From the NCBI GenBank assembly GCA_036674765.1, contig JARVKI010000026.1, forward strand, positions 1-64,000: a stretch of DNA of 64,000 nt, written 5' to 3'. A model generated the notes under the pieces. The model saw nothing but the letters and a program-made list of their open reading frames with translations, did no database searches and had not been told where the DNA came from. The translations under genes and the position numbers were made by a program. The DNA is from Seiridium cupressi (Eukaryota > Ascomycota > Sordariomycetes > Amphisphaeriales > Sporocadaceae). Below are positions 1 through 64,000 of this stretch, in pieces (position 1 is the first letter of the stretch; every line of letters starts with the position of its first letter).

Positions 1-2174
1 ATCAGTCTGTATCCTACCTATCTAGAAACTATCATCATCTTCGTGGCCTTTCACTCTGTTGCATAACCCATCTGACAGATATGGAGATAACACAGGGGTG
101 GCAATTAACACCATGGCACTTTATGCCTCTCTCATGTCACAATGGAAATCAAGTCACGACTCAAGTCATATTCCATCGCTATAAGTCATCAGAAACGCTC
201 CCAGGAAATAAACCACCACCACCAGCAGCAAGGAAAACAAGTCAATGCTCATCCAAGTGTGTGTTCTATATAAGTCACTGCAAAGCGAAGACGGATGGGG
301 GTTTGCAGTTTTCGACAACCATATGAGAGAATGCGTTCAGTGGTGAGTCAACGAATTTATGAGTGCTTCAAATCCTTATGGCTATCAAAATTCCAAGCCT
401 GCAGTGGCGAGCTAGGCATAGCCCAATTGTTAAATGAGACGATCATGATATGGTTCTTACGGGCGCTCGGTCAAGTTAAACGGTCAAAGCATGTTCCTAC
501 AAAGCGGCTGCCGTGGGCACTGGGGCTCGATAAACGCAACGTATTTTTGGGACGTTGCAATGGTCACGTCGACATACACCAGCCGCTTTTGCTTGGAGTG
601 GTTGTTTTCGTATATTCAAGAAGAGTTCTGATTATAATGACGTCTAGAATTTCAGGCGTAACTTGTTTTGATTTCCTATATGACTGGGAATATTCTGGAG
701 ATTTATTTATGGGATGTGATTTTCTCACCTGCTTGTATGTGAATGTCAAGATTTTCGGTGGATCTTAGTTCGCACTTTTTCTTCTTTTTTCCCTCCATTA
801 GGTTGTTGATCCACTATATATCCGTGGGTAGTTTAGTATGGCATTGATTTGAAATATTGACCCGTTTTGGTATTAAACATAAGGATGTTACACTGTTATA
901 ATATTATAGGTAAATTGATTATGGTTAGTTAGACGCCACTCATTTTCCCTTACGGTTAGACTTGTCCAATGTGATCCTTTTGTTGCCAACACATGTTTTT
1001 TTTTAAAAAAGAAATTTTGAAAGAATTACTATTAGATGAATTATTTATGAATAGCCTTATTTTTATGGAGCGAGAAATTGTGCTTGTTATAGTGCGCCAA
1101 TTTCCAGGAGATGCCGAAGGTAGCAAAATTGATTGCTCTTAGTATTGAACAGCCAAAACTCTTCCACCGCGCAGAATCGTCTGTGAAAATTGTACCTGTT
1201 GGTGACGTGGAAGATGGTCGACCTTCGATGTCTCTAGAATAATGGGATAATGGTTTTGTATAACAGATTGAAAAGTTGGCTATATGCATATTGACGCGCT
1301 AGCTAATAGCAATATCACTTCGTAGAATAGAAAGTGAATACTCTTTGATCCAGTTTGATCTTGATAGTGTTAATTAAGGAATGCAAAAACTTTTACAAAG
1401 ATTGCTTCGATCTCTGGCAGTGAAGTACATGGGTTAAACCTATCGGCCTCCACTCCATGGTTGGAATGAACTCAAACTGCAGATTATCCAGACGACAGTA
1501 GTAGCACTATGCAATCAAAGATTTTTTTTTTTTTTTTTTTCGCATATGCAGATTTGAGCATTAAATTGGAAGCAAAAGACATCAGATGGCAGGTCGTGCC
1601 TATTTATGTGGTTGTATTTTTTGGTCCCAGCTTCCGCGACCTTAATCCTGACTGTATTAGTTGACGCTTTGTTAGCTTTGAAGCAAGATTTACATCCGCA
1701 TCCTGGATTCAATGGACGATGGGACTCTGTAGGAATGACTGTAGGAATGACCAAGTACATAATCATCACTAGCTTTGTAAATGTGCAAGAGGTCATCGTC
1801 GATGGTGCCGCAAAGGAATCGAAAAGGTGGCAGTAAACGGTACGAAGCGGTACGCGGGATTTCAGTTGCATGTTTGGGCATGCTACAGTACGGCAGATGA
1901 TATCGATGAGATTTTGTATGGGATAGGACAAAAGAAAACACTTTGGAACAACGCAGCGAAATATATGGCACGGAAATTTCGATTCTAGACAGTCATCTTT
2001 GAACTCTCAATTGTGTCATTCGCGTCTGAGAATACTGTCTATCCCTTAATGCGCCTCTCGATGGTCCCTAGCATTACAAGGCCGAGACTTGTGATCCTTC
2101 CCAGTCTACCAACTCAATGAAGAAATCTTCAAAATGACAGATGCTCCAGTGTAATCTGTCCACCCTTCGTGTCT
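1..2174. other. Intergenic, no supported gene
   Basis: AT-rich sequence with scattered stops on both strands. The longest open stretch (about 295-768, plus strand) has no recognisable domain, no splice context and unremarkable composition, so I do not call it. A 19-base T run lies at 1522-1540 and a short tandem duplication of a 12-base unit lies near 1730-1753. Confidence 0.5.
1522..1540. repeat. Poly-T tract
   Basis: Uninterrupted run of 19 T on the plus strand in intergenic DNA. It is probably simple replication slippage or the A-tail relic of a retroposed sequence; nothing next to it shows which. Confidence 0.9.
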
Positions 2175-3059
2175 TTACCAAACGCTGATCAACTTGCCTT
2201 GCGAACCACTGTCACCAGCGCCTTGGTTGACTTGTTGCATATGTTGGATCGTCCAGAGATCATGCAGATCTGATATATCTGATTCCAATCTGACACATTT
2301 GTCGCGGAATCTGTCTGCCTTGGAGGTTTGGAGTTTGACTTTTGCTTCGGTCTTTTGGCTTGATGACTTGATCTCGAGAACTTGGGACATTAACTGAGCC
2401 ACTTTGCTTTCCAGGTCGTCGACATCTCCCAGCGCCTGTTCAGCTCGTCTCTTCTCAAAAGATAGCTCCTCCTTGCGTAGCCTAGCCTCTGTCTCGTGGA
2501 TCTCGATCTGGCATAATGCGTCCTTCAGTCTTTGTTCCAAATCGGAGATTTTCTCAGTCACAGTCGCAGTATTGGACCGAAGTACATCTGCTAGACTCGC
2601 ATATTGGTGTTTGGCAGCTTTGAGAGTGCCAATCTCGTCGTCGAGAATTTTCCTCAATTCTTGACTGCTGATGTACTGATTCTCGGCCTCCAACGTCACT
2701 TTGAGCATCTCGTTGATATGCTGATCGATGCTTAATGTCTGCATTCTCATGCATGTGCGAATAAGGTCGTCCATGTCGCATCGAAGAGTCTCCTCTGGAT
2801 CTTTGCTCCTTTGTTGCCAGTTTTTGTAGAGACAACCACGCTCAGCAATGAGCTGTTCCTTTTCCAAAGCCAATTGATTGTGTTGCGCTTCCATCGCTCG
2901 GAATTTGTCTTGTAGCTCATTGTGCGACTTGCATAGCTCATTGTAGACTTCTTGGAGTTCGTTGGGAGCTTTTCTTAATGGCGGACTTGATGCGAATTCT
3001 GGCATTGCCTCAGAACAGAGCCGGTACAGAGCCGAGAGGCCAGTGAATATGATATTCAT
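2175..3059 (-). CDS. Coiled-coil protein of unknown function
   Basis: The 294-residue product starts at the first ATG of a frame that stays open upstream to about 3308 without another ATG, so an upstream exon is possible. After a short hydrophobic N-terminus (residues about 3-16) most of the chain is Glu/Lys/Gln/Leu-rich with heptad spacing, as expected of a long coiled coil (roughly residues 30-270). Typical stretches are LEKEQLIAERG and KISDLEQRLKDAL. The tail is Gly/Ser-rich. No catalytic motif is visible. It could be a structural or septal-type coiled-coil protein or the main exon of a larger gene; I do not recognise the family. It stands alone between two gaps. Confidence 0.6.
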   Translation of the reverse strand: MNIIFTGLSALYRLCSEAMPEFASSPPLRKAPNELQEVYNELCKSHNELQDKFRAMEAQHNQLALEKEQLIAERGCLYKNWQQRSKDPEETLRCDMDDLIRTCMRMQTLSIDQHINEMLKVTLEAENQYISSQELRKILDDEIGTLKAAKHQYASLADVLRSNTATVTEKISDLEQRLKDALCQIEIHETEARLRKEELSFEKRRAEQALGDVDDLESKVAQLMSQVLEIKSSSQKTEAKVKLQTSKADRFRDKCVRLESDISDLHDLWTIQHMQQVNQGAGDSGSQGKLISVW

Positions 3060-4467
3060 AACTTTACAGGCGATGACCGATACTTGCCGGAGGGTCCATA
3101 AAATTATGCCTTTGCCTTGGTGAAAGCCCAGTAACAGCTGTCCGACAGCCTCAAATGATTGTTGAATTTTGCCGGTTATGAATTTATTTCCACTGATCAC
3201 CACGACAAATGTATTGACGCTCAAGTGAGAGTGGCAGGAAGAAAAGTCTTGACAGTGAAATAAATGGAGGTGTGATTGAGAACCCTCAGAAAATAATGAC
3301 GAAGACAATTTAATAGTTCATCCTTCGGGATAAGCTTGGTCTACAGATATTCAGAGCAATGAAAGAGACACAGTACCCAACTTCTTTGTTCAACAGCCTA
3401 GTTGGATTATTAAATCGCGATTAAGAAGTCATTGACTCCTTGCTTTTGGGGCCCACTGTATTGTTAAATTACTGGCATAATCTAGTTTCTCCCCTTACTG
3501 TATAACCAACCCGCGTTGTCAAAGAAGTTTTGCAAAGTGACAGTATACAAGTAGAACCATTGGCCGGCCTATCACAAAGAAACATTTGAGATGGATTGTG
3601 TGGGCTCAGGTTTTTATTCACGTGTCTCCCATTGTTCTGCAAGTCTCTGGCCCAACCATCGAGCGGCAGTGGAAGCCTGATTGCGTTATTGTACGGATAG
3701 ACAGGTAGATAAGCTGGCTGGTAAAGCTTAGTCTCGCCAAGTCGCGGCATGATGGCATGCGGCAGTGTGGATTACATATGATGCTGACAACTTTGCGGAA
3801 AGTGTGGTACTAATGCGACTATTCCCTTTTCCACGATCCAGTACTACCAGTGAAGATGCTAAAAGTATCTGATTTCTACCATTTTCGCATATTACCATCA
3901 GTTTTCTAGACTTGTCTTGGGTCGATGGGTCACAGCGTTTGTTGGCCAGTCAGACACGTCAACGAAATGTTTGGCAAATAAAAATGGCTCTAGACAGCGT
4001 TGTGACCAACTCAAATCCAAGAACACTCTTTATATCGTGTGAAGCGTCCAGACAGATTTGCCTGGACCTGTATTCAGATACCTACTGAAGTCGTTACTCG
4101 AGCAGATCCTAGTTGATGTACCAGAGTACTGATGTGGGGCCATATGTGAGCCCACACGGATCATCTATCTTCCCCGCGAAAGTTGCATTTTAGGTAAGCG
4201 TCGGAAGCTCGGACCTTGTGTTGACTTGTCGTACCTCGAGATTATCTCAAATAACGGAAAAGTCGCAAAGCCTGTCGCAATCAGCATTCTGCGTCGCGCA
4301 AACGCTCTCTAACTCTTGCCAGACACCAGGCAGATTATACGGTCCTTATGCTTTCTGTTCAATAGGTTCCGCTCAGGGACCTGTTGTCCCAGTTGTTCCG
4401 ATCCTCCCATTCTTTTCGCCATTCCCATCTTTTGCATCTAAGCGAGTTCCAAGAAGCTTGAACCGAG
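3060..4467. other. Intergenic, no supported gene
   Basis: Only short shadow frames. It contains the upstream regions of the coiled-coil gene (minus) and of the LAMTOR1-like gene (plus). No clear core promoter element could be singled out. Confidence 0.5.
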
Positions 4468-5057
4468 ATGGGTGTCTGCGCGTCTTGCCTGGGCAAAGGG
4501 CCCCGGGATTCCTACGATGAGGTGAGAGATGGTTCATCCTGTTGCAGTTCTTGTTGCTAAGGCTCTCTAATGCTCTGAGCAGGACGACGAATCACGTTTA
4601 CTCCTCGACGACCCGAACAACTTCCAATATGGCAGCTTTGGCGACCAAAACATGAATGCGCAAACCGATCCTCTCGAGTCGCAGCGAGAGATAGAGGCAC
4701 TGCAGAAGGTTGTTGCCAAGACATCAAAGTAGGAATGACTCGATTGTGAGGCTGCAGAGTACATGTGCTGATTTGGTTACCAGCAACCTGGTTGATATCT
4801 TCGAAATTGCTCCGCAGGAAACTCAGCAGGCCCATCCTGCTGTGCTTGCCGGCCAGGACGCCCGTTCATCCCGCTATCAAACCATCCTCTCGAAGCTTTC
4901 CGCCGACGATAGCATATCCGCGGGTACGGGCCTTGGCCATGTGGACTGGCTGAGCGATGATGACACGATGGAAATGCAGACGGACCCGCCTAGCGTCAAA
5001 GACGGCGGAGGCGAGCCTCTTGTGGGCACCTTTGCCGACGCGGCCGCAGTAGTATAG
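4468..5057 (+). CDS. LAMTOR1/Meh1-like lipid-anchored Ragulator/EGO subunit
   Basis: Three exons, 4468-4521, 4583-4728 and 4784-5057, give 157 residues; introns of 61 and 55 nt have GT...AG ends and keep phase. The protein begins MGVCASC, a combined N-myristoylation (Gly2) and palmitoylation (Cys4, Cys7) signal. An acidic DDESRLLLDD segment follows, then the helix around LQKVVAKTSNNLVDIFEI. This layout is that of the LAMTOR1 / yeast Meh1 (Ego1) family, which anchors the Ragulator/EGO complex and Rag GTPases to the late endosome or vacuole for amino-acid signalling to TORC1. The length fits the family. The assignment rests on layout and local similarity, not on a search. The start is fixed by the lipidation motif. 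Confidence 0.8.
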
Positions 5058-6496
5058 GAGCATCATCACAAATTAGATCTCGATCACACGATGCGAAGAT
5101 CTCGCAGGTCATGCGGCGGTGAGACATATGCAGTGTATGGAGGGAATACAACTTTGGGGCTGACGTGGCGGTTATTCCGTCCACATCATTACTCGCTTTC
5201 CGCCCTCAGCTCTTTGGCGGCGGCCCGGCAATCTTTCGCATGGGGGAAATGGGTCCGTTGTAAGGCCTGGAAGTCTTGAAACATGGAGTTCATACTGGTC
5301 ACTTTATTTTGTGTAACCCGAGTTCAGTCAGCACGCCTCTCATTGGGCTATGCTTGTCTTACTTGCCTCGAAGCGGCCAATCAGAGGACAGAATTGCATA
5401 TTTCCTTCATGCAACGGCCGTCAGGGCCATGGCCACGTGCACAATGGCCTCATCCTTCAACAAGGTGGAGCGGTATAAAATAGGCCCCGTAGTCTGGTTG
5501 TTTTTGATCTGAATGTCATCACACAATGCCCCCCCCCCCTCCCCCCCAAAAAAAGGACATTTTCCGCCGGAGATTCCTCCGGCTTCGGTGTACTTGGCAG
5601 AACTCTACTGCCTCAACGCTATCTGAAAGCGGATTGGTGTGGCGGCTTCATCTCCTGGAAGGGAACAGTGCACTTCCTCGTATTCGATCCCGTGCTTCTT
5701 GGTGGATGGGCAGAAGCGAGTCAGGTTTGGAATCCTGGCACCGCTACCAGTGTTTTACTACTAGCTCACGTCTTGTGTGCGCCGAGCTATTTCTCGACCA
5801 TTCCTACTGGGTTTGTGCGGCCCGGCCCATTGCCTAGGTACCCATTCATAGCCTTGACCGCCACAACGGGGTTTCCACTCTGCTGGGATTTTCTACGGAG
5901 AAGGCATGGGGACTAGATACGGCGTGCCCTCCCCTTGGTGCTACAGGTATGGTTCCTCTCTGCATTGGGCTGCAACCGCGGCCGAGCCATTTAGCTGCCT
6001 CAATATACCCCTCAAAGCTGGCGTCTAGTCTAGATTCTCCGGCTCCTATAGCGCGAGTTCCTCAGTGTAATACATCAAATAATCACCTTGGACGCTCGAT
6101 ACGTTGCGCTATGTGTCTAGAAGAGTGTGGCGGCATCCCGGCTCGGAGCCAAGAGCGACGAATATCACTATGACAGCTGAAGGCGAATCCCTCTTGGCCA
6201 GACGACGCGCATGGCCGTTGTTTTATTTTCCATCGTGACTGGACACTTTGCACACTATCCAACAAATGACTGCAGATTTGGCTGAGATACAACGCCCCTG
6301 GAAAAGAGCTCCCAAATACAACCAAGCAAGATCCGCAACCTCTGGCGGCTGCTCTGCACTTCTTTTTTTGCTTCTTCTGTCCTGTACTCGCATACTCAAA
6401 CACTAACATATTGGCTGCACTGATGACCGACAGCGCAGGCCACTTCCTCCATGCTACCTTCCTAGCCGAAATTCAATTGCTTTGCTGCCGGCGGTA
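5058..6496. other. Intergenic, no supported gene
   Basis: Contains a cytosine-rich low-complexity tract at 5529-5547 (11 C, one T, 7 C) and several small frames without recognisable content. The stretch 5526-5916 is open in two frames but shows neither a domain nor exon boundaries. Confidence 0.45.
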
Positions 6497-6829
6497 CTAG
6501 GATGTAGAATTCATACGGACATAGTGCTGTTGTTGCATAGTATAGATCGCATTCGATACCTCGGTCATATCCCTCTCGGCCTTCTCGATCGTCGCTTTCC
6601 GATTGCCCTCCCCCCGCCACCGATATATGTCGCTCTCGAGCTTGTTGTACTTCCGTTGCTTCTTTTCAATGTCTTTGCAAAGCTTGCACAGTTCCGGCTC
6701 TTGGTACGTGTTCATTACGAGCTTCAGCCCGCACGTTTCCCCGGTCCGATACTCTTTGTGGCATTGTTGTCGGAAGTGGCCCCATCGCCAGAAGCCGCAC
6801 GCCCAACGAGTCTGGTCGAAGTAACACAT
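6497..6829 (-). CDS. Small Cys/Trp-rich fungal protein of unknown function
   Basis: A 110-residue product from the ATG at 6829. It begins MCYFDQTRWACG and has a Cys/aromatic-rich first half (Cys at about 2, 11, 24, 33 and a CKLCK pair at 48-51), then a charged, probably coiled helix of about 50 residues. Small proteins opening with MC and spaced Cys/His are common in ascomycetes and have no assigned role; the Cys spacing suggests a metal-binding knot. The frame stays open upstream to about 6853, where a possible acceptor (TATAG) occurs, so a short 5' exon may exist. It resembles the N-terminus of the protein at 34679-35563 in general style only. Confidence 0.6.
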   Translation of the reverse strand: MCYFDQTRWACGFWRWGHFRQQCHKEYRTGETCGLKLVMNTYQEPELCKLCKDIEKKQRKYNKLESDIYRWRGEGNRKATIEKAERDMTEVSNAIYTMQQQHYVRMNSTS

Positions 6830-9800
6830 TTGGTCACGGATCACGTCTGGGATCTATATACTATACACAACACCAGTGTCAGTCCATCGTCGAGGGTTGG
6901 TCGGAGCCAATTCGCCCTGCAGCCCACACAATTCACTGGGCCATGCCTGGTGGCAGCTTCATGATGGAAATTGCTGACGGGGGAGATGACTCACATTGGT
7001 CGACTGTCTGTGGGAGTGAGAGACGATGCTTTCGAGTGGTCTCTGAGGGAGGTGGAGAGAATTGTGGTAAGTTGTCCGCTCGCAAGATCTTTCTGGCTAT
7101 TGATTAAATTCGAGATCAGGAAATGAGGTTGACTCGATACTTATAGCTGTTCCTGAACATGTTCCCAAGTCGTTGGCTCAATCTAGAGTTGATACTTACA
7201 TGGACGGTTCTTTACATGCGTTGGCAAAAGCTTCTAATCTGCCGTTGTCCATAGTTTCTACCCGACCCGTCCATAATAACTTTCGAGGATTGGTGGAGCA
7301 TCTTCACAACCTGTCTAGGAGTTGGGTTGCATAGGAAAGTGCTTGCAGAATTCAACCCAACATCGAACTCCAGATGATGTATTGCTGCCACGTCGGCAGA
7401 GGGGACGCGATGTCAAATGCTCAACGCTCCCCCACCTGTTCAGTACATCGATTCGGATACTTGGACGTGTTCTAGCAAGTAGCCCCATGCCCCGGCTCCT
7501 TGCCGGTCCCCTATTGGCCTGCTGCTAACACTCAACCGATAGTTTTTGTACTTAGCATGCATGCCAAAATTGGCTTGCAGACGCTTCGCATGCCGCCGGC
7601 TGCAGGCAGATTTTGACCTTCCACCTTCCGCCTGCGGCCGGAAAAAGAGGCCTGGCTCTCTCCTACTCCGTCCATCCCACATTACCAAGGCGGGCTCTGG
7701 GCTATTCGCGGGTCGGTCCTCACCACGGCTCACAGGTGGGCACCACAACTCTTCCAAGACAAGCATGAAGAGGAAATCACGGGGTTTGGCATCCACGTCT
7801 TGTTCCACTACATGAACCTGCATTCGCCTCGGTGCGTACTTACTTATTCCCTGCAGGACCCCCATTTTGTCAACTGCAACCACGGTGCGGCATGGCAAAG
7901 CCTTGCAGAATGTGGTTCAACCTCCCGCGTTGCCACAGATGTCCTCTCTGCAGGGGCTGATGGACCCGAGGCCTCATCATCCGTGGCCACCTCTCGCTTT
8001 CTGCTGTTGATCTTCCGGACGACATGATTGGAATCCCCCCGGCCGCCCCGTGTGTGTTGTTCAGGCCGGAGGAGAGCTACATTCAGGAAAAACACTGTAC
8101 TATCTGATGCAAACTCGGGATGCCTGCAGCCAACAAGCACAGCACATTGATATGGAATCACCAGGCGATATACCGGTCGACAACACTCTCGGATGTCCTC
8201 GAAACAATCCCCATACGTCAGAGAAGAGACGTATGCTGCATTAGAGTTCTGGGTCGTCACAGAGACCCCCAAAAGACAAAGCCGCCTTAGTCGATCGAAC
8301 AAGGTTGTGTTCCCTGCGGCCCGCGGCTCGATCCAGATAAGGGGCAAGAGGGGACTGGAGAAGTACCGCTGTATACCGCAGACATGTCCACCTACATGAC
8401 TTCGGATTAGATCAAAGTTTACTTCGGCTAGAAGAGGATAGGCAGGCCAAGGATCATCAACGGGGGTGGGTTGGCCGCTGCAAACGTGGCAAGGCCTCTC
8501 TGGCCACGGCCAGGTCCACTGTCCACGCTTGGTTGCCAAAGTTTGTCCAGGGCTACGGTCTTGCCCACAGGGGGCAACGAAATAATCACCCTCGGAGATC
8601 GAATTTCGTCATGGAACTAATTATTGCCTGGCTCTGGTAGGGAGTGGCGTTGGGTCTCTTTTCTATTCCAATTTGCTAGCCGCATGCTGGAAGACAAATA
8701 CGGGATTCAAAGCCATTGTCAGGTGGCACTACGGCTACAAAACTCTAGCTCAGCTATGCTCACAAGGTTTGTTGTACCAGGTAACCGGTAGGTGTTATGT
8801 TGTGTTCTGTTACACTGCAACAAATCGAGATGGTCAACATGACAATGGCACCTTTCCCACGCTTCCCGGGACTAGTACCGTTTACGACTATCAGGCTTGA
8901 GGTCTGTATGATTGCGTCTCAAGCTCAGGCATCAGAAAATACTCCGAATCTCACTGCCCAAGCTACCGGAAGCACGGCAGACATGTTGACCTGACACAGC
9001 ATACTGCGGTGGCATGACTCGGCTTGATATCCGAGTCCGCAGTTTAGCACAATCCGCAGAGCCCAAAACCTCTCGATTATGGAACTGATTGTAACTTTGA
9101 TTAAAATGGTAGTTTGTTTGTGAGATCAGACCCAGGTCGGCCACAGATGAGATAGTCATACTTAAACATCTGCAATTCAGTCCCCAAATCCTCACGACAT
9201 AGTGCAATACACTGGAAGAGCTGCAGCAAATTGCTGAAAATCGTCGACATGCAGGGGTCTCCAAGGCTGGGGGAAGAAAATAGGTCTGTGCCAAAGTTGA
9301 GATGGGTCCATGATCTGTAAACAAGACCCGTTCGGGAGGCCAGGCGTATTGAGTGGGCTCAAACTATGTACAACAATGCTGTCGATCACTTCTGGCCATG
9401 TTGATGCGGCCCGTTCCGTCTTTTTGCGTATGCGCTAGAGTTGTAGTCTGTTTACAAACTCGGAGCATTCGAGATTGGCGTCCCTGATCGATATCAACCT
9501 GAATTTTTCGTGATGGTGCAGCTCATGTTGAACTACTTGTGCATCCACCGGCCAGCGGCCAATCACTATTTTGGCGAGTCCAGCACCATCGCTGAGATGA
9601 GTGAAGCACGACAGCTTCTCGATACTCCCAATCACCTGAGCAAGGACAGGACTTGAGAGAAAGAGAGAAGCCAGATGACTTGTCCAAAGGGGCGGTGTTG
9701 CACGATTTGTGTTCTTCCAATACAAAAAATGAACTCACTCTTTGGACCATGGCAGAAGGGGCTGCACGGTGGGAAGTACAGAGAAACGTCCGGCAAGGAT

Positions 9801-12428
9801 GTGGTCCACCCTTGGACCTTGCACACGCTTAAATCACGAACTGGGCCTGCTTCTAGGCCAAGCTCGTACCTGTTTCCTCTACAGCCTCATAGACAGTGTT
9901 TTAGGCATCTCATTGGCCGGCTGCCACGAGGTCAGAAGCGCGGCCACGGCGGGACGTGCCTACGGCCTTTGGAGCGGCCACCAAAACAACCTCGATCCCG
10001 GACGACGTAAATTCTTGTAAAGCCACGGTACGCGGCTATTATGTTACAATCAATGGTTCGAGAGCCGAGCGGACACAGTCTCCCATTTACAGCAGCCAAG
10101 GCCCTTCCCACAATGTCGTATTACCTACCCCCATTTATATGCCTCGATACCATTCGCCATGGGTTACTTTAGCCATGTAGGCGTCGAATCAGGCATGGGA
10201 GAGGGCAAGTATCTCCCCAGGTTTCGCAAGGGACTAACGGTTTTGAGGCCAAGTCCACGGCCCAGCTTCTGGCTTAATTGCCCTAGCCCTTGCCAGTGTC
10301 TCCTGTTCACTGGTCTCTGAGTTGTCACTCCCTATGCCGCCTCCACATCGGCTGCCCTTAGCTACCCATGATTGGGACGGGGGAAGCACCCGGAGGGCTC
10401 TGTTGTACCTCCCTGAGTCGTCATGGTAGACATATCAATCAACCCTTGTCTCACACCGAAATAAGTTGAAGCGAGCATTGGATGCTCAGGATATCACTCA
10501 ATCGACCCCCCGGTCCATGACTCGACGAGGCTTGAAGCTCTCCCTACGCCAGGACTGTAGCCCGCGCTCTCTGCTTACTGCACGAGAATGGGGGCCGTTG
10601 AGCCGCAATACAAGACCTGAGGGATTGCAGCCCAATGAGTGGACTAAGAGCAAACATTCCATTGGGCTTCGATGCATGTAGAAAAGTCAGATGGCAGGTC
10701 GCTGCAAGTGCATGACCCGTTATCACGACCCGCCCGGGATCGACAACTGTTCATGCCCCCAAGCTCTGAACAGGGAAGTTGCGTACTGACAGGACTTGAC
10801 ACGCAGCTACAAGCCCGTCGGTACATGAACGTAAGGCGGGCTGCCTACTGCCATATCCCAGTGATGCCAGGTACACGCGACCACGGGTGCATGTAGAAGT
10901 CGACAGCTCACAAATAAGCACTGAAAACGGACATCATCCTCGAGGCAAGGCTGACAGGAACCGACCCACTCGGACAAGCAAGAGGAAGACCGTCCCATTC
11001 AGAAGTGACCTGGAAGTGTTGTTCAAAAGGTTGCGGCAAGTACATGGCCGGACAGCCAGTGATGGAATTTATCGGCTCCATACTCCCCGTCTGGACTAGC
11101 CGGATTCGGCTAGTGGCTGGGTTATACTCACGATGGCCCGGGGGCTGACAGATGCAGGCGTCGACAAAAGTGTTTGCATCTGTCGCCCTTGAACGCGATT
11201 GACTCCAGGGGTTACCGAAGATGCCCGTATGCGCGCAAGAGAGATGCAGGTCATCGTCCTGCCGGTGCGGTCTTGCGTCAGCCGTTTCTGCTGTCGAATG
11301 ATGGGTGGTCACAGGATACGGTCACATCCGAAACGCGAACTCCTTTGGTCCATAGTCCTAGGACTGCCTAGCTCAGCCAGGTGCCCTCCAAAGGCAGTCC
11401 GCTGCATCAGATTTCGAATGCACAGGCAGAGAGAGGCCGGTGTCGCCTCTCCGGTTTGGCCCCATTGAGAACCGCGGGTACTCAGGCATGGCCGGCCACG
11501 AGCATTGCTGCTCAGGTCGACGGTGCATAGATTGGCTAATGTACCTACATTGTACCTTCTTCACTGGCGGCAACCGCTGAAGCAAAGCGCTCGGTTGTCG
11601 CCATCCACGCGAACACAGCGCGGCGCATGTAAGGTAACACTGTATGCCAGGGATAGTGCGGCGTATGAAAATGGTGGGGGAACTGCCCCGCACACAGTGC
11701 ATATTCGTCATCTCAGTTAAACATCCCTGCCCCTCGTGACGCATCCGCGGTCTCAACCACGGCCTCCCTCTCCTCGTTTCGCTCTGCCCGAGATCCAACG
11801 ACCATCTCCTCGACCTGTTTTCTCGTCAGACGCCATAGCAGCGAGTTTTGCCGGGGACCGACGAGCTCCCTCATCACCCTGCCAGCGCCTAGCCTGCCGG
11901 CAACATCAACCGCGCCATCACCGGAACCTCAGCTCGATCGCGCCAGATGAGCATCGCGCCGGCGCTTCACTTGCTCGTTCAGGAGGTATTTACATAAGCG
12001 CACCTAGACCCTGGCCCAGGCTGCTCGCCTCATTCATATGTGATTGAAACCCCATACATATACGGGCTTTCTTACTCACAAGGGGAGGAACTGCAGCGCC
12101 CCACGATGATCTATTGGCGCCCGACCCTGTAAGCAGACCGTCTTTAGACAATCCCCTGGTTCCGCCGCCGCAGAAACGCCTTGTCATCGCCAGCTGGCAG
12201 ATTGTGGTGCCCCCCCGGGGAATACGGATACCAAGCTTGCGCTTCCCTCGCTGGCGGCAAGGTGCACCTCATCCTGCCTCTCCCTGGCTATTGCACAGTC
12301 TCATCCCACGCGCCATCTCATAGTGGACAGGCAATAGCTCTCACCGAGGGCGCATCGTTGCTCCAGTCATCCCGCGTCTCGTGCGCGCTTGGCACCCCGA
12401 TGAGAGACACTGCTCAGGCTATCGCTGC
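6830..12428. other. Long gene-poor stretch, no supported gene
   Basis: About 5.6 kb with many overlapping small frames on both strands but no domain, no convincing chain of exons and no tRNA. The longest frame (7844-8539, minus) lacks family features. The last part (11736-12428) is GC-rich and Pro/Arg-coding in several frames; it may be the 5' leader of the F-box gene. No transposon ends or long repeats were seen by eye. Confidence 0.45.
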
Positions 12429-14024
12429 ATGGCACAATCTTCAGCAAGCAGCTCGCCGAATCCAGAAATGGCCGGACGAGAGGGCCAGCGCGAGGGCCAG
12501 GTCAGGGAATCAAGGACGGGGCGGATTCTTGGTCAGACCCGCGATCTGGCCTTGGCCGCTCCAGCAGGCCCCGTCCTCAGGCTGCCTCCAGGCGCCATAC
12601 CGCCGTCATCTCCGCCATTCCATTATAGCTCACCTGAGCCATTATCGACTCTCGCGCGGCAACCTGGCGGCCGAGAGATTATCCCTACCCCGGACCATAT
12701 TCCGGGAAGGCCCACCCGAGCCCAACCACCATCCCCTGCTTGTTCCTATACTTCCGCTACATCGCGCGGCCGGAACCCAAGTCCTGGTACCTCAGACGGA
12801 TCGTCGCCACGTTCAGCAGGCTGGGAACTTAGTAGCCTGGACCTCAGCGAGGAAGTGGCAGTGATCGCCACACAGGCTCAGGTCCACGGCGAAATTCTGC
12901 GGGCAGGAGCGGATCAGCCCGTGGTGACATCCCCGGACATGACGCGCCTTGAGCCTGCAGATGACAACGCAGTGCTCGCCTCGTCGGCCGAATTACTTGC
13001 AGTTGAAACGGGCTGGAAAGGGCAAGGAACGGACGTTGATGGTTCGATGCAAAGTAAATGCTCTTGTGTTACTCCCTACGATGATAGTTACGGAATTTTT
13101 TGTGATGGAAAACCCAACCTGGACCGGCTGCCAAATGAGATACTGATGCACATCTTGTGTCACCTCGAAGTCTGCGATCTCTTGGTCACGTCAAGGGTAT
13201 GTTTGTTCTCTGCTTCTGTGCCTGCATTGTGTGACGTGGTGGAAACCCGCGGTTCGCGTGACGGGGAGCTCTGGCACAGCCCTCTCTACTCCTCCTGTCG
13301 CATTCCTCCCTTTCTATCATTTCTTTTCGTTACGAGTCCGATCCGAGCCTTGTCCCGATTCCCTTGCGTTTTTGGGCTGCCGGCCAGCTGCCGTCCATGC
13401 CTTTAATCACTTCACTACAGTTGCTTTCGATATCGTCGCTGTTTCCCTCCATTCCAGAGTCACCAAGTTGGTTGAACCCATATGGGAAACGTCGGTTCGG
13501 CGATGATGATACGTAGACTAATCTCAAGCCAGATCAACCATCATCTCCGCAGCCTGTCTCTACAGCCAATTCTTCACCACTACCGACTTCGGCATGTCCG
13601 TCTGTCCCTCCCGTTCCTCCTCAAATCGCCATCACGTCCTTCCCTTGCGGATCTCGTCGCCCGCCACATATTCCTGACCCACACGACTCAGATTTCTCGG
13701 CGACTGGCCCGTAGTCTCGTAGCTATCCGGCTGTCCCGCCGTCTACCTTTGCGTCCATCGGCCGAGACGCTTGTGCAGCGAGGCGTGCTTCCGGGTGAGT
13801 GCGTCGAGGGCTCGGTGGCCCCTGGTCTTGTAGCCAAGAAGCGGGCCGTCGAGCGGGAGAGGCTGAAAGACGGCCTTCGTAGGTGGGTCGGCAGCCAGTG
13901 GAAAGGTGAGGTCCGTGAAAGGGGCGAGGGAGTAAGGAAATGGGAGGAGAGCAGAGGTGTAGGAAGGGTATGGAAGCTTAGACGGTTTTGGGAGCGTGTA
14001 AGCCGGAGTGGCGGTATCGAATGA
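12429..14024 (+). CDS. F-box protein with fungal Arg-rich C-terminal domain
   Basis: Two exons, 12429-13196 and 13533-14024, encode 419 residues. The first 225 residues are Ser/Pro/Gly-rich and probably disordered. An F-box follows at about residues 228-256 (LDRLPNEILMHILCHLEV...), which would bind Skp1 in an SCF ubiquitin ligase. The 336-nt intron falls directly inside the F-box after TSR; joining gives TSR-INHHLRSLSL, the expected continuation, and the acceptor has a GACTAAT branch sequence. The C-terminus is basic and conserved in style (SRRLARSLVAIRLSRRL, then an EGVRKWEE...WKLRRFWERV helix). The substrate is unknown. The start ATG is the first in frame; earlier sequence is open without ATG. 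Confidence 0.75.
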
Positions 14025-15007
14025 GCTTGTAGGATAAGTGAGCTAACATATAGGAACGTGTTTCGAGCCTTGGATAGGTATTGTATTTTGCGATGTAAAT
14101 TTCGAATAGCTTGACATGAGAATGATGCCCTTTAAGTCAGCATAAATCTGTGGTGTGATCAAGCAACTCAATTGCCTTCAGCTAATGCAGTTGGTTATCA
14201 CGTTCATACTCCCATTGAATACTAACATTTGTAAAGATAACAGTCCCTTGCAAATGTATAACCGTAGTTGCTCAGCAACTAACTAGTATTAATTTTCATG
14301 GCCAGTCAAGCGAAACACGGTTATCCTCTAGCAGCATCAGGTTCCTCACGGCCAAAGACCCATCACACTATGTGTCGCCATTTATATAGCATGCTAATTG
14401 CGTTAAAAGTTTCACAGAATTTCTTCATCCAGTAGGATCTTATGTCACCGCGATCTATTCTGGATCGCCGTTGCTCAACGTATGGCTGCTGCGCACTGAA
14501 ACCACACCAGCAACGCCAAGGCCGTCGTATTTCGCGTTCAAACGGACGACGGGCGCCGAGCTGATACATCAGACAGCTAGTTAGTCTGTATGGCTTAGGA
14601 CGTCAGACAGACTCATGTATTCGTCCTCTGAAGTCTATCGCAAGTAAAGAGGAGCCAGCTAGCTCAATTAGATCACTAGAGTTGGTTATTTCGAAAGCCC
14701 AAGACTGATGCCGTTACTACCATTCATAGGCAGTGCTCGCATTCCTTGTACTTTTTTTTTTTTTTTTTTTTTCTTCTTTCTCAATCAGGAAGCCTTATGC
14801 ACGTCCAGAACGAGAGGTACGATGGGATGCAAGGGCGCGAGATACTCATGAGGGATGATTCACGTGTTCAACGAGAGCCATAGACAATAGAGTGTGGCCC
14901 ATCAAGTCTACATATACAAAGAGACACAATTTCTTCGCGGTGGCATGGAGTGACGACAACCTCTAGACTTTTCAAATTGGTGCACTTCTCTACTAGCTAG
15001 ACCAGCT
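14025..15007. other. Intergenic, no supported gene
   Basis: Moderately AT-rich, with a 21-base T run at 14752-14772. It holds the 3' flank of the F-box gene and the former promoter of the dead beta-lactamase-family gene. Confidence 0.5.
14752..14772. repeat. Poly-T tract
   Basis: Uninterrupted run of 21 T upstream of the beta-lactamase-family pseudogene. No flanking duplication was recognised, so I regard it as simple sequence. Confidence 0.9.
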
Positions 15008-16880
15008 ATACGTACCATCTCAATTTTAGCACTCCTTCCTTCTCGGCAGCGCAGCCTCGCTCGATTGCCGCCACCTGGCCCCACCAGGCCCCAACCGCGA
15101 GATATCTCTGGCCATGAACTCGCCATCCAGGTCATAGTCGATCTGACAACATCCCTCGATTTAGCACTAGACGGCACAATCTCGGCCGGTTGGCCCGTCG
15201 AGGACGCGTCCTTCTCTATGAGACTCATCACATGGGATCAGCTAGAGGGGGCTGTTCCGGCTTGGGAGTACCACTACCTTGCCCCGAATGACACCAACGG
15301 CACCAAGAACCTTACCAGAGACTCGCAGTATATGCTTGAGCTAAATAGCCCCATCACTGACTATACATCTGTGCTGAAGAACGATTCCAGCTTGATCTCG
15401 TGGGCGGATACAACACTGGGGCAGCTTGCAAGTCAGGTCGCTGGGATTCCGCCGAACCGTAAGCCTACTGTTTGCTGCTATCTGTGCAGAGCTTCAAGAG
15501 CTTATTGAACGAACAGATGGGTTCTCGGAGTATTACTATTTGAAGGATATCATCTTTGTCGCCCTGGGCTTTTCTCCGTTGCCAGATAGCGCCTACCCGC
15601 AGTGCGGCGTCATCGGACTGAATGGAACCTGCACAAGGGATAGTGAGTCGCCACAGTTGTAGTGACTTACCTGTAGAAACATCGCAGAGTTTCTACAGGA
15701 CTTTTGCAATCTAACCCGACCGCGGTCCGGAGTCCCGACCAATGTATTTCAACATTGCGTTCGCGTTGATTGCGTACGCCAGTTAGGAAAAGACGGGCGA
15801 GAATTACATAAAACTTCTACAACACCTGGTGACCGAGCCACTTGGGCTTTCCGATACGACGGCCGGTCGCGGAGACAACAGCAAGGCAGTTATCCCGCCG
15901 ATTGACAACTCTTGGGGGACTAATTATGGAGAGAATGCGTTGTAAACACAGTCTCTTAATAAAAATGCATCAGAATCGTAAGCAGGCTGATGAGCGAAAT
16001 AGTGGTGGTTTTAGTGTTCACGCTCTCAGATCTCTCTATCTTCATCCAAGCCATCCCAGATCACTCGATCCTAGACACCGAGACCGAAGTCCTACAATGG
16101 CTGAAACCAAGTTCAGTCACTAGTTACCTCCAACTCTCTCGTGGGCATGCCATGGGAGGAAGATATACCGAATCTGACGCCAGAACATCCCCATATCGTC
16201 GACATCTACGCCAAGGGAGGTGGCGCCTACGGCTACCAATCACACATAGCCGCGATAGATGAGTACGGGGTAGCCGTGAGGGTTTTGACGGCAGTATCGC
16301 CAAAGTCCGCGAATATCATCTATCTACGTTACAGCTCTATCAACTCTTGTTCCTGCTATCGATAAGATAGCTCGTGACCAGGCGATCAAGTATACGAGTA
16401 CGTTTGTGGGACACAGCGCCAAGAATAACAGGTTCAATGCCACCGTGACCCAGGATAGAGACACCCTAATACTGACGGGTCTGGTACGTGATGGCACGCA
16501 TATCCTCGCTTCAGTACGTGAGATACTGCTGGAGCAATTGTTCTCTTTTCAGACGTCGTTCCTTCGCAAGCCCGATTGTATCATGTAGACGTCCGAAGAC
16601 CCTCGACACTCACGTTGTCCGGCGGAACGCAGAGAAGCGTGGTCATAGAGGATTGGCGAGTTGACTGGGAGTTTGCATCCAGCCAAATTCAGAGTTGCCT
16701 GGTGCAGGCTTGACTTCGAGGGGTCGTCTGACATGGACATTGGCTGATTGGATCCATTACGGGTCCGAGCCAATCGACAGAGTTGCGTTCGTGTTTGTTG
16801 CAAGCGAACGACAAGTGATAGGCAGGGAGGTACCATTCCTCTGGATGGGCGTTTTGGCAGGGATGGGAGATGGGCAATGA
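15008..16880 (+). pseudogene. Decayed secreted beta-lactamase/penicillin-binding-protein family gene
   Basis: Pieces in all three frames line up in order with the fungal secreted serine beta-lactamase-like (esterase-type) family: VEDASFSMRLITWDQ, VPAWEYHYLAPND, LISWADTTLGQLASQVAGIPPN, YPQCGVIGLNGTCTRD, GLSDTTAGRGDNSKAVIPP, LTPEHPHIVDIYAKGGGAYG, LTWTLADWIHYGSEPIDRV. Two old introns are still readable (15459-15516, and one from about 15642). Damage: the expected start reads ATA (15008), a frame break lies in the signal-peptide region, a TAG is at 15784-15786, a TAA follows the VIPPIDNSWG block, and further frame changes fall near 15990, 16130 and 16350. Between DSQY and SPITDY about 16 residues are missing, including the SxxK nucleophile motif. 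It cannot make an active enzyme. Confidence 0.85.
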
Positions 16881-16976
16881 AGAGTGAACCAGTCTAAGCA
16901 AGCCAAAAGTAGATTCTTGCTCACCTGTACCATATTGCAACCAGAGCAGTCTAAGTAGCAGATCTAGCCGCGGTCT

Positions 16977-18314
16977 TCATTCATCTCCCATGGCAAACTT
17001 GCGAGCCACCCATGCAGAGCCGTATTCCTCGTACTCCTGTTTGGTGACACATAGCGAGCTGATTGACTCATGTTTCGCCAAATTAGCAGCCCCTGTGTAT
17101 GTACTCGTGATAGGATCAGCTGGACGCGCGACCCTTACTATGCATTCGTCGGGAACAAGCTGGTTGATCTCTTGTTGTAGGCGTTGGATGAAACCATCGA
17201 ATAGAGCATTGCCTCCAACTACAATGACGTTGGCAAGAAATCCCGGCCAGAGACCAACGGGTAAGACCTGCAGAGATTCTAACACCAGGTTGGCAATGCC
17301 CGACTGACGAAGGCCGATATCTGCCGGGTGGAAAAGCAGTTCGGGAACAGTGAAACGTTCGTTCCGCAGGGTCAACACATCTTCATTCGCTTCCCCTGCG
17401 CGCCCCGCAAGCCTCTTGGCCCTGGAGACCTGGGAAGGGTCATAATCACGCACGACGCCTTTCGATCTGGCATGATAGTCTGGCAGCACATAGTCCTTCG
17501 CTACACCGGCGCCTGTCAGGAAGTCTTCTCTCCGTTCGCCTCTTGTGCCCTTCCAAGTCTTCTCAAGATCCCCTTTAAAGTCCAGCGACACGTAACAGGC
17601 CTGCTCTTTCATCTCATTCACGATGTAGGTGTCGTTGCGCATGTCGTAGTGTCTAAGTGATAACAGACGTGTCAAGTAGTTCGTCATGAGCTTTCCGCCC
17701 ACATCGAGGCGCCTGATAGCAGGGTGGATCGGACGGCCTCGAAGCAGAGGCGTCACGGTGGTATGCGAATAGCCCGAATCGATCAGCATCATGATCTCGA
17801 CTGGCAGCTGGACCACCGTATCGGGAACCCGGGGAGTGCGCAGGATAGCCTGAATATCATGGTAGGCGTTGAAAGAAGGACCGTTGCCACGGTAGTAGCT
17901 AGCGAACCCAAACTCTTCAAACACCATCTGGTCCGTATTTGTCTGTAGCACCGGTAGAGAGCTGGACGGTTCGGCAAGTATGAGTCTGCTCTCGGGCGGA
18001 TCACAGTGCTGGGGAGCATTGTCTTCCATGAATTCGTGCTCCCAAATGGCACTCTGAGCTTCCCAGTTCACCACGAATCCCTTCTCGACCGGCCGCCGGA
18101 ACGCGACCTCGCCAAAGTCCTTGCACTTTTCCAGCTCCGACCCGACGTAAACTTTGCGGTCGCCATCGCGTGCGATGCAGTTCGGGATAACTCGGGGCTC
18201 ATCTATCGCGTCTTCGGTAACAAAACCCGCCTTGATCGTGAACGCGCCATTGTCAAGGACCAACGTTTTGGAGGGTGGTGGTGGACGAGAAGTCTTGGAT
18301 TTGCGCGGGGCCAT
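16977..18314 (-). CDS. arp6: Actin-related protein Arp6 (SWR1 complex)
   Basis: Single exon, 445 residues, the usual length. A Pro-rich N-terminus leads into the actin phosphate-1 motif (LVLDNGAFTIKAGF, residues about 18-31). The phosphate-2 region is MMLIDSGYSHTTVTP and the adenosine motif VIVVGGNALFDGF; the tail is KQEYEEYGSAWVARKF, the conserved actin-fold C-terminus. The pattern of insertions and the VIPNCIARD and YVGSEL segments fit Arp6 rather than actin or Arp4. In the nucleus Arp6 joins Swc2/Swc6 in the SWR1 remodeller that places histone H2A.Z in chromatin. The gene shows no damage. It ends about 100 bp from the dead beta-lactamase-family gene, tail to tail. Confidence 0.92.
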   Translation of the reverse strand: MAPRKSKTSRPPPPSKTLVLDNGAFTIKAGFVTEDAIDEPRVIPNCIARDGDRKVYVGSELEKCKDFGEVAFRRPVEKGFVVNWEAQSAIWEHEFMEDNAPQHCDPPESRLILAEPSSSLPVLQTNTDQMVFEEFGFASYYRGNGPSFNAYHDIQAILRTPRVPDTVVQLPVEIMMLIDSGYSHTTVTPLLRGRPIHPAIRRLDVGGKLMTNYLTRLLSLRHYDMRNDTYIVNEMKEQACYVSLDFKGDLEKTWKGTRGERREDFLTGAGVAKDYVLPDYHARSKGVVRDYDPSQVSRAKRLAGRAGEANEDVLTLRNERFTVPELLFHPADIGLRQSGIANLVLESLQVLPVGLWPGFLANVIVVGGNALFDGFIQRLQQEINQLVPDECIVRVARPADPITSTYTGAANLAKHESISSLCVTKQEYEEYGSAWVARKFAMGDE

Positions 18315-19991
18315 GACAGTACGTTGGCCAAGGTGGTGGGCGGATTTCGGGGTCGATTGTACTGAAGGGCTTGTGCCTGGCCAGTTGACCGGAGCACGGT
18401 CGTAGAGATCGTAGAGCGTTCGTTGAGTGTATATGTCACGTTGTGAAAGAAGCGAGCTCTGAGAAAGTTGAGCTCTTTAACGCTTCCGAAGTGCACACTG
18501 GTACCCTGCATTGCAGCTAGCTGTTGGAACTTTATTGCGGGGCGATCCTTTGAGGTCAATGTACCTCAAGCTACGTAGTTACATGTAATTTACGTACATT
18601 GATAGTACATACTGTAATATCCACTAGTTAGCACATACCTTGTTCACTATGTATAACCAACTACCCCATAGATCATTATGGCATTAATCTGTAATACACA
18701 TAAGAGACACCCTACTCCGGTTGGTACATTAAGCAATACATATAAATATGGCTCTTAAATTGCCCGTCCCTCAACATTATGAGAACTAGCGGCGTGTTCA
18801 ACTAAGCTAGGGAGCTGAGAGTTGTTCTCACACCTTCATACAGGCAGACAAGCGACATAAAGGACAAAATGTCGATTCGTACGAGAGGAGTAGGGTATGA
18901 GTCACCAATCCTATGTGAACAAGCCAATTGCGTCATCAGCACCAACGTTCGAAGCCTAAGCTGTCCATATTCCCATTTTCAGCACTGAACCTCGGCGCGT
19001 GATGGAGAATGGGCAAACCCATCGAGGAGAGTGTTGTCCAATGCAAAGTTCCAACCCAGCAGGTTTACTTATTCCGAGCTTACACGCAACCGCTAGTCGT
19101 TTGACGCCACTAATCGTTCTAGGGACTCATTCTCTCAAGCTTCATTGTCAGAACTCAGAAGCCCGGCAATGAGTGTTACTAGGTCGAAAGAGGCGAAATG
19201 GAGACCAGATTGCTTGAGAGAGACATGCTTGACGGAAGGTTTGTTTTGAGATGTAACCCTTTGCGATGTTGTCGTGCTTGTTCAACATGCTCTTTATCAT
19301 TGTCAAAGGACTCCATAGACTGCATCCTTAGTGGATTCAATACAACTCTCGAATTCGGCGGCCACGAGCAGAGCACCCTGTCGAGCAATTAGGCAAGCAA
19401 GCCACTTCCATGATTGGGAAACTTACAGTCGCACAGGGTTTGCGTCGAGCCCTCGTAGTGTACGATGCAATATCCGCCCTGAACACGTTAGCAACGGCAT
19501 CACTTCTTGCTCCTCAGATTATGCTTACACCACAACCTCGGCACCGCAGCTGGGTTTCTGCTATACAATCGAGACAATTTGTCTGGCCTGCAGAATTTGG
19601 ATGTCAGCGCTTTCTTTAGGGGTGTGCTTCTCTAGTAATTGCGAGCTGAAGTTCGATTTTCAGGAGTGAAGAACCAAAGATAGATAGCTTTGCCTCCTGA
19701 ATGACGCTGGGAACGACTTTAGGAGATAGAAGAACACAGCTAGAAAACTTACATTCCCAGCAATCACGTTTGATCTTCGGGGTCTGATATCCAAGCGTTA
19801 GCATGCATTCGTAAAATCGCGAGTGAATATGATCAAGATGATCTATCAGGGGTCTCGCCGCATACAATTCTGGGATGATCCAAGACAACAACACTGCTAC
19901 CAGGTGCTGTCTCTTTTCGTCCCTACATTGGTCGTGAGGGTGTAGGACAAGTATCGAGTATGGAAATATTCCTAGGAGAGTTCTTCGTGTC
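18315..19991. other. Intergenic, no supported gene
   Basis: AT-rich around 18560-18800. Some small frames occur at 19200-19980 on both strands with no domain. It holds the promoter of arp6 and the 3' flank of the second F-box-like gene. Confidence 0.5.
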
Positions 19992-21369
19992 TCATGTCTT
20001 GCATCTGATACAACAACCCATCCGTACCTTGATTTTGGGAGGTTCCATCTCGGCCATTTCGTGATCGGCCAAACCACTTGTGTCCTGCACTATGTGAACA
20101 TGTTGTGATGTATGCACTTCAGGGTGGGCAGGGGCCTGATAACAAGACTCGCACCACCATTCCAGGCAGCTAAAGCAGAAACGGTCCCGTATGCAGTCCC
20201 AGCATCGGGGGACGAATTTAGGCTTTCCTTCGCCGTCAGAAGTGCTCATCTGAGGCCGACTAGCAGTCTTGACGTTCGAAGAATGCAGGGGAACTGGTGT
20301 CAGCAGGGGCAGTTGTTCTGGGGGTGATTCGCCGTAGGTAGTGAAGCCTTCGGGAGCGCAACCGCATGTAGCACATCCTCCAAGGGCGAAAGCCGCAACA
20401 CTCCACGGATGCTGCGCGCCAGGTACGCTGGGAACGGGCACTTTACCAAAGGCAGGGGAGTTTTGGTGACGTGGTCCGGTGCAAAGAGGAGCATCAAATT
20501 GAATTGCGCTCCGGCAATCAAGCACGGTCTCGGCCCAACCTTCCGCAATGGGTTTGTTGATCATCTTTCCCCTCTGATAGTACCACTCATCTCTCTCAGC
20601 TTTGATAGCCTCTTTCAAGGCGTTGCTCGACTTGTGGTTCCAGTTAATGCTAATGCTAGCACTTGCCACTGAAGGTGTGGATGCGGTTGAGGAAGAAGCC
20701 GAGCTCATAGCTGGAAGTGCTGGGAGATCCTTCTTTCCAAATATATAAAGGCCCTTCAGACGCGGCGTACCATCTGGTCGACTGGGACGACAGGCAAATC
20801 GCAGAGACTGCATTAGCCTGAGAAGCAGCTCTGAACATTAGCGCCCAGACAAGAAGGACCAAGGTGTTGACTAACCTGCGCTCGTTCATGTTTTTGGTCT
20901 CGCGAATCGAGAGGATCCGAACTTGGAACCTTGGATCAACGAGGATGTCATTGACCAGGTCGGCTGTTACAGAAAGCCCGTCGAGAACAAGTGTTTGCAC
21001 ATCTTGCAGTATGTTTAGGCGTCCAAGATTGTAGAATATGCCCCTCAGGGGACCGGAGTAGAACTCATCTTCTGTGAGATTCTCGTCCAGCTGCACATTG
21101 CGCCAGATTTCGCCGCCATGGTCTATCCCTGGAACATCGAACTGGGCAGTCTTGACACTGGTAAGGTCGACGTGTCGGAAAACGCCTGGTGTATGGTATA
21201 GGAGAGCGCGAAGATCTTTCGAGGTAGCTGCAAGGTCGAGAAGGGCGGATATCGGGAGGAGTGGAACGGTTTCGTGGAGTATCAGATTGTTGGACAGCAA
21301 ATCAGGTAGACTCGAGTTAGATGACTCGGACAAATCGCGCGCGTTATGATGTAAGGGCCCTGATGCCAT
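19992..21369 (-). CDS. F-box-like protein with C-terminal Cys-rich module
   Basis: Exons 21369-20876 and 20817-19992 (58-nt intron, GTTAGT...CTAATG...CAG) give 439 residues. Residues about 24-70 read as an F-box (NLILHETVPLLPISALLDLAATSKDLRALL...). The middle part has leucine-rich segments (LQDVQTLVLDGLSV) followed by RILSIRETKNMNERRLMQSLRFACRP. The C-terminal part is Cys-rich (CATCGCAPEG, then CWDCIRDRFCFSCLEWWCESC and a closing MGCCIRCKT), likely binding zinc. Related fungal proteins are often labelled F-box or ubiquitin-degradation proteins, and an SCF adaptor role is the simplest inference; the target is unknown. The closing KVRMGCC motif supports reading straight to the stop rather than through another intron. 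Confidence 0.75.
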
Positions 21370-24062
21370 TACATGCAGTTGCCGGCCGTTCTGAGGGTGG
21401 TGGCGTCGGGAACTTGGTCTGTTAAGTGGGATAGCAGTCCCAAGTGCCGGAGTCCGGGGTAAGGTGGATATACGGTAGCGAGGATGACGATCGGTGATTA
21501 GGATAGCTCAAGGCAGGCTAATTAGTGAGAGATCAACGACAAGAGCACAGCTCCTGCCCGGAACGACTCGGGGTGGGAAACAGAAGATATAAATGCGCGT
21601 TGAATACTGGGCGAGTTCAGAACTGGTTTGCAGAGGGATGGAGCAAAGGACCCTGAAAGAGAGTGGTGACTCTGTCGCAACCAAATAGTCGGTCGAGGAT
21701 GATCAGATCAACGACAGGGAGCTGACAGACTCCGGGCACCGGGGGCCGGGTAAGATACACCCCCACCTAATTAGGCGATGGGGCGGGTTCCAGAGCTAAG
21801 ATTATAGCTGCAGAAAGGGCATCCCTGCCCTGCTCCTACATTGTACATGTGCCCCATACGTTGAGTTTGGGGGGGAGGCGCGCGTGAGGGACTCGTTGAT
21901 CTTCCTTTTCGAGACTGCTCAAACATTAGGATCGCTGCATTATCGGAGCGTTCTGGCTGCATGGGGAAGCGCCTTCACCTGACCTTGATGTCCCAATACT
22001 TGGCACTATCGCAGCCACTCGTTCTGCCGGCCATTCCACGGAGCAGCTGGCGACCACCGTGTTTCTCGGCGTTACAATGCACGTCCCGTCGAGTCTCAAG
22101 ACAAGAGGCCGCAACGGCTTGGCTGCCACGGGACAAGAAGGACGAATGGTGATCTCAATAATGGGCGCGTTCGGACTGTTTCTCTATTTGACTTGGCAGG
22201 TAATAGACCCTCGTATAGAGTTGCAGCCGCTATTAGCGCACGTCGGAGAGCGACCGGGCCACGCCAACGACATGGTAGGCGTCTCTTAAGGTACACATGT
22301 ATGTCAGACGGGAATGCGGTGCCAAGTCATCTGAGCGATCTCTCCAAACGGCATAAGCAGGCACCTCCCCGCTACACCTCCACCCTCATTGCTCTCGAAG
22401 CTTATCAATCGTAATGACAGATGGTATGGTCGTTGCATTGTACTGTATTGACAGTCTGCCAGGTAGAAATGCGCTCAAGGCATTTTAAAGATCCAATCTA
22501 TAGTGGTGCACCCCATAGCGCCGTATCATGAAACGGATAAGGCTAAGTGCCCGAAATAGGGGTGATTTCTATCTGGCATAGTTACATGTACTTTTAATAG
22601 ATACACAAGTCATTATATCTGGGTTGAACACCGCCGACCTCGAAAAGTCACCGAGAGTGGGGATAGTCCAATATCCTGCCTTTCAAACATTAAATCCATG
22701 GACATGCGAGACTGCCCTTCAAACTGAAAATACCTTGTGCACCAGGGCATTCTTATTCTAATTCTTAATTGCATATATCGGTCCTGGCGATCAGTTTGTG
22801 GCCGTGAGTTACAACTTGCCCACCAGCCACTTGTAACTAGTGCTATTCAGGAGCACTCATGGCTGACGGGGTGGTCTGTGCACCGCGTTCAAGACGCGTT
22901 CCTAGAATTTTCTTTCCGAGATCTGTTTGCCGCCTCAGCATTGCAACTCTCACATGTTTTCCTTTTCTTTCATCAACGACATCGACCAGCCATCCATACA
23001 ACCAACCACAGGTAAGCCACTGCTGTTTTCATTGTTCAATTTTGTTCTTCCTATGATTCAACACTTTCCTAATTCGCAGTTTCCACGTTAGCCGTCGCCT
23101 CGAGCCTTTAGACGTGCAGTGAACGCAAAAATTATATGCCTAATCCTTGGATGTATGATTGAAGAAAACGTGCTCATATCGCAGTTCACTTTCTCTGTGG
23201 GAATAATTGCTGACTGTCTCCCTACTTCAGATTCCAAAGATTGCCAAAGGTTCTTGATCTCGAGATGGATATCTATGGTGCGGACCGAGGCTCATGTTGT
23301 CGCTCGCACATCATGCCTCTGAAGGAGTGCCTAGGTAAGGGCAGCGTCGACACATGCCTTGTAGATATCATGGATTCCTGCCTCATCCTGAAATGTTGGG
23401 TGTCCGTAGGACGTAGTACATATTCCAGAAGAATAATTCAAGCACTTTTAGTCGTTCACTCCCACGTTCATTCCCGCGTCCAGTGACCGCATGTTGGAAC
23501 TCGACATGAGTGGTGAGAGCACAATTTGCCTGTGTTTGCCTGTATTTGCCTATACACTAGAATTGAGACAGACTATCAAGTCATTGTCTGACTATCCCTG
23601 GCAGGTGTTCAAGAACAAAGATGTACTAGAGTATACAGAGGTTATCGCGGCCTCGGAATTGAGTGCACAGCAGCTAACTTTGGATAATGACTCGCCGGAC
23701 TTTACTCGGTCTTAACCTCCAGCTTAGCGCCTTGCCTTCTGGCGCGACAAATGATGACCAAGACGTCATGGCCATAGAAGACTTGAGAAACTCACCATAG
23801 AATCGCTGACTGATGCTAAGATTCACAGGCATTGTTCGCCTCAATCATGGCTGATGTTTGATAGAGTTAATCGCGTTTGGTATAATGCCATGCTAGAAGA
23901 ACCAAGTTGCAAACCCTCTCTCGATTTCTGTATGTTTATGGGGGCCATCCCACCTCGGCCGCCGACCCGCAATCCGATAAAGACAGTTACGTCGCATACT
24001 TCTGCGATTCTCCATCCCATATTGTCGCACAAGTTACGCACCCTTCAACAGTACCAGCGGCC
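21370..24062. other. Intergenic, no supported gene
   Basis: Contains an exon-like stretch at about 23220-23715 with plausible splice signals (for example CCTACTTCAG, CCTGGCAG) but no continuous recognisable protein. It may be the long 5' leader of the Ufd1-like gene or a non-coding transcript. A short degenerate TTTGCCTGT repeat lies near 23526-23550. Confidence 0.4.
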
Positions 24063-26360
24063 ATGGCCGAACAGCCTCCACTCAGTTGGAGTGCGTCTTT
24101 CGCCGTCGCCAGCCCCGACAAGTACAGATCCAAGGATCTGAAGGGCGACAAGATCATTCTACCTCAATCCGCCTTAGAACAGCTTCTTGCAGCTTCGTCG
24201 AGCTCGACAAGGTCCGCACCTTCATCTTTCACCTCCTACGATCGCTCAAACCCGTATTCCTCCAACTTCGGTCGGCCCCAACATGCATTCTACGCCGACT
24301 CGCAGCAACAGCTTCCAAATCCCCTCATGTTTCGCTTAGTCAACAAGGCAAATGGAAACGTTGTACATGCTGGGATCCGAGAGTTCTCGGCAGAAGACGG
24401 CGAGGTTGTTCTCAGCTCGTACTTGGCAGAAGCATTAGGCATCGACAGCGACACCATTCCCAACGGGTCAAACGGTACCACATCCGAAGAAGCCATCGAT
24501 CTTACGGAAGACAGAAAAGGCTCGGCACCAGTCATCGCGATTCACGCCAAACATCTATCGAAGGGTACATACGTTCGATTGCGACCTCTCGAGGCTGGAT
24601 ACAACCCGGACGACTGGAAGTCTCTTCTCGAGCGGCAGCTTAGGGAAAGCTTCACAACTCTGACCAATGGCGCCTTTCTAGAAGTTCGAGGCGTGAAAGG
24701 CGAGACCTTCCGCTTCCTAATCGACAAGTTCCAGCCAGAGGAGGACGGCATTTGCGTCGTGGACACGGATTTGGAGGTCGATATCGAAGCGCTGAACGAG
24801 GAACAAGCTCGAGAGACAATGCGACAGATCTTGGCCAAGTCGCAAAAAGCGCCTGGAACGGCTGGTCAAAGTTCAATCGGAGTTGAGATCAATATCTGGA
24901 AAGCTGCAGAAGGGCAGGTTCTTGCTGGAGATTATGTCGACTACGAACTCTCGTCCTGGAGCCGGTCGCGGCCGCTTGAGGTTGAGCTGAGTGGATTGGA
25001 TCCTGACCACGCAGATGCGGTTGATCTCTTGATCAGTCCCAGTTCACGACGACAGCGGGCTCGGCCTCGAGAAACAGAACATGTTTTTGGTGTTTTCGAT
25101 ACTACCTCTGGTGGCACAAAAAGAATCACCATCCAGCCGACAAACGTCGAACTTGAAGAGGCAGAAAGTGTACTGGTCTCCATTCATGGCTATGCTCCTC
25201 TAGCTGGTACAGCGGCTGACACTACTGCACACCCATTCAAACTCCGAGTAAAATCGGTCGCTGGAGACACACCAACCCCCATGGAAGTGGAAAACCCTCA
25301 GGAACCATCGCCGGACGAGGAGCAATGCCAAAATTGTCATCAGTTTATACCCAAGCGAACAATAGTTCTACACGAAAACTTTTGCCGCCGCAACAATGTT
25401 GCCTGCCCTCAATGTGGTAGCGTTTTCCAGAAGAACTCTACTGAATGGGCTGAGCATTGGCATTGCCCTCATGACGAAGCGCATGGTTCATCCGAGGCGA
25501 CCAAGGCAAAGCACGACGACATTTGCCACACAGAGCGGCAGTGCCCGTCATGCCCGTTCTCCACGAACTCAATACCCGACCTGGCACGCCATCGCACCAC
25601 GCTGTGCCCTGGCAAGATTATTCTTTGCCAGTTCTGCCATCTCGAGGTTCCGCAGGAAGGCGACCCTTTCAATCCATCAGCCGAAACTCTCGTTTCTGGT
25701 TTAACGGAACACGAAATAGCTGATGGTGCACGCACTACCGACTGTCATCTCTGTGGCAAGATTGTTCGACTACGCGACATGTCGGCGCATCTCAAGCATC
25801 ATGAGTTGGACAAGGCCCACCGTGTCAAACCGCCGATCTGCCGAAACGCCATATGCGGGCGAACGCTCCATGGCGTCGGGAAAAACGGCTCCGTGGGTGC
25901 TGGAACGCAGATGGGCCAAGGGCCAGGCAACGACCTCGGCCTATGCTCCATATGCTTTTCGCCGATGTATGTTCAGCTACATGATCCTGAGGGCAAGGCC
26001 CTTCGTCGTCGCATCGAGCGGAGGTATCTCCAGCAGATGAATACAGGGTGCAAGAAGAAGTGGTGCGCCAACGAATGGTGCAAGACGGGCAGAGAAAATA
26101 TTGGTCTGGAGGCTAAATCATCTAACCTTAAAGATGTGTTGCCTTTGATCAAGCCACTCATGGAAACAGTCAGAGATACTCAGGAGCCAATGTACTTCTG
26201 CGTGGACGAAACAACCCAACGCAGAAGAAAGCTAGCAGAGCTGTTGGCTGCGGAGAAGGCATGGGATCTTGAATGGTGTGTAGCGGCCTGTGAGGCAGAG
26301 GGCCCTAATTTGGATAAAGCTCGCGAGTGGTTACTCAACTGGGCGCCCATGATGGCGTGA
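24063..26360 (+). CDS. Ufd1-type protein with zinc-finger array and AZUL-like motif
   Basis: Intronless, 765 residues; the start at 24063 has a good context (GGCCATGG) and begins MAEQPPLSW. Residues about 8-270 match the Ufd1 N-terminal fold (DKIILPQSALEQLL, LPNPLMFRLVN, THAG-like VVHAGIREFSAEDG, GAFLEVRGVKGETFRFLIDKFQPE). From about 419 on there is an array of Cys/His pairs (CQNCHQFIPKRTIVLHENFC, CPQCGSVF, CPSCPFS, CQFCHLEV, CHLCGKIV) resembling TRAF-type fingers. At about 650-680 RIERRYLQQMNTGCKKKWC and CANEWC resemble the AZUL zinc motif of UBE3A, and the last 35 residues look UBA-like. Ufd1 proteins work with Cdc48 on ubiquitinated substrates; this longer form may combine binding and ligase-cofactor roles, which is inference. 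Confidence 0.82.
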   Translation: MAEQPPLSWSASFAVASPDKYRSKDLKGDKIILPQSALEQLLAASSSSTRSAPSSFTSYDRSNPYSSNFGRPQHAFYADSQQQLPNPLMFRLVNKANGNVVHAGIREFSAEDGEVVLSSYLAEALGIDSDTIPNGSNGTTSEEAIDLTEDRKGSAPVIAIHAKHLSKGTYVRLRPLEAGYNPDDWKSLLERQLRESFTTLTNGAFLEVRGVKGETFRFLIDKFQPEEDGICVVDTDLEVDIEALNEEQARETMRQILAKSQKAPGTAGQSSIGVEINIWKAAEGQVLAGDYVDYELSSWSRSRPLEVELSGLDPDHADAVDLLISPSSRRQRARPRETEHVFGVFDTTSGGTKRITIQPTNVELEEAESVLVSIHGYAPLAGTAADTTAHPFKLRVKSVAGDTPTPMEVENPQEPSPDEEQCQNCHQFIPKRTIVLHENFCRRNNVACPQCGSVFQKNSTEWAEHWHCPHDEAHGSSEATKAKHDDICHTERQCPSCPFSTNSIPDLARHRTTLCPGKIILCQFCHLEVPQEGDPFNPSAETLVSGLTEHEIADGARTTDCHLCGKIVRLRDMSAHLKHHELDKAHRVKPPICRNAICGRTLHGVGKNGSVGAGTQMGQGPGNDLGLCSICFSPMYVQLHDPEGKALRRRIERRYLQQMNTGCKKKWCANEWCKTGRENIGLEAKSSNLKDVLPLIKPLMETVRDTQEPMYFCVDETTQRRRKLAELLAAEKAWDLEWCVAACEAEGPNLDKAREWLLNWAPMMA

Positions 26361-28012
26361 ATGACAATTATATGACAAGCATTGGTGGCGTTGGGAGAGG
26401 ATTGGTACATAGGCATTTACAGTGTCGTACGTGATCCAGAGAAACTGGACATGCATTTGCAGGATAGAGCGCAGGGGACATTATTATACTTAGATACCCC
26501 TAATACAGATGATTGCATAGAGTCTCTCAATCTGCCTTTCTACCCATGCTATACTCCTCCCGGCACATTCAGAATGCGCGCTGGTCCATCAATGAGTCCA
26601 ACTCTCCCTGGATTGATCTCTCAACTGCCAAAGATACCTCGGCGGCCACCAAACCCTTCTCAGTGCGACTATAAAAATGTTATTATCCCCGCCTCGAGGT
26701 CTTTTGGAAATACTTACGCAGCATGAGCACGAATTGCTTTGGGTCTGGTTCAGCATGAGTACATCGATAAATCATTGTGACACGTACCAGTCATTGCAAG
26801 AGCACGAGGTGCATCCACACTTGGCAGGCTCCATATTGTCGTATATACGGTCAAATCCGTTTGGTCTGATGTGATATGGAAGGGTTAGAGCTCGATGTCT
26901 TCGTGAGTATGGAGCAATCGAAATGAATTGATTTCTTGTTGTGGCAGAATGAGTTGATTCAAGCTGATCTTTAAATATAGCCAGTTCGTCATGTCAGCAG
27001 CATACGTGCAACCACCCTCCGTACGAGTCATGAATAAATCATGCGTCAATCTTTCATCACCCCGAGGTTACACGGCTTTCGTTTTGGCCCAACAGCATCG
27101 TCGCTAACAGGTATTCCACAAATCATCAGACCAGGGAGAGAGATCTCTTCTTGGCTGCAGCGCGGGGCATTATGATCCGCCACCGTCGACTAACGTAGGT
27201 GTTTGCATGCAGCCACTCGCGATAATTGCCGGGTAGTAGGTCAACTCGACGGTGCTTGGCGACCGTAATGGTTGGGCTGGGGCTCCAGACAAGCTGCCGC
27301 ATCCAGGCAGGCCTGGCCAGCCGTTGCCCAGATTGCGTCTCGTGTGGTGTATGCAAGCTATATATAGTGATTCACCGGTCCAGTGACACTACACTTTCCA
27401 CGTCCTGGTGCGGGAGATACTATGGCAGTATACGGCGACTTTATGATCTCTTGCACTGCAGATCTAGCTTGTCAGTCCACGACATATATTGTGCTGGGTG
27501 GTTTATGGAAACGATGTATTATTACATTTGGGCCCAAATGCAGTGCTCGACTTACACGATCGGCCGGAGCCCAACGCTTAGCACATGCATGGTGTGCAGT
27601 TACACAACAGAGATTGGAGCCATACTGATTGGAAATACTCGCTGCCACTTACTGGTTCCGCAGAGGGTATGATCTGCATCAGGAGGATTCGGTGCCAGGC
27701 TTGTTGTAGCACGATGTCACCTACATCCACACCCTACAGTCCAGAGATTGACTTCAGTGCGATGATCATACAGTCTTATCAGCGTATGAGAATTCCAGCA
27801 AACAACAGACTTGCAGTATCTCCGCGATCAAGCTATCGTTATATCAGTGTAGATGTGATTCGTGAGTTACGCAAAGTATCACATGAAGCTCCTCCAGCAA
27901 TGATAAACGAGATGGTCATGACAATTTCTTCTCGGCATTTTATTATCAAATAGCTAAACTAAACCTTCTTAGTTTCACTACGCCGACAGTTCCACGGTCC
28001 TATAGTACGCCG
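26361..28012. other. Intergenic, no supported gene
   Basis: Small frames only (for example 27226-27672 and 27585-27953, plus strand) without motif or exon support. It includes the 3' flanks of the Ufd1-like gene and of the secreted protein at 28013. Confidence 0.45.
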
Positions 28013-28732
28013 TTACTCGAACGTGACGTGGCCGAAGAAAGGCGTCATGTGAAAGCTAGCCTCGTCGGGTGGACTCCACGATCCCAGCGTCTGGTTCGGG
28101 TACGTGTCCTCGGAGACGATGATGCGGAAGAAGTTCATCCTCCACTCGGTGCCCTTGGCAGTGCCGGGGTCGACGTTGAACAGGCCCAGCGGAATCTGGA
28201 CCTGCGAGCTCCACGTCTGGGCCGGCTCGTCCACTGTCGTCGCGGCCGCGAACCCGTCCGCCAGCGGGTCCTCGATCAAGAAGGGGCTGAATGCCGAGTC
28301 CGCGGCCCGCACCTTGGACGGGTTGTAGACTACGGCCTGCCAGGTCACGTTGCCCGGATTGACCTCGAACTCCAGATATGTCTGCGGGTCAGCGGTGCCC
28401 CGCGAGATGAAGGTCTCCATGACCTCGTACTCGTATATGGGGTCGTTGGTCACCATGGTCGGGTCATAGTAGAAGTATTCCTCGCCGTAGGCAGTAAAGT
28501 TGATATACAAGTTGCCCACGGTGTCGTCGTAGCAGAGCCCGACTTCCGTGTCGGGGAACGGTGTCCTGTCTGGTACGGATTGCGAATAGGTGATAGTCGC
28601 CACTTCTGGACAGGCACACACGGTCAGAGACGGCACATCTATGGTGTAGGCCGCCACTTTCTGGGTACTGGGCTTAGCCGAGATAGTGGCGGCGGCGGCT
28701 ATTGCCGTGGCAAGGATAGTAGCCAAGTGCAT
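28013..28732 (-). CDS. Secreted protein, possible CBM9/DOMON-like sugar-binding fold
   Basis: 239 residues from the ATG at 28732, chosen because it opens a signal peptide (MHLATILATAIAAAATISA, cleavage likely before KPSTQ). An upstream in-frame ATG would give an N-terminus less like a signal. The mature part alternates beta-type segments: TEVGLCYDDTVGNLYINFTAYG, YEYEVMETFISRG, TYLEFEVNPGNVTWQAVVYNP, then WRMNFFRIIVSED and WSPPDEASFHMTPFFGHVTF. This order matches carbohydrate-binding domains of the CBM9 type found in secreted fungal proteins. N-glycosylation sites occur (NFT, NVT, NQT). Codons are strongly GC-ending compared with neighbouring DNA. It lies downstream of a secreted beta-galactosidase on the same strand, but joint regulation is only a guess. 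Confidence 0.7.
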   Translation of the reverse strand: MHLATILATAIAAAATISAKPSTQKVAAYTIDVPSLTVCACPEVATITYSQSVPDRTPFPDTEVGLCYDDTVGNLYINFTAYGEEYFYYDPTMVTNDPIYEYEVMETFISRGTADPQTYLEFEVNPGNVTWQAVVYNPSKVRAADSAFSPFLIEDPLADGFAAATTVDEPAQTWSSQVQIPLGLFNVDPGTAKGTEWRMNFFRIIVSEDTYPNQTLGSWSPPDEASFHMTPFFGHVTFE

Positions 28733-29207
28733 GTTGGAGATTGTAGTGGAGATTGATCTCAGGTACCAATTGTTTAAGGACACGGTCTGATTTTGAGGCC
28801 ACAGGTACAAGATCTCTGGTGTTTAGGAAATGATCGTGCGGAAAGGCATGTTTACTTATTATGAACGAAGGATCGCGCTATGAAATAAGCAAGGGCGGGC
28901 AGTGATTTCCTCCCCCGCTTTCAGCAAGTAACGTTGAATCTCTTCACTTCCGGATCTGCCCTGGCTCTTAATCGACATCCTAGGAAGATTCAAATGATTT
29001 GCCTGCCCCTGCCGCGGTCTTTCCAGACGCGTGATCACAACTAAAGTGTTGCGGGACCGAGCCCGTTCGCAGGATCCCATCCCAAGCAAGATACCGGTTC
29101 AGCAGGCGGCCGCATTCTTCCAATGAGCGACCTGCTTCCACTCAGCCCGCAGACCAGGTCACAGGGACACTCGGCCCATCTCTGCATTGCCAGATCCTGT
29201 TCCCAGC
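28733..29207. other. Short intergenic spacer
   Basis: Spacer between two minus-strand genes; no coding or RNA feature seen. Confidence 0.5.
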
Positions 29208-29597
29208 TCACAGAGCAGCAGCCAACTCGGCATCTGTCTTTCCACCTCCGGTGTCGAACCAATCCTCGAGGTTCTTGATCTCCTCCTCTATCAAAGCATC
29301 TTCGCCAGAGCCGTGCTTCGCGATGAGATAAGCGGCCAAGTTGCCGGCCGAATTGGCTTTGGTGCCAGGCTTCTCCGCCTCGCCATCTAGAAGGTCGCGC
29401 TTGGCCAGAATGGTTCGTGCGTTTGGCGGATCTTGGACAAACTCGCGCAGAAGCAAGATCGAAGGGTCGTCAAAGATTGGGCACGGGTCATTGTGACGGT
29501 CAATGATTTCCTTGGCCAGGGTATGATTTGCGATCATTTCCTTTGGCGAAGGGCCGTGATATTCATTTGTGGTGTTGCGCTTGGGTGGTGCGGCCAT
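29208..29597 (-). CDS. Small hydrophilic protein of unknown function
   Basis: 129 residues from the ATG at 29597 (MAAPPKRNTTNEYHGPSP...). This start has the better context (CACCATGGCC); an in-frame upstream start near 29657 would add an odd hydrophobic lead. The protein is charged and has no signal peptide or membrane segment, with a Pro/Asp-rich centre (NDPCPIFDDPSILLLREF) and an acidic helical C-terminus (EDALIEEEIKNLEDWFD). No catalytic motif is visible and I do not recognise the family. Coding-like codon use and a clean stop support a real gene. No intron is needed. Confidence 0.55.
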   Translation of the reverse strand: MAAPPKRNTTNEYHGPSPKEMIANHTLAKEIIDRHNDPCPIFDDPSILLLREFVQDPPNARTILAKRDLLDGEAEKPGTKANSAGNLAAYLIAKHGSGEDALIEEEIKNLEDWFDTGGGKTDAELAAAL

Positions 29598-30291
29598 GGT
29601 GAGTGTCGGTATTAAGGTGGCGTTGATCTGTACTGTGAGCAAAGGCAGCAGATGCAAATAACTTGATGATTATGCAAGTGAAGAGGGTAATCTTGTATTC
29701 TGTCTGTTATACCCCCTGATGCAAGAACAAAGCATTGATAAGCCTCAAAGTCATTGTGTGATGTTTTGCAGCTGCATCATGATTGCTGTAGCGCCGGCCA
29801 GGCATCAACATTTCTGAGCCGCAACCAATCACATTGAACCATCATTCATGCAGGCCGGGTTGTGCTAACTATAGTAGCCGCCATTTTTCGTTGGTATCTT
29901 CACCCGGATCGGATTGCTTTGGTTGGTAAGGTCCAGATGCTGTTTCATTGACGTGACAGGAAATGCTGTTGCCTGCAAGGCTAATTGTGTCAAGAGATTG
30001 GAGATCAACATTGATATCAGTAGCGCCAATCCGGAAATCTTGGTGCAGTGTAAATTCTGTGATAGTCCCATGCAGGAGAACCCCATCGTGGGCTACAACT
30101 TCTGCCTCGATGATCGAAAGTGGCAGCCTGATGGTTCGACTAGGACGGTAGCGAAATAAAGATACCTCATAGATGGCAACTGTTATCGGAGGGAAATTTC
30201 ACTATTGGCTGATAGATAGAAGATAGACAGAATACGTTCTTGTCAAATCGCTGCAGGATATATGTTTAAGAGGGTATGCAATGTGCGAGAA
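29598..30291. other. Intergenic with a possible small coding remnant
   Basis: On the plus strand 29964-30159 stays open and encodes a Cys-containing stretch (VQCKFCDSPMQENP, GYNFCLDDRKWQPDG) ending at a stop. A possible acceptor precedes it (GACGTGACAG at about 29960), but no convincing start exon is visible. It could be the last exon of a small secreted protein or a relic. Confidence 0.3.
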
Positions 30292-33200
30292 TCAGTAAGC
30301 CCCTTCCCTTGCCTCCCAAACATCATCCCAGGTTAAGGATGGCTTCTTGAAGCCAGACTTGACCATGGAATCAGCTACAAGTTCCAAGCCACCTAGACGA
30401 GCACCATCGGCATCTTGGGCCCAAAGTGTAAGGGCCAGATAGTTCGTGCCACTGTAGTGGAGAACACCTTCAGGAACTGGGAATGCCGTCTGTGGGCCCA
30501 GGTTGTTGATGAATTTGCCAAACTGCCATCCATTGACATAAAGCTGAATCCTGAGATTAGCTACCTCGCCGTCTTCTCCAGTACTGTTACTAAACACAAA
30601 GCTCAGAGGAATATCCCATCCTGGAGGAATATCAAGATCGAAGCTGGTGCTGTAGAAACCAACACCAGCAGCGCCAAGGCCGTCGAGAGGTGAAGCACTT
30701 TCCCAATTATCTGTCGGCGGTGCTGGGAGATGGAAACCCTGCCTTTCAGCCCACATACCGCCCTCATTGAGGGGACCACGTAAGTGGTCAGCATAATCCT
30801 CACCGCCGAGATTACCAGTGACTTTCCAGGTGACGTCGGACTGTGGATGGCCGGATAGCTGATAGTCAATGATACCGCGAGGGGTTTTCATGGTATCGTA
30901 TCCAGGAGTCCAGCTGGTTTCTTGACCCATGTGATCAATCAAGACTGTGATGATGTAATTTTCGCCCCTCTTTAACTTCAGTACACTAGCACTACTGAGC
31001 GTGAGGGTCTGGTTATATGACTTGACAGGCCCGGAACCTGTGTAGGACCCGATGTACGTGGAGTTGAACCAAACAGAATGACCGAACCCGGAGCCACCCG
31101 TGGTCGAAAGGTACAACGAGGATTCATTGCCATTAGCGACAAAGGAGCCGCGATAGACGAGCGAGCCGGCGCTGAATCCATAATCACCAGCAATTAGACT
31201 TGTTGGCGTCTTCAGCTTGAAGATGGTACCATAATCATCGCGAGCAGTGTTGTTGGTCGTCTCATGATCAGCCAAAGGCCACGCAGAGTCATCGTAGTCT
31301 GATCTGATCTCTGGGATTGAGTCAATGTGCTTCCACCCCTGAGTTGCAAGGTCTGGCAGGGTAAGGATAGGCGCTGTGTATGCCAAAGAAGCAGACAATC
31401 GACCATTTGCCGACTTGACCCCGTGAACTTGCGCTCCGTTGAAGTAGATGTTGTTGCTCCCGGGAAGCCCAGCGACAATTTCCAGATCCGCAGTAGCATT
31501 CAGGTCGCCCGTTAGATGAAGCGTCGTTCCGGATTTGACGGCTGTTCGAAGGAGCTGTCCAGCCTTGGCAATAACCGTGTCCTTTGTCTGTGATGAGTAA
31601 TTGCCAATAGGAGCTGGTGCTTCAAGTTTCAGGACCCAGTAGTTGAAGGCATCGTTACGCCATAGAAGGTAGACATCCAGATTACTGCCATAATGCAGAA
31701 CTTTTCTAGTCTCTGTCACTTGCCATTGTACTACCGTCGTCGATCCCTTAGCCGCGATTGTGACTGTGCTGGCATCGCCCTCAATCATCGGCTTTCCAAG
31801 GGTTGACAGAAAAGCGAGCTCATGTATCTCGCCAGCAAGGCCGTACAGGAGGAGTACTCGCTTCCCGCCTGACTTGGAATGCGTGTAGATATCTGCAGAT
31901 GAGTATATAAGGTTAATACCACCAACGTCGTAATCTGTGACGTGGATTTTGGAATCTCGCCCATTCAACGTCAACGATCCACCCAGCTGAGGAATTGTCA
32001 CATTACCCTGGCTAGTAGGGACTGTGAAGGTGTATGGAGTTGATGCCAGAGATTGGAAATCTGAGTGCCTCGTCACATAGAAAGTGGTGTCCGTGCCAAA
32101 GATCGGAGTCGTGGTTAGTTCAGGTGTGCTTACATATGAGCTGTTCGTGAGGTTACCAGGTGTCGCATCCAGATAAGCAGGAGATGCACTGATGAATTGG
32201 GCAATGAGTTTTGCCTCAACGTACTTTTCTCGATCTATAGTGCGGTCCTCCTTTATGGCTGCACCGTAATCATAGGATGTATAGCCACCTGACTGGCCGA
32301 GATTACCCCAATTCGTTCCACCGTAGATCTTGGAATTGATTGTCAGTGATTGGTAGACCATTTTCCGGGAAAGGAACTTGCCATGTAAGTGTTGAAGATT
32401 GTGAGACCGAAGCTAAAGTCGTTCTTGAAGAAGATTCGCTCGTATTCGTAGTTTGTCATGGCAGCACAACCTTCCAAACCAGTACCGCCCCTGTTACGAT
32501 TAGAGGCTGTATACTGTTACTCAGGTTGATTTTTACCAGCTGTCAATGGCACCACCTTGGAACTCAGTAATGGCATAAGGGGTGTTCGGACTCTGCTCTA
32601 AATGAAGCTCTCGCCAATCAGTTGGTAGGTTCCCAGCAGTCCAGTTGGCCGGATCAGCACAGTTCCAACCGATCGGGTAACTATCGTGGCCGTAGATGTC
32701 AGGACCTGAGTTTCGATGTTAGCGAATCTATAATAATATCAGAGAAATGTTTATCTTACCCCCTGGCTTCTCCGGAGTAAAGAGTCCGATGATTGCCGCT
32801 TCATTGTTCAAAAAAGGAACGACAATGCCTGCATCTCTAAACAACTCATTGACAGTCTCAATGTACTCGACATCGGGCCACTCTACCCAACTTGCACCAA
32901 AAGTATATTCATTCTCGGCTTGGAACAAAACAACAGGGCCACCATTCGTGATTTGAGCATCTGCGACGATCTTGCCAATGTGCGAGACGTAGTTCCTCGT
33001 AGCATCAACATACCCAGATTCGTTCGTTCTTAGGATAGCCGGGTCCCGCTGGAGCCAACCAGGAAAGCCACCCCCAGAGACTTCGGCATTGATATAAGGC
33101 CCTGGACGTGCTAGAAGGTAGATCCCGGCTTCGGCAGCTGCCGCAAAGAATGGCTCGAACGCAAATACTCCGTCTGCGGTGAATTCTCCAGGCTTTCCTT

Positions 33201-33551
33201 CGAGAAGGGCCCAGTCAACGTAGAATGAAACGCCCGTGTAGCCGAGAGCCTTGACCTTCTGAAAAACATCAAGCCATAGATCGGGAACCGGAAGTCGCCA
33301 TGGATGAAACTCGCCCGAGTAAAACATGATCCGCTCACCGCGCACGAAGAGGGAATGTTCATCCCATGTTATCTGAGCTAGTCAGCTGGCTGGGTCTCCA
33401 TGAAAGACGTGGACCAACCCACTAGATCTTGAAGCGCTTCTCGTTTTCCAGAATCAACGACTCTGTACACCTGACCGCCGAGCGAGAGTCCAAGGACAGA
33501 AGCATAGCAGAACGAAGCTAGGCACAAGGTGATTTCCTTTAGGGAGAACAT
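30292..33551 (-). CDS. lacA: Secreted beta-galactosidase, glycoside hydrolase family 35
   Basis: Five exons: 33551-33423, 33372-32760, 32705-32537, 32490-32382 and 32328-30292, 1018 residues, as expected for fungal LacA-type enzymes (about 1000). The N-terminus is a signal peptide ([21 protein letters not shown]). The catalytic barrel follows ([42 protein letters not shown]). The acid/base Glu sits in AENEY (about residue 198) and the nucleophile in AITEFQGGA (about 295). [22 protein letters not shown] marks the barrel end, and beta-sandwich domains fill the rest. It hydrolyses terminal beta-galactosides outside the cell. Intron four (32329-32381) has a GCAAGT donor, CACTGAC branch and CCAAG acceptor. 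The family is certain; which LacA paralogue is not. Confidence 0.93.
32329..32381 (-). other. GC-AG intron in the beta-galactosidase gene
   Basis: A 53-nt intron beginning GCAAGT instead of GTAAGT. The exons on both sides join in phase to give [15 protein letters not shown], the conserved GH35 block. A CTGAC branch sequence lies about 13 nt before the acceptor. Reading through would meet a stop (TGA), so splicing is required. Confidence 0.85.
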
Positions 33552-34678
33552 CTTGGCTCAGTCGCAGGGAATATCAAAGCGACTGAGTAGCAAGTATCGC
33601 GGTTGAGAAGCGCGGCACCGCAATTGCGGATACCTGGTGCTTTTGAGGCTCCCCATTGCCATCGCATACTGGCCAACGTCATGTCGGTAAAGCAAGATCA
33701 TGTCGTTCTGTCGAGCTACGGTTGGTCGTTCCGTGAAGCCGTTGTAGTTTTCAAAGGCAATTGAGACGTGTGGTTGGTGGAATTGAAAACAATATACAGG
33801 AAAATACATCGAGCGATATCCCCACAGCAGCGAGTACAGACCAGTTGGAGAAGCCAAGGGTCGTTTAAGCCAGGGCATACGCGGGGCAATGGCAGGGATT
33901 GACAGCCCAGATTGGAGTAGTTGCGGGGAACTGATGAGACCCCTGTAGGCACCGGGCTCTAGATTCATACATGTAGGCCTGCATGCATTAATTCAAGTTA
34001 ACAATACATTGTATTTTCAAAGTGCTGTGATGTTCTCGAAGAACCTACAAGTAATTGCACCCATAACGCCACCCAGGCGCAACTTACGTCAGATTCGACA
34101 ATTAATAGGGTAAATGCTTAGCCGAATTCAGATCCTGGCTGTGGGGTGAGCAGCAGAGCGGCCGATTTAAAGAGGCATGTAATGATACGTCCAAGCCAAT
34201 CAGCTCCACTGCAAGCCGGTTTTCCATCATACATCCACATGAAAGCATACGTGCGAACTCTCGGAAAGCACTCGAGTAAGAAGAAACTACACCTACACAC
34301 GTACTGATCTCGAAAGACCAGCTCTGGACTTGTCACATGCCTGGTTAGACAGAATCAGTTCCACGGGTTATTTGTGTCAAAATATTTCACGCAATAATTC
34401 ACAGCTCACTCCATTGTTTATTGCCTGAGTCGTAGCCCAACACATCATTCAAGCTCAGAACTAATTGCCTATATTAATGATCTGTCACAGTCAAAGGTTC
34501 CCTACGCCGATGTTCTGATATAAAACATCGATTGATTGGTCCCTCCCATGGGACGTAGCCTCTGCAACACTATATAGCTGGAGTATCCTTATCTCCGAAA
34601 AGTCGAAGAAGCCTCAATCATATATAGACCTATACTCTTACCACGGGATGCCGACTTACAGTCTCATCTCAAAGTCCC
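33552..34678. other. Intergenic, promoter side of the beta-galactosidase gene
   Basis: No supported gene. It should hold the control region of the beta-galactosidase gene, but I could not point to a specific sugar-regulator site with confidence. Confidence 0.45.
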
Positions 34679-35563
34679 TCAAGAACTAGCATAGTGAACA
34701 GTATAGCCGGGCCGCCGCACAGGCGGTCCAACATACGTCAGCCTTGGAGGATAATGACTCATCACCGTACCCGGCGCAATTTGGTAGCCAGATCTTTCAG
34801 CCCATATAGCAGCAACAGACGGCACACCATGAGCTGTGACCTGGACAGGATCAGGCCATTTAGCTGCACCTTTGTCTGGCGCGAGAAATACCGAAGGACC
34901 GAATTCAAGGAATCGCTCGCCCCTGTCTTCGCTTAGCATTAGCAGACCATTGGGATCTGAACTCCGTCCCGGGCGGTTCGGACAGAGCCCCTTGTCATGG
35001 TTCAAATCCCATGTCTTGGCAAGCTGTGCTAGATACAGTGTCGTCGATCGAAACTGCTTCTGGGCGATCTCCAGGCTCCTTTCCAAACTGGCCAGAGAGC
35101 TCGGCTGCTCTTGCGCGTTTTGAGTGTTTGACAAATCATTTAACAAACCAATAATCCGCTGCTCGAGGTCAGCGGCCTCGGAGCCGATACGGAAAAGATC
35201 CCATCGAAGAGCAACAAACCACACATCTTCATTGACCCCGTGTTCAAAAGGGGACCACGTCTCGTTGTGCATAGCCTCCCAGCTAGCAGGGTCATATCGA
35301 TAATGGTAGGAGAAACTGTTGGGGCACCTTTCTGGTAGTTTCATGCCGCACACACGGTTCCGGACCAGGCGGCAACAGCCTTTATGCCAGGAACAGGCAT
35401 ACTTGGATTCAGCCTGTTTCTTGAAACATGGAGAAGGGCAACAGAAGTGTTTCGGTGTGGCATATGGATTGCGCACTGTAAAACCTGTGGCTGGATTTAG
35501 TAAGCATAACGGACGTGAGTCGTGCTTGGCTGAGGTGTAGTGAACGTACAAGGTAAAGCACAT
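34679..35563 (-). CDS. Cys-rich fungal protein of unknown function
   Basis: 294 residues from the ATG at 35563. The first 85 residues carry about eleven Cys (MCFTLYVHY, RPLCLLN, HFCCPSPCFKK, YACSWHKGCC, NRVCGMKLPERC) and probably bind metal. The middle is a helical, partly coiled segment (LEQRIIGLLNDLSNTQ, LERSLEIAQKQFR), and the end is Pro/Tyr-rich (PPRLTYVGPPVRRPGYTVHY). No enzyme motif or signal peptide is present. Proteins opening with MC and a spaced-Cys N-terminus are widespread and uncharacterised in ascomycetes. A short intron within the first 40 codons cannot be excluded because GT/AG pairs flank that part. Confidence 0.6.
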   Translation of the reverse strand: MCFTLYVHYTSAKHDSRPLCLLNPATGFTVRNPYATPKHFCCPSPCFKKQAESKYACSWHKGCCRLVRNRVCGMKLPERCPNSFSYHYRYDPASWEAMHNETWSPFEHGVNEDVWFVALRWDLFRIGSEAADLEQRIIGLLNDLSNTQNAQEQPSSLASLERSLEIAQKQFRSTTLYLAQLAKTWDLNHDKGLCPNRPGRSSDPNGLLMLSEDRGERFLEFGPSVFLAPDKGAAKWPDPVQVTAHGVPSVAAIWAERSGYQIAPGTVMSHYPPRLTYVGPPVRRPGYTVHYASS

Positions 35564-35955
35564 GTCGATCGAGATGAGAGAGTATATGGTGGCCTAAGGC
35601 TGGTTGCCATTCAAAGCCAGCGGTCTTAAAACCTTTGAGCTTACTTCTTTATAACCCAGAAAAGGAGCATAACCTCTTTCCCAGTGCACAAGAGTACCCG
35701 ATGGAAATAATAGCTGTGTATTTGCGTTATACCCCTTGTCCAACCTGTGAACAATGCAGTGCATAAAACACATCCTTTGTATTGCACCCGAATGCTATCC
35801 ATTTGAGCGATTCAGTGCAGCCCTTGTTATTTTCCCATTGGGTATCAATGTCCGCCTACAAACCACAAAAACGCCCATGCTATAATGTTCCATATGCCTC
35901 ATCACATGCCTTGGTGCCACGGCTCGCTGAGGTCCCAGTCCAGTAACCCAGGCCA
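35564..35955. other. Short intergenic spacer
   Basis: Between two minus-strand genes; nothing coding recognised. Confidence 0.5.
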
Positions 35956-37095
35956 CTATGCCCCGATGCTGTCATCAGGCACTCCCTTGTCCTTCCGCTC
36001 GTCCTGCAGCATGCGGATCAATTTGTTGATGGTTCCGCCATCGCGTAGTTTTTCAACTTCCCGGACTGCCTCGTCTTCTTCCATGCCCTCGGCAATGTGT
36101 TCCTTGATCTTGTCCCAGATCACCTTGCGCCGTGAATACCACGTCCTTCCACGGGGCTCAGGCCGCCACCTCGAGCCCCATGTAGCATCAAGCTCCTCAA
36201 CTGCAGGCTGGCCGTCGATTCCTTCCCGGTACTCCCTCCATACTTCGTCAACTGTGCCGACTGTCCTATAGTCATACGCAGGCGGGCCCGGTGTTTGCGA
36301 CGCTTGTAGATTGGGCTGCTTGGGAAGTAGCCGGGCGTCTGTATGCATGTTCTGAGGAGACTGCGGTGGCGGTCTAGCAGGACGAGGCGTGGGGTGAGAA
36401 GTCGGTGCTCTCGGAGGGCCTGATGGCGACTGTTGTGAAAGCATCGGGGCTGGAGGAGCGATAGCTCTTGACGACCTGGGTTCTGAGTACACCTGAGGGG
36501 CCCCCTGCAGTTGCTGATGGACAAGGCGTTAGCTGCCTGTGCTTGCTGTAACGAATAGAGCCAAGGCATGGGTGAAATCAAGGATGAAGAAATCCGCGTG
36601 CACATAATGATAGACAATACGTACCGAGGCAGCCGCCTGAAGCTGCGACGCCTGTCCGCTGTAGAGATTGGCCAGGCTCGCCCTGATTTCGCTCAGTTGT
36701 TGAGATATACTGTCGTACTGGGCGGATATAGTGGCAGCATATTGCTGGTGTTGCGCTTGTACCGACAGGATGGTCGCGATGAGTTGCTCTGGCGTCCGGC
36801 CAACTAGCTGGTCTTCGGTAACCAGCTGGGGCGGCTGTGACATTGGTTGCGAGTTGGGCAGCCCGCCATGCGACGACGACATGGCAGCGATTGGGGCTCC
36901 TCCAGCCGGGGCGCCACCGGTAGTAGCGAAGGCTGGAATGGAATGAGGACCAGCTACGGCTGACACCTTGGTGGCATGTCTCTTGGTCGGCGTGGCGTGT
37001 ACGCCGGCACTTTGCTGCAGGTCGGACGTAGCCGGGCGCTTATTCCCAGTCACCGTGTTTGGGGTAGGTATGCCGGCTGACGGCGAGGGCAGCAT
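35956..37095 (-). CDS. GCR1_C-domain (Gcr1/Myb-like) DNA-binding protein
   Basis: Exons 37095-36625 and 36504-35956 give 339 residues (120-nt intron, GTACGT...CTGCAG). The N-terminal half is Ser/Pro/Thr/Gln-rich and contains a Gln-rich helix (IATILSVQAQHQQYAATI). A Pro-rich linker follows. The C-terminal 90 residues match the GCR1_C domain: YRTVGTVDEVWREYREG, then VEELDATWGSRWRPEPRG, TWYSRRKVIWDKIKEHIAEG and INKLIRMLQDER. This domain gives yeast Gcr1 its sequence-specific DNA binding, so a transcriptional regulator is likely; its targets are unknown. Two in-frame acceptors six bases apart (CATCAG and CTGCAG) could add or drop two residues. The start was chosen as the ATG opening the Ser/Pro-rich region; an open stretch continues upstream. 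Confidence 0.78.
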
Positions 37096-39005
37096 CGGAG
37101 CAGAGAGGGTCGACAGGCCACGCGCGACGAGGAGGCGCAAGCGTAACGGTCGGAGGAGACGGGAAGCAAGCGAAAAAGTAAAACCAGCAATCCAAGAAAA
37201 CAAGACTAAAATAAAAATATGTTCACAGAAATCCGGGCTAGCCGGGTAACGGGGGGGAGACGAATGAGAATAGCGAAGAAAAAGTCGAGTGTGTGAGATA
37301 GAGAGAAATGAAAAGTCCTGATGGGGAGTTCATACGCTGATCTCTCACCTGCCGCCACTTCAAACAAGCAAATGTGACTTGGTGTCAACGTGAGACAATG
37401 CGACCGACACGGTCACGTGAAACAAGAGCTAGTTCGGGACTGGCGGACACCCAGCAGAGGAGACCACGGCGAGGGAGTATATGGGTGTACATAAAGCAAT
37501 GGATGAGTGGTAGTGGTGTGCCGTCACTTGGAGGAGGGGGTCTAATGTGAACGGCATGGTTGTAAGAGCCTTCACATAAGCTCCTCGACGCGCTCCCCTA
37601 CCCTGTTCTCATTCATCCGAAGCCGCACGCGTGCCTCTTGCTCTCTTTCCCCAGGCTGCGGGAGACTTCGGACTGGGGAGATGCATTATCAAAACACACA
37701 CTTGGGCATGTGCTGAAAGCCAAATAAGGCTGGTGCAGATGTCGCGAATCTCAGCCGATTGATTGATTGGCTTCAGGGTCACGCGGTCGCACTTTAGGCA
37801 CTGGGCTGCCCGCCATCCCCACCCAACCGAGCGCGTCGTTATTTGCTTCTTGGCCATGCGCCCCTTGGCACCTCGCCCCAACACGAGGCTATACGGTCGA
37901 GCCTCTTGTGCTGCAATCACTATAGTGGTCTCAGCTCCCGTCTTGTTGACATATGCTTCGTGCTACCTTGCTATGCACCGTGACTGAGCGCGTCGTCGTC
38001 GTCTTCGTTGTCGTAATTCCCGAAGCGTCTCGTGCAAGTGTCTTTAGAGTCTAGACAGTAACCGCGTGCTCAGCGAATATGTATACGCACTACGTTACCA
38101 AAGTTAGCAATGCAACATGAACAAGGTCATGAACCCTTCGTTTCTGCACCTGCAAGTGCTGATCCCAGACCCGCATCACGCATGTACGAATGCCTGTGCA
38201 GCTCGCTCACCCCGGATCCGGAGGCCGAAAGACTCGGGGTTGAAGGAATGCTCCAAGCATTATAGGTTTGCTTGGAAATAACCGGCTTCTAATCTGGCTA
38301 GCATCAAATCAATCGTCCTGGCTTGGGAGAATGGATCTGGACGAAAATGGCGTTAGTGATGTGGTGCCATGATGAGATGCTCGCGGGATTTTGCGGCGCG
38401 GCCACCACCTGGCACCATATCACGGAATGGCATGCGAATGCCTGCTATTCACGACGACAGAGCAAGGCAACGCTGGAAATCAGAGCCACATCTCAAGATG
38501 ACACAAAACTTGTGATCGACTCAGTCGGGAGAATTTTCAGAAATCCATTTCAAGATGTATAACAAGTTCAGGTATCTCTGGAGGACGTTGAGGTGCGAGT
38601 GTGGATCGTCGGAATTTCCGTAAGCTGTCAGGTACGGCTGGGGCCGATTATCGAACCATCCATAGCACGACCAGGAACTCTCTCGAATGATAGTTGTTCC
38701 TATTGCCGATCAGTCGCGGAGAGTAGCTTGAACTATGGCATTTTATCTTATTTATTATGTTGGCCGCAGTCTTTCTCACTTTCGCGGTAACATTTCGTGC
38801 CATCCCCAAGATTACCCCATTCGGCAAACCAGTTTATAAGGGTTCGCCGTATACTTGCTGTGACTTTTGTGTTAAACTTTTGATCAGTCAAGCCTCATTT
38901 TCAAATTATATTCGTGACCACTCTCAAAAAGAAGATCAAACTAAAGTTGACCGATCTATCTTCGACCGCGGTTCTCCCATACTCACTTCTACACAAACAC
39001 TCACC
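37096..39005. other. Intergenic, no supported gene
   Basis: No recognised gene. A short GTC-type triplet run lies near 37991-38010. The end of this stretch is the promoter of the small B12D-like gene. Confidence 0.45.
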
Positions 39006-39523
39006 ATGCATCCATCAACGCGTCTCAGTAAGCAACTTCCGGAGTTATTTCAGGCCCCGTATAGCCTGTTTTGGGAGTTTGCTGGTCCCTGATTCGGCAT
39101 TTCTGCTCTGAAACATGATTTTGAGCTCCCGACAACTCATCAAGAAGGTTAAAAGAAGCAAAGACTGACTCCAGATGTTGTAGTGCTGCGGCCAACGACA
39201 AGGCTCCTCAGCGACTCATCGAACTCTCACACTCATGGCGTTTTTGCCAAGTTGCGCCAGATGAAGAACCACGCCCCGACGGAAGTCTACCCTTTGTTCT
39301 TTGCGTGTGGGTTCATGTTGACGGTCAGTGTCTCTTAACTCTTCCGTCGTTCTTTTCTCGAGACACTCGGCTTGTAATCTCAACCCGCCTGATCTCTGCC
39401 TATCATACCGAGCAATGAGTACTAATGGTTGTCTATCAAAAGGTCATGTTTTCCACGGCTATCCATAAATTGATTACGGATCGGAACCTGAGAAGGGCTC
39501 GACAGCACAGACGCCAGGAATGA
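39006..39523 (+). CDS. B12D/MLRQ-like small mitochondrial protein
   Basis: Three small exons, 39006-39027, 39175-39323 and 39443-39523, encode 83 residues. Both introns (147 and 119 nt) have GT...AG ends and branch-like sequences (AGACTGACT, GTACTAATG), and phases agree. The product starts MHPSTRLNVVVLRPTTRLL, a basic, hydroxylated lead typical of mitochondrial import. It continues with KLRQMKNHAPTEVYPLFFAC and one membrane segment (about 45-68), and ends with a basic tail (LRRARQHRRQE). The TEVYPLFF stretch before the membrane helix is the mark of the B12D / complex I MLRQ-subunit family. A role at the inner membrane with respiratory complexes is inferred from the family. Confidence 0.8.
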
Positions 39524-40672
39524 GTTTGGTATAGCTGAGCTGAATAGAGGATACGGATTTGGATATGGACTATACTATCTCTCAAGAACTGGCGACCCGT
39601 TTCCATCGCGTAGAGATTGGCGGAGGAAGGATACCCCAAACGTGTACAAAGAATTAAGTTATCATGGCTTACATATAAGTAAAAGAAGTCTTTCTATCGC
39701 AGCAATTTCGACCGGGACATGAGAGTTAGGACAATATCTGTTAATATTCCTTTCACCTTATCAATCAGCGATTACTTGGTACAGTGGATATATGAGAATG
39801 CTTTTTGAGCCTCATATCATAGTGTACAGTTATAGTCTAGAATGGATAATGTACTGATATAATACGGGGTAACCGGTCCACGTTTGAGTTCCAACGGTCC
39901 GCCTCGATCAACATGACAGAATGAGTCATGCTCCAGGTGCTCCCGCATCACAAAATGGATCCTGGTGTGTTGTTGAGCATCTGGCGGATACCCTGGGTAC
40001 CTGGACACTTCGAGCACTCAGTCCGCAGGACCAATCGTAGAGGTTCATATCTGCGATTCATTCTTCCATCGTCGAAAGAGCTCGTGTGTGAGGGAATTGC
40101 CACGCTTATTTCCTGTGGTCGAGGGAAAGCGGTTTGTTTCGGATCATATGACCACAGGTACTCTTACCGCCGTTTAGACCGCCGGCTAAGATTACCTCCC
40201 AAAGTAATATCCACGACCTGAGCTCCGCAATTGGTCCAGTGCAGATCACATTCCAAGCCCGCATATCCAATTTAAGAGCGTCGAATGTAGATTTGTCTGT
40301 AGTTTTAGACTATTTATCTGGTTATGCTATGCCTCTTCCACTTGTCATCATCTTCCGCCACTCTAGTTGGTATTACCAATCTCCCCGATTATATCTCCCC
40401 TCATTAACGAGAATTATATGCTGTGCTGTTCGCCAATGATGCAATGCCCTCTCCCCATATATGCAGTTAAATCGTGTTCGTGTTCGTAAAACGCCCATCG
40501 CAATGCCCAAAGCTCAAATTAATCCGAAGAAGAAAAACCAAGGGGTATACAACAACGCCGGAAGTCATGCGAGCGCAATTATGCAATCCCAACACAACCT
40601 ATTATGGTTTCTGGGCTCTTTATTCCTTCCGTCTTCGGCTGCTTCATTTATTCTTTCGTCGTCATCAGGTCG
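39524..40672. other. Intergenic, no supported gene
   Basis: No coding signal beyond small shadow frames; the 3' flanks of the two converging genes lie here. Confidence 0.5.
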
Positions 40673-41401
40673 TTATCGGCCAGCCAGCCAACCCATCTTC
40701 TTGTTCTTCTTGCACTGCTTCTCCGCCTGATCGTCACATTCGAGCTCGAGACGATATCGCCGAACACTCCCACTGTCGTCATCGAAACCAAGCCGCCGGT
40801 TCTGTTTAGGCACGAAGCAATCCGGAATGACATATTTCAGTATCCAACCTTTGATGCCTTGACTGGCGGCATCAATAGCCGCGTACTCCAGTTTCCGTGT
40901 GTGGTCGCTCGTCCAGTAGTGTGTCGTCTGCGGAGGCGGAGGATATAGAGACTCTTCAACTTCGTGGATGCCCTCATCGACCGCCGACGGCCCCTCGAGA
41001 CTTGGGAATTGGAAATAGGTAGAGGAATGCTGTTGTGACCTGGGTCGTTGTATCGAATAGCTGGACATACTAGTTCTTGGGCTGGGCGTTGATCTAGCTG
41101 CCCGCCGGATAGAGGGCCTTGTCCGTGGACGAGCTTGTGATGAGTTGGTCGATGTTGTGGATATCCGTCTCCCTGAGCCGTAGGAATCACCCGATTGAGA
41201 CCCGGAGGGTATAGAGGCGTAACCGGAATCATGCCGCTTCATTGGCGTTGACTGGAGTTCTTTCTTCCCCACCCGCTGTGCAGGCGCCGACTCGTGCAGC
41301 TCTATATCATGGAAGCTGTGGTAGGTAGTGACGGATGCCGCAACACTGGTCGCCGATTGGGACCGGTGCAGTCTCGACTCATGAGGTGATAAATGCAACA
41401 T
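40673..41401 (-). CDS. Conserved fungal protein of unknown function
   Basis: 242 residues from the ATG at 41401 (MLHLSPHESRLHRSQSATS). The first 160 residues are Ser/Arg/Thr-rich and disordered, with many possible phosphorylation sites (RISTTSTNSS, RRAARSTPSPRTS). The C-terminal 80 residues look folded and constrained: HYWTSDHTRKLEYAAIDAAS, then KGWILKYVIPDCFVPKQ and SVRRYRLELECDD. I have the impression of a conserved C-terminal block shared by filamentous fungi, but no function is attached to it. No signal peptide or membrane segment. A further ATG 45 bases upstream is in frame and could be the start. Confidence 0.65.
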   Translation of the reverse strand: MLHLSPHESRLHRSQSATSVAASVTTYHSFHDIELHESAPAQRVGKKELQSTPMKRHDSGYASIPSGSQSGDSYGSGRRISTTSTNSSQARPRTRPSIRRAARSTPSPRTSMSSYSIQRPRSQQHSSTYFQFPSLEGPSAVDEGIHEVEESLYPPPPQTTHYWTSDHTRKLEYAAIDAASQGIKGWILKYVIPDCFVPKQNRRLGFDDDSGSVRRYRLELECDDQAEKQCKKNKKMGWLAGR

Positions 41402-44400
41402 CCTGAAAGGCTTTCTCCCCGTAGAGATGCATAGAGACGAGAACACTACTGTCCAAGAGTCTCAAAAGGGCGCCGGGTAGCCCTCAAGGGGTGAACAAAG
41501 AACCAGCTTCAGTTCCGGCAATGAGATTGTCAGTGGCAGTCTCGACGATTGGCGATATAAAAAGATCTTTAAGGAGACAAAGGCGGTCTCTGGAGTGGAA
41601 CGAGAGCAGCAGATCGACGTCAGTCCAGCGGGCGACAGAAGTTGCGGTCAAGGTGCCGGGCGTCAGTCGAATTGATGGACTGCTCCGGCTTCTAATTTCC
41701 AGTCGCCGGTAACAAAGACCAAGTGGGTATGACGATGGAGACGATTAATGATTTTGTGCTCGTGATTGGTATAGTGAAAGGGCGGCCAGAGAATGAATCA
41801 CTGCTGTTATTGGTAACCTTCAGGTAGGGTTCCAGCAGCTGCAGGCTCGATATGATGGCGGCGTCGGCATGCAGGAGTAGCGTAGACCGGGAGGTTCACA
41901 CTACTGATCTTGGGATGAACGTGCTTCAATTCTCGGTGGGTAGGCGGGAACGGAACGGGAGGGCCCTTGTTTTCGAGCTGCTGAATTATAATCAGAGTCT
42001 ATGCTAGACGCTATTTGCTGCCGTTTGAAGCAGCGGCTCGTGTCCCTACTGAGCTGGGCGCCTCTGGGAGCAGAGACTAACAGAACCGATTCTCTTCTCT
42101 CCAGATTGCAATAGCACGTTCATGAAATGACCCAGGGGCTTGTTCTGGTCGACTTCCGTCTTCCGTGAAGCGAAAGGCGGTCTGTGGTCGCTTGCCCTAT
42201 TCCAGACCAGAAACTCTGCTGTGACCCCGCCTAAGCATGGGACCCACGCTGTTGACTAGGGAGAGTCACTGGACCTGAGGGGCCGCTCAATAGAGATGGC
42301 GCTAATGAATCGCACGATAACCGGGGATCTCTCCAGGAGGAGTTGGGAGCTGGGAGATGAAGTTGTGAGGCAAGAGATTTGGGGCGGTGTGTTTGGGGTT
42401 CGCGAGTTTGGTGAGGCGAGGAGACGTGACAATCTCACACGACGGCTAAGTTGAAGAGATGACGAGAAGTGATAGTCCTTGTCGGTGGCCAAACAGCAAC
42501 AATAATTCGTCTGTGGATGTGAGTGAGGCTTCTCGTGACCCTAGACCAAGCATGCCCTTGCAGGTCAATGCATGAATCGAAATCAACGTCCAATGCTGTC
42601 ACTGGCCCCCAATGGGTGGAGAGTTGTCAATGGTTTTCGACGATCCAACCACTGGCAACCAAAGCTGCACGGTCCGATGTCGCCTCTGCGGGAAAGCGTA
42701 CCTATCGTCTTGGCACTGCTGTCGCTCCACTTGGACGGGAATAGGCCTAAGATGTACGACACAAGGGAAATAGCAAGAGAAGAGAACGGGGCTATGGAAG
42801 ATGAGCTAGCAACGGCTGGCGGTCGATATCAAATACTGGAAAGTTGCAACAGATAAGCGAATTTCTGTCGCCGATCAATGCTGTCGAGTGGCTGCTTCAC
42901 ATCATGTGGAGGCCAGTGTCTCACGGGCTATTTGCAGCTGAGGTGCATTTGATAGGGTCCCGCGTTTTCACATGCTTGTGGACTTCTCGCAGCTCCTCAT
43001 CACAACGTGCCGCCACCGTGAGACACGCGCGCCTAATGACCGTCACGCCTCGACTTGCGAGTGCGCCGGCTCTACCTATTAGTGCCACTGATCGCCCTCT
43101 AGGCGCATCTACACAACCAAACATCAGTTCCAAGTATCATCCCGAGGCATTAGTTCAGATGGGCGTGCATGTGGGTTGAGCGCGCTTCATTCTCACGGAG
43201 ATCTTCCTTGGTACTAGGCTCAACTGTCGGCTCAACATGCCCCTGAGTGAAACGCGATCAGAACGTTATTTTCGGTTCTGACATGCGCTAGCCTTCCCGA
43301 GGAATTGGGGGCTGCGTCATCAGACCAGTCAGCACGGTGGTCAGGTAGCATCCAGTACGTGCCTGGCTGGCATTAGAGTTGTGTCGGTCGATCTCGGCAA
43401 TAAAGGATTGCTGCTGGCGTCTTAAGGCTCAGCATCCCGTGTCGTCGGTAGTAACCGAATACACCGGTCGCTATGAATCAATGGCTGTAGCACATGTCAA
43501 TTGTCATTAGCCATTGATGACTTGAGGGCAGCGCCATCGATGAGTATAATCTTGGCGTATGGCGTGGAACGTGTTAATGTTGTCGCCAGATAGCTATGCA
43601 TCTTTCTTCCTTCTCAGCACGTCAGAAATTCCTGAGTTTCAGCTCCATGGCGTCTGCCTGTCGTTGGGAGATGCTGTTAGATGTTGTTGGATGCCAGGAT
43701 GCATACTTCCATCTGCCCACGTAATTAGGTTCTTGGTGCACTGGTGCATTGCCCAGAACTTAACAGCTTTTTCGACATGATCAAGTTTTCGAACAGCTAT
43801 TCTGTGGCCACTCATCGCCGACTCTTGTCCTACTCTTTATTGCGGCTGCACTCGCCATGTCTCTGTTCACGGCAACCAAGCCCATGATACTCTCAGTATT
43901 CTTCTGCAAGAACATCTCCGCGCCCTGCGAGATCGAAATCTTCCGGCAGATAGTGTGCCTACTCTACCCAGAGCAATTCCTCCTATTGGGTAGCATGTAT
44001 GTGCCAGCCTGCACGCATAGAGCTTGTACCCAAACGCGGTCGCGCAAGTCGCTCAGGATACCAAGCTGGTATGAACCAGACTAGCTCGACGTAGGTAGGA
44101 AATATGTCTTTATGCCTTGCTCTTTCTGACGGCTTGGGCGGTCGATCCAAACGATGCCGAGTGACGGCCGTATAGAGCCACCCGTTGTGGAAGATGCATG
44201 GTGCCTTGGGTCTGGTGCATGGTGAACGTTGAATGTCGAATGGCGAGTTCCTGTGCTCCGGCACTCCTCAGAATCGACAGATGCCATACGCCCTCGACTA
44301 CAAAGACCACGACGGTGTGTAGGTATGCTTTCCGATCGTCTTACCTCATCGAAATTGCAAATACCAGGGAGCGGATCAAAGACGTTCAACTTTGATTGAA

Positions 44401-45721
44401 TCGCTGCGGAGGACTTGTTTCCGATATGAGCAAAAAAAAGGTGAGTTTGCATCATCGTCCTCAGTACAGACACCACAGACGATGCCTGGCCTCTCGAAGC
44501 GTCTCATCAATATGAGAGCAAAGTCGGACGAAAGTACGCCTAGAATGCCTGACATTCCATCAGCGCTATTATCTATTGTGGCCAGTCTTACGATGCAACA
44601 CCCGGTCCCATTCAGGTATTCGGAACAAGCCTTCATCAAAGCAAGACTGCTCCCACGGGAAAGGCTTTGAATGATCGACATCGAGCTGACGAAGCCCCAA
44701 AAACATGGCCAAACAAGAGGACCACGAGTCGCCGTGGTACTAGATGCGGATATTTCCCACCATTCAGAGCGTGGTTTTCATATGTGCCAGGCTGATGGTG
44801 CAGCAGGAGTGGGGCGCTTAACTCTGGTAGCGGAGCCTCATTACTGTGGTTCGGGGCCCCTGTCGCCGTCATTGCTGGCGACCACCTTGGTGGTAGTTCG
44901 CTGTACATGAAACACAGGGGCCATCGAAACATTCTACAACAAACAATCAGGGAGAAACCCCAGACCGCGCGCTCACAGCAGTGGCCGCCCTCAAGCCGCC
45001 AAGGAGAAATGTGGAATCCGTCATGGATTTGGCATGGGATCTACCGGGGAATTCCAGGAAACAAATTGCCAGGAGGCTTTAGCTATCTCTCGATGCTACG
45101 CTTCCACCTGGATCCCAGCTTTGCGGCTCTGCTGCTGACGACGACTTTTCAATCTGAAAAGACACCAGCGCAGAACACCATGTGGGTAGACGCCGGACCC
45201 TGCTCGAACTGCCGTCCTGTCTAATCCTGTCAGTGCATGGTAGATGCTCGTGCAGCTGGGGCCTATACTCATCATTCGAGAGTCTAGCCACCGGACCCAA
45301 GGGGCCTAACCACATTCTTCCCCAACACCAAATCAACCCCCATATCCGCTTGTTTCCTAAACGTTCCCTGAATAGTGCCCGGAGGCATGGGCCCTTATTC
45401 GAGTCAGGATCCATTGGTGGAGAAAGCAATCTATCCTCTATCCACGCTCAGCACATCATCAACTGTGAACATGACAAGCTCCGACATGAACGTACTCCTG
45501 GCGAGCTGAATATGGGGCTATGTGCAGATCGTTATCAGTATATAGGTTTGCATCTCTCTCCAGGTCAACACTTTTTTCTTTGTTCAACCAGCTTCACCAA
45601 CAGCCTTTTTCACTCACTCTTCTTTCATTCTCTCAAGTCCTTTGACTTTCAGCTTGCTGAAAACTTTCTTTTACATCATCACGCAGGTCGACTGATACTA
45701 CCCCCCACAACCTTTTTCAAG
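41402..45721. other. Long intergenic stretch, no supported gene
   Basis: About 4.3 kb of mixed small frames on both strands. Candidates at 43857-44084 (plus) and 44376-44681 (minus) lack domains and splice support. The last 180 bases are pyrimidine-rich and contain a TATATAGG box at about 45539, likely the promoter and leader of the secreted-protein gene. Confidence 0.45.
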
Positions 45722-46476
45722 ATGAAGAACGTCCTCGCTCTCGCTGCCCTCTTCGGCGCCGCCATTGCCCAGTCAGAGGCTCCCACCACCTTTGCTACTT
45801 CTGTCCGTCCCAGCGGACCCCCTTCGTCCGGAAAGCCTTCTGGATCTGGTTTCGGTGGCTCCGGCCCCCGTCCTACTGGAAGCGGTGGTGTTGCCCACGT
45901 CGCCGCCTCAAGCGGCTTCGGAGGCCCGCCTCCCAGCGGCTTCCCCGGCTTCCCAAGTGGCCCAGTCCCAACCGTTGCACCAACCTTCGCTCCGGTTGAT
46001 CGCCGCCAGTTCTCAGGAAGTGCCGGGCCCCGTCCAACCGGCTCGTTCGGTGGATCCGGACACGGACACTCTCACTCTGGTACGTTTACGATGACAAGCG
46101 CTTCGATTACAATACTGACTGCAAAATAGGCAAACCCTCGGGTACCGGAGCCCCTTCTCCATCGGGTTTCGCCAAGAACAACGCCGCTGCTCAGGCATCC
46201 GGCTCGGCCTTCCCCTCTGGCCCGGCTCCGTCCGGCGGCTTCGGTGGTGGTCCAGGTGGTCCTGTAAGTGACTCTTATTTCTGACCCTGGATAACCTGGC
46301 AAGCCTGTTCAAAGATTGATCACTAACACAAATTACTGTAGTCTGGATCCGCTGGTCCCCAACCGACTGGAGCTCCCCAAGGCGAGGCTTTCCGTGCTCG
46401 TGCCCGCGATTTCTTCGGTAGGACTCGTCCGCTCCTGGATTAAAGGATCAAGAAGCTAACTTTCACAGGATTTTAA
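45722..46476 (+). CDS. Secreted Gly/Ser/Pro-rich low-complexity protein
   Basis: Four exons, 45722-46079, 46130-46263, 46342-46417 and 46469-46476, give 191 residues; the introns (50, 78 and 51 nt) have clear GT, CTGAC/CTAAC and AG signals. The final exon holds only 8 coding bases (the end of a Gly codon, Phe, stop). The start begins a signal peptide (MKNVLALAALFGAAIAQ). The mature protein is almost all Gly, Ser, Pro, Ala, Phe and Thr in irregular units such as GSGPRPTGSGG and GFGGPPPSGFPGF. It has one dibasic site (VDRRQFSG) that Kex2 could cut, a His patch (GHGHSHSG) and a basic end (FRARARDFFGF). It has no Cys. A wall-associated or matrix role is possible; no function is known to me. The third codon position is GC-rich, as in highly expressed genes. 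Confidence 0.8.
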
Positions 46477-48439
46477 GCGATTGACAACAATATGATCGGA
46501 CGACCGTTTCGTGACACTTATACATGAGCGACGCATAAGATACTTTATTTCTGGAGAGCATGTTTGCTGAAAAAAGGGTTTTGAGGCTTCGAGAGTGTTG
46601 GAACTTCCTTGTACATTTTGAGAAAATACATACACAGGCTGGCTGTAATTGCTTTTGATCGTTTTAACTTGGTGACAGTGATATGCTTTGACAACTTTAG
46701 TCTCCGTTTCCCTTTTTCTTCTCTGGCTATATTTCCAAGGTACTTGACTCTTTAGTGACTCAAGTGGCGGGTTTACTACGATAATTACCATACCTACGCT
46801 TTCTCAGTTCAGTCACCATCTGAGGTGTGGACGTGATATACTTCTAGTAAGGATTCGAGAGCTTATACGTGAAGGCGCAAGTGAAAGACTTGCCTTGAGA
46901 TTTGGAAGGTCAAACCTTTTGCCATCACCAACATTCTTACGATGGTACTTGAAATTTTGAATGATTGATAGGTTTAAACCCCCAACGATGTTACACTCAC
47001 CTCGACTGTCAACAGAACAGGCATTCATTTATCTCAGGCAGGTGAGCCTTACTCGAACAACCAAAGTAGGTTGACTAGTAACGCTTTGTGAGCTTGACGT
47101 GTTCCTATCATGAAATTGGGACTTCAAAGGCGATTGTGGCAATTGATCGTTATATGGTATGGAGTGGGGCTGACATTCATGCACAATGAAAACAACGAGA
47201 ATGTCACGTCATAAATTTTAATGCTGTTTGGCACTACGTTCTATGGCGACAGGCATCTTAAAGCTGGGCATAGGTCGATATGCCAAGAGTACCTTCCGGC
47301 TGATCAACTAGGGGGTGTTGAAGTCTCGTCTGTATCCCAAAATCAAGCTATTAAGACGTCTCGTCTACTCTCTATCTTCTTCACAGACGAACCTGAAGAC
47401 CAAGGATATCCCTCGAGGTCCGATTCCCTCTCTAAGATGGGCGGCGAGCTAGATTTTGCTGACGCCAATACAAAGACCCTAGGTTGGGGATTGCGCTCAG
47501 CAAAGTCAGCGGTCCAGATGCCTGTTCTTGTTCCGGTGCCCAGTAAACATCCAAGCCATTTCAATGGTAGCAGACACAATTTACCTTAAAAATAGTTTCA
47601 GTGGCACATGGTTGAAGTTGCGACAATTTGGTTCCACGGCGTTGTTTGCCATGTAATATCGGCCCTCACAATGATTCTGCAAAGGTCATCTCCCTTTTGC
47701 GACTGGAGCAGGATCAGCAACGTGCTACCCTGTTCTACGTGACATATGTAGTTGACAATCTTCTGTTCCGTATTTTGCGATACACAAAGCCTCACCAAGC
47801 AATTTCGCCGAGCTGTGGCATAAGCTAGAAGTCATAACCCGCCAGGTATTGATTTTGACTGGGGAGAGACGCATGATCAAGCATACCTGGATAATGTAGT
47901 TTAGGCGCCAGTATGTCCGAATAACTTTGTCGGTCCGCTCGCCCAACGACATGAACCCATGAGAGCTTCTGTCGCAGAATCGGGAGCTATATGCTCATGG
48001 CGTACACTTGGCAATCACATCGCAGAACGGCACCTGTCCGTGCCAATTGACCTGTATGGCTTTTAAAACTCCTATGGACTCTTCGCAGTTTTTAAAGCCT
48101 CCTGTTTGGCTTGGCTGGCTCATGCTGCAGCAAGGTGACGTAGCAGAACTATATTGCAAAGGGCACGAATACTGGATTGAGTGTTTATGCTTGGATGTCG
48201 GAACATGTAGTAAAGTAAATGGCCTCCATTGAGATTCATTCTCAACCATAACAGAACTGGTTGTCTCGGAGCATCATGATAACTTTGGCTGTTACTTCAC
48301 CTATCACTACTCAAGCGTAGGTAATGTGATCGAGTCAAAGGTTGCGGGCGGTTCGTCAGACGATCATAGCCCTCTGATGGGGAAGGGCAGCAAAAGCCCC
48401 TGAGAAGTACATATTTGCCATTTGTACATGAACTATAAA
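46477..48439. other. Intergenic, no supported gene
   Basis: AT-rich, with small frames only (for example 47221-47589, plus strand) that show no family features. Confidence 0.5.
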
Positions 48440-49576
48440 TCATACTGTTGAGCCCGGCCCCAACAATCTCGCCTGCCTCCCAGGCTCTAGTCGATTGCTT
48501 AATTCAATGGTCTCGTCATCCTCACTGTCCGCCTCGGCCACCCGATCCAGTTTCGGCAGGAGGATGTTGATGACTTCTACTACGACACCTAGCAAGACGA
48601 ACAACGCAAGGATCTGCCCAAAGGTCCATGCGCTCTCATCAGTCTTATCGATCTTGTTCCTCTCTACAATCTGCTCTAATGTGACGATCATGTAGATATT
48701 GATGCCTGTGTGCACGAGCATCTGGACAATTTGTCCACTAACCACACTGCCGCTAGCTCGTGGATCACTCACCCTGACTCGAGCCCAGACATTTTTGAGG
48801 ACTGCGACATCCGTATTACCGTCTCGGAGGCGCTTTGCGGACTTTCGCGCGCCTCCACAACAGCATGACGCAAAAAATACGGCGAAGACCATACTGAACA
48901 CCCAGCCGACAGCCATCGAAGCCATCAGCGCAAGGAACACGTAGCGGAACACGTCATTAGTGGCGTTGATGCTTACGCCAAACACGACATATATCTGACT
49001 TCATATCAGTCGGAAAGTGATAACGGGTCCGGGAGATGTCCGCATACCGTTTCGGCATTACATTCAGGCTGCGACCCAAAGGTAGGGGCAGTCAACCAGA
49101 TGTACGCTGTCAAAGCCACGAACGCGCAGGCAATGATCACGCGGAGAAAGGCAAGGACGAGCCATCGATAGAAGCCGCCACCTTCATACTTGCGCTGAGC
49201 GACTAGTCCGAATCCCAGTAACGACAGCAGGTGCAGAACACACAGCGCATGGAACAAGGTGAGTTGCTGCTCGATAGTCTGGACTATGGCTGTGCAGAGC
49301 AGTGCCAGACCTTGAAGCTGCAAGGCCGAGTTCAAGGCTTGACAGAACTCGGCATAATTCTCGGCACTTGTGATGTGATGAATGATGCTTTTGAGTATAC
49401 CTGCTGCGAGGCAGAGAACGTAGATGGAAACGCGAATCTGAGGATGCCCGCTAGGTCAGTCAGTTCGTCGCAAGGTGGATGGTGGTTTAGGTTTTGTGGA
49501 GACGCACGCCTGTTCCCGTTACGTCGGGATTGGCTTCTATAAAGTCGCATGTAGGCTGTGACGAATTCGTTGACAT
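48440..49576 (-). CDS. Seven-span membrane protein of unknown function
   Basis: Exons 49576-49508, 49437-49048 and 48994-48440 give 337 residues; introns of 70 and 53 nt are in phase. A short N-terminus with one N-glycosylation site (MSTNSSQPTC) precedes about seven hydrophobic segments, including VSIYVLCLAAGILKSII, LFHALCVLHLLSLLGFGLV, WLVLAFLRVIIACAFVALTA, YVFLALMASMAVGWVFSMV, LVHTGINIYMIVTL and ILALFVLLGVVVEVINILL. A cytosolic loop carries FFASCCCGGARKSAKR, where the Cys cluster could be palmitoylated. The tail is acidic (EADSEDDETIEL). The topology recalls fungal seven-helix receptor-like proteins, but no signature confirms it. It is divergently arranged with another polytopic protein. 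Confidence 0.72.
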
Positions 49577-50139
49577 CTTGTAGGAGTCGCTTGCTTTAAG
49601 AACTCTATGAAGTTGGCAACGAAGGGATGCCTGCCTTTCTTATCAACTACGGTGTATCCCATGGCGTAATGGCGCCCGTACATGCCGCTAAGGCAGAACC
49701 CTCAGTATTCGACAGAAATCACCAGCACCAAGTCTGCCTAGGCCTCCCATCTCCAGACAGACAGCGGCGCCGTGCGCGGGACCAAATCCGTTATTTCGTT
49801 CCCGACCCTTGTCGTTCATCATGCTGCTGTCCAATCAAACTGTTTCGGCTAGCGAAGAGCTGAAAGATGCCTTGCAGCTTGGGCCCACAGCGCGCATATA
49901 GCGGAGACTCAGCCACTTCAGCACGGAATGGATGCGAGACATCGGTGTGTGTAGGAGGGAAAGTATGGTCATGGAGAATGCATATCGATGGATACGTCAG
50001 CAACTTGTATCAACCTGCGAGGGTGAATGGGACTCACAATAAATCATGCAACTTCGCAGTTTCCTTGAGAGTCGCGTAATGGTGCGCGCTTATGTGAAGA
50101 TTGAACATACCTGAGCAATCGTAGCAACAGTCACCGGGA
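49577..50139. promoter_or_regulatory. Shared intergenic region of two divergent membrane-protein genes
   Basis: The 563-bp gap separates start codons of two polytopic membrane-protein genes facing away from each other, so it must contain both promoters. No operator or TATA box could be identified with confidence. Shared regulation is possible but not shown. Confidence 0.4.
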
Positions 50140-51354
50140 ATGGCTATAACAACACAATATCAAACCGCGGCATCGCGACCAAGCGCAGACACCTCGTCTA
50201 TCGAAGAAGTTGAACGTGGAGAAATCAGAGTCATCCCTCAAGGCAGTGTCGAGATCATACCACCACCCGTCATCGTCAACACAGCGCCATGGAGATTTGG
50301 TCCGTTACCCGACTTCGCATTAACTTTCCCTCGTAGAAACTAACACTGGGCAGTACTGGGCTTTGGTGGCTTAGCTCTCGTGGATATAGCGATGCATACT
50401 GCTGCCGGAGCAGCTGCAGCTCGCGTCGGTGCAGACCTCAACGGCGCAACTCCAACGACGTTGGTCATTCAGATGGGTGCTTTGGCTGGCGTGACTAAAG
50501 CGGCCATAACGACATTTCGCGAGATTGTGGGATTGAGCTCGGTAAACCTCGTCTTTCAAATCCTGCTCATGTTACTCACATCATCATTTGGGGTATGCGC
50601 GTTGCTGGTCACCGAGATTGGCAACATCGTTCTTGGCGAAAGTAAGTGCCGGTACTATTCTATAAGCTCTAGCTGGCTTTGGCGTCGAAAGACGATAAAT
50701 TTGACTCACACTGACCGCGCAGCACCGAAACAATTGGTCATTGCCGCTGTTGTAGCTGCTGTGCCACTCATCCCTGAGATGGTTCGCAACATTCAACCGA
50801 TTCCCGATCAAGACGGCAATATTCAATACTATCGTTGGGTGTATGCCATCTTCTTGATTGCATCCGACGCACTTGGTGGTTATGTCTTTGCGCGCATGGC
50901 TTTGAATCAGGGGATGCCGATCAGCAACTACCAGGCTGCCTGCTCCGCTGGTGCCGTTTTTGGAACCCTGACCTGGCTCTCCCGTGCCATGACAGGAGTA
51001 GTGGCCATGATCCAGATCCCAGAGGATGGAAAGGTTTCAAATGTCTTTGGTGTGTACGAGTTTGTAACGCCAGATCCCATCATTGTGACGGACGAAGAGT
51101 ATATGGCAATGCAGCGTGGGCTGGCAAGCCTGGTCACGGGATTTTTCAGCGCCTGGCCACAGCTAATGCGCCGGTTCATTAAATTTGTGAGCTGCTGCTG
51201 CTGTTGCTGTGTTGCCTGCTTCGGAATGAAGGAGTCGCTCAAAGAAATGCAGGAACATATGGACGAGTTTGAGCAAGAGGAATACCGAAACGGAATGGAC
51301 GACGTTGGATATCAACTAACACAGCAAATGCTTCCCGCCACAAGGGTAGACTGA
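50140..51354 (+). CDS. Polytopic membrane protein with a six-Cys run
   Basis: Exons 50140-50299, 50354-50641 and 50723-51354 give 359 residues. The first intron (54 nt, GTCCGT...ACTAACACTGGGCAG) removes an in-frame TAA at 50341, which supports the model; the second is 81 nt with GTAAGT and CTGAC. The N-terminal 50 residues are soluble. About six hydrophobic spans follow (for example LGFGGLALVDIAM, VFQILLMLLTSSFGVCALLV, LVIAAVVAAVPLI, YAIFLIASDALGGYVFA, AVFGTLTWLSRAMTGVVAMI). Near residues 300-312 there is FVSCCCCCCVACFGMK, six consecutive Cys at the end of a probable amphipathic helix, a likely site of multiple palmitoylation. The acidic C-terminus is cytosolic. Family not recognised. Confidence 0.7.
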
Positions 51355-51615
51355 CTTACCTTTGAATAGAACAATGTTAGCGCGATGTTGTTCTGCCTCT
51401 GGTGTGACATGCCGGCCGCAAACCCATCTCAGTACTGTGAGATACAGGCAGAGTCTTGAAGATTTGAGTACTTCTTCGTCTCGAAATCCGTGTGAGCTTC
51501 CACACTGCACATGTCTCATTTCGCAAAGTGGTTGGTTGTTGGCATCTATTAAGGAGATTCGTCTATCGTGACTACAGTCGTAACGCCGCTTTTCGCCATT
51601 TTACCTTCTCAACCT

Positions 51616-52414
51616 CTAGTTTGCGCTGCCGGTCCTGTTCGTCTGCTTCTTTGCCATGGCGTCGTGCTCTTCAATATCTATGGCCTCCCACGGGTAGCAG
51701 ATCCAGACGTCGTCGACAGTGCGAGCTGCATGATACCGGTCCCGGGCCATCATGTCGTTGGGCAAAGTACCCTTCTTCTTCTTGTCCTTGTTGTGGAGCA
51801 CGAATATGCTGAACTTTGTCTCTTCCTGGACACCAAGCTTTTGTCGCGCTGCCTCAACGTCCTTCTCCAACTCCTTCACGGCGTACTCCAAAGTGGTTCG
51901 GGTGTCGTCAACCTCGTCGACAATCAGAATGCGCTTGCCAATCAGGTGCTCCATTCCACCTAGGCTGCTGAGGTCTAGCCATTGTGTGCGGGTGACCTTG
52001 TGGCCAATCTGCTCAACAGCACCGGGGGTGGTCGCACCGCTCTTAGGGTCCATCTCAGGAAGCTGCTCGTAGAGGGAGAGGCCGATGGCCTGGATAGGGA
52101 TGTTGGGCGAGTCGCGCTGCTTGAGGAAAGACCTGAGAATTCGGGCAGGAACATAACCACCACCACCAATGGCGATCATGAGCTGCGGCTCGAAGGTCTC
52201 GAGGATCTTGACGGCACTCTCTTGACAGAGCTTGTGCACCTGCGTCGCATACCTGTTAGTCCCGCTGTACAATGGTGACGTGCTTTTTCAGAGCAGCTGC
52301 GCTCTGTCGTTGTCGTTGTCGCCAATGAGGGGCAACAATCGTGAGCCACACGATGCGGAATGCGATGCGGGGCGGACTCACGTCATTGTAGGTGATGTAG
52401 ATCTTCTCAACCAT
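51616..52414 (-). CDS. xpt1: Xanthine(-guanine) phosphoribosyltransferase 1
   Basis: Exons 52414-52382 and 52239-51616 give 218 residues. The first exon is only 33 nt (MVEKIYITYND); joining it to VHKLCQESA across a 142-nt intron restores the family N-terminus. The enzyme transfers phosphoribosyl from PRPP to xanthine (and guanine to a lesser extent) in purine salvage in the cytosol. Visible motifs are IAIGGGGYVPARILRSFL (N-terminal nucleotide-binding loop), the PRPP-binding loop ILIVDEVDDTRTTL (about residues 115-128) and the base-binding part WICYPWEAIDIEEHD near the end. The length agrees with fungal Xpt1. An internal start near 52272 is ruled out by the better N-terminus of the spliced form. 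Confidence 0.9.
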
Positions 52415-53246
52415 TTTTGCGTGTGATGTCTGACAAGTGCAATCAGAGTGAACCAAATGAAGAAAGGAAAGTGCTATAGACAATGAAGTATGTACTCTTC
52501 TTTGGCGAGGCGTCGAGCCCAGCGAATAGAAAAAAAATGAGTCTCATTTGGACCCTCGAAAATTTTGGAGGGGCATTTGGGCAGCTGCAGTCTGTAAATC
52601 ACACAAACTCCACTGAAGCTTGCCACTTTGGGCTAGTCAACGGCTGGCTGTCCCAACAGGCACACGCCAATCCGCTGCCGTCTCTGGTAACCCCGCGTTA
52701 TTTAATTGGCTTCCGACTAGGTACCATGGGAATATTTCATAGCGGGGCGGCAGGAGTCCGCCGATACCCTACATTGTATGCAAGCGCTAAAGCTCCAGTC
52801 AGACCAGTGACTCGGGTACAGACTGTCAACCGCTGGAGAGATGAATGTGACTACAGCATGCTGCGAATGGCCAACTCGGAGTGGTGGTAGAACAATATGA
52901 AACCATGTAGACAGCTCTGTGGAATGATATAGAACAACATAGCACCACATGAGATGCGAGTTGGGCAAGAACCAAGTACAGTACTGTAACGTGCAGTACC
53001 AGGGCGGATGAGCAACGACTAGGTGGGAGCCAGTAAGAGGTGATGTCAAAGGGAATATGCAGATATACATCCATCCAGACGGAAACTATGGTCGAGGTGG
53101 GCATGTGTAGGAACTGCGCTGATCTTTGTTGTAATTGATCATGGTGCTTCCATTCATGCCATGCTTGGGCTCCAATGAACCCTGCAACAACGATAACGTC
53201 ATTCTCAGATTGATCCCAAATAATGCTGTTCGGTTGTGGAAAACTC
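52415..53246. other. Intergenic, no supported gene
   Basis: Holds the xpt1 promoter and the 3' flank of the next minus-strand gene. Frames at 52483-52890 (plus) show no domain. Confidence 0.5.
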
Positions 53247-54549
53247 TTAGTTATCGTCGTCGTTGCCATCATTGCCATGTCCGCTACCAGAGTCGTTCTC
53301 CCCCATTAGTTGAAGATTCGGACTGAACTTTTCAGTTGTCACGTCGTCGTCCATGACCGACTCGAAAGACGTGGCAGGATTCGGGGTGGACGACTTCGTC
53401 ACATCAGATACTTCCAGCCCCTTAAACCTGGCAAGTTCCGGGTCAAAGTCCTTGCGTTCAAGTTCACGATAACCAGCAACAAAGCGATACTGGCCCTCAA
53501 TCTTGGTGCAGCTAACTTGGCCTGCAGGAGCGTGTTCAGCCGTATCCTGAGCGATCCCGCGGACGGCTTGTGTGTTCCAGGCCGTTCGAATGATTTCCTT
53601 CTCCACGTCAGTGAAGTCTTGCCGAGGTTCGATGATACTGGCTTCTTGACAGAGATCCCAGCTTTCGCATATGAACACCCGTAGATCTAGTAGGAGCGGG
53701 GCATCTTATACATGTTGGTTAGCTATCTTCTATTTTGGGATTAAGAAAACACACATACCTTGCAATACCCAGGTTCACCAGGAAACGAGTGGTCGTGTTG
53801 ATATCAGGCTGAAGACGCAGGTCAAATAAGATTTCTAGAGTTTTCAATCGGCATTTATTAGCTGAGTAATTCTCTTGAAGAAAATAAAATAATAGTACAA
53901 AAAGCCAAAAAGGATAGGACAAATATTATTCCTCTATATAGAGAAGTTCTTTCTTTCCTAAATAAGAAATCAGGCAAAGAATGACATATAAAACAACTAA
54001 CTTACCTCTAAATCATGGCCATAATCGTGTCTGATAATCAGAGCGGATGTCTCACCAAGTTGGGAAGCGTAGAATCGTGACAGGTTGTCAAGGACATCTG
54101 GCCTAAGCCTGAATTTGTCAGACTGTTGTCTCCCTTCGGGTTGGTCGACGCATGTATGGTTGTAAATGATTTCCTTATGCGAGTAGGGGCAAAGGAGCAA
54201 TGTAAAGGTGGGAATATTCACTGGATAGCAATTGATCAAAGAGAGAATGGGAGAGAGTGATCCTCTTTTTGGAGTCACCTTGATGGACTGACTTTCCCCC
54301 CGATCGCCGGGTGAGCCACAATTTAGCTGTTTAGTTATTGCTGCATAAGGTCGCAAGAGAATATTTCCAGAAATTGAGGTCTATGAAAGGCTAACCAGTG
54401 TTTGATAACAGGTCACCGAGTCTTACCCTGTCATCCAGTATGAAGAAGCCATTCAACTTGCGAGGTGGCTGACGCATAAGTTCAATGGCGCTATTGGAAC
54501 TCAAAAGGAGGTAATGGCAAGGATAAATACTGACAAGCAAAGCTACCAT
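53247..54549 (-). CDS. Four-exon gene, protein of unknown function
   Basis: The best fully open model is 54549-54427, 54326-54006, 53871-53769 and 53704-53247, 334 residues. Coding-quality segments are MRQPPRKLNGFFILDDR, SQSIKVTPKRGSLSPILSLI, FRLRPDVLDNLSRFYASQLG, LRLQPDINTTTRFLVNL and LLLDLRVFICESWDLCQEA, ending in an acidic Asp/Gly/Asn tail. Introns one and two have GTAA donors; intron three needs a weaker GTATTG donor. Using the stronger GTATGT donor at 53758 instead shifts the frame, so either the weak site is used or the gene has a recent indel. Intron two is very AT-rich. No domain is recognised. It diverges from the decayed region starting at about 54.9 kb. Confidence 0.45.
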
Positions 54550-54937
54550 ATGGTGAGAACTCGCGCCCACAACTTGGTATACATGAAAAACACGCTATTC
54601 TGGATTCGTGTCCAGCATAATCGATGGGTCGTCTACCCAACCTCGTAGTGGTCGTCAACTGCACAAGACTGGATTGGATACTCAAGTCTTAATTGACACG
54701 AATAGTACGGCTTGGACGGTCGTAAATGACTCATGGAAATCCGCAGATACAGTTTTGATCGGATTCGAGCAGCCTGGGTCCTGAATCGTATCCTGGACAC
54801 ATTCATGTCCGGCCTCGATATTATCCAAAGTTAGCGTATGGCTGCGAGGCTGCCGACATCGGCAATGCTCGTATTAGAGACGGCGAGCCACCAAAATCAT
54901 TTACCTGTCATATACCTGACCACTTAGGGCTGCATGT
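54550..54937. other. Short intergenic spacer
   Basis: Between two divergent units; it presumably holds the promoter of the minus-strand gene at 53247-54549. Confidence 0.4.
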
Positions 54938-57900
54938 GTGCCCAGGTTGTTGATCAGTCTCGTTGTGCAGCTTCTTCCGCATCAAGCCTACTTCAGGCTG
55001 TTCCGTTTGCCCCAGTTGCACGTTACAACTCGACCAGTCACCAACAAAGACGACAGTTCACCGGGAAAGGGCCCCAAGGATAGTTTGACATCGAGAGATG
55101 GTAGGACAACTGGGTGTAGCGCCGCATTGCGGCTCGCATCGCCCTTGATGATCGCTTCAAGGGATTCTCGACACAGGCGAGAACGCAAGAACTCTCAGAG
55201 TGGCACTGGTACAGAAACTGATTGAGAAACTGGTTAAAGTCAGCGCCATATTCGAGGAAGATGACAAGTTGGTCGCTTGGAAGGGCGACTTCATTGACCA
55301 GGAGCTCATAGACAAGGATGGCGAGGCTTTCAACCCATCCGACGAGGACCCTTTCATTCCTACCCCAGACGGAATATTTCCGATCTCAGTCGTTCGCCTC
55401 ACCAATAGCCAAAGCTTGTATATATCATGGACTAGGCAACATGGCAATGACCTCAGGCGCTCTCAATCATATGAAAAAATGGCATGATGGCCGGGGCCTA
55501 TTCCGAGAAAACGACCAATTTCGCACCACCAAAGCTGCCAACGACTTCGGGCAGCACATCGTGGACTGTTAAACTTCCATATCATTGGTTGTGAGACTCC
55601 ATTTCGGAAGGATCGTAGGTTCAGGGCGGCGCAAGGAATGCCAGACGAGGAGATACGGGCTGTTCAGGATTCGCTCCGAACTGGAGAGCTCCCCCGCGAC
55701 CCGAAGAGATCTTTATGACACGCGCTACATCCAGTTGGGAACACGACCTCACGTCGTTTGATGTTCCAGGAGCACTTCGATTGGCGGCCAGAGAATCATC
55801 CTTACGCCGAAGAACTCTTTCATAAGTGGAGGAATGGATCGTGAAGAGTTCAATCCGCCCGGGCGAAGTGGATGGTTAAACTCACAAACGACACCCCTTT
55901 ATATTATCGAAAGAGACTCGAAGTGCCTACGAGTCTACGTGGAACTAGTGGTCCACGACCTGTGGTGATCTGAAAAACTTCGAAGAATGAGGGATCGATG
56001 CCACGCTTGCTTCGTCATCTTGTCCTCAATCCGTACGCCGTACGTTGCAATTCGAGTGTCAGTGGGAGCTGTTCAAGTTGTTGAGACAAGGATTGGAAGT
56101 TTCGGAACAAGTAAGATGATCCCAAATTCTTCTATTTCTCAAATACTAATGATTGTTATTCTGGTGTAGAACAGGTGTTGTTCACTCGAAACAGATCAAG
56201 CTTTGAAGTTGGCCTTGCCCGGCAGCGCCAGCGTCAGCGTCAGCTGCGTTGTGCCACAATCATCATCACAAAGCCATGAGTGACTTGTATCTTGACCGTG
56301 TGCCTCAAGATCAGGTGGGAGATCGAGATGCTAGTCTCGGAAATATCGACTATTGTTCATTGATGATAAATCTGGGATTCTCGGACTATCCAGAAGAGCT
56401 CTGGAACAGAATTATCCACCAGTTTGACCATGTTCGCTCGAATGAATGCAATATTTTCCCTCCTGCACAGAAGTGGGTGAACTCTATATCTGCACAAGAC
56501 ATCAGGAAAGTCTTCGTCTCTGAAAAGGCCAGACTTCGAGTCATGTCGAAGAAAGATCTTGCGCTAGAGGCAGATCGTGAGTACGAGGAAGCTAATGGAG
56601 ACCAAGAGATGGAAGCGGAGAGTATGCCAACGGTAACTGATATACTGACTGCAATGAGAGATTTGGAGCTGATTGACCCATATCTCTAGCCGGTTCTCAA
56701 CGGCAGAAGATTCAATAGAGTGCTGCGAAGCAGAAACCCACTTACGGTGGTACAATCAAGCGGAAGGCGCCAACTGGGACACCAATATCGGCTAAGAAGA
56801 CGAAAGCATCCGACTTACAAGCTCTTTCTGGTGTTGCAGAAGAAGCCGGCGAGACAGATACGGCGGAGAGGCAAACGAGACGAGAAGACGAGTCCGAACC
56901 TGAAGACGAAGCAGCTCTTGCTAATGCCTTGGAGAAAACATACAGGGGTACCACATTCCAGAGATTGTGGAAATGGGGAAGACGAGCCGAATGCTTGCTA
57001 CATACACCAGGACGAATGTCTTTGAAAAGGAGGCCTAAGTATGCTATCTTGGTTAGGGATTTCAAAGTAGAGTCAAACACTCGGTCAGTGTCAATAGTGG
57101 CCCATCTGTTCAAACAGATCCAACCACTCGCAGCCTTCATGTATGGTTTGTCGATCTGAAAATTTTCAGGCACTGAATAAATATTCCGTGTCGAGGTGAT
57201 GAGCCGAGTTTTGAAGCGTAGACTTCAGCCTGATGTTCGTGAGACTGCATTAGTGTTATATAGTATGGCACATACTATAAGCGCGCTTGATAATGCTGCA
57301 CTTGCCCATTCAGAGCTCAAGCAGCTTTTGGTATGGTGTAGCCCGTTTCTAGAAAGGGACTATTATGCTAACAATGAAGTAGGATGCTATCACTGCCCAT
57401 CCAAGTTGGCACGAAGAGTACCACGACCAGGAAGTAAGCTTGTAGAGCATCCTTCACTTTGTCCATCGACTAATTCGTCTTGTCAATATGAGCCCTTCTC
57501 ACCTCCGTATCGAGGACGTGAAATGCAACCTTGAAGCACAATGCGTGCACGCGATCGCGGCCGGCGACACATATCCTGCGTCGGACCCATTGGCATTCTG
57601 GAATGCATCAGTCAACTTTTTTGACCGAAAGTTTATGGAACTCATGGTCATCCACTTTCGCGAAGAGTGGACCTGTTCGATCTGTCGAAGAAATGTCCAA
57701 AGTTTGGTAGATAGCCATGTTCTGACTCTCAACCTGAGTAGTTCGACGATTAAACCTACAGTCCATGGAATGGTTCAGGCATGGTCCGAGCCAACGGGAT
57801 TGCATCAGTATCACCCCAAATATCCCTTCAAAGGATGCAATGAAAGCATGAGAGAACAGAAGCAACGAAACTTTGGATTTCCCTCGAAGATACTGTGTGT

Positions 57901-59477
57901 GAGAAACGCCTTGGGTCGACCGACTGAATGAACGAGACGATGAAGTTGACAGCAGTGGCTTCAACAACTTGCGAAGGCCGAGACGAATCATACGACCTTA
58001 TAGCTCTCGTGCAGAAAGAACATAGTAAAGATGCCTTGGTCACCCGCCCCGAAACCCTCTTCGCACGTCTTCCAGATGGAGATGGTGAGCTGAACGATTC
58101 TTGTATTTGGATTCGTTATGAGGACAATGGTAGAACCCCAAAGGTTGCTCAAACGAAGCTGACAGACCTACAATGGGTGAATTTAGCCTCAGGATAGAGT
58201 CCCACATTGCTAAATCGTTCTCCTAACTGTGACCAGGGTTGGGCTGTCTTTCAGCGTACCACCACTGTGGAAGAGCTCGGCACACTTGCACGCAATACGA
58301 GAGACGAAGACGAAGTTGACGCAGGAGTCGTGGCATTGGCTTATGTAACAGCCGCTGATGGCGACGACGATGGTGAAGAAGCACTCGAGGAGGGCCCAGC
58401 CGCGAAAAGAGTGAAACGCAGCGAGCGCGAACAGCGCCAAATCCACACCAGCAATTTCTTGGAGAAGTATTCCCCCGAAGGATGGGTCAAGATACCAACA
58501 CCTGCTACCAACTTCAGATGCAGCCTGGGAGCGACTTGTAGGAGCACCACTGCGCAGCATCAAAGGTCAAGCCTCCGACCGCCGAGCTTCTCAAAATGGC
58601 AGAAGAAGTCCCAGAGCTTGGCGCGGTGAATGAGATCTTGTAAATCGTTGGGAGGAAAGATGGTGTAGGCCATGATAACCAGCGAAACTTCTTGGTAGAT
58701 CACATGTCAGCAATCCTCTACCATTGGGGATTAAAGAATAGCCATGATCTGGTGCTAGGACTCAAGCGCGACGATGGTTGGCCGGAGATATTTGGCTCAA
58801 ACACAACGACATCGGAAAGCCCAATATATGGGTACACATAGACTCTGCGTCCGGGGATAATTCTCTAGTCAATAATTTTGGAATGCTAAATCACTGCTTG
58901 GGAATTCGCCAAATTGGTCGTGCTGCAGTTGCAACGGCACGCCCGGGTAGGTTTGACCCTCTTGAGCTCCGCAACCTACAAGCAGCTGTCCAACATCTGC
59001 GTGTAGGATTTCGGAATGGCGTAGCGGAGGACATCCCATCGGAGGCAAATTCGGATACCTGCTGGATGCCAGTCGTGTGGTAGACACAGCCGATCTCGAG
59101 GTGTCATGAGGGAAGAGTTCTATCGGCTCCGCGATAACTCTCGTGTCATCAGCCACTGGTTCAGCCGCTCGATTGGATCTGCAGAAAAGCCGGTGGGCTG
59201 CTATCGATGATACAATCAACAAGGCAGTGAACAAAGTCAGGGAATCGAAGGGAATTCTTAAACGAGAGATCGCAAGAGTTCAAGAACCTCTGGTGATAAC
59301 CGCGACTCGTTGAGAGCTCAGGTGGACTCTTTGAAAACGTCCATGGACAATCGATGCACCCAGCTGAAGAATGAGGTTGACTCGCAGAACAGCTTGAACA
59401 CAGAGAAGCTTGAGATGGTCCGCACGCAGTTGAAGACAGCCACGAATGATATGCTCTTTGGAGAGAACGAGAGCTGA
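54938..59477 (+). pseudogene. Decayed coding region, one large or several genes, family unknown
   Basis: Many plus-strand segments look coding but switch frame or hit stops without intron signals. Examples: KLVAWKGDFIDQELIDKDG (about 55260-55400), MPDEEIRAVQDSLRTGELP and HFDWRPENHPYAEELFHKW (55630-55840), a 146-residue stretch at 56249-56689 that ends DPYL, stop, then PVLNGRRFNRV in the same frame, a Lys/Glu-rich stretch at about 56723-57159, NFFDRKFMELMVIHFREEW (57620), FLEKYSPEGWVKIPTPATNF (58460), LVDHMSAILYHWGLKNSHD (58690), a frame change near 58780 into LKHNDIGKPNIWVHID, and a coiled-coil end (59230-59477). The same order and strand suggest one long ancestral gene or a few neighbours. 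No known domain identified. Confidence 0.45.
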
Positions 59478-60225
59478 GCGGAGACGGTGTAGGATAGAGG
59501 GATGTATGTATCCTAGACAGGCTTCGAGTTGAGGTAGTATTTGCCTTTATAGAACCTCTTTGGCGTTTTGGAGTGTTGTAGACGTGAACGAGTGTACATA
59601 TACCAATCAGTCGACCGCTTCACGGCAATAGTAGATAAAGTCACCGATGGTATTGACAGGTATTTGACGTTTCCCTGAATACATAGTCTCCAGCTCGCCT
59701 TGAGCAAGTATTATGTACAGCTGCTGCGAACCGTTCTGAACTGTGCAAACCGCTGTCATTGGCAGATTCATGCGCCTGACACCCACTGCCTTTTGTGCGG
59801 TGAAACCTGATCAGCAATACATAGCCCAGAGTTAATGCTTCGTTCTGTAATCTGTATTCTGTACTTTGGAGACCATGTCACGCAATGGCCAGATCAATTG
59901 TAGCGAATTGTGAAATGTACTTACATGTCTTAGCCGCCCCGCTGTTGGCTCTGTCAAAATGAGCGTGTTAGCAAAGACACATGCCACATGCTTACATTCC
60001 TTCCGGGGGCTCCGCCTTAACGCTTTGGATCGGCCCTATCACACAACGCTGCCACGCCAACTAGCCCTCTCACGTCATCTGCGCAAGATAGCCTGATCCC
60101 ACCGGTCGTCCAGCCACGCTGCCACATCCGCGCCGAAACCCACCCATCCCCCCAAGACAACCACAAATCCCGCAGATGTCTCTCAGCAGACAATAGAGCC
60201 CCTGCATTTCAACAACCGCCGAAGA
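59478..60225. other. Intergenic upstream of tRNA-Lys
   Basis: No gene seen. The last 200 bases are C-rich and lead directly into the tRNA. Confidence 0.5.
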
Positions 60226-60263
60226 GCCCGGTTAGCTCAATTGGTTAGAGCGTTGGACTTTTA

Positions 60264-60288
60264 CGGCTTCAATCCCGATGCCGCTGCA
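60264..60288 (+). other. Canonical tRNA intron (position 37/38)
   Basis: 25 bases between A37 and A38 of the anticodon loop. Its first four bases CGGC can pair with GCCG at 60280-60283. This is the standard site cut by the tRNA splicing endonuclease. Confidence 0.85.
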
Positions 60289-60297
60289 ATCCAAAGG

Positions 60298-60356
60298 GTA
60301 AGCTCCATTCATACTGGGTCGCAAAGTGTATACGTGATGACTAACAATAACTTCAG
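60298..60356 (+). other. Spliceosomal-looking intron in the tRNA variable loop
   Basis: 59 bases starting GTAAGC and ending CTTCAG, with a TGACTAACA branch-like sequence at 60338-60346, about ten bases before the AG. Length, donor, branch and acceptor all match the pre-mRNA introns in this window (for example the 50-60-nt introns at 46080 and 50300). It lies between tRNA positions 46 and 47. No clean bulge-helix-bulge placing both junctions in bulges was found by eye. Confidence 0.75.
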
Positions 60357-60390
60357 CTGCGAGTTCGACCCTCGCATCGGGCGAAACATC

Positions 60391-60395
60391 TTTTT
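60391..60395 (+). terminator. RNA polymerase III terminator of tRNA-Lys
   Basis: Five T residues starting 8 bases after the discriminator base, the standard stop signal for Pol III. It supports the tRNA being transcribed as an ordinary Pol III gene. Confidence 0.85.
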
Positions 60396-61211
60396 GCGGG
60401 TTCCACATCGCAACCTTGAAAGTCCTTGTCTTTTTATAGATTTTTGGTGATTCATGAAGCATTTTGGTGTTTCGTTGAAGTGTGTATAGGCTTCCGACGA
60501 ATTTGCACGGATTTAGAGTCGCACATGAGCAGAGATGGGCTCGATGCAACCCATATGCATTGTAGGATGTCATTCAACTTGTTGGTTCGTCGACTGCAAC
60601 TTGTTTTTGAATGGTAGCTGTGTGGCGACCGTATGGTTGCGACGTATACTATGACCTTGAACACTCGTAAGATCTCTGCCTGCGGACAAGCGGAGACAAT
60701 CTGCGAACATGTCTGGAGCATCATTCGACGTCCGCAATCGTCAGCAAACTATTGAGGTTCCAGTGCTTGTTGTGTATTGCATTGTATTGTATCGTATGGC
60801 TCGGTGACTGTGTAAGTCGTATAGGCTGATACAAGCACTTTGTAGCTTGACACTCCCTCGGCAGAAATTGAATGTCACAAGAAGCACAACAAGTCCCCCA
60901 TGCCATTCTTGAACGGCCTCCTCGACTCCGCACCACTTTCCATAAGAAATGGGTGATCCCGAGACTATTGTAATTGACACTTCCGGAGGCGACGTCGGTG
61001 CGGAGCGGATCGCGACTTTGGCAACTCGGAGGGAAGGTACGGACATGGCACCTGAGCATCGTCCGGCGGTCACTCTTTCCCGATCCCACTCACTGCATTG
61101 ACTTTTCGCAACCAACCGACTACATAGAATACATTGTTGCATTGCTTCTGAAAATGTCTGGCGATAGCTCTTTCTATTTCCAGTGAGCCTGACAACTGCT
61201 TTCTTGTTTAA
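60396..61211. other. Intergenic, no supported gene
   Basis: Small frames on both strands without motifs. It separates the tRNA from the dead GDSL-family gene. Confidence 0.5.
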
Positions 61212-62633
61212 CTAACCTACAGCGTCGCATTCCCTTTGGAAGATATTGACCGGAAATGCATCAGCAATCGCTTGGTACCCAGCAGGATTTGGGTGCAGAT
61301 GGTCACCACTGTCGTACTGACTGGCCAGATTCGCAACATCTCCACGATTCGCCAGGATCTTCGCAAAGTCAATCGATCCATCCAAAGATCCATCGCTGCC
61401 GCCCAAGGTCCACTGATTCACCCGCTGCCTGGTCGCATCTCTTGTGGGATTACTGTAGCTCTGCCCATTTCCACCAAACGGCGTAATCGTGGCACCGAAG
61501 ATTTGATACCAGCCTTATGTGCGTCGATCGCAATCTGTTTGAAGCTCGATATGAGTTGGTCTCCTAGGAGACCAACTTGAGTATCAGAATCGGTAGAGCC
61601 GCCGCCAATATCATTGACTCCCTCAAAGATGATGGCATGCTTGACACCTGCGGTCTGCAGAAGATCGCGCTGGTATCGCTGCATGAGTACTGGACCCAAT
61701 CCGCCTGTCAGGACCGTGTTCCCACCAGCTGCCTGGTCGTTCACCGCAATATTCGTACCACCAGATTTTTGCAGCTTCGCCAAAACAAGATGAGGCCATC
61801 TAGGACATGTCAGCCACTTCACCGTGAGAAGCAAGGCCCAAGGTGAGAACGAGTTTTACCTGTTGTTCTCATTATTTGTACTCCCTCTTCCGTCGATAAT
61901 ACTATCACGGAGAATCACAAGAGCTGAAGTCCAACCTGGCGCTCATGCCTCGACCGCGCTGACGAAATACCAGTGTGCGGTGCTCGCGCCAGTTATAGCA
62001 CTTGCATTAAGGTGATTGCCCTGCTGTATCCATAATGTCGTCCGGCTGTTTGGATGACCCGTGATACTACCTCTTGATTGATCCTCTTGGAAGTACAGAT
62101 TGATGGCGATCATCGACTGTGCCACCGCTTTGAAATTGACGGGATCCGTATAGGCGACCTAACCCTTAGGGATGATAGCCGAATTCGAGCCACTGAAGGT
62201 CAATCCCATCAGGCTTGCCGTATAAATGCTATTGAATCCAGCTTTTCCACCAGTCGGAAGTGCAATTGAAGCTGCTGTGATAGGAGATCACTCCCACCAA
62301 ATATGTTGGATATCTGGAAACGAACTCGTTCGACATCGATGGAAAGGTGCAAAGTCTGGCGGAGAGTAGCATCCTTAAACATGGAACTGCCTTGCTATGA
62401 AGGAGTTAGAATTGTCCACCAGTGATCTCACAAGACTACACCATGACCTACGAAGGGGAAGGAGGCAGGTTGCTCTGCTCCATCAACTGGGGCATGGAAG
62501 TCCAGGTGGCAACCCAGTGAGAATCATCCTGTGTTTTTTTCGAGGGAGCTTAGGTCGGTGGGTAAGGCGAAGGCACACGAAAAGATCACAAGAAACAGAG
62601 GAATACGGGAGGCGAGACTTCTCAGCCTCCTCG
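61212..62633 (-). pseudogene. Disabled secreted GDSL/SGNH-family hydrolase
   Basis: In order on the minus strand one can read a signal-like N-terminus (RRLRSLASRIPLFLVIFSC), HWVATWTSMPQLMEQSN, DATLRQTLHLSID, FQISNIFGGSDL, SLMGLTFSGSNSAIIPKG, YTDPVNFKAVAQSMIAINLY, ILRDSIIDGRGSTNN, GGLGPVLMQRYQRDLL, HAIIFEGVNDIGGGSTDSD and SGDHLHPNPAGYQAIADAF. These include SGNH blocks I, III and V. One true intron (61800-61859) still joins correctly. Lesions: the expected start reads ACG (about 62632), an extra A in an A-run, a lost base near 62283, TAG at 62159-62161, TGA in place of Trp at 61943-61945, Gly to Arg before the catalytic Ser (codon 61907-61909), and a lost base near 61502. The original enzyme would have been a secreted esterase or lipase. 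Confidence 0.87.
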
Positions 62634-64000
62634 TGAAAATGTACGATATATTGCAAAGCGTTTGAATCGACAAACTGCCAAGACAGCGACAATAACGCCA
62701 TATTGACTTGACTTCATATACCTAGCTCGGTGCTTGGGTTCGACATCTTGTCGGAGTGATCACCTCCGCCCATTATATTTTACCATATTCGTATTTAGCC
62801 TCCAGAGGCCAGTTCCATGGCACGAAAACCGGCGTCTTCACCACGAGCGGCGCAGGGGGATCTGGGGAATGAGACTTCTTTAATAGAATATGTGTCGGCA
62901 GTTGATACCGAATCTAAGCGATCGTGGAAGCGCGGAATAAGATGCGCACTCGAGACTGGCCTCATCATTGGCGGGTGAGAGCCGAAGGGGGTAAAGACAT
63001 TGCCGGGTGGATTACCTTTCCCCAGACTTGGCAGGTCCCGACGGCGGGAAGATGCATTAGATCTGGGACCCCTAATTTCGATATAAGGTTGTTGAAATAC
63101 ATAGTCAGTCTACTCTTCTGTCGTCCTCAACCTTCTTTGCATCTTCCTGAACTCCTGGTACCAAACACTGTGAGGTTCGACGGCGATGGCCGATGAACGA
63201 CCGACGAGGCCTAGCGAAAAAGGGCCAAAAGCCATGCCCCTCCGAGTTCCGGCACGTTCCCGTCCGCTGATGACTGCGCGTCGGGCGGTGTAAAGGGCCA
63301 AAGGGACGGCGAACGAATGAGAAGGAAACGTGCAAAAGATGACCGGCAGTCTGGACGGACTAGCGGTCCACTTTGAAAGGATTTTCGAACTTTCACTGGT
63401 CTGCGGCGACGTCAAATGGGCTGTTCGAGCATGGGCTTGGCGGTACTCAGCGTGCATCTACCCCTCCACCCCTCCTTTCAGCGGCCAATTCGAGGCCTTG
63501 CATATCGCCTTGCAGGACCATGGTGGGATTTTTTTCTCTAGGGTCTAGTCCAAGTACACACTGCATTACAGCTGCGAAGACGGCGTTGAACCTCATGATC
63601 TTCTACAGTTGAAGCCCAGACAATCGTCCTCCGAAGTTACAGAACTTCCAATTGCTAGAGTATACTAAAACTCAGGCCTGTTGACAATCACCTGGCTTGC
63701 CATTTATTCAATTGCCCGTCTATTGGCGCCCTTCCACTTACATCATACCACCTTGAATAGTGAAGGAAATTACCGACCCTCCACACTTCCTGGGCACCGA
63801 GCTCATCTGAGTCACATCGCTTCTACTTTCGACTTCACCTTCTACTGCAGTTGTTCCTCGAACTTTGTTCACCGTTCCTGTTTGCCACAAGCCAACACAT
63901 TATCGTTCCATTGACGGACAATTCTTCCCTCCGTACAACTTCACCAAAGCGTCTAACCGCTGTACCCGCATCCCCGGTCCGCAGATTAGGCGAATCATCC
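62634..64000. other. Intergenic to window end, no supported gene
   Basis: A short open stretch starts at an ATG at about 62818 (MARKPASSPRAAQGDLG, about 53 codons to a stop) in good context but is too short to classify; it may be a first exon running into the GTGAGA donor near 62973. Nothing else is supported up to the edge. Confidence 0.4.

Follow-up and report, generated by a model that had tools for sequence, protein, structure and literature searches.

The window analysed here, a stretch of 64,000 nt of Seiridium cupressi DNA (contig JARVKI010000026.1, positions 1 to 64,000), contains a complete tRNA-Lys(UUU) gene at 60226-60383 that is interrupted by two inserts of 25 nt and 59 nt. Using cmscan, a tRNA was called at 60226-60383 over the whole model (44.8 bits, E 1.3e-7) with both inserts scored as insertions, confirming the original prediction of a tRNA-Lys(UUU) gene with inserts at 60264-60288 and 60298-60356. 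All features of the gene lie on the + strand. Exon 1 (60226-60263) carries positions 1-37 with 20a and has the anticodon TTT at 60260-60262. It is followed by a canonical tRNA intron of 25 nt between positions 37 and 38 (60264-60288), placed both by reading of the sequence and by cmscan. Exon 2 (60289-60297, ATCCAAAGG) carries positions 38-46 and is separated by a spliceosomal-type intron of 59 nt between positions 46 and 47 (60298-60356) from exon 3 (60357-60383), which carries positions 47-73 (CT, the T arm, the 3' acceptor strand and G73). The internal promoter elements of tRNA genes are the A box and the B box. The A-box region (positions 8-19) was read from the sequence at 60233-60244 and the B-box region (positions 52-62) at 60362-60372, the B box starting 129 bp past the A box because both introns intervene. 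The gene is followed by a T5 run at 60391-60395, a likely Pol III terminator, as had been proposed.

Removal of both inserts left 21/21 stem pairs (acceptor 7, D 4, anticodon 5, T 5), a variable loop of AGGCT and a G at position 73, in agreement with the 5-nt variable loop, full stems and G73 expected from the original prediction. Once joined, the exons form the cloverleaf of a nuclear tRNA gene, in which the T loop is conserved and the GG of the D loop and the discriminator are in place. Without the second insert the Levitt pair A15-U48 is regained. When analysed with ARAGORN the joined exons were identified as tRNA-Lys(ttt). The gene with both inserts kept was read as Ile, the gene with only the second insert removed was read as Glu, and a scan of the whole window called no tRNA. 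The insert boundaries were compared with six intronless tRNA-Lys(CTT) genes found in the genome, five aligned in the + orientation and the sixth read on the other strand. Their variable loop AGGCT is identical to the spliced Lys(UUU) loop, and where the window gene reads AAGG, 59 nt, CTGCG, the Lys(CTT) genes read AAGGCTGCG. Lys(UUU) differs from the five aligned genes at 10-13 positions plus one gap, with every stem still kept. The GT-AG placement restores the isoacceptor loop and a shift by one base gives the same product, making it one of two equivalent placements.

A second gene with an insert at this site was found in the same genome (45.36 Mb, 228 contigs). A generic tRNA search, in which 63 of 1321 candidates were scored, returned 65 matches, the window Lys gene being absent among the matches listed. 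Eighteen matches were on contig C174, taken as mitochondrial with its dense tRNAs, and 47 were nuclear. Only one of the nuclear matches was longer than 101 nt, an elongator tRNA-Met(CAT) gene of 157 nt at C13:124207-124363 (the other 46 were 101 nt or less). The gene was noticed by this length, prior to any use of intron motifs. It has an intron at 37/38, and a further insert of 52 nt (GTTCGT...ACTAAC...TAG) lies between G46 and U47, the same site as the Lys insert. In two paralogues (C20:493098- and C185:7534-) AAGG runs straight into TCG, with 0 nt in place of the 52 nt of the C13 copy. The insertion is therefore exact relative to two uninterrupted copies for Met, and for Lys the comparison was with isoacceptors only. 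The interrupted Met exons differ from those of the nearest paralogue at 1/74 positions and from the other paralogue at four, while the 37/38 introns of the C13 copy and its nearest paralogue differ by 3 mismatches and 6 gap columns over 37, as expected for exons under constraint. The single substitution relative to the nearest paralogue turns a T-stem pair into G-U. The Met stems keep 20/21 pairs, the exception sitting in exon parts identical in both paralogues, removal of the insert restores the Levitt pair G15-C48, and a T4 run follows the gene. Given the Met gene one base short, ARAGORN read the full gene as Met and the half-spliced one as His. About 240 bp from the interrupted Met gene (L031:508-664) there is a tRNA gene at 908-992 on the opposite strand, with anticodon TGC by eye.

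Both 46/47 inserts were compared with the fungal intron consensus in the accessible part of PMC5832005, GTRWGT, RCTRAY and YAG with 6-36 nt between branch and acceptor. Both have GT...AG ends and a donor near the consensus, GTAAGC...CAG in Lys and GTTCGT...TAG in Met, the latter donor being weak. Each also carries the branch motif ACTAAC with its A 12 nt from the intron end, inside the consensus range; in the Lys gene the branch-site motif CTAAC is at 60341-60345 and the putative branch A is at 60344. Counting against a spliceosomal reading, the Lys donor is off GTRWGT at +6 and the Met donor at both +3 and +4. The exons before the inserts also end in AAGG^, where the textbook form is MAG^. 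As far as the accessible text of PMC5832005 goes, nearly all off-consensus U3 donors deviate at one position only, and the two departures of the Met donor are more than nearly all of those donors show. How often such signals arise was estimated with a pattern looser than the consensus (GTNNG...CTRAY...AG, with the A 7-30 nt before the end), which was found on both strands of the window in 7/127,882 stretches of 59 nt and 12/127,896 stretches of 52 nt, counts that include any true introns. As the Lys boundaries have two equivalent placements, the chance probability may be doubled. GT-AG ends arising by chance in two inserts appear unlikely on these counts.

A beta-galactosidase coding intron at about 33372-33414 of the window (minus strand), which reads GTGGGT...CTGAC...CAG by eye, offers a model for mRNA introns in this fungus. 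It was the only coding intron that could be placed by homology, the beta-galactosidase ORF being 93% identical to a Seiridium cardinale protein. A UFD1-like ORF of the window is 99% identical to a Seiridium cupressi protein, and both matches agree with a source in or close to Seiridium (Sordariomycetes, Sporocadaceae). A set of coding introns assembled from the window gave 5 candidates vs 2 in a reversed control and was set aside for this weak contrast. A multi-copy introner element was considered as a source of the inserts and rejected, the Lys insert matching only itself in the genome at E up to 10. Alignment of the Lys and Met inserts scored 26 vs 16.2 +/- 5.6 for 500 shuffles, indicating no clear kinship.

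In a partial census of the genome at least two tRNA genes, Lys and Met, carry a spliceosomal-type insert at 46/47. A broad intron-in-tRNA pattern gave at least 142 matches, and the three of these scanned that lay outside the later patterns contained no tRNA. The 25 matches to a CTAAY pattern were made up of the two known cases, a 72-nt uninterrupted tRNA (L133), one match on C174, four tRNA genes of 105 nt that have an intron at 37/38 and are Ser(AGA) by eye, and 17 matches without a tRNA. A CTGAY pattern gave 48 matches, and the 18 examined included one tRNA (L112), with an anticodon-loop insert only. A D-arm pattern (54 matches) allowed too small a gap, and neither of the known genes was among its matches; a revised version had both among its 47 matches, the other 45 being judged by eye on partial strings. 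A GTAG pattern gave 64 matches, 16 of which were judged by eye. Anticodon-loop introns were common among the tRNA genes seen, and a 106-nt tRNA gene in L065 with a 39-nt anticodon-loop insert was ordinary in this respect. At L065:1436-1538 (minus strand) there is a tRNA resembling Ile(AAT) with a T-stem mismatch and a low score (45 bits), perhaps a decaying tRNA gene, and a second tRNA gene in L065 lies at 985-1090. An initiator-like tRNA-Met(CAT), by eye, with a short anticodon-loop intron was seen at L138:22-110 (C27:270770-270970). When relatives were sought with the 46/47 tRNA arrangement, three scans of viral contigs gave no match, and a single scan of genome contigs gave two chance matches in bacterial DNA.

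Whether the window gene is the only tRNA-Lys(TTT) gene, a question raised with the original prediction, received a divided answer. In a partial check of the genome it was the only gene found with both a Lys-type body and a TTT anticodon, but a gene with a different body also bears TTT. A TTT pattern with up to 3 mismatches matched 61 places vs 84 in a reversed control, and 19 + 8 of the 61 were scanned, C99:98227 (which reads CTTTTA) being outside the scanned set. The second TTT-anticodon gene, at C41:354628-354718 (L042), has a 19-nt anticodon-loop intron, a D stem of GCGC and A73. It differs from the window Lys gene by 18 mismatches and 5 gaps and has a body unlike the Lys genes of the genome. 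Because this gene exists, the window Lys gene need not be indispensable.

Taken on gene anatomy and splice signals, it is probable that two tRNA genes each gained a U2-type spliceosomal intron at the same position, that the spliceosome removes these introns, and that the Sen endonuclease takes the other intron. This suggests that one tRNA would need two different splicing machines to be finished. The original prediction had offered three readings, and two of these, a spliceosome acting on a Pol III transcript and an inserted pre-mRNA intron, are together best supported given the Met case and its intron-free paralogues. In the Lys gene a U2-type GT-AG intron would have entered the variable loop between G46 and position 47, by reverse splicing or by insertion at the DNA level. 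Pol III would transcribe the gene from its widely spaced internal A and B boxes, as is established for tRNA genes, the spliceosome would excise the 46/47 intron as its sequence signals indicate, and the Sen tRNA endonuclease and tRNA ligase would remove the 37/38 intron in the ordinary, established way. It is also reasonably likely that the spliceosome matures Pol III tRNA precursors in this fungal lineage, that at least two tRNA species need both the spliceosome and Sen, and that 46/47 is a recurrent site of gain.

Alternatively, the inserts could be genuine spliceosomal-type introns in young tRNA pseudogenes that are no longer matured, with uninterrupted genes supplying the cell. We consider this unlikely. 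Two uninterrupted Met genes and the TTT-anticodon gene on C41 do exist, and the Met copy has the one substitution that makes a T-stem G-U. However, the stems are intact in both hosts (Lys 21/21; Met 20/21 with the exception common to both paralogues), the Lys stems are kept although the gene departs from Lys(CTT) at 10-13 positions, both inserts carry splice signals, and the C41 gene differs in body and is of uncertain identity.

The remaining one of the readings first offered is a non-canonical tRNA intron with GT-AG ends by chance, for which the Sen endonuclease would do the cutting and tRNA ligase the joining. It is very improbable. Extra tRNA introns of this kind have precedents, among them a variable-loop intron in the archaeon Thermofilum (from a title cited in PMC3978253) and, in the literature available in part, ectopic introns in a red alga and in a nucleomorph, many of the nucleomorph ones having no defined bulge-helix-bulge. 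Sen introns sit at 37/38 in eukaryotic nuclear tRNA, and the second inserts here are at 46/47. The Lys and Met precursors were assessed for a bulge-helix-bulge at the 46/47 junctions using pairing scores and cloverleaf-enforced folds, and none was found at either; a folding test of this kind had been suggested with the original prediction. Whichever boundary placement was taken, the flanking exon helix reached 1/3 pairs in Lys and 1-2/3 in Met. In the central helix no more than 3/4 pairs formed for Lys (shifted placement) and 2/4 for Met. With the cloverleaf enforced, the junctions lay outside facing 3-nt bulges. The Lys 37/38 intron, which served as the one control, reached 3/3 in the outer, 2/4 in the central and 3/3 in the inner helix, and the strict motif was absent there too. 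As the central helix of the control reached only 2/4 and that of the Lys second insert up to 3/4, this helix does not discriminate and the test rests on the missing flanking helix. A non-canonical intron also leaves the GT, branch motif and AG of two inserts unexplained.

That a Pol II transcript, the spliceosome's usual partner, happens to cross the tRNA gene and yields a spliced product not used as tRNA is highly implausible, for although the locus is overlapped by stop-to-stop frames (113 and 117 codons), which are no evidence of a gene, the intron falls precisely between one tRNA position and the next, tertiary pairs return once it is removed, the genes are on two contigs, and T runs follow both (T5 for Lys, T4 for Met).

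For spliceosomal removal of the 46/47 inserts, the nearest Pol III precedent is the presence of spliceosomal introns in fungal U6 genes. U6 is a Pol III transcript and is itself a part of the spliceosome. The likeness is a GT-AG intron in a Pol III transcript, whereas the hosts here are tRNA genes, which also need the tRNA endonuclease. Titles cited in PMC5832005 likewise point to U6 introns. In the Seiridium genome three whole-model U6 matches of 101-115 nt had no intron-sized insert (47 of 2623 candidates scored). Fungal U3 snoRNA introns, in the accessible part of PMC5832005, are alike in interrupting a small structured RNA, in having intron-bearing and intron-free paralogues in one genome, in their clustered positions and in the same motifs, but U3 is not a tRNA; according to the same text, no small structured RNA other than U3 and U6 is known to contain an intron often. 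The ectopic introns of lichen rDNA (PMC8527467, available in part) are also short spliceosomal introns in non-Pol II transcripts, and yeast excised a 57-bp lichen intron placed in its rDNA, but these are in rRNA made by Pol I. Archaeal and red-algal non-canonical tRNA introns share an extra intron outside 37/38, in one archaeal case in the variable loop, and differ in being removed by the endonuclease at a bulge-helix-bulge, though that motif is undefined for many nucleomorph introns in the text available. To our knowledge they do not have GT-AG ends and branch sites.

No non-canonical tRNA intron in fungi was reported in the available portions of the literature on such introns. The accessible text of the tRNAscan-SE 2.0 paper (PMC8450103) limits eukaryotic tRNA genes to one intron, and that of PMC13149111 describes tRNA splicing as independent of the spliceosome. 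A spliceosomal intron in a tRNA gene was not reported in the literature searched, partly accessible and with few subscription papers or preprints, which is not proof of absence, nor in the available parts of PMC13148404 and the yeast genome review PMC5499181. If the spliceosomal interpretation is true, Pol III transcripts that are short and structured are within reach of the spliceosome, and the Met gene and its intron-free paralogues would provide a clean case of intron gain. Genes of this kind could then be overlooked or misassigned by tRNA finders, as Lys was by ARAGORN, although it named Met.

Folding of the precursors was also considered as a sign that the second intron is removed early, but the argument was weak and was dropped. 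The unspliced Lys precursor had a best fold that was non-cloverleaf (-46.8 kcal/mol, z -1.25 vs shuffles; -43.9 with the cloverleaf enforced), and a near-cloverleaf fold returned with the second insert removed. The Met precursor folded freely at -42.9 and enforced at -33.9, and its best fold was still not a cloverleaf after removal of the second insert. In the Lys gene the branch motif CTAAC (60341-60345) is complementary to GTTAG of the D loop and A box (60244-60248), a region that is base-paired when the Lys precursor folds freely. Both motifs are present in the Met gene too, and the complementarity is probably a coincidence of two consensus sequences.
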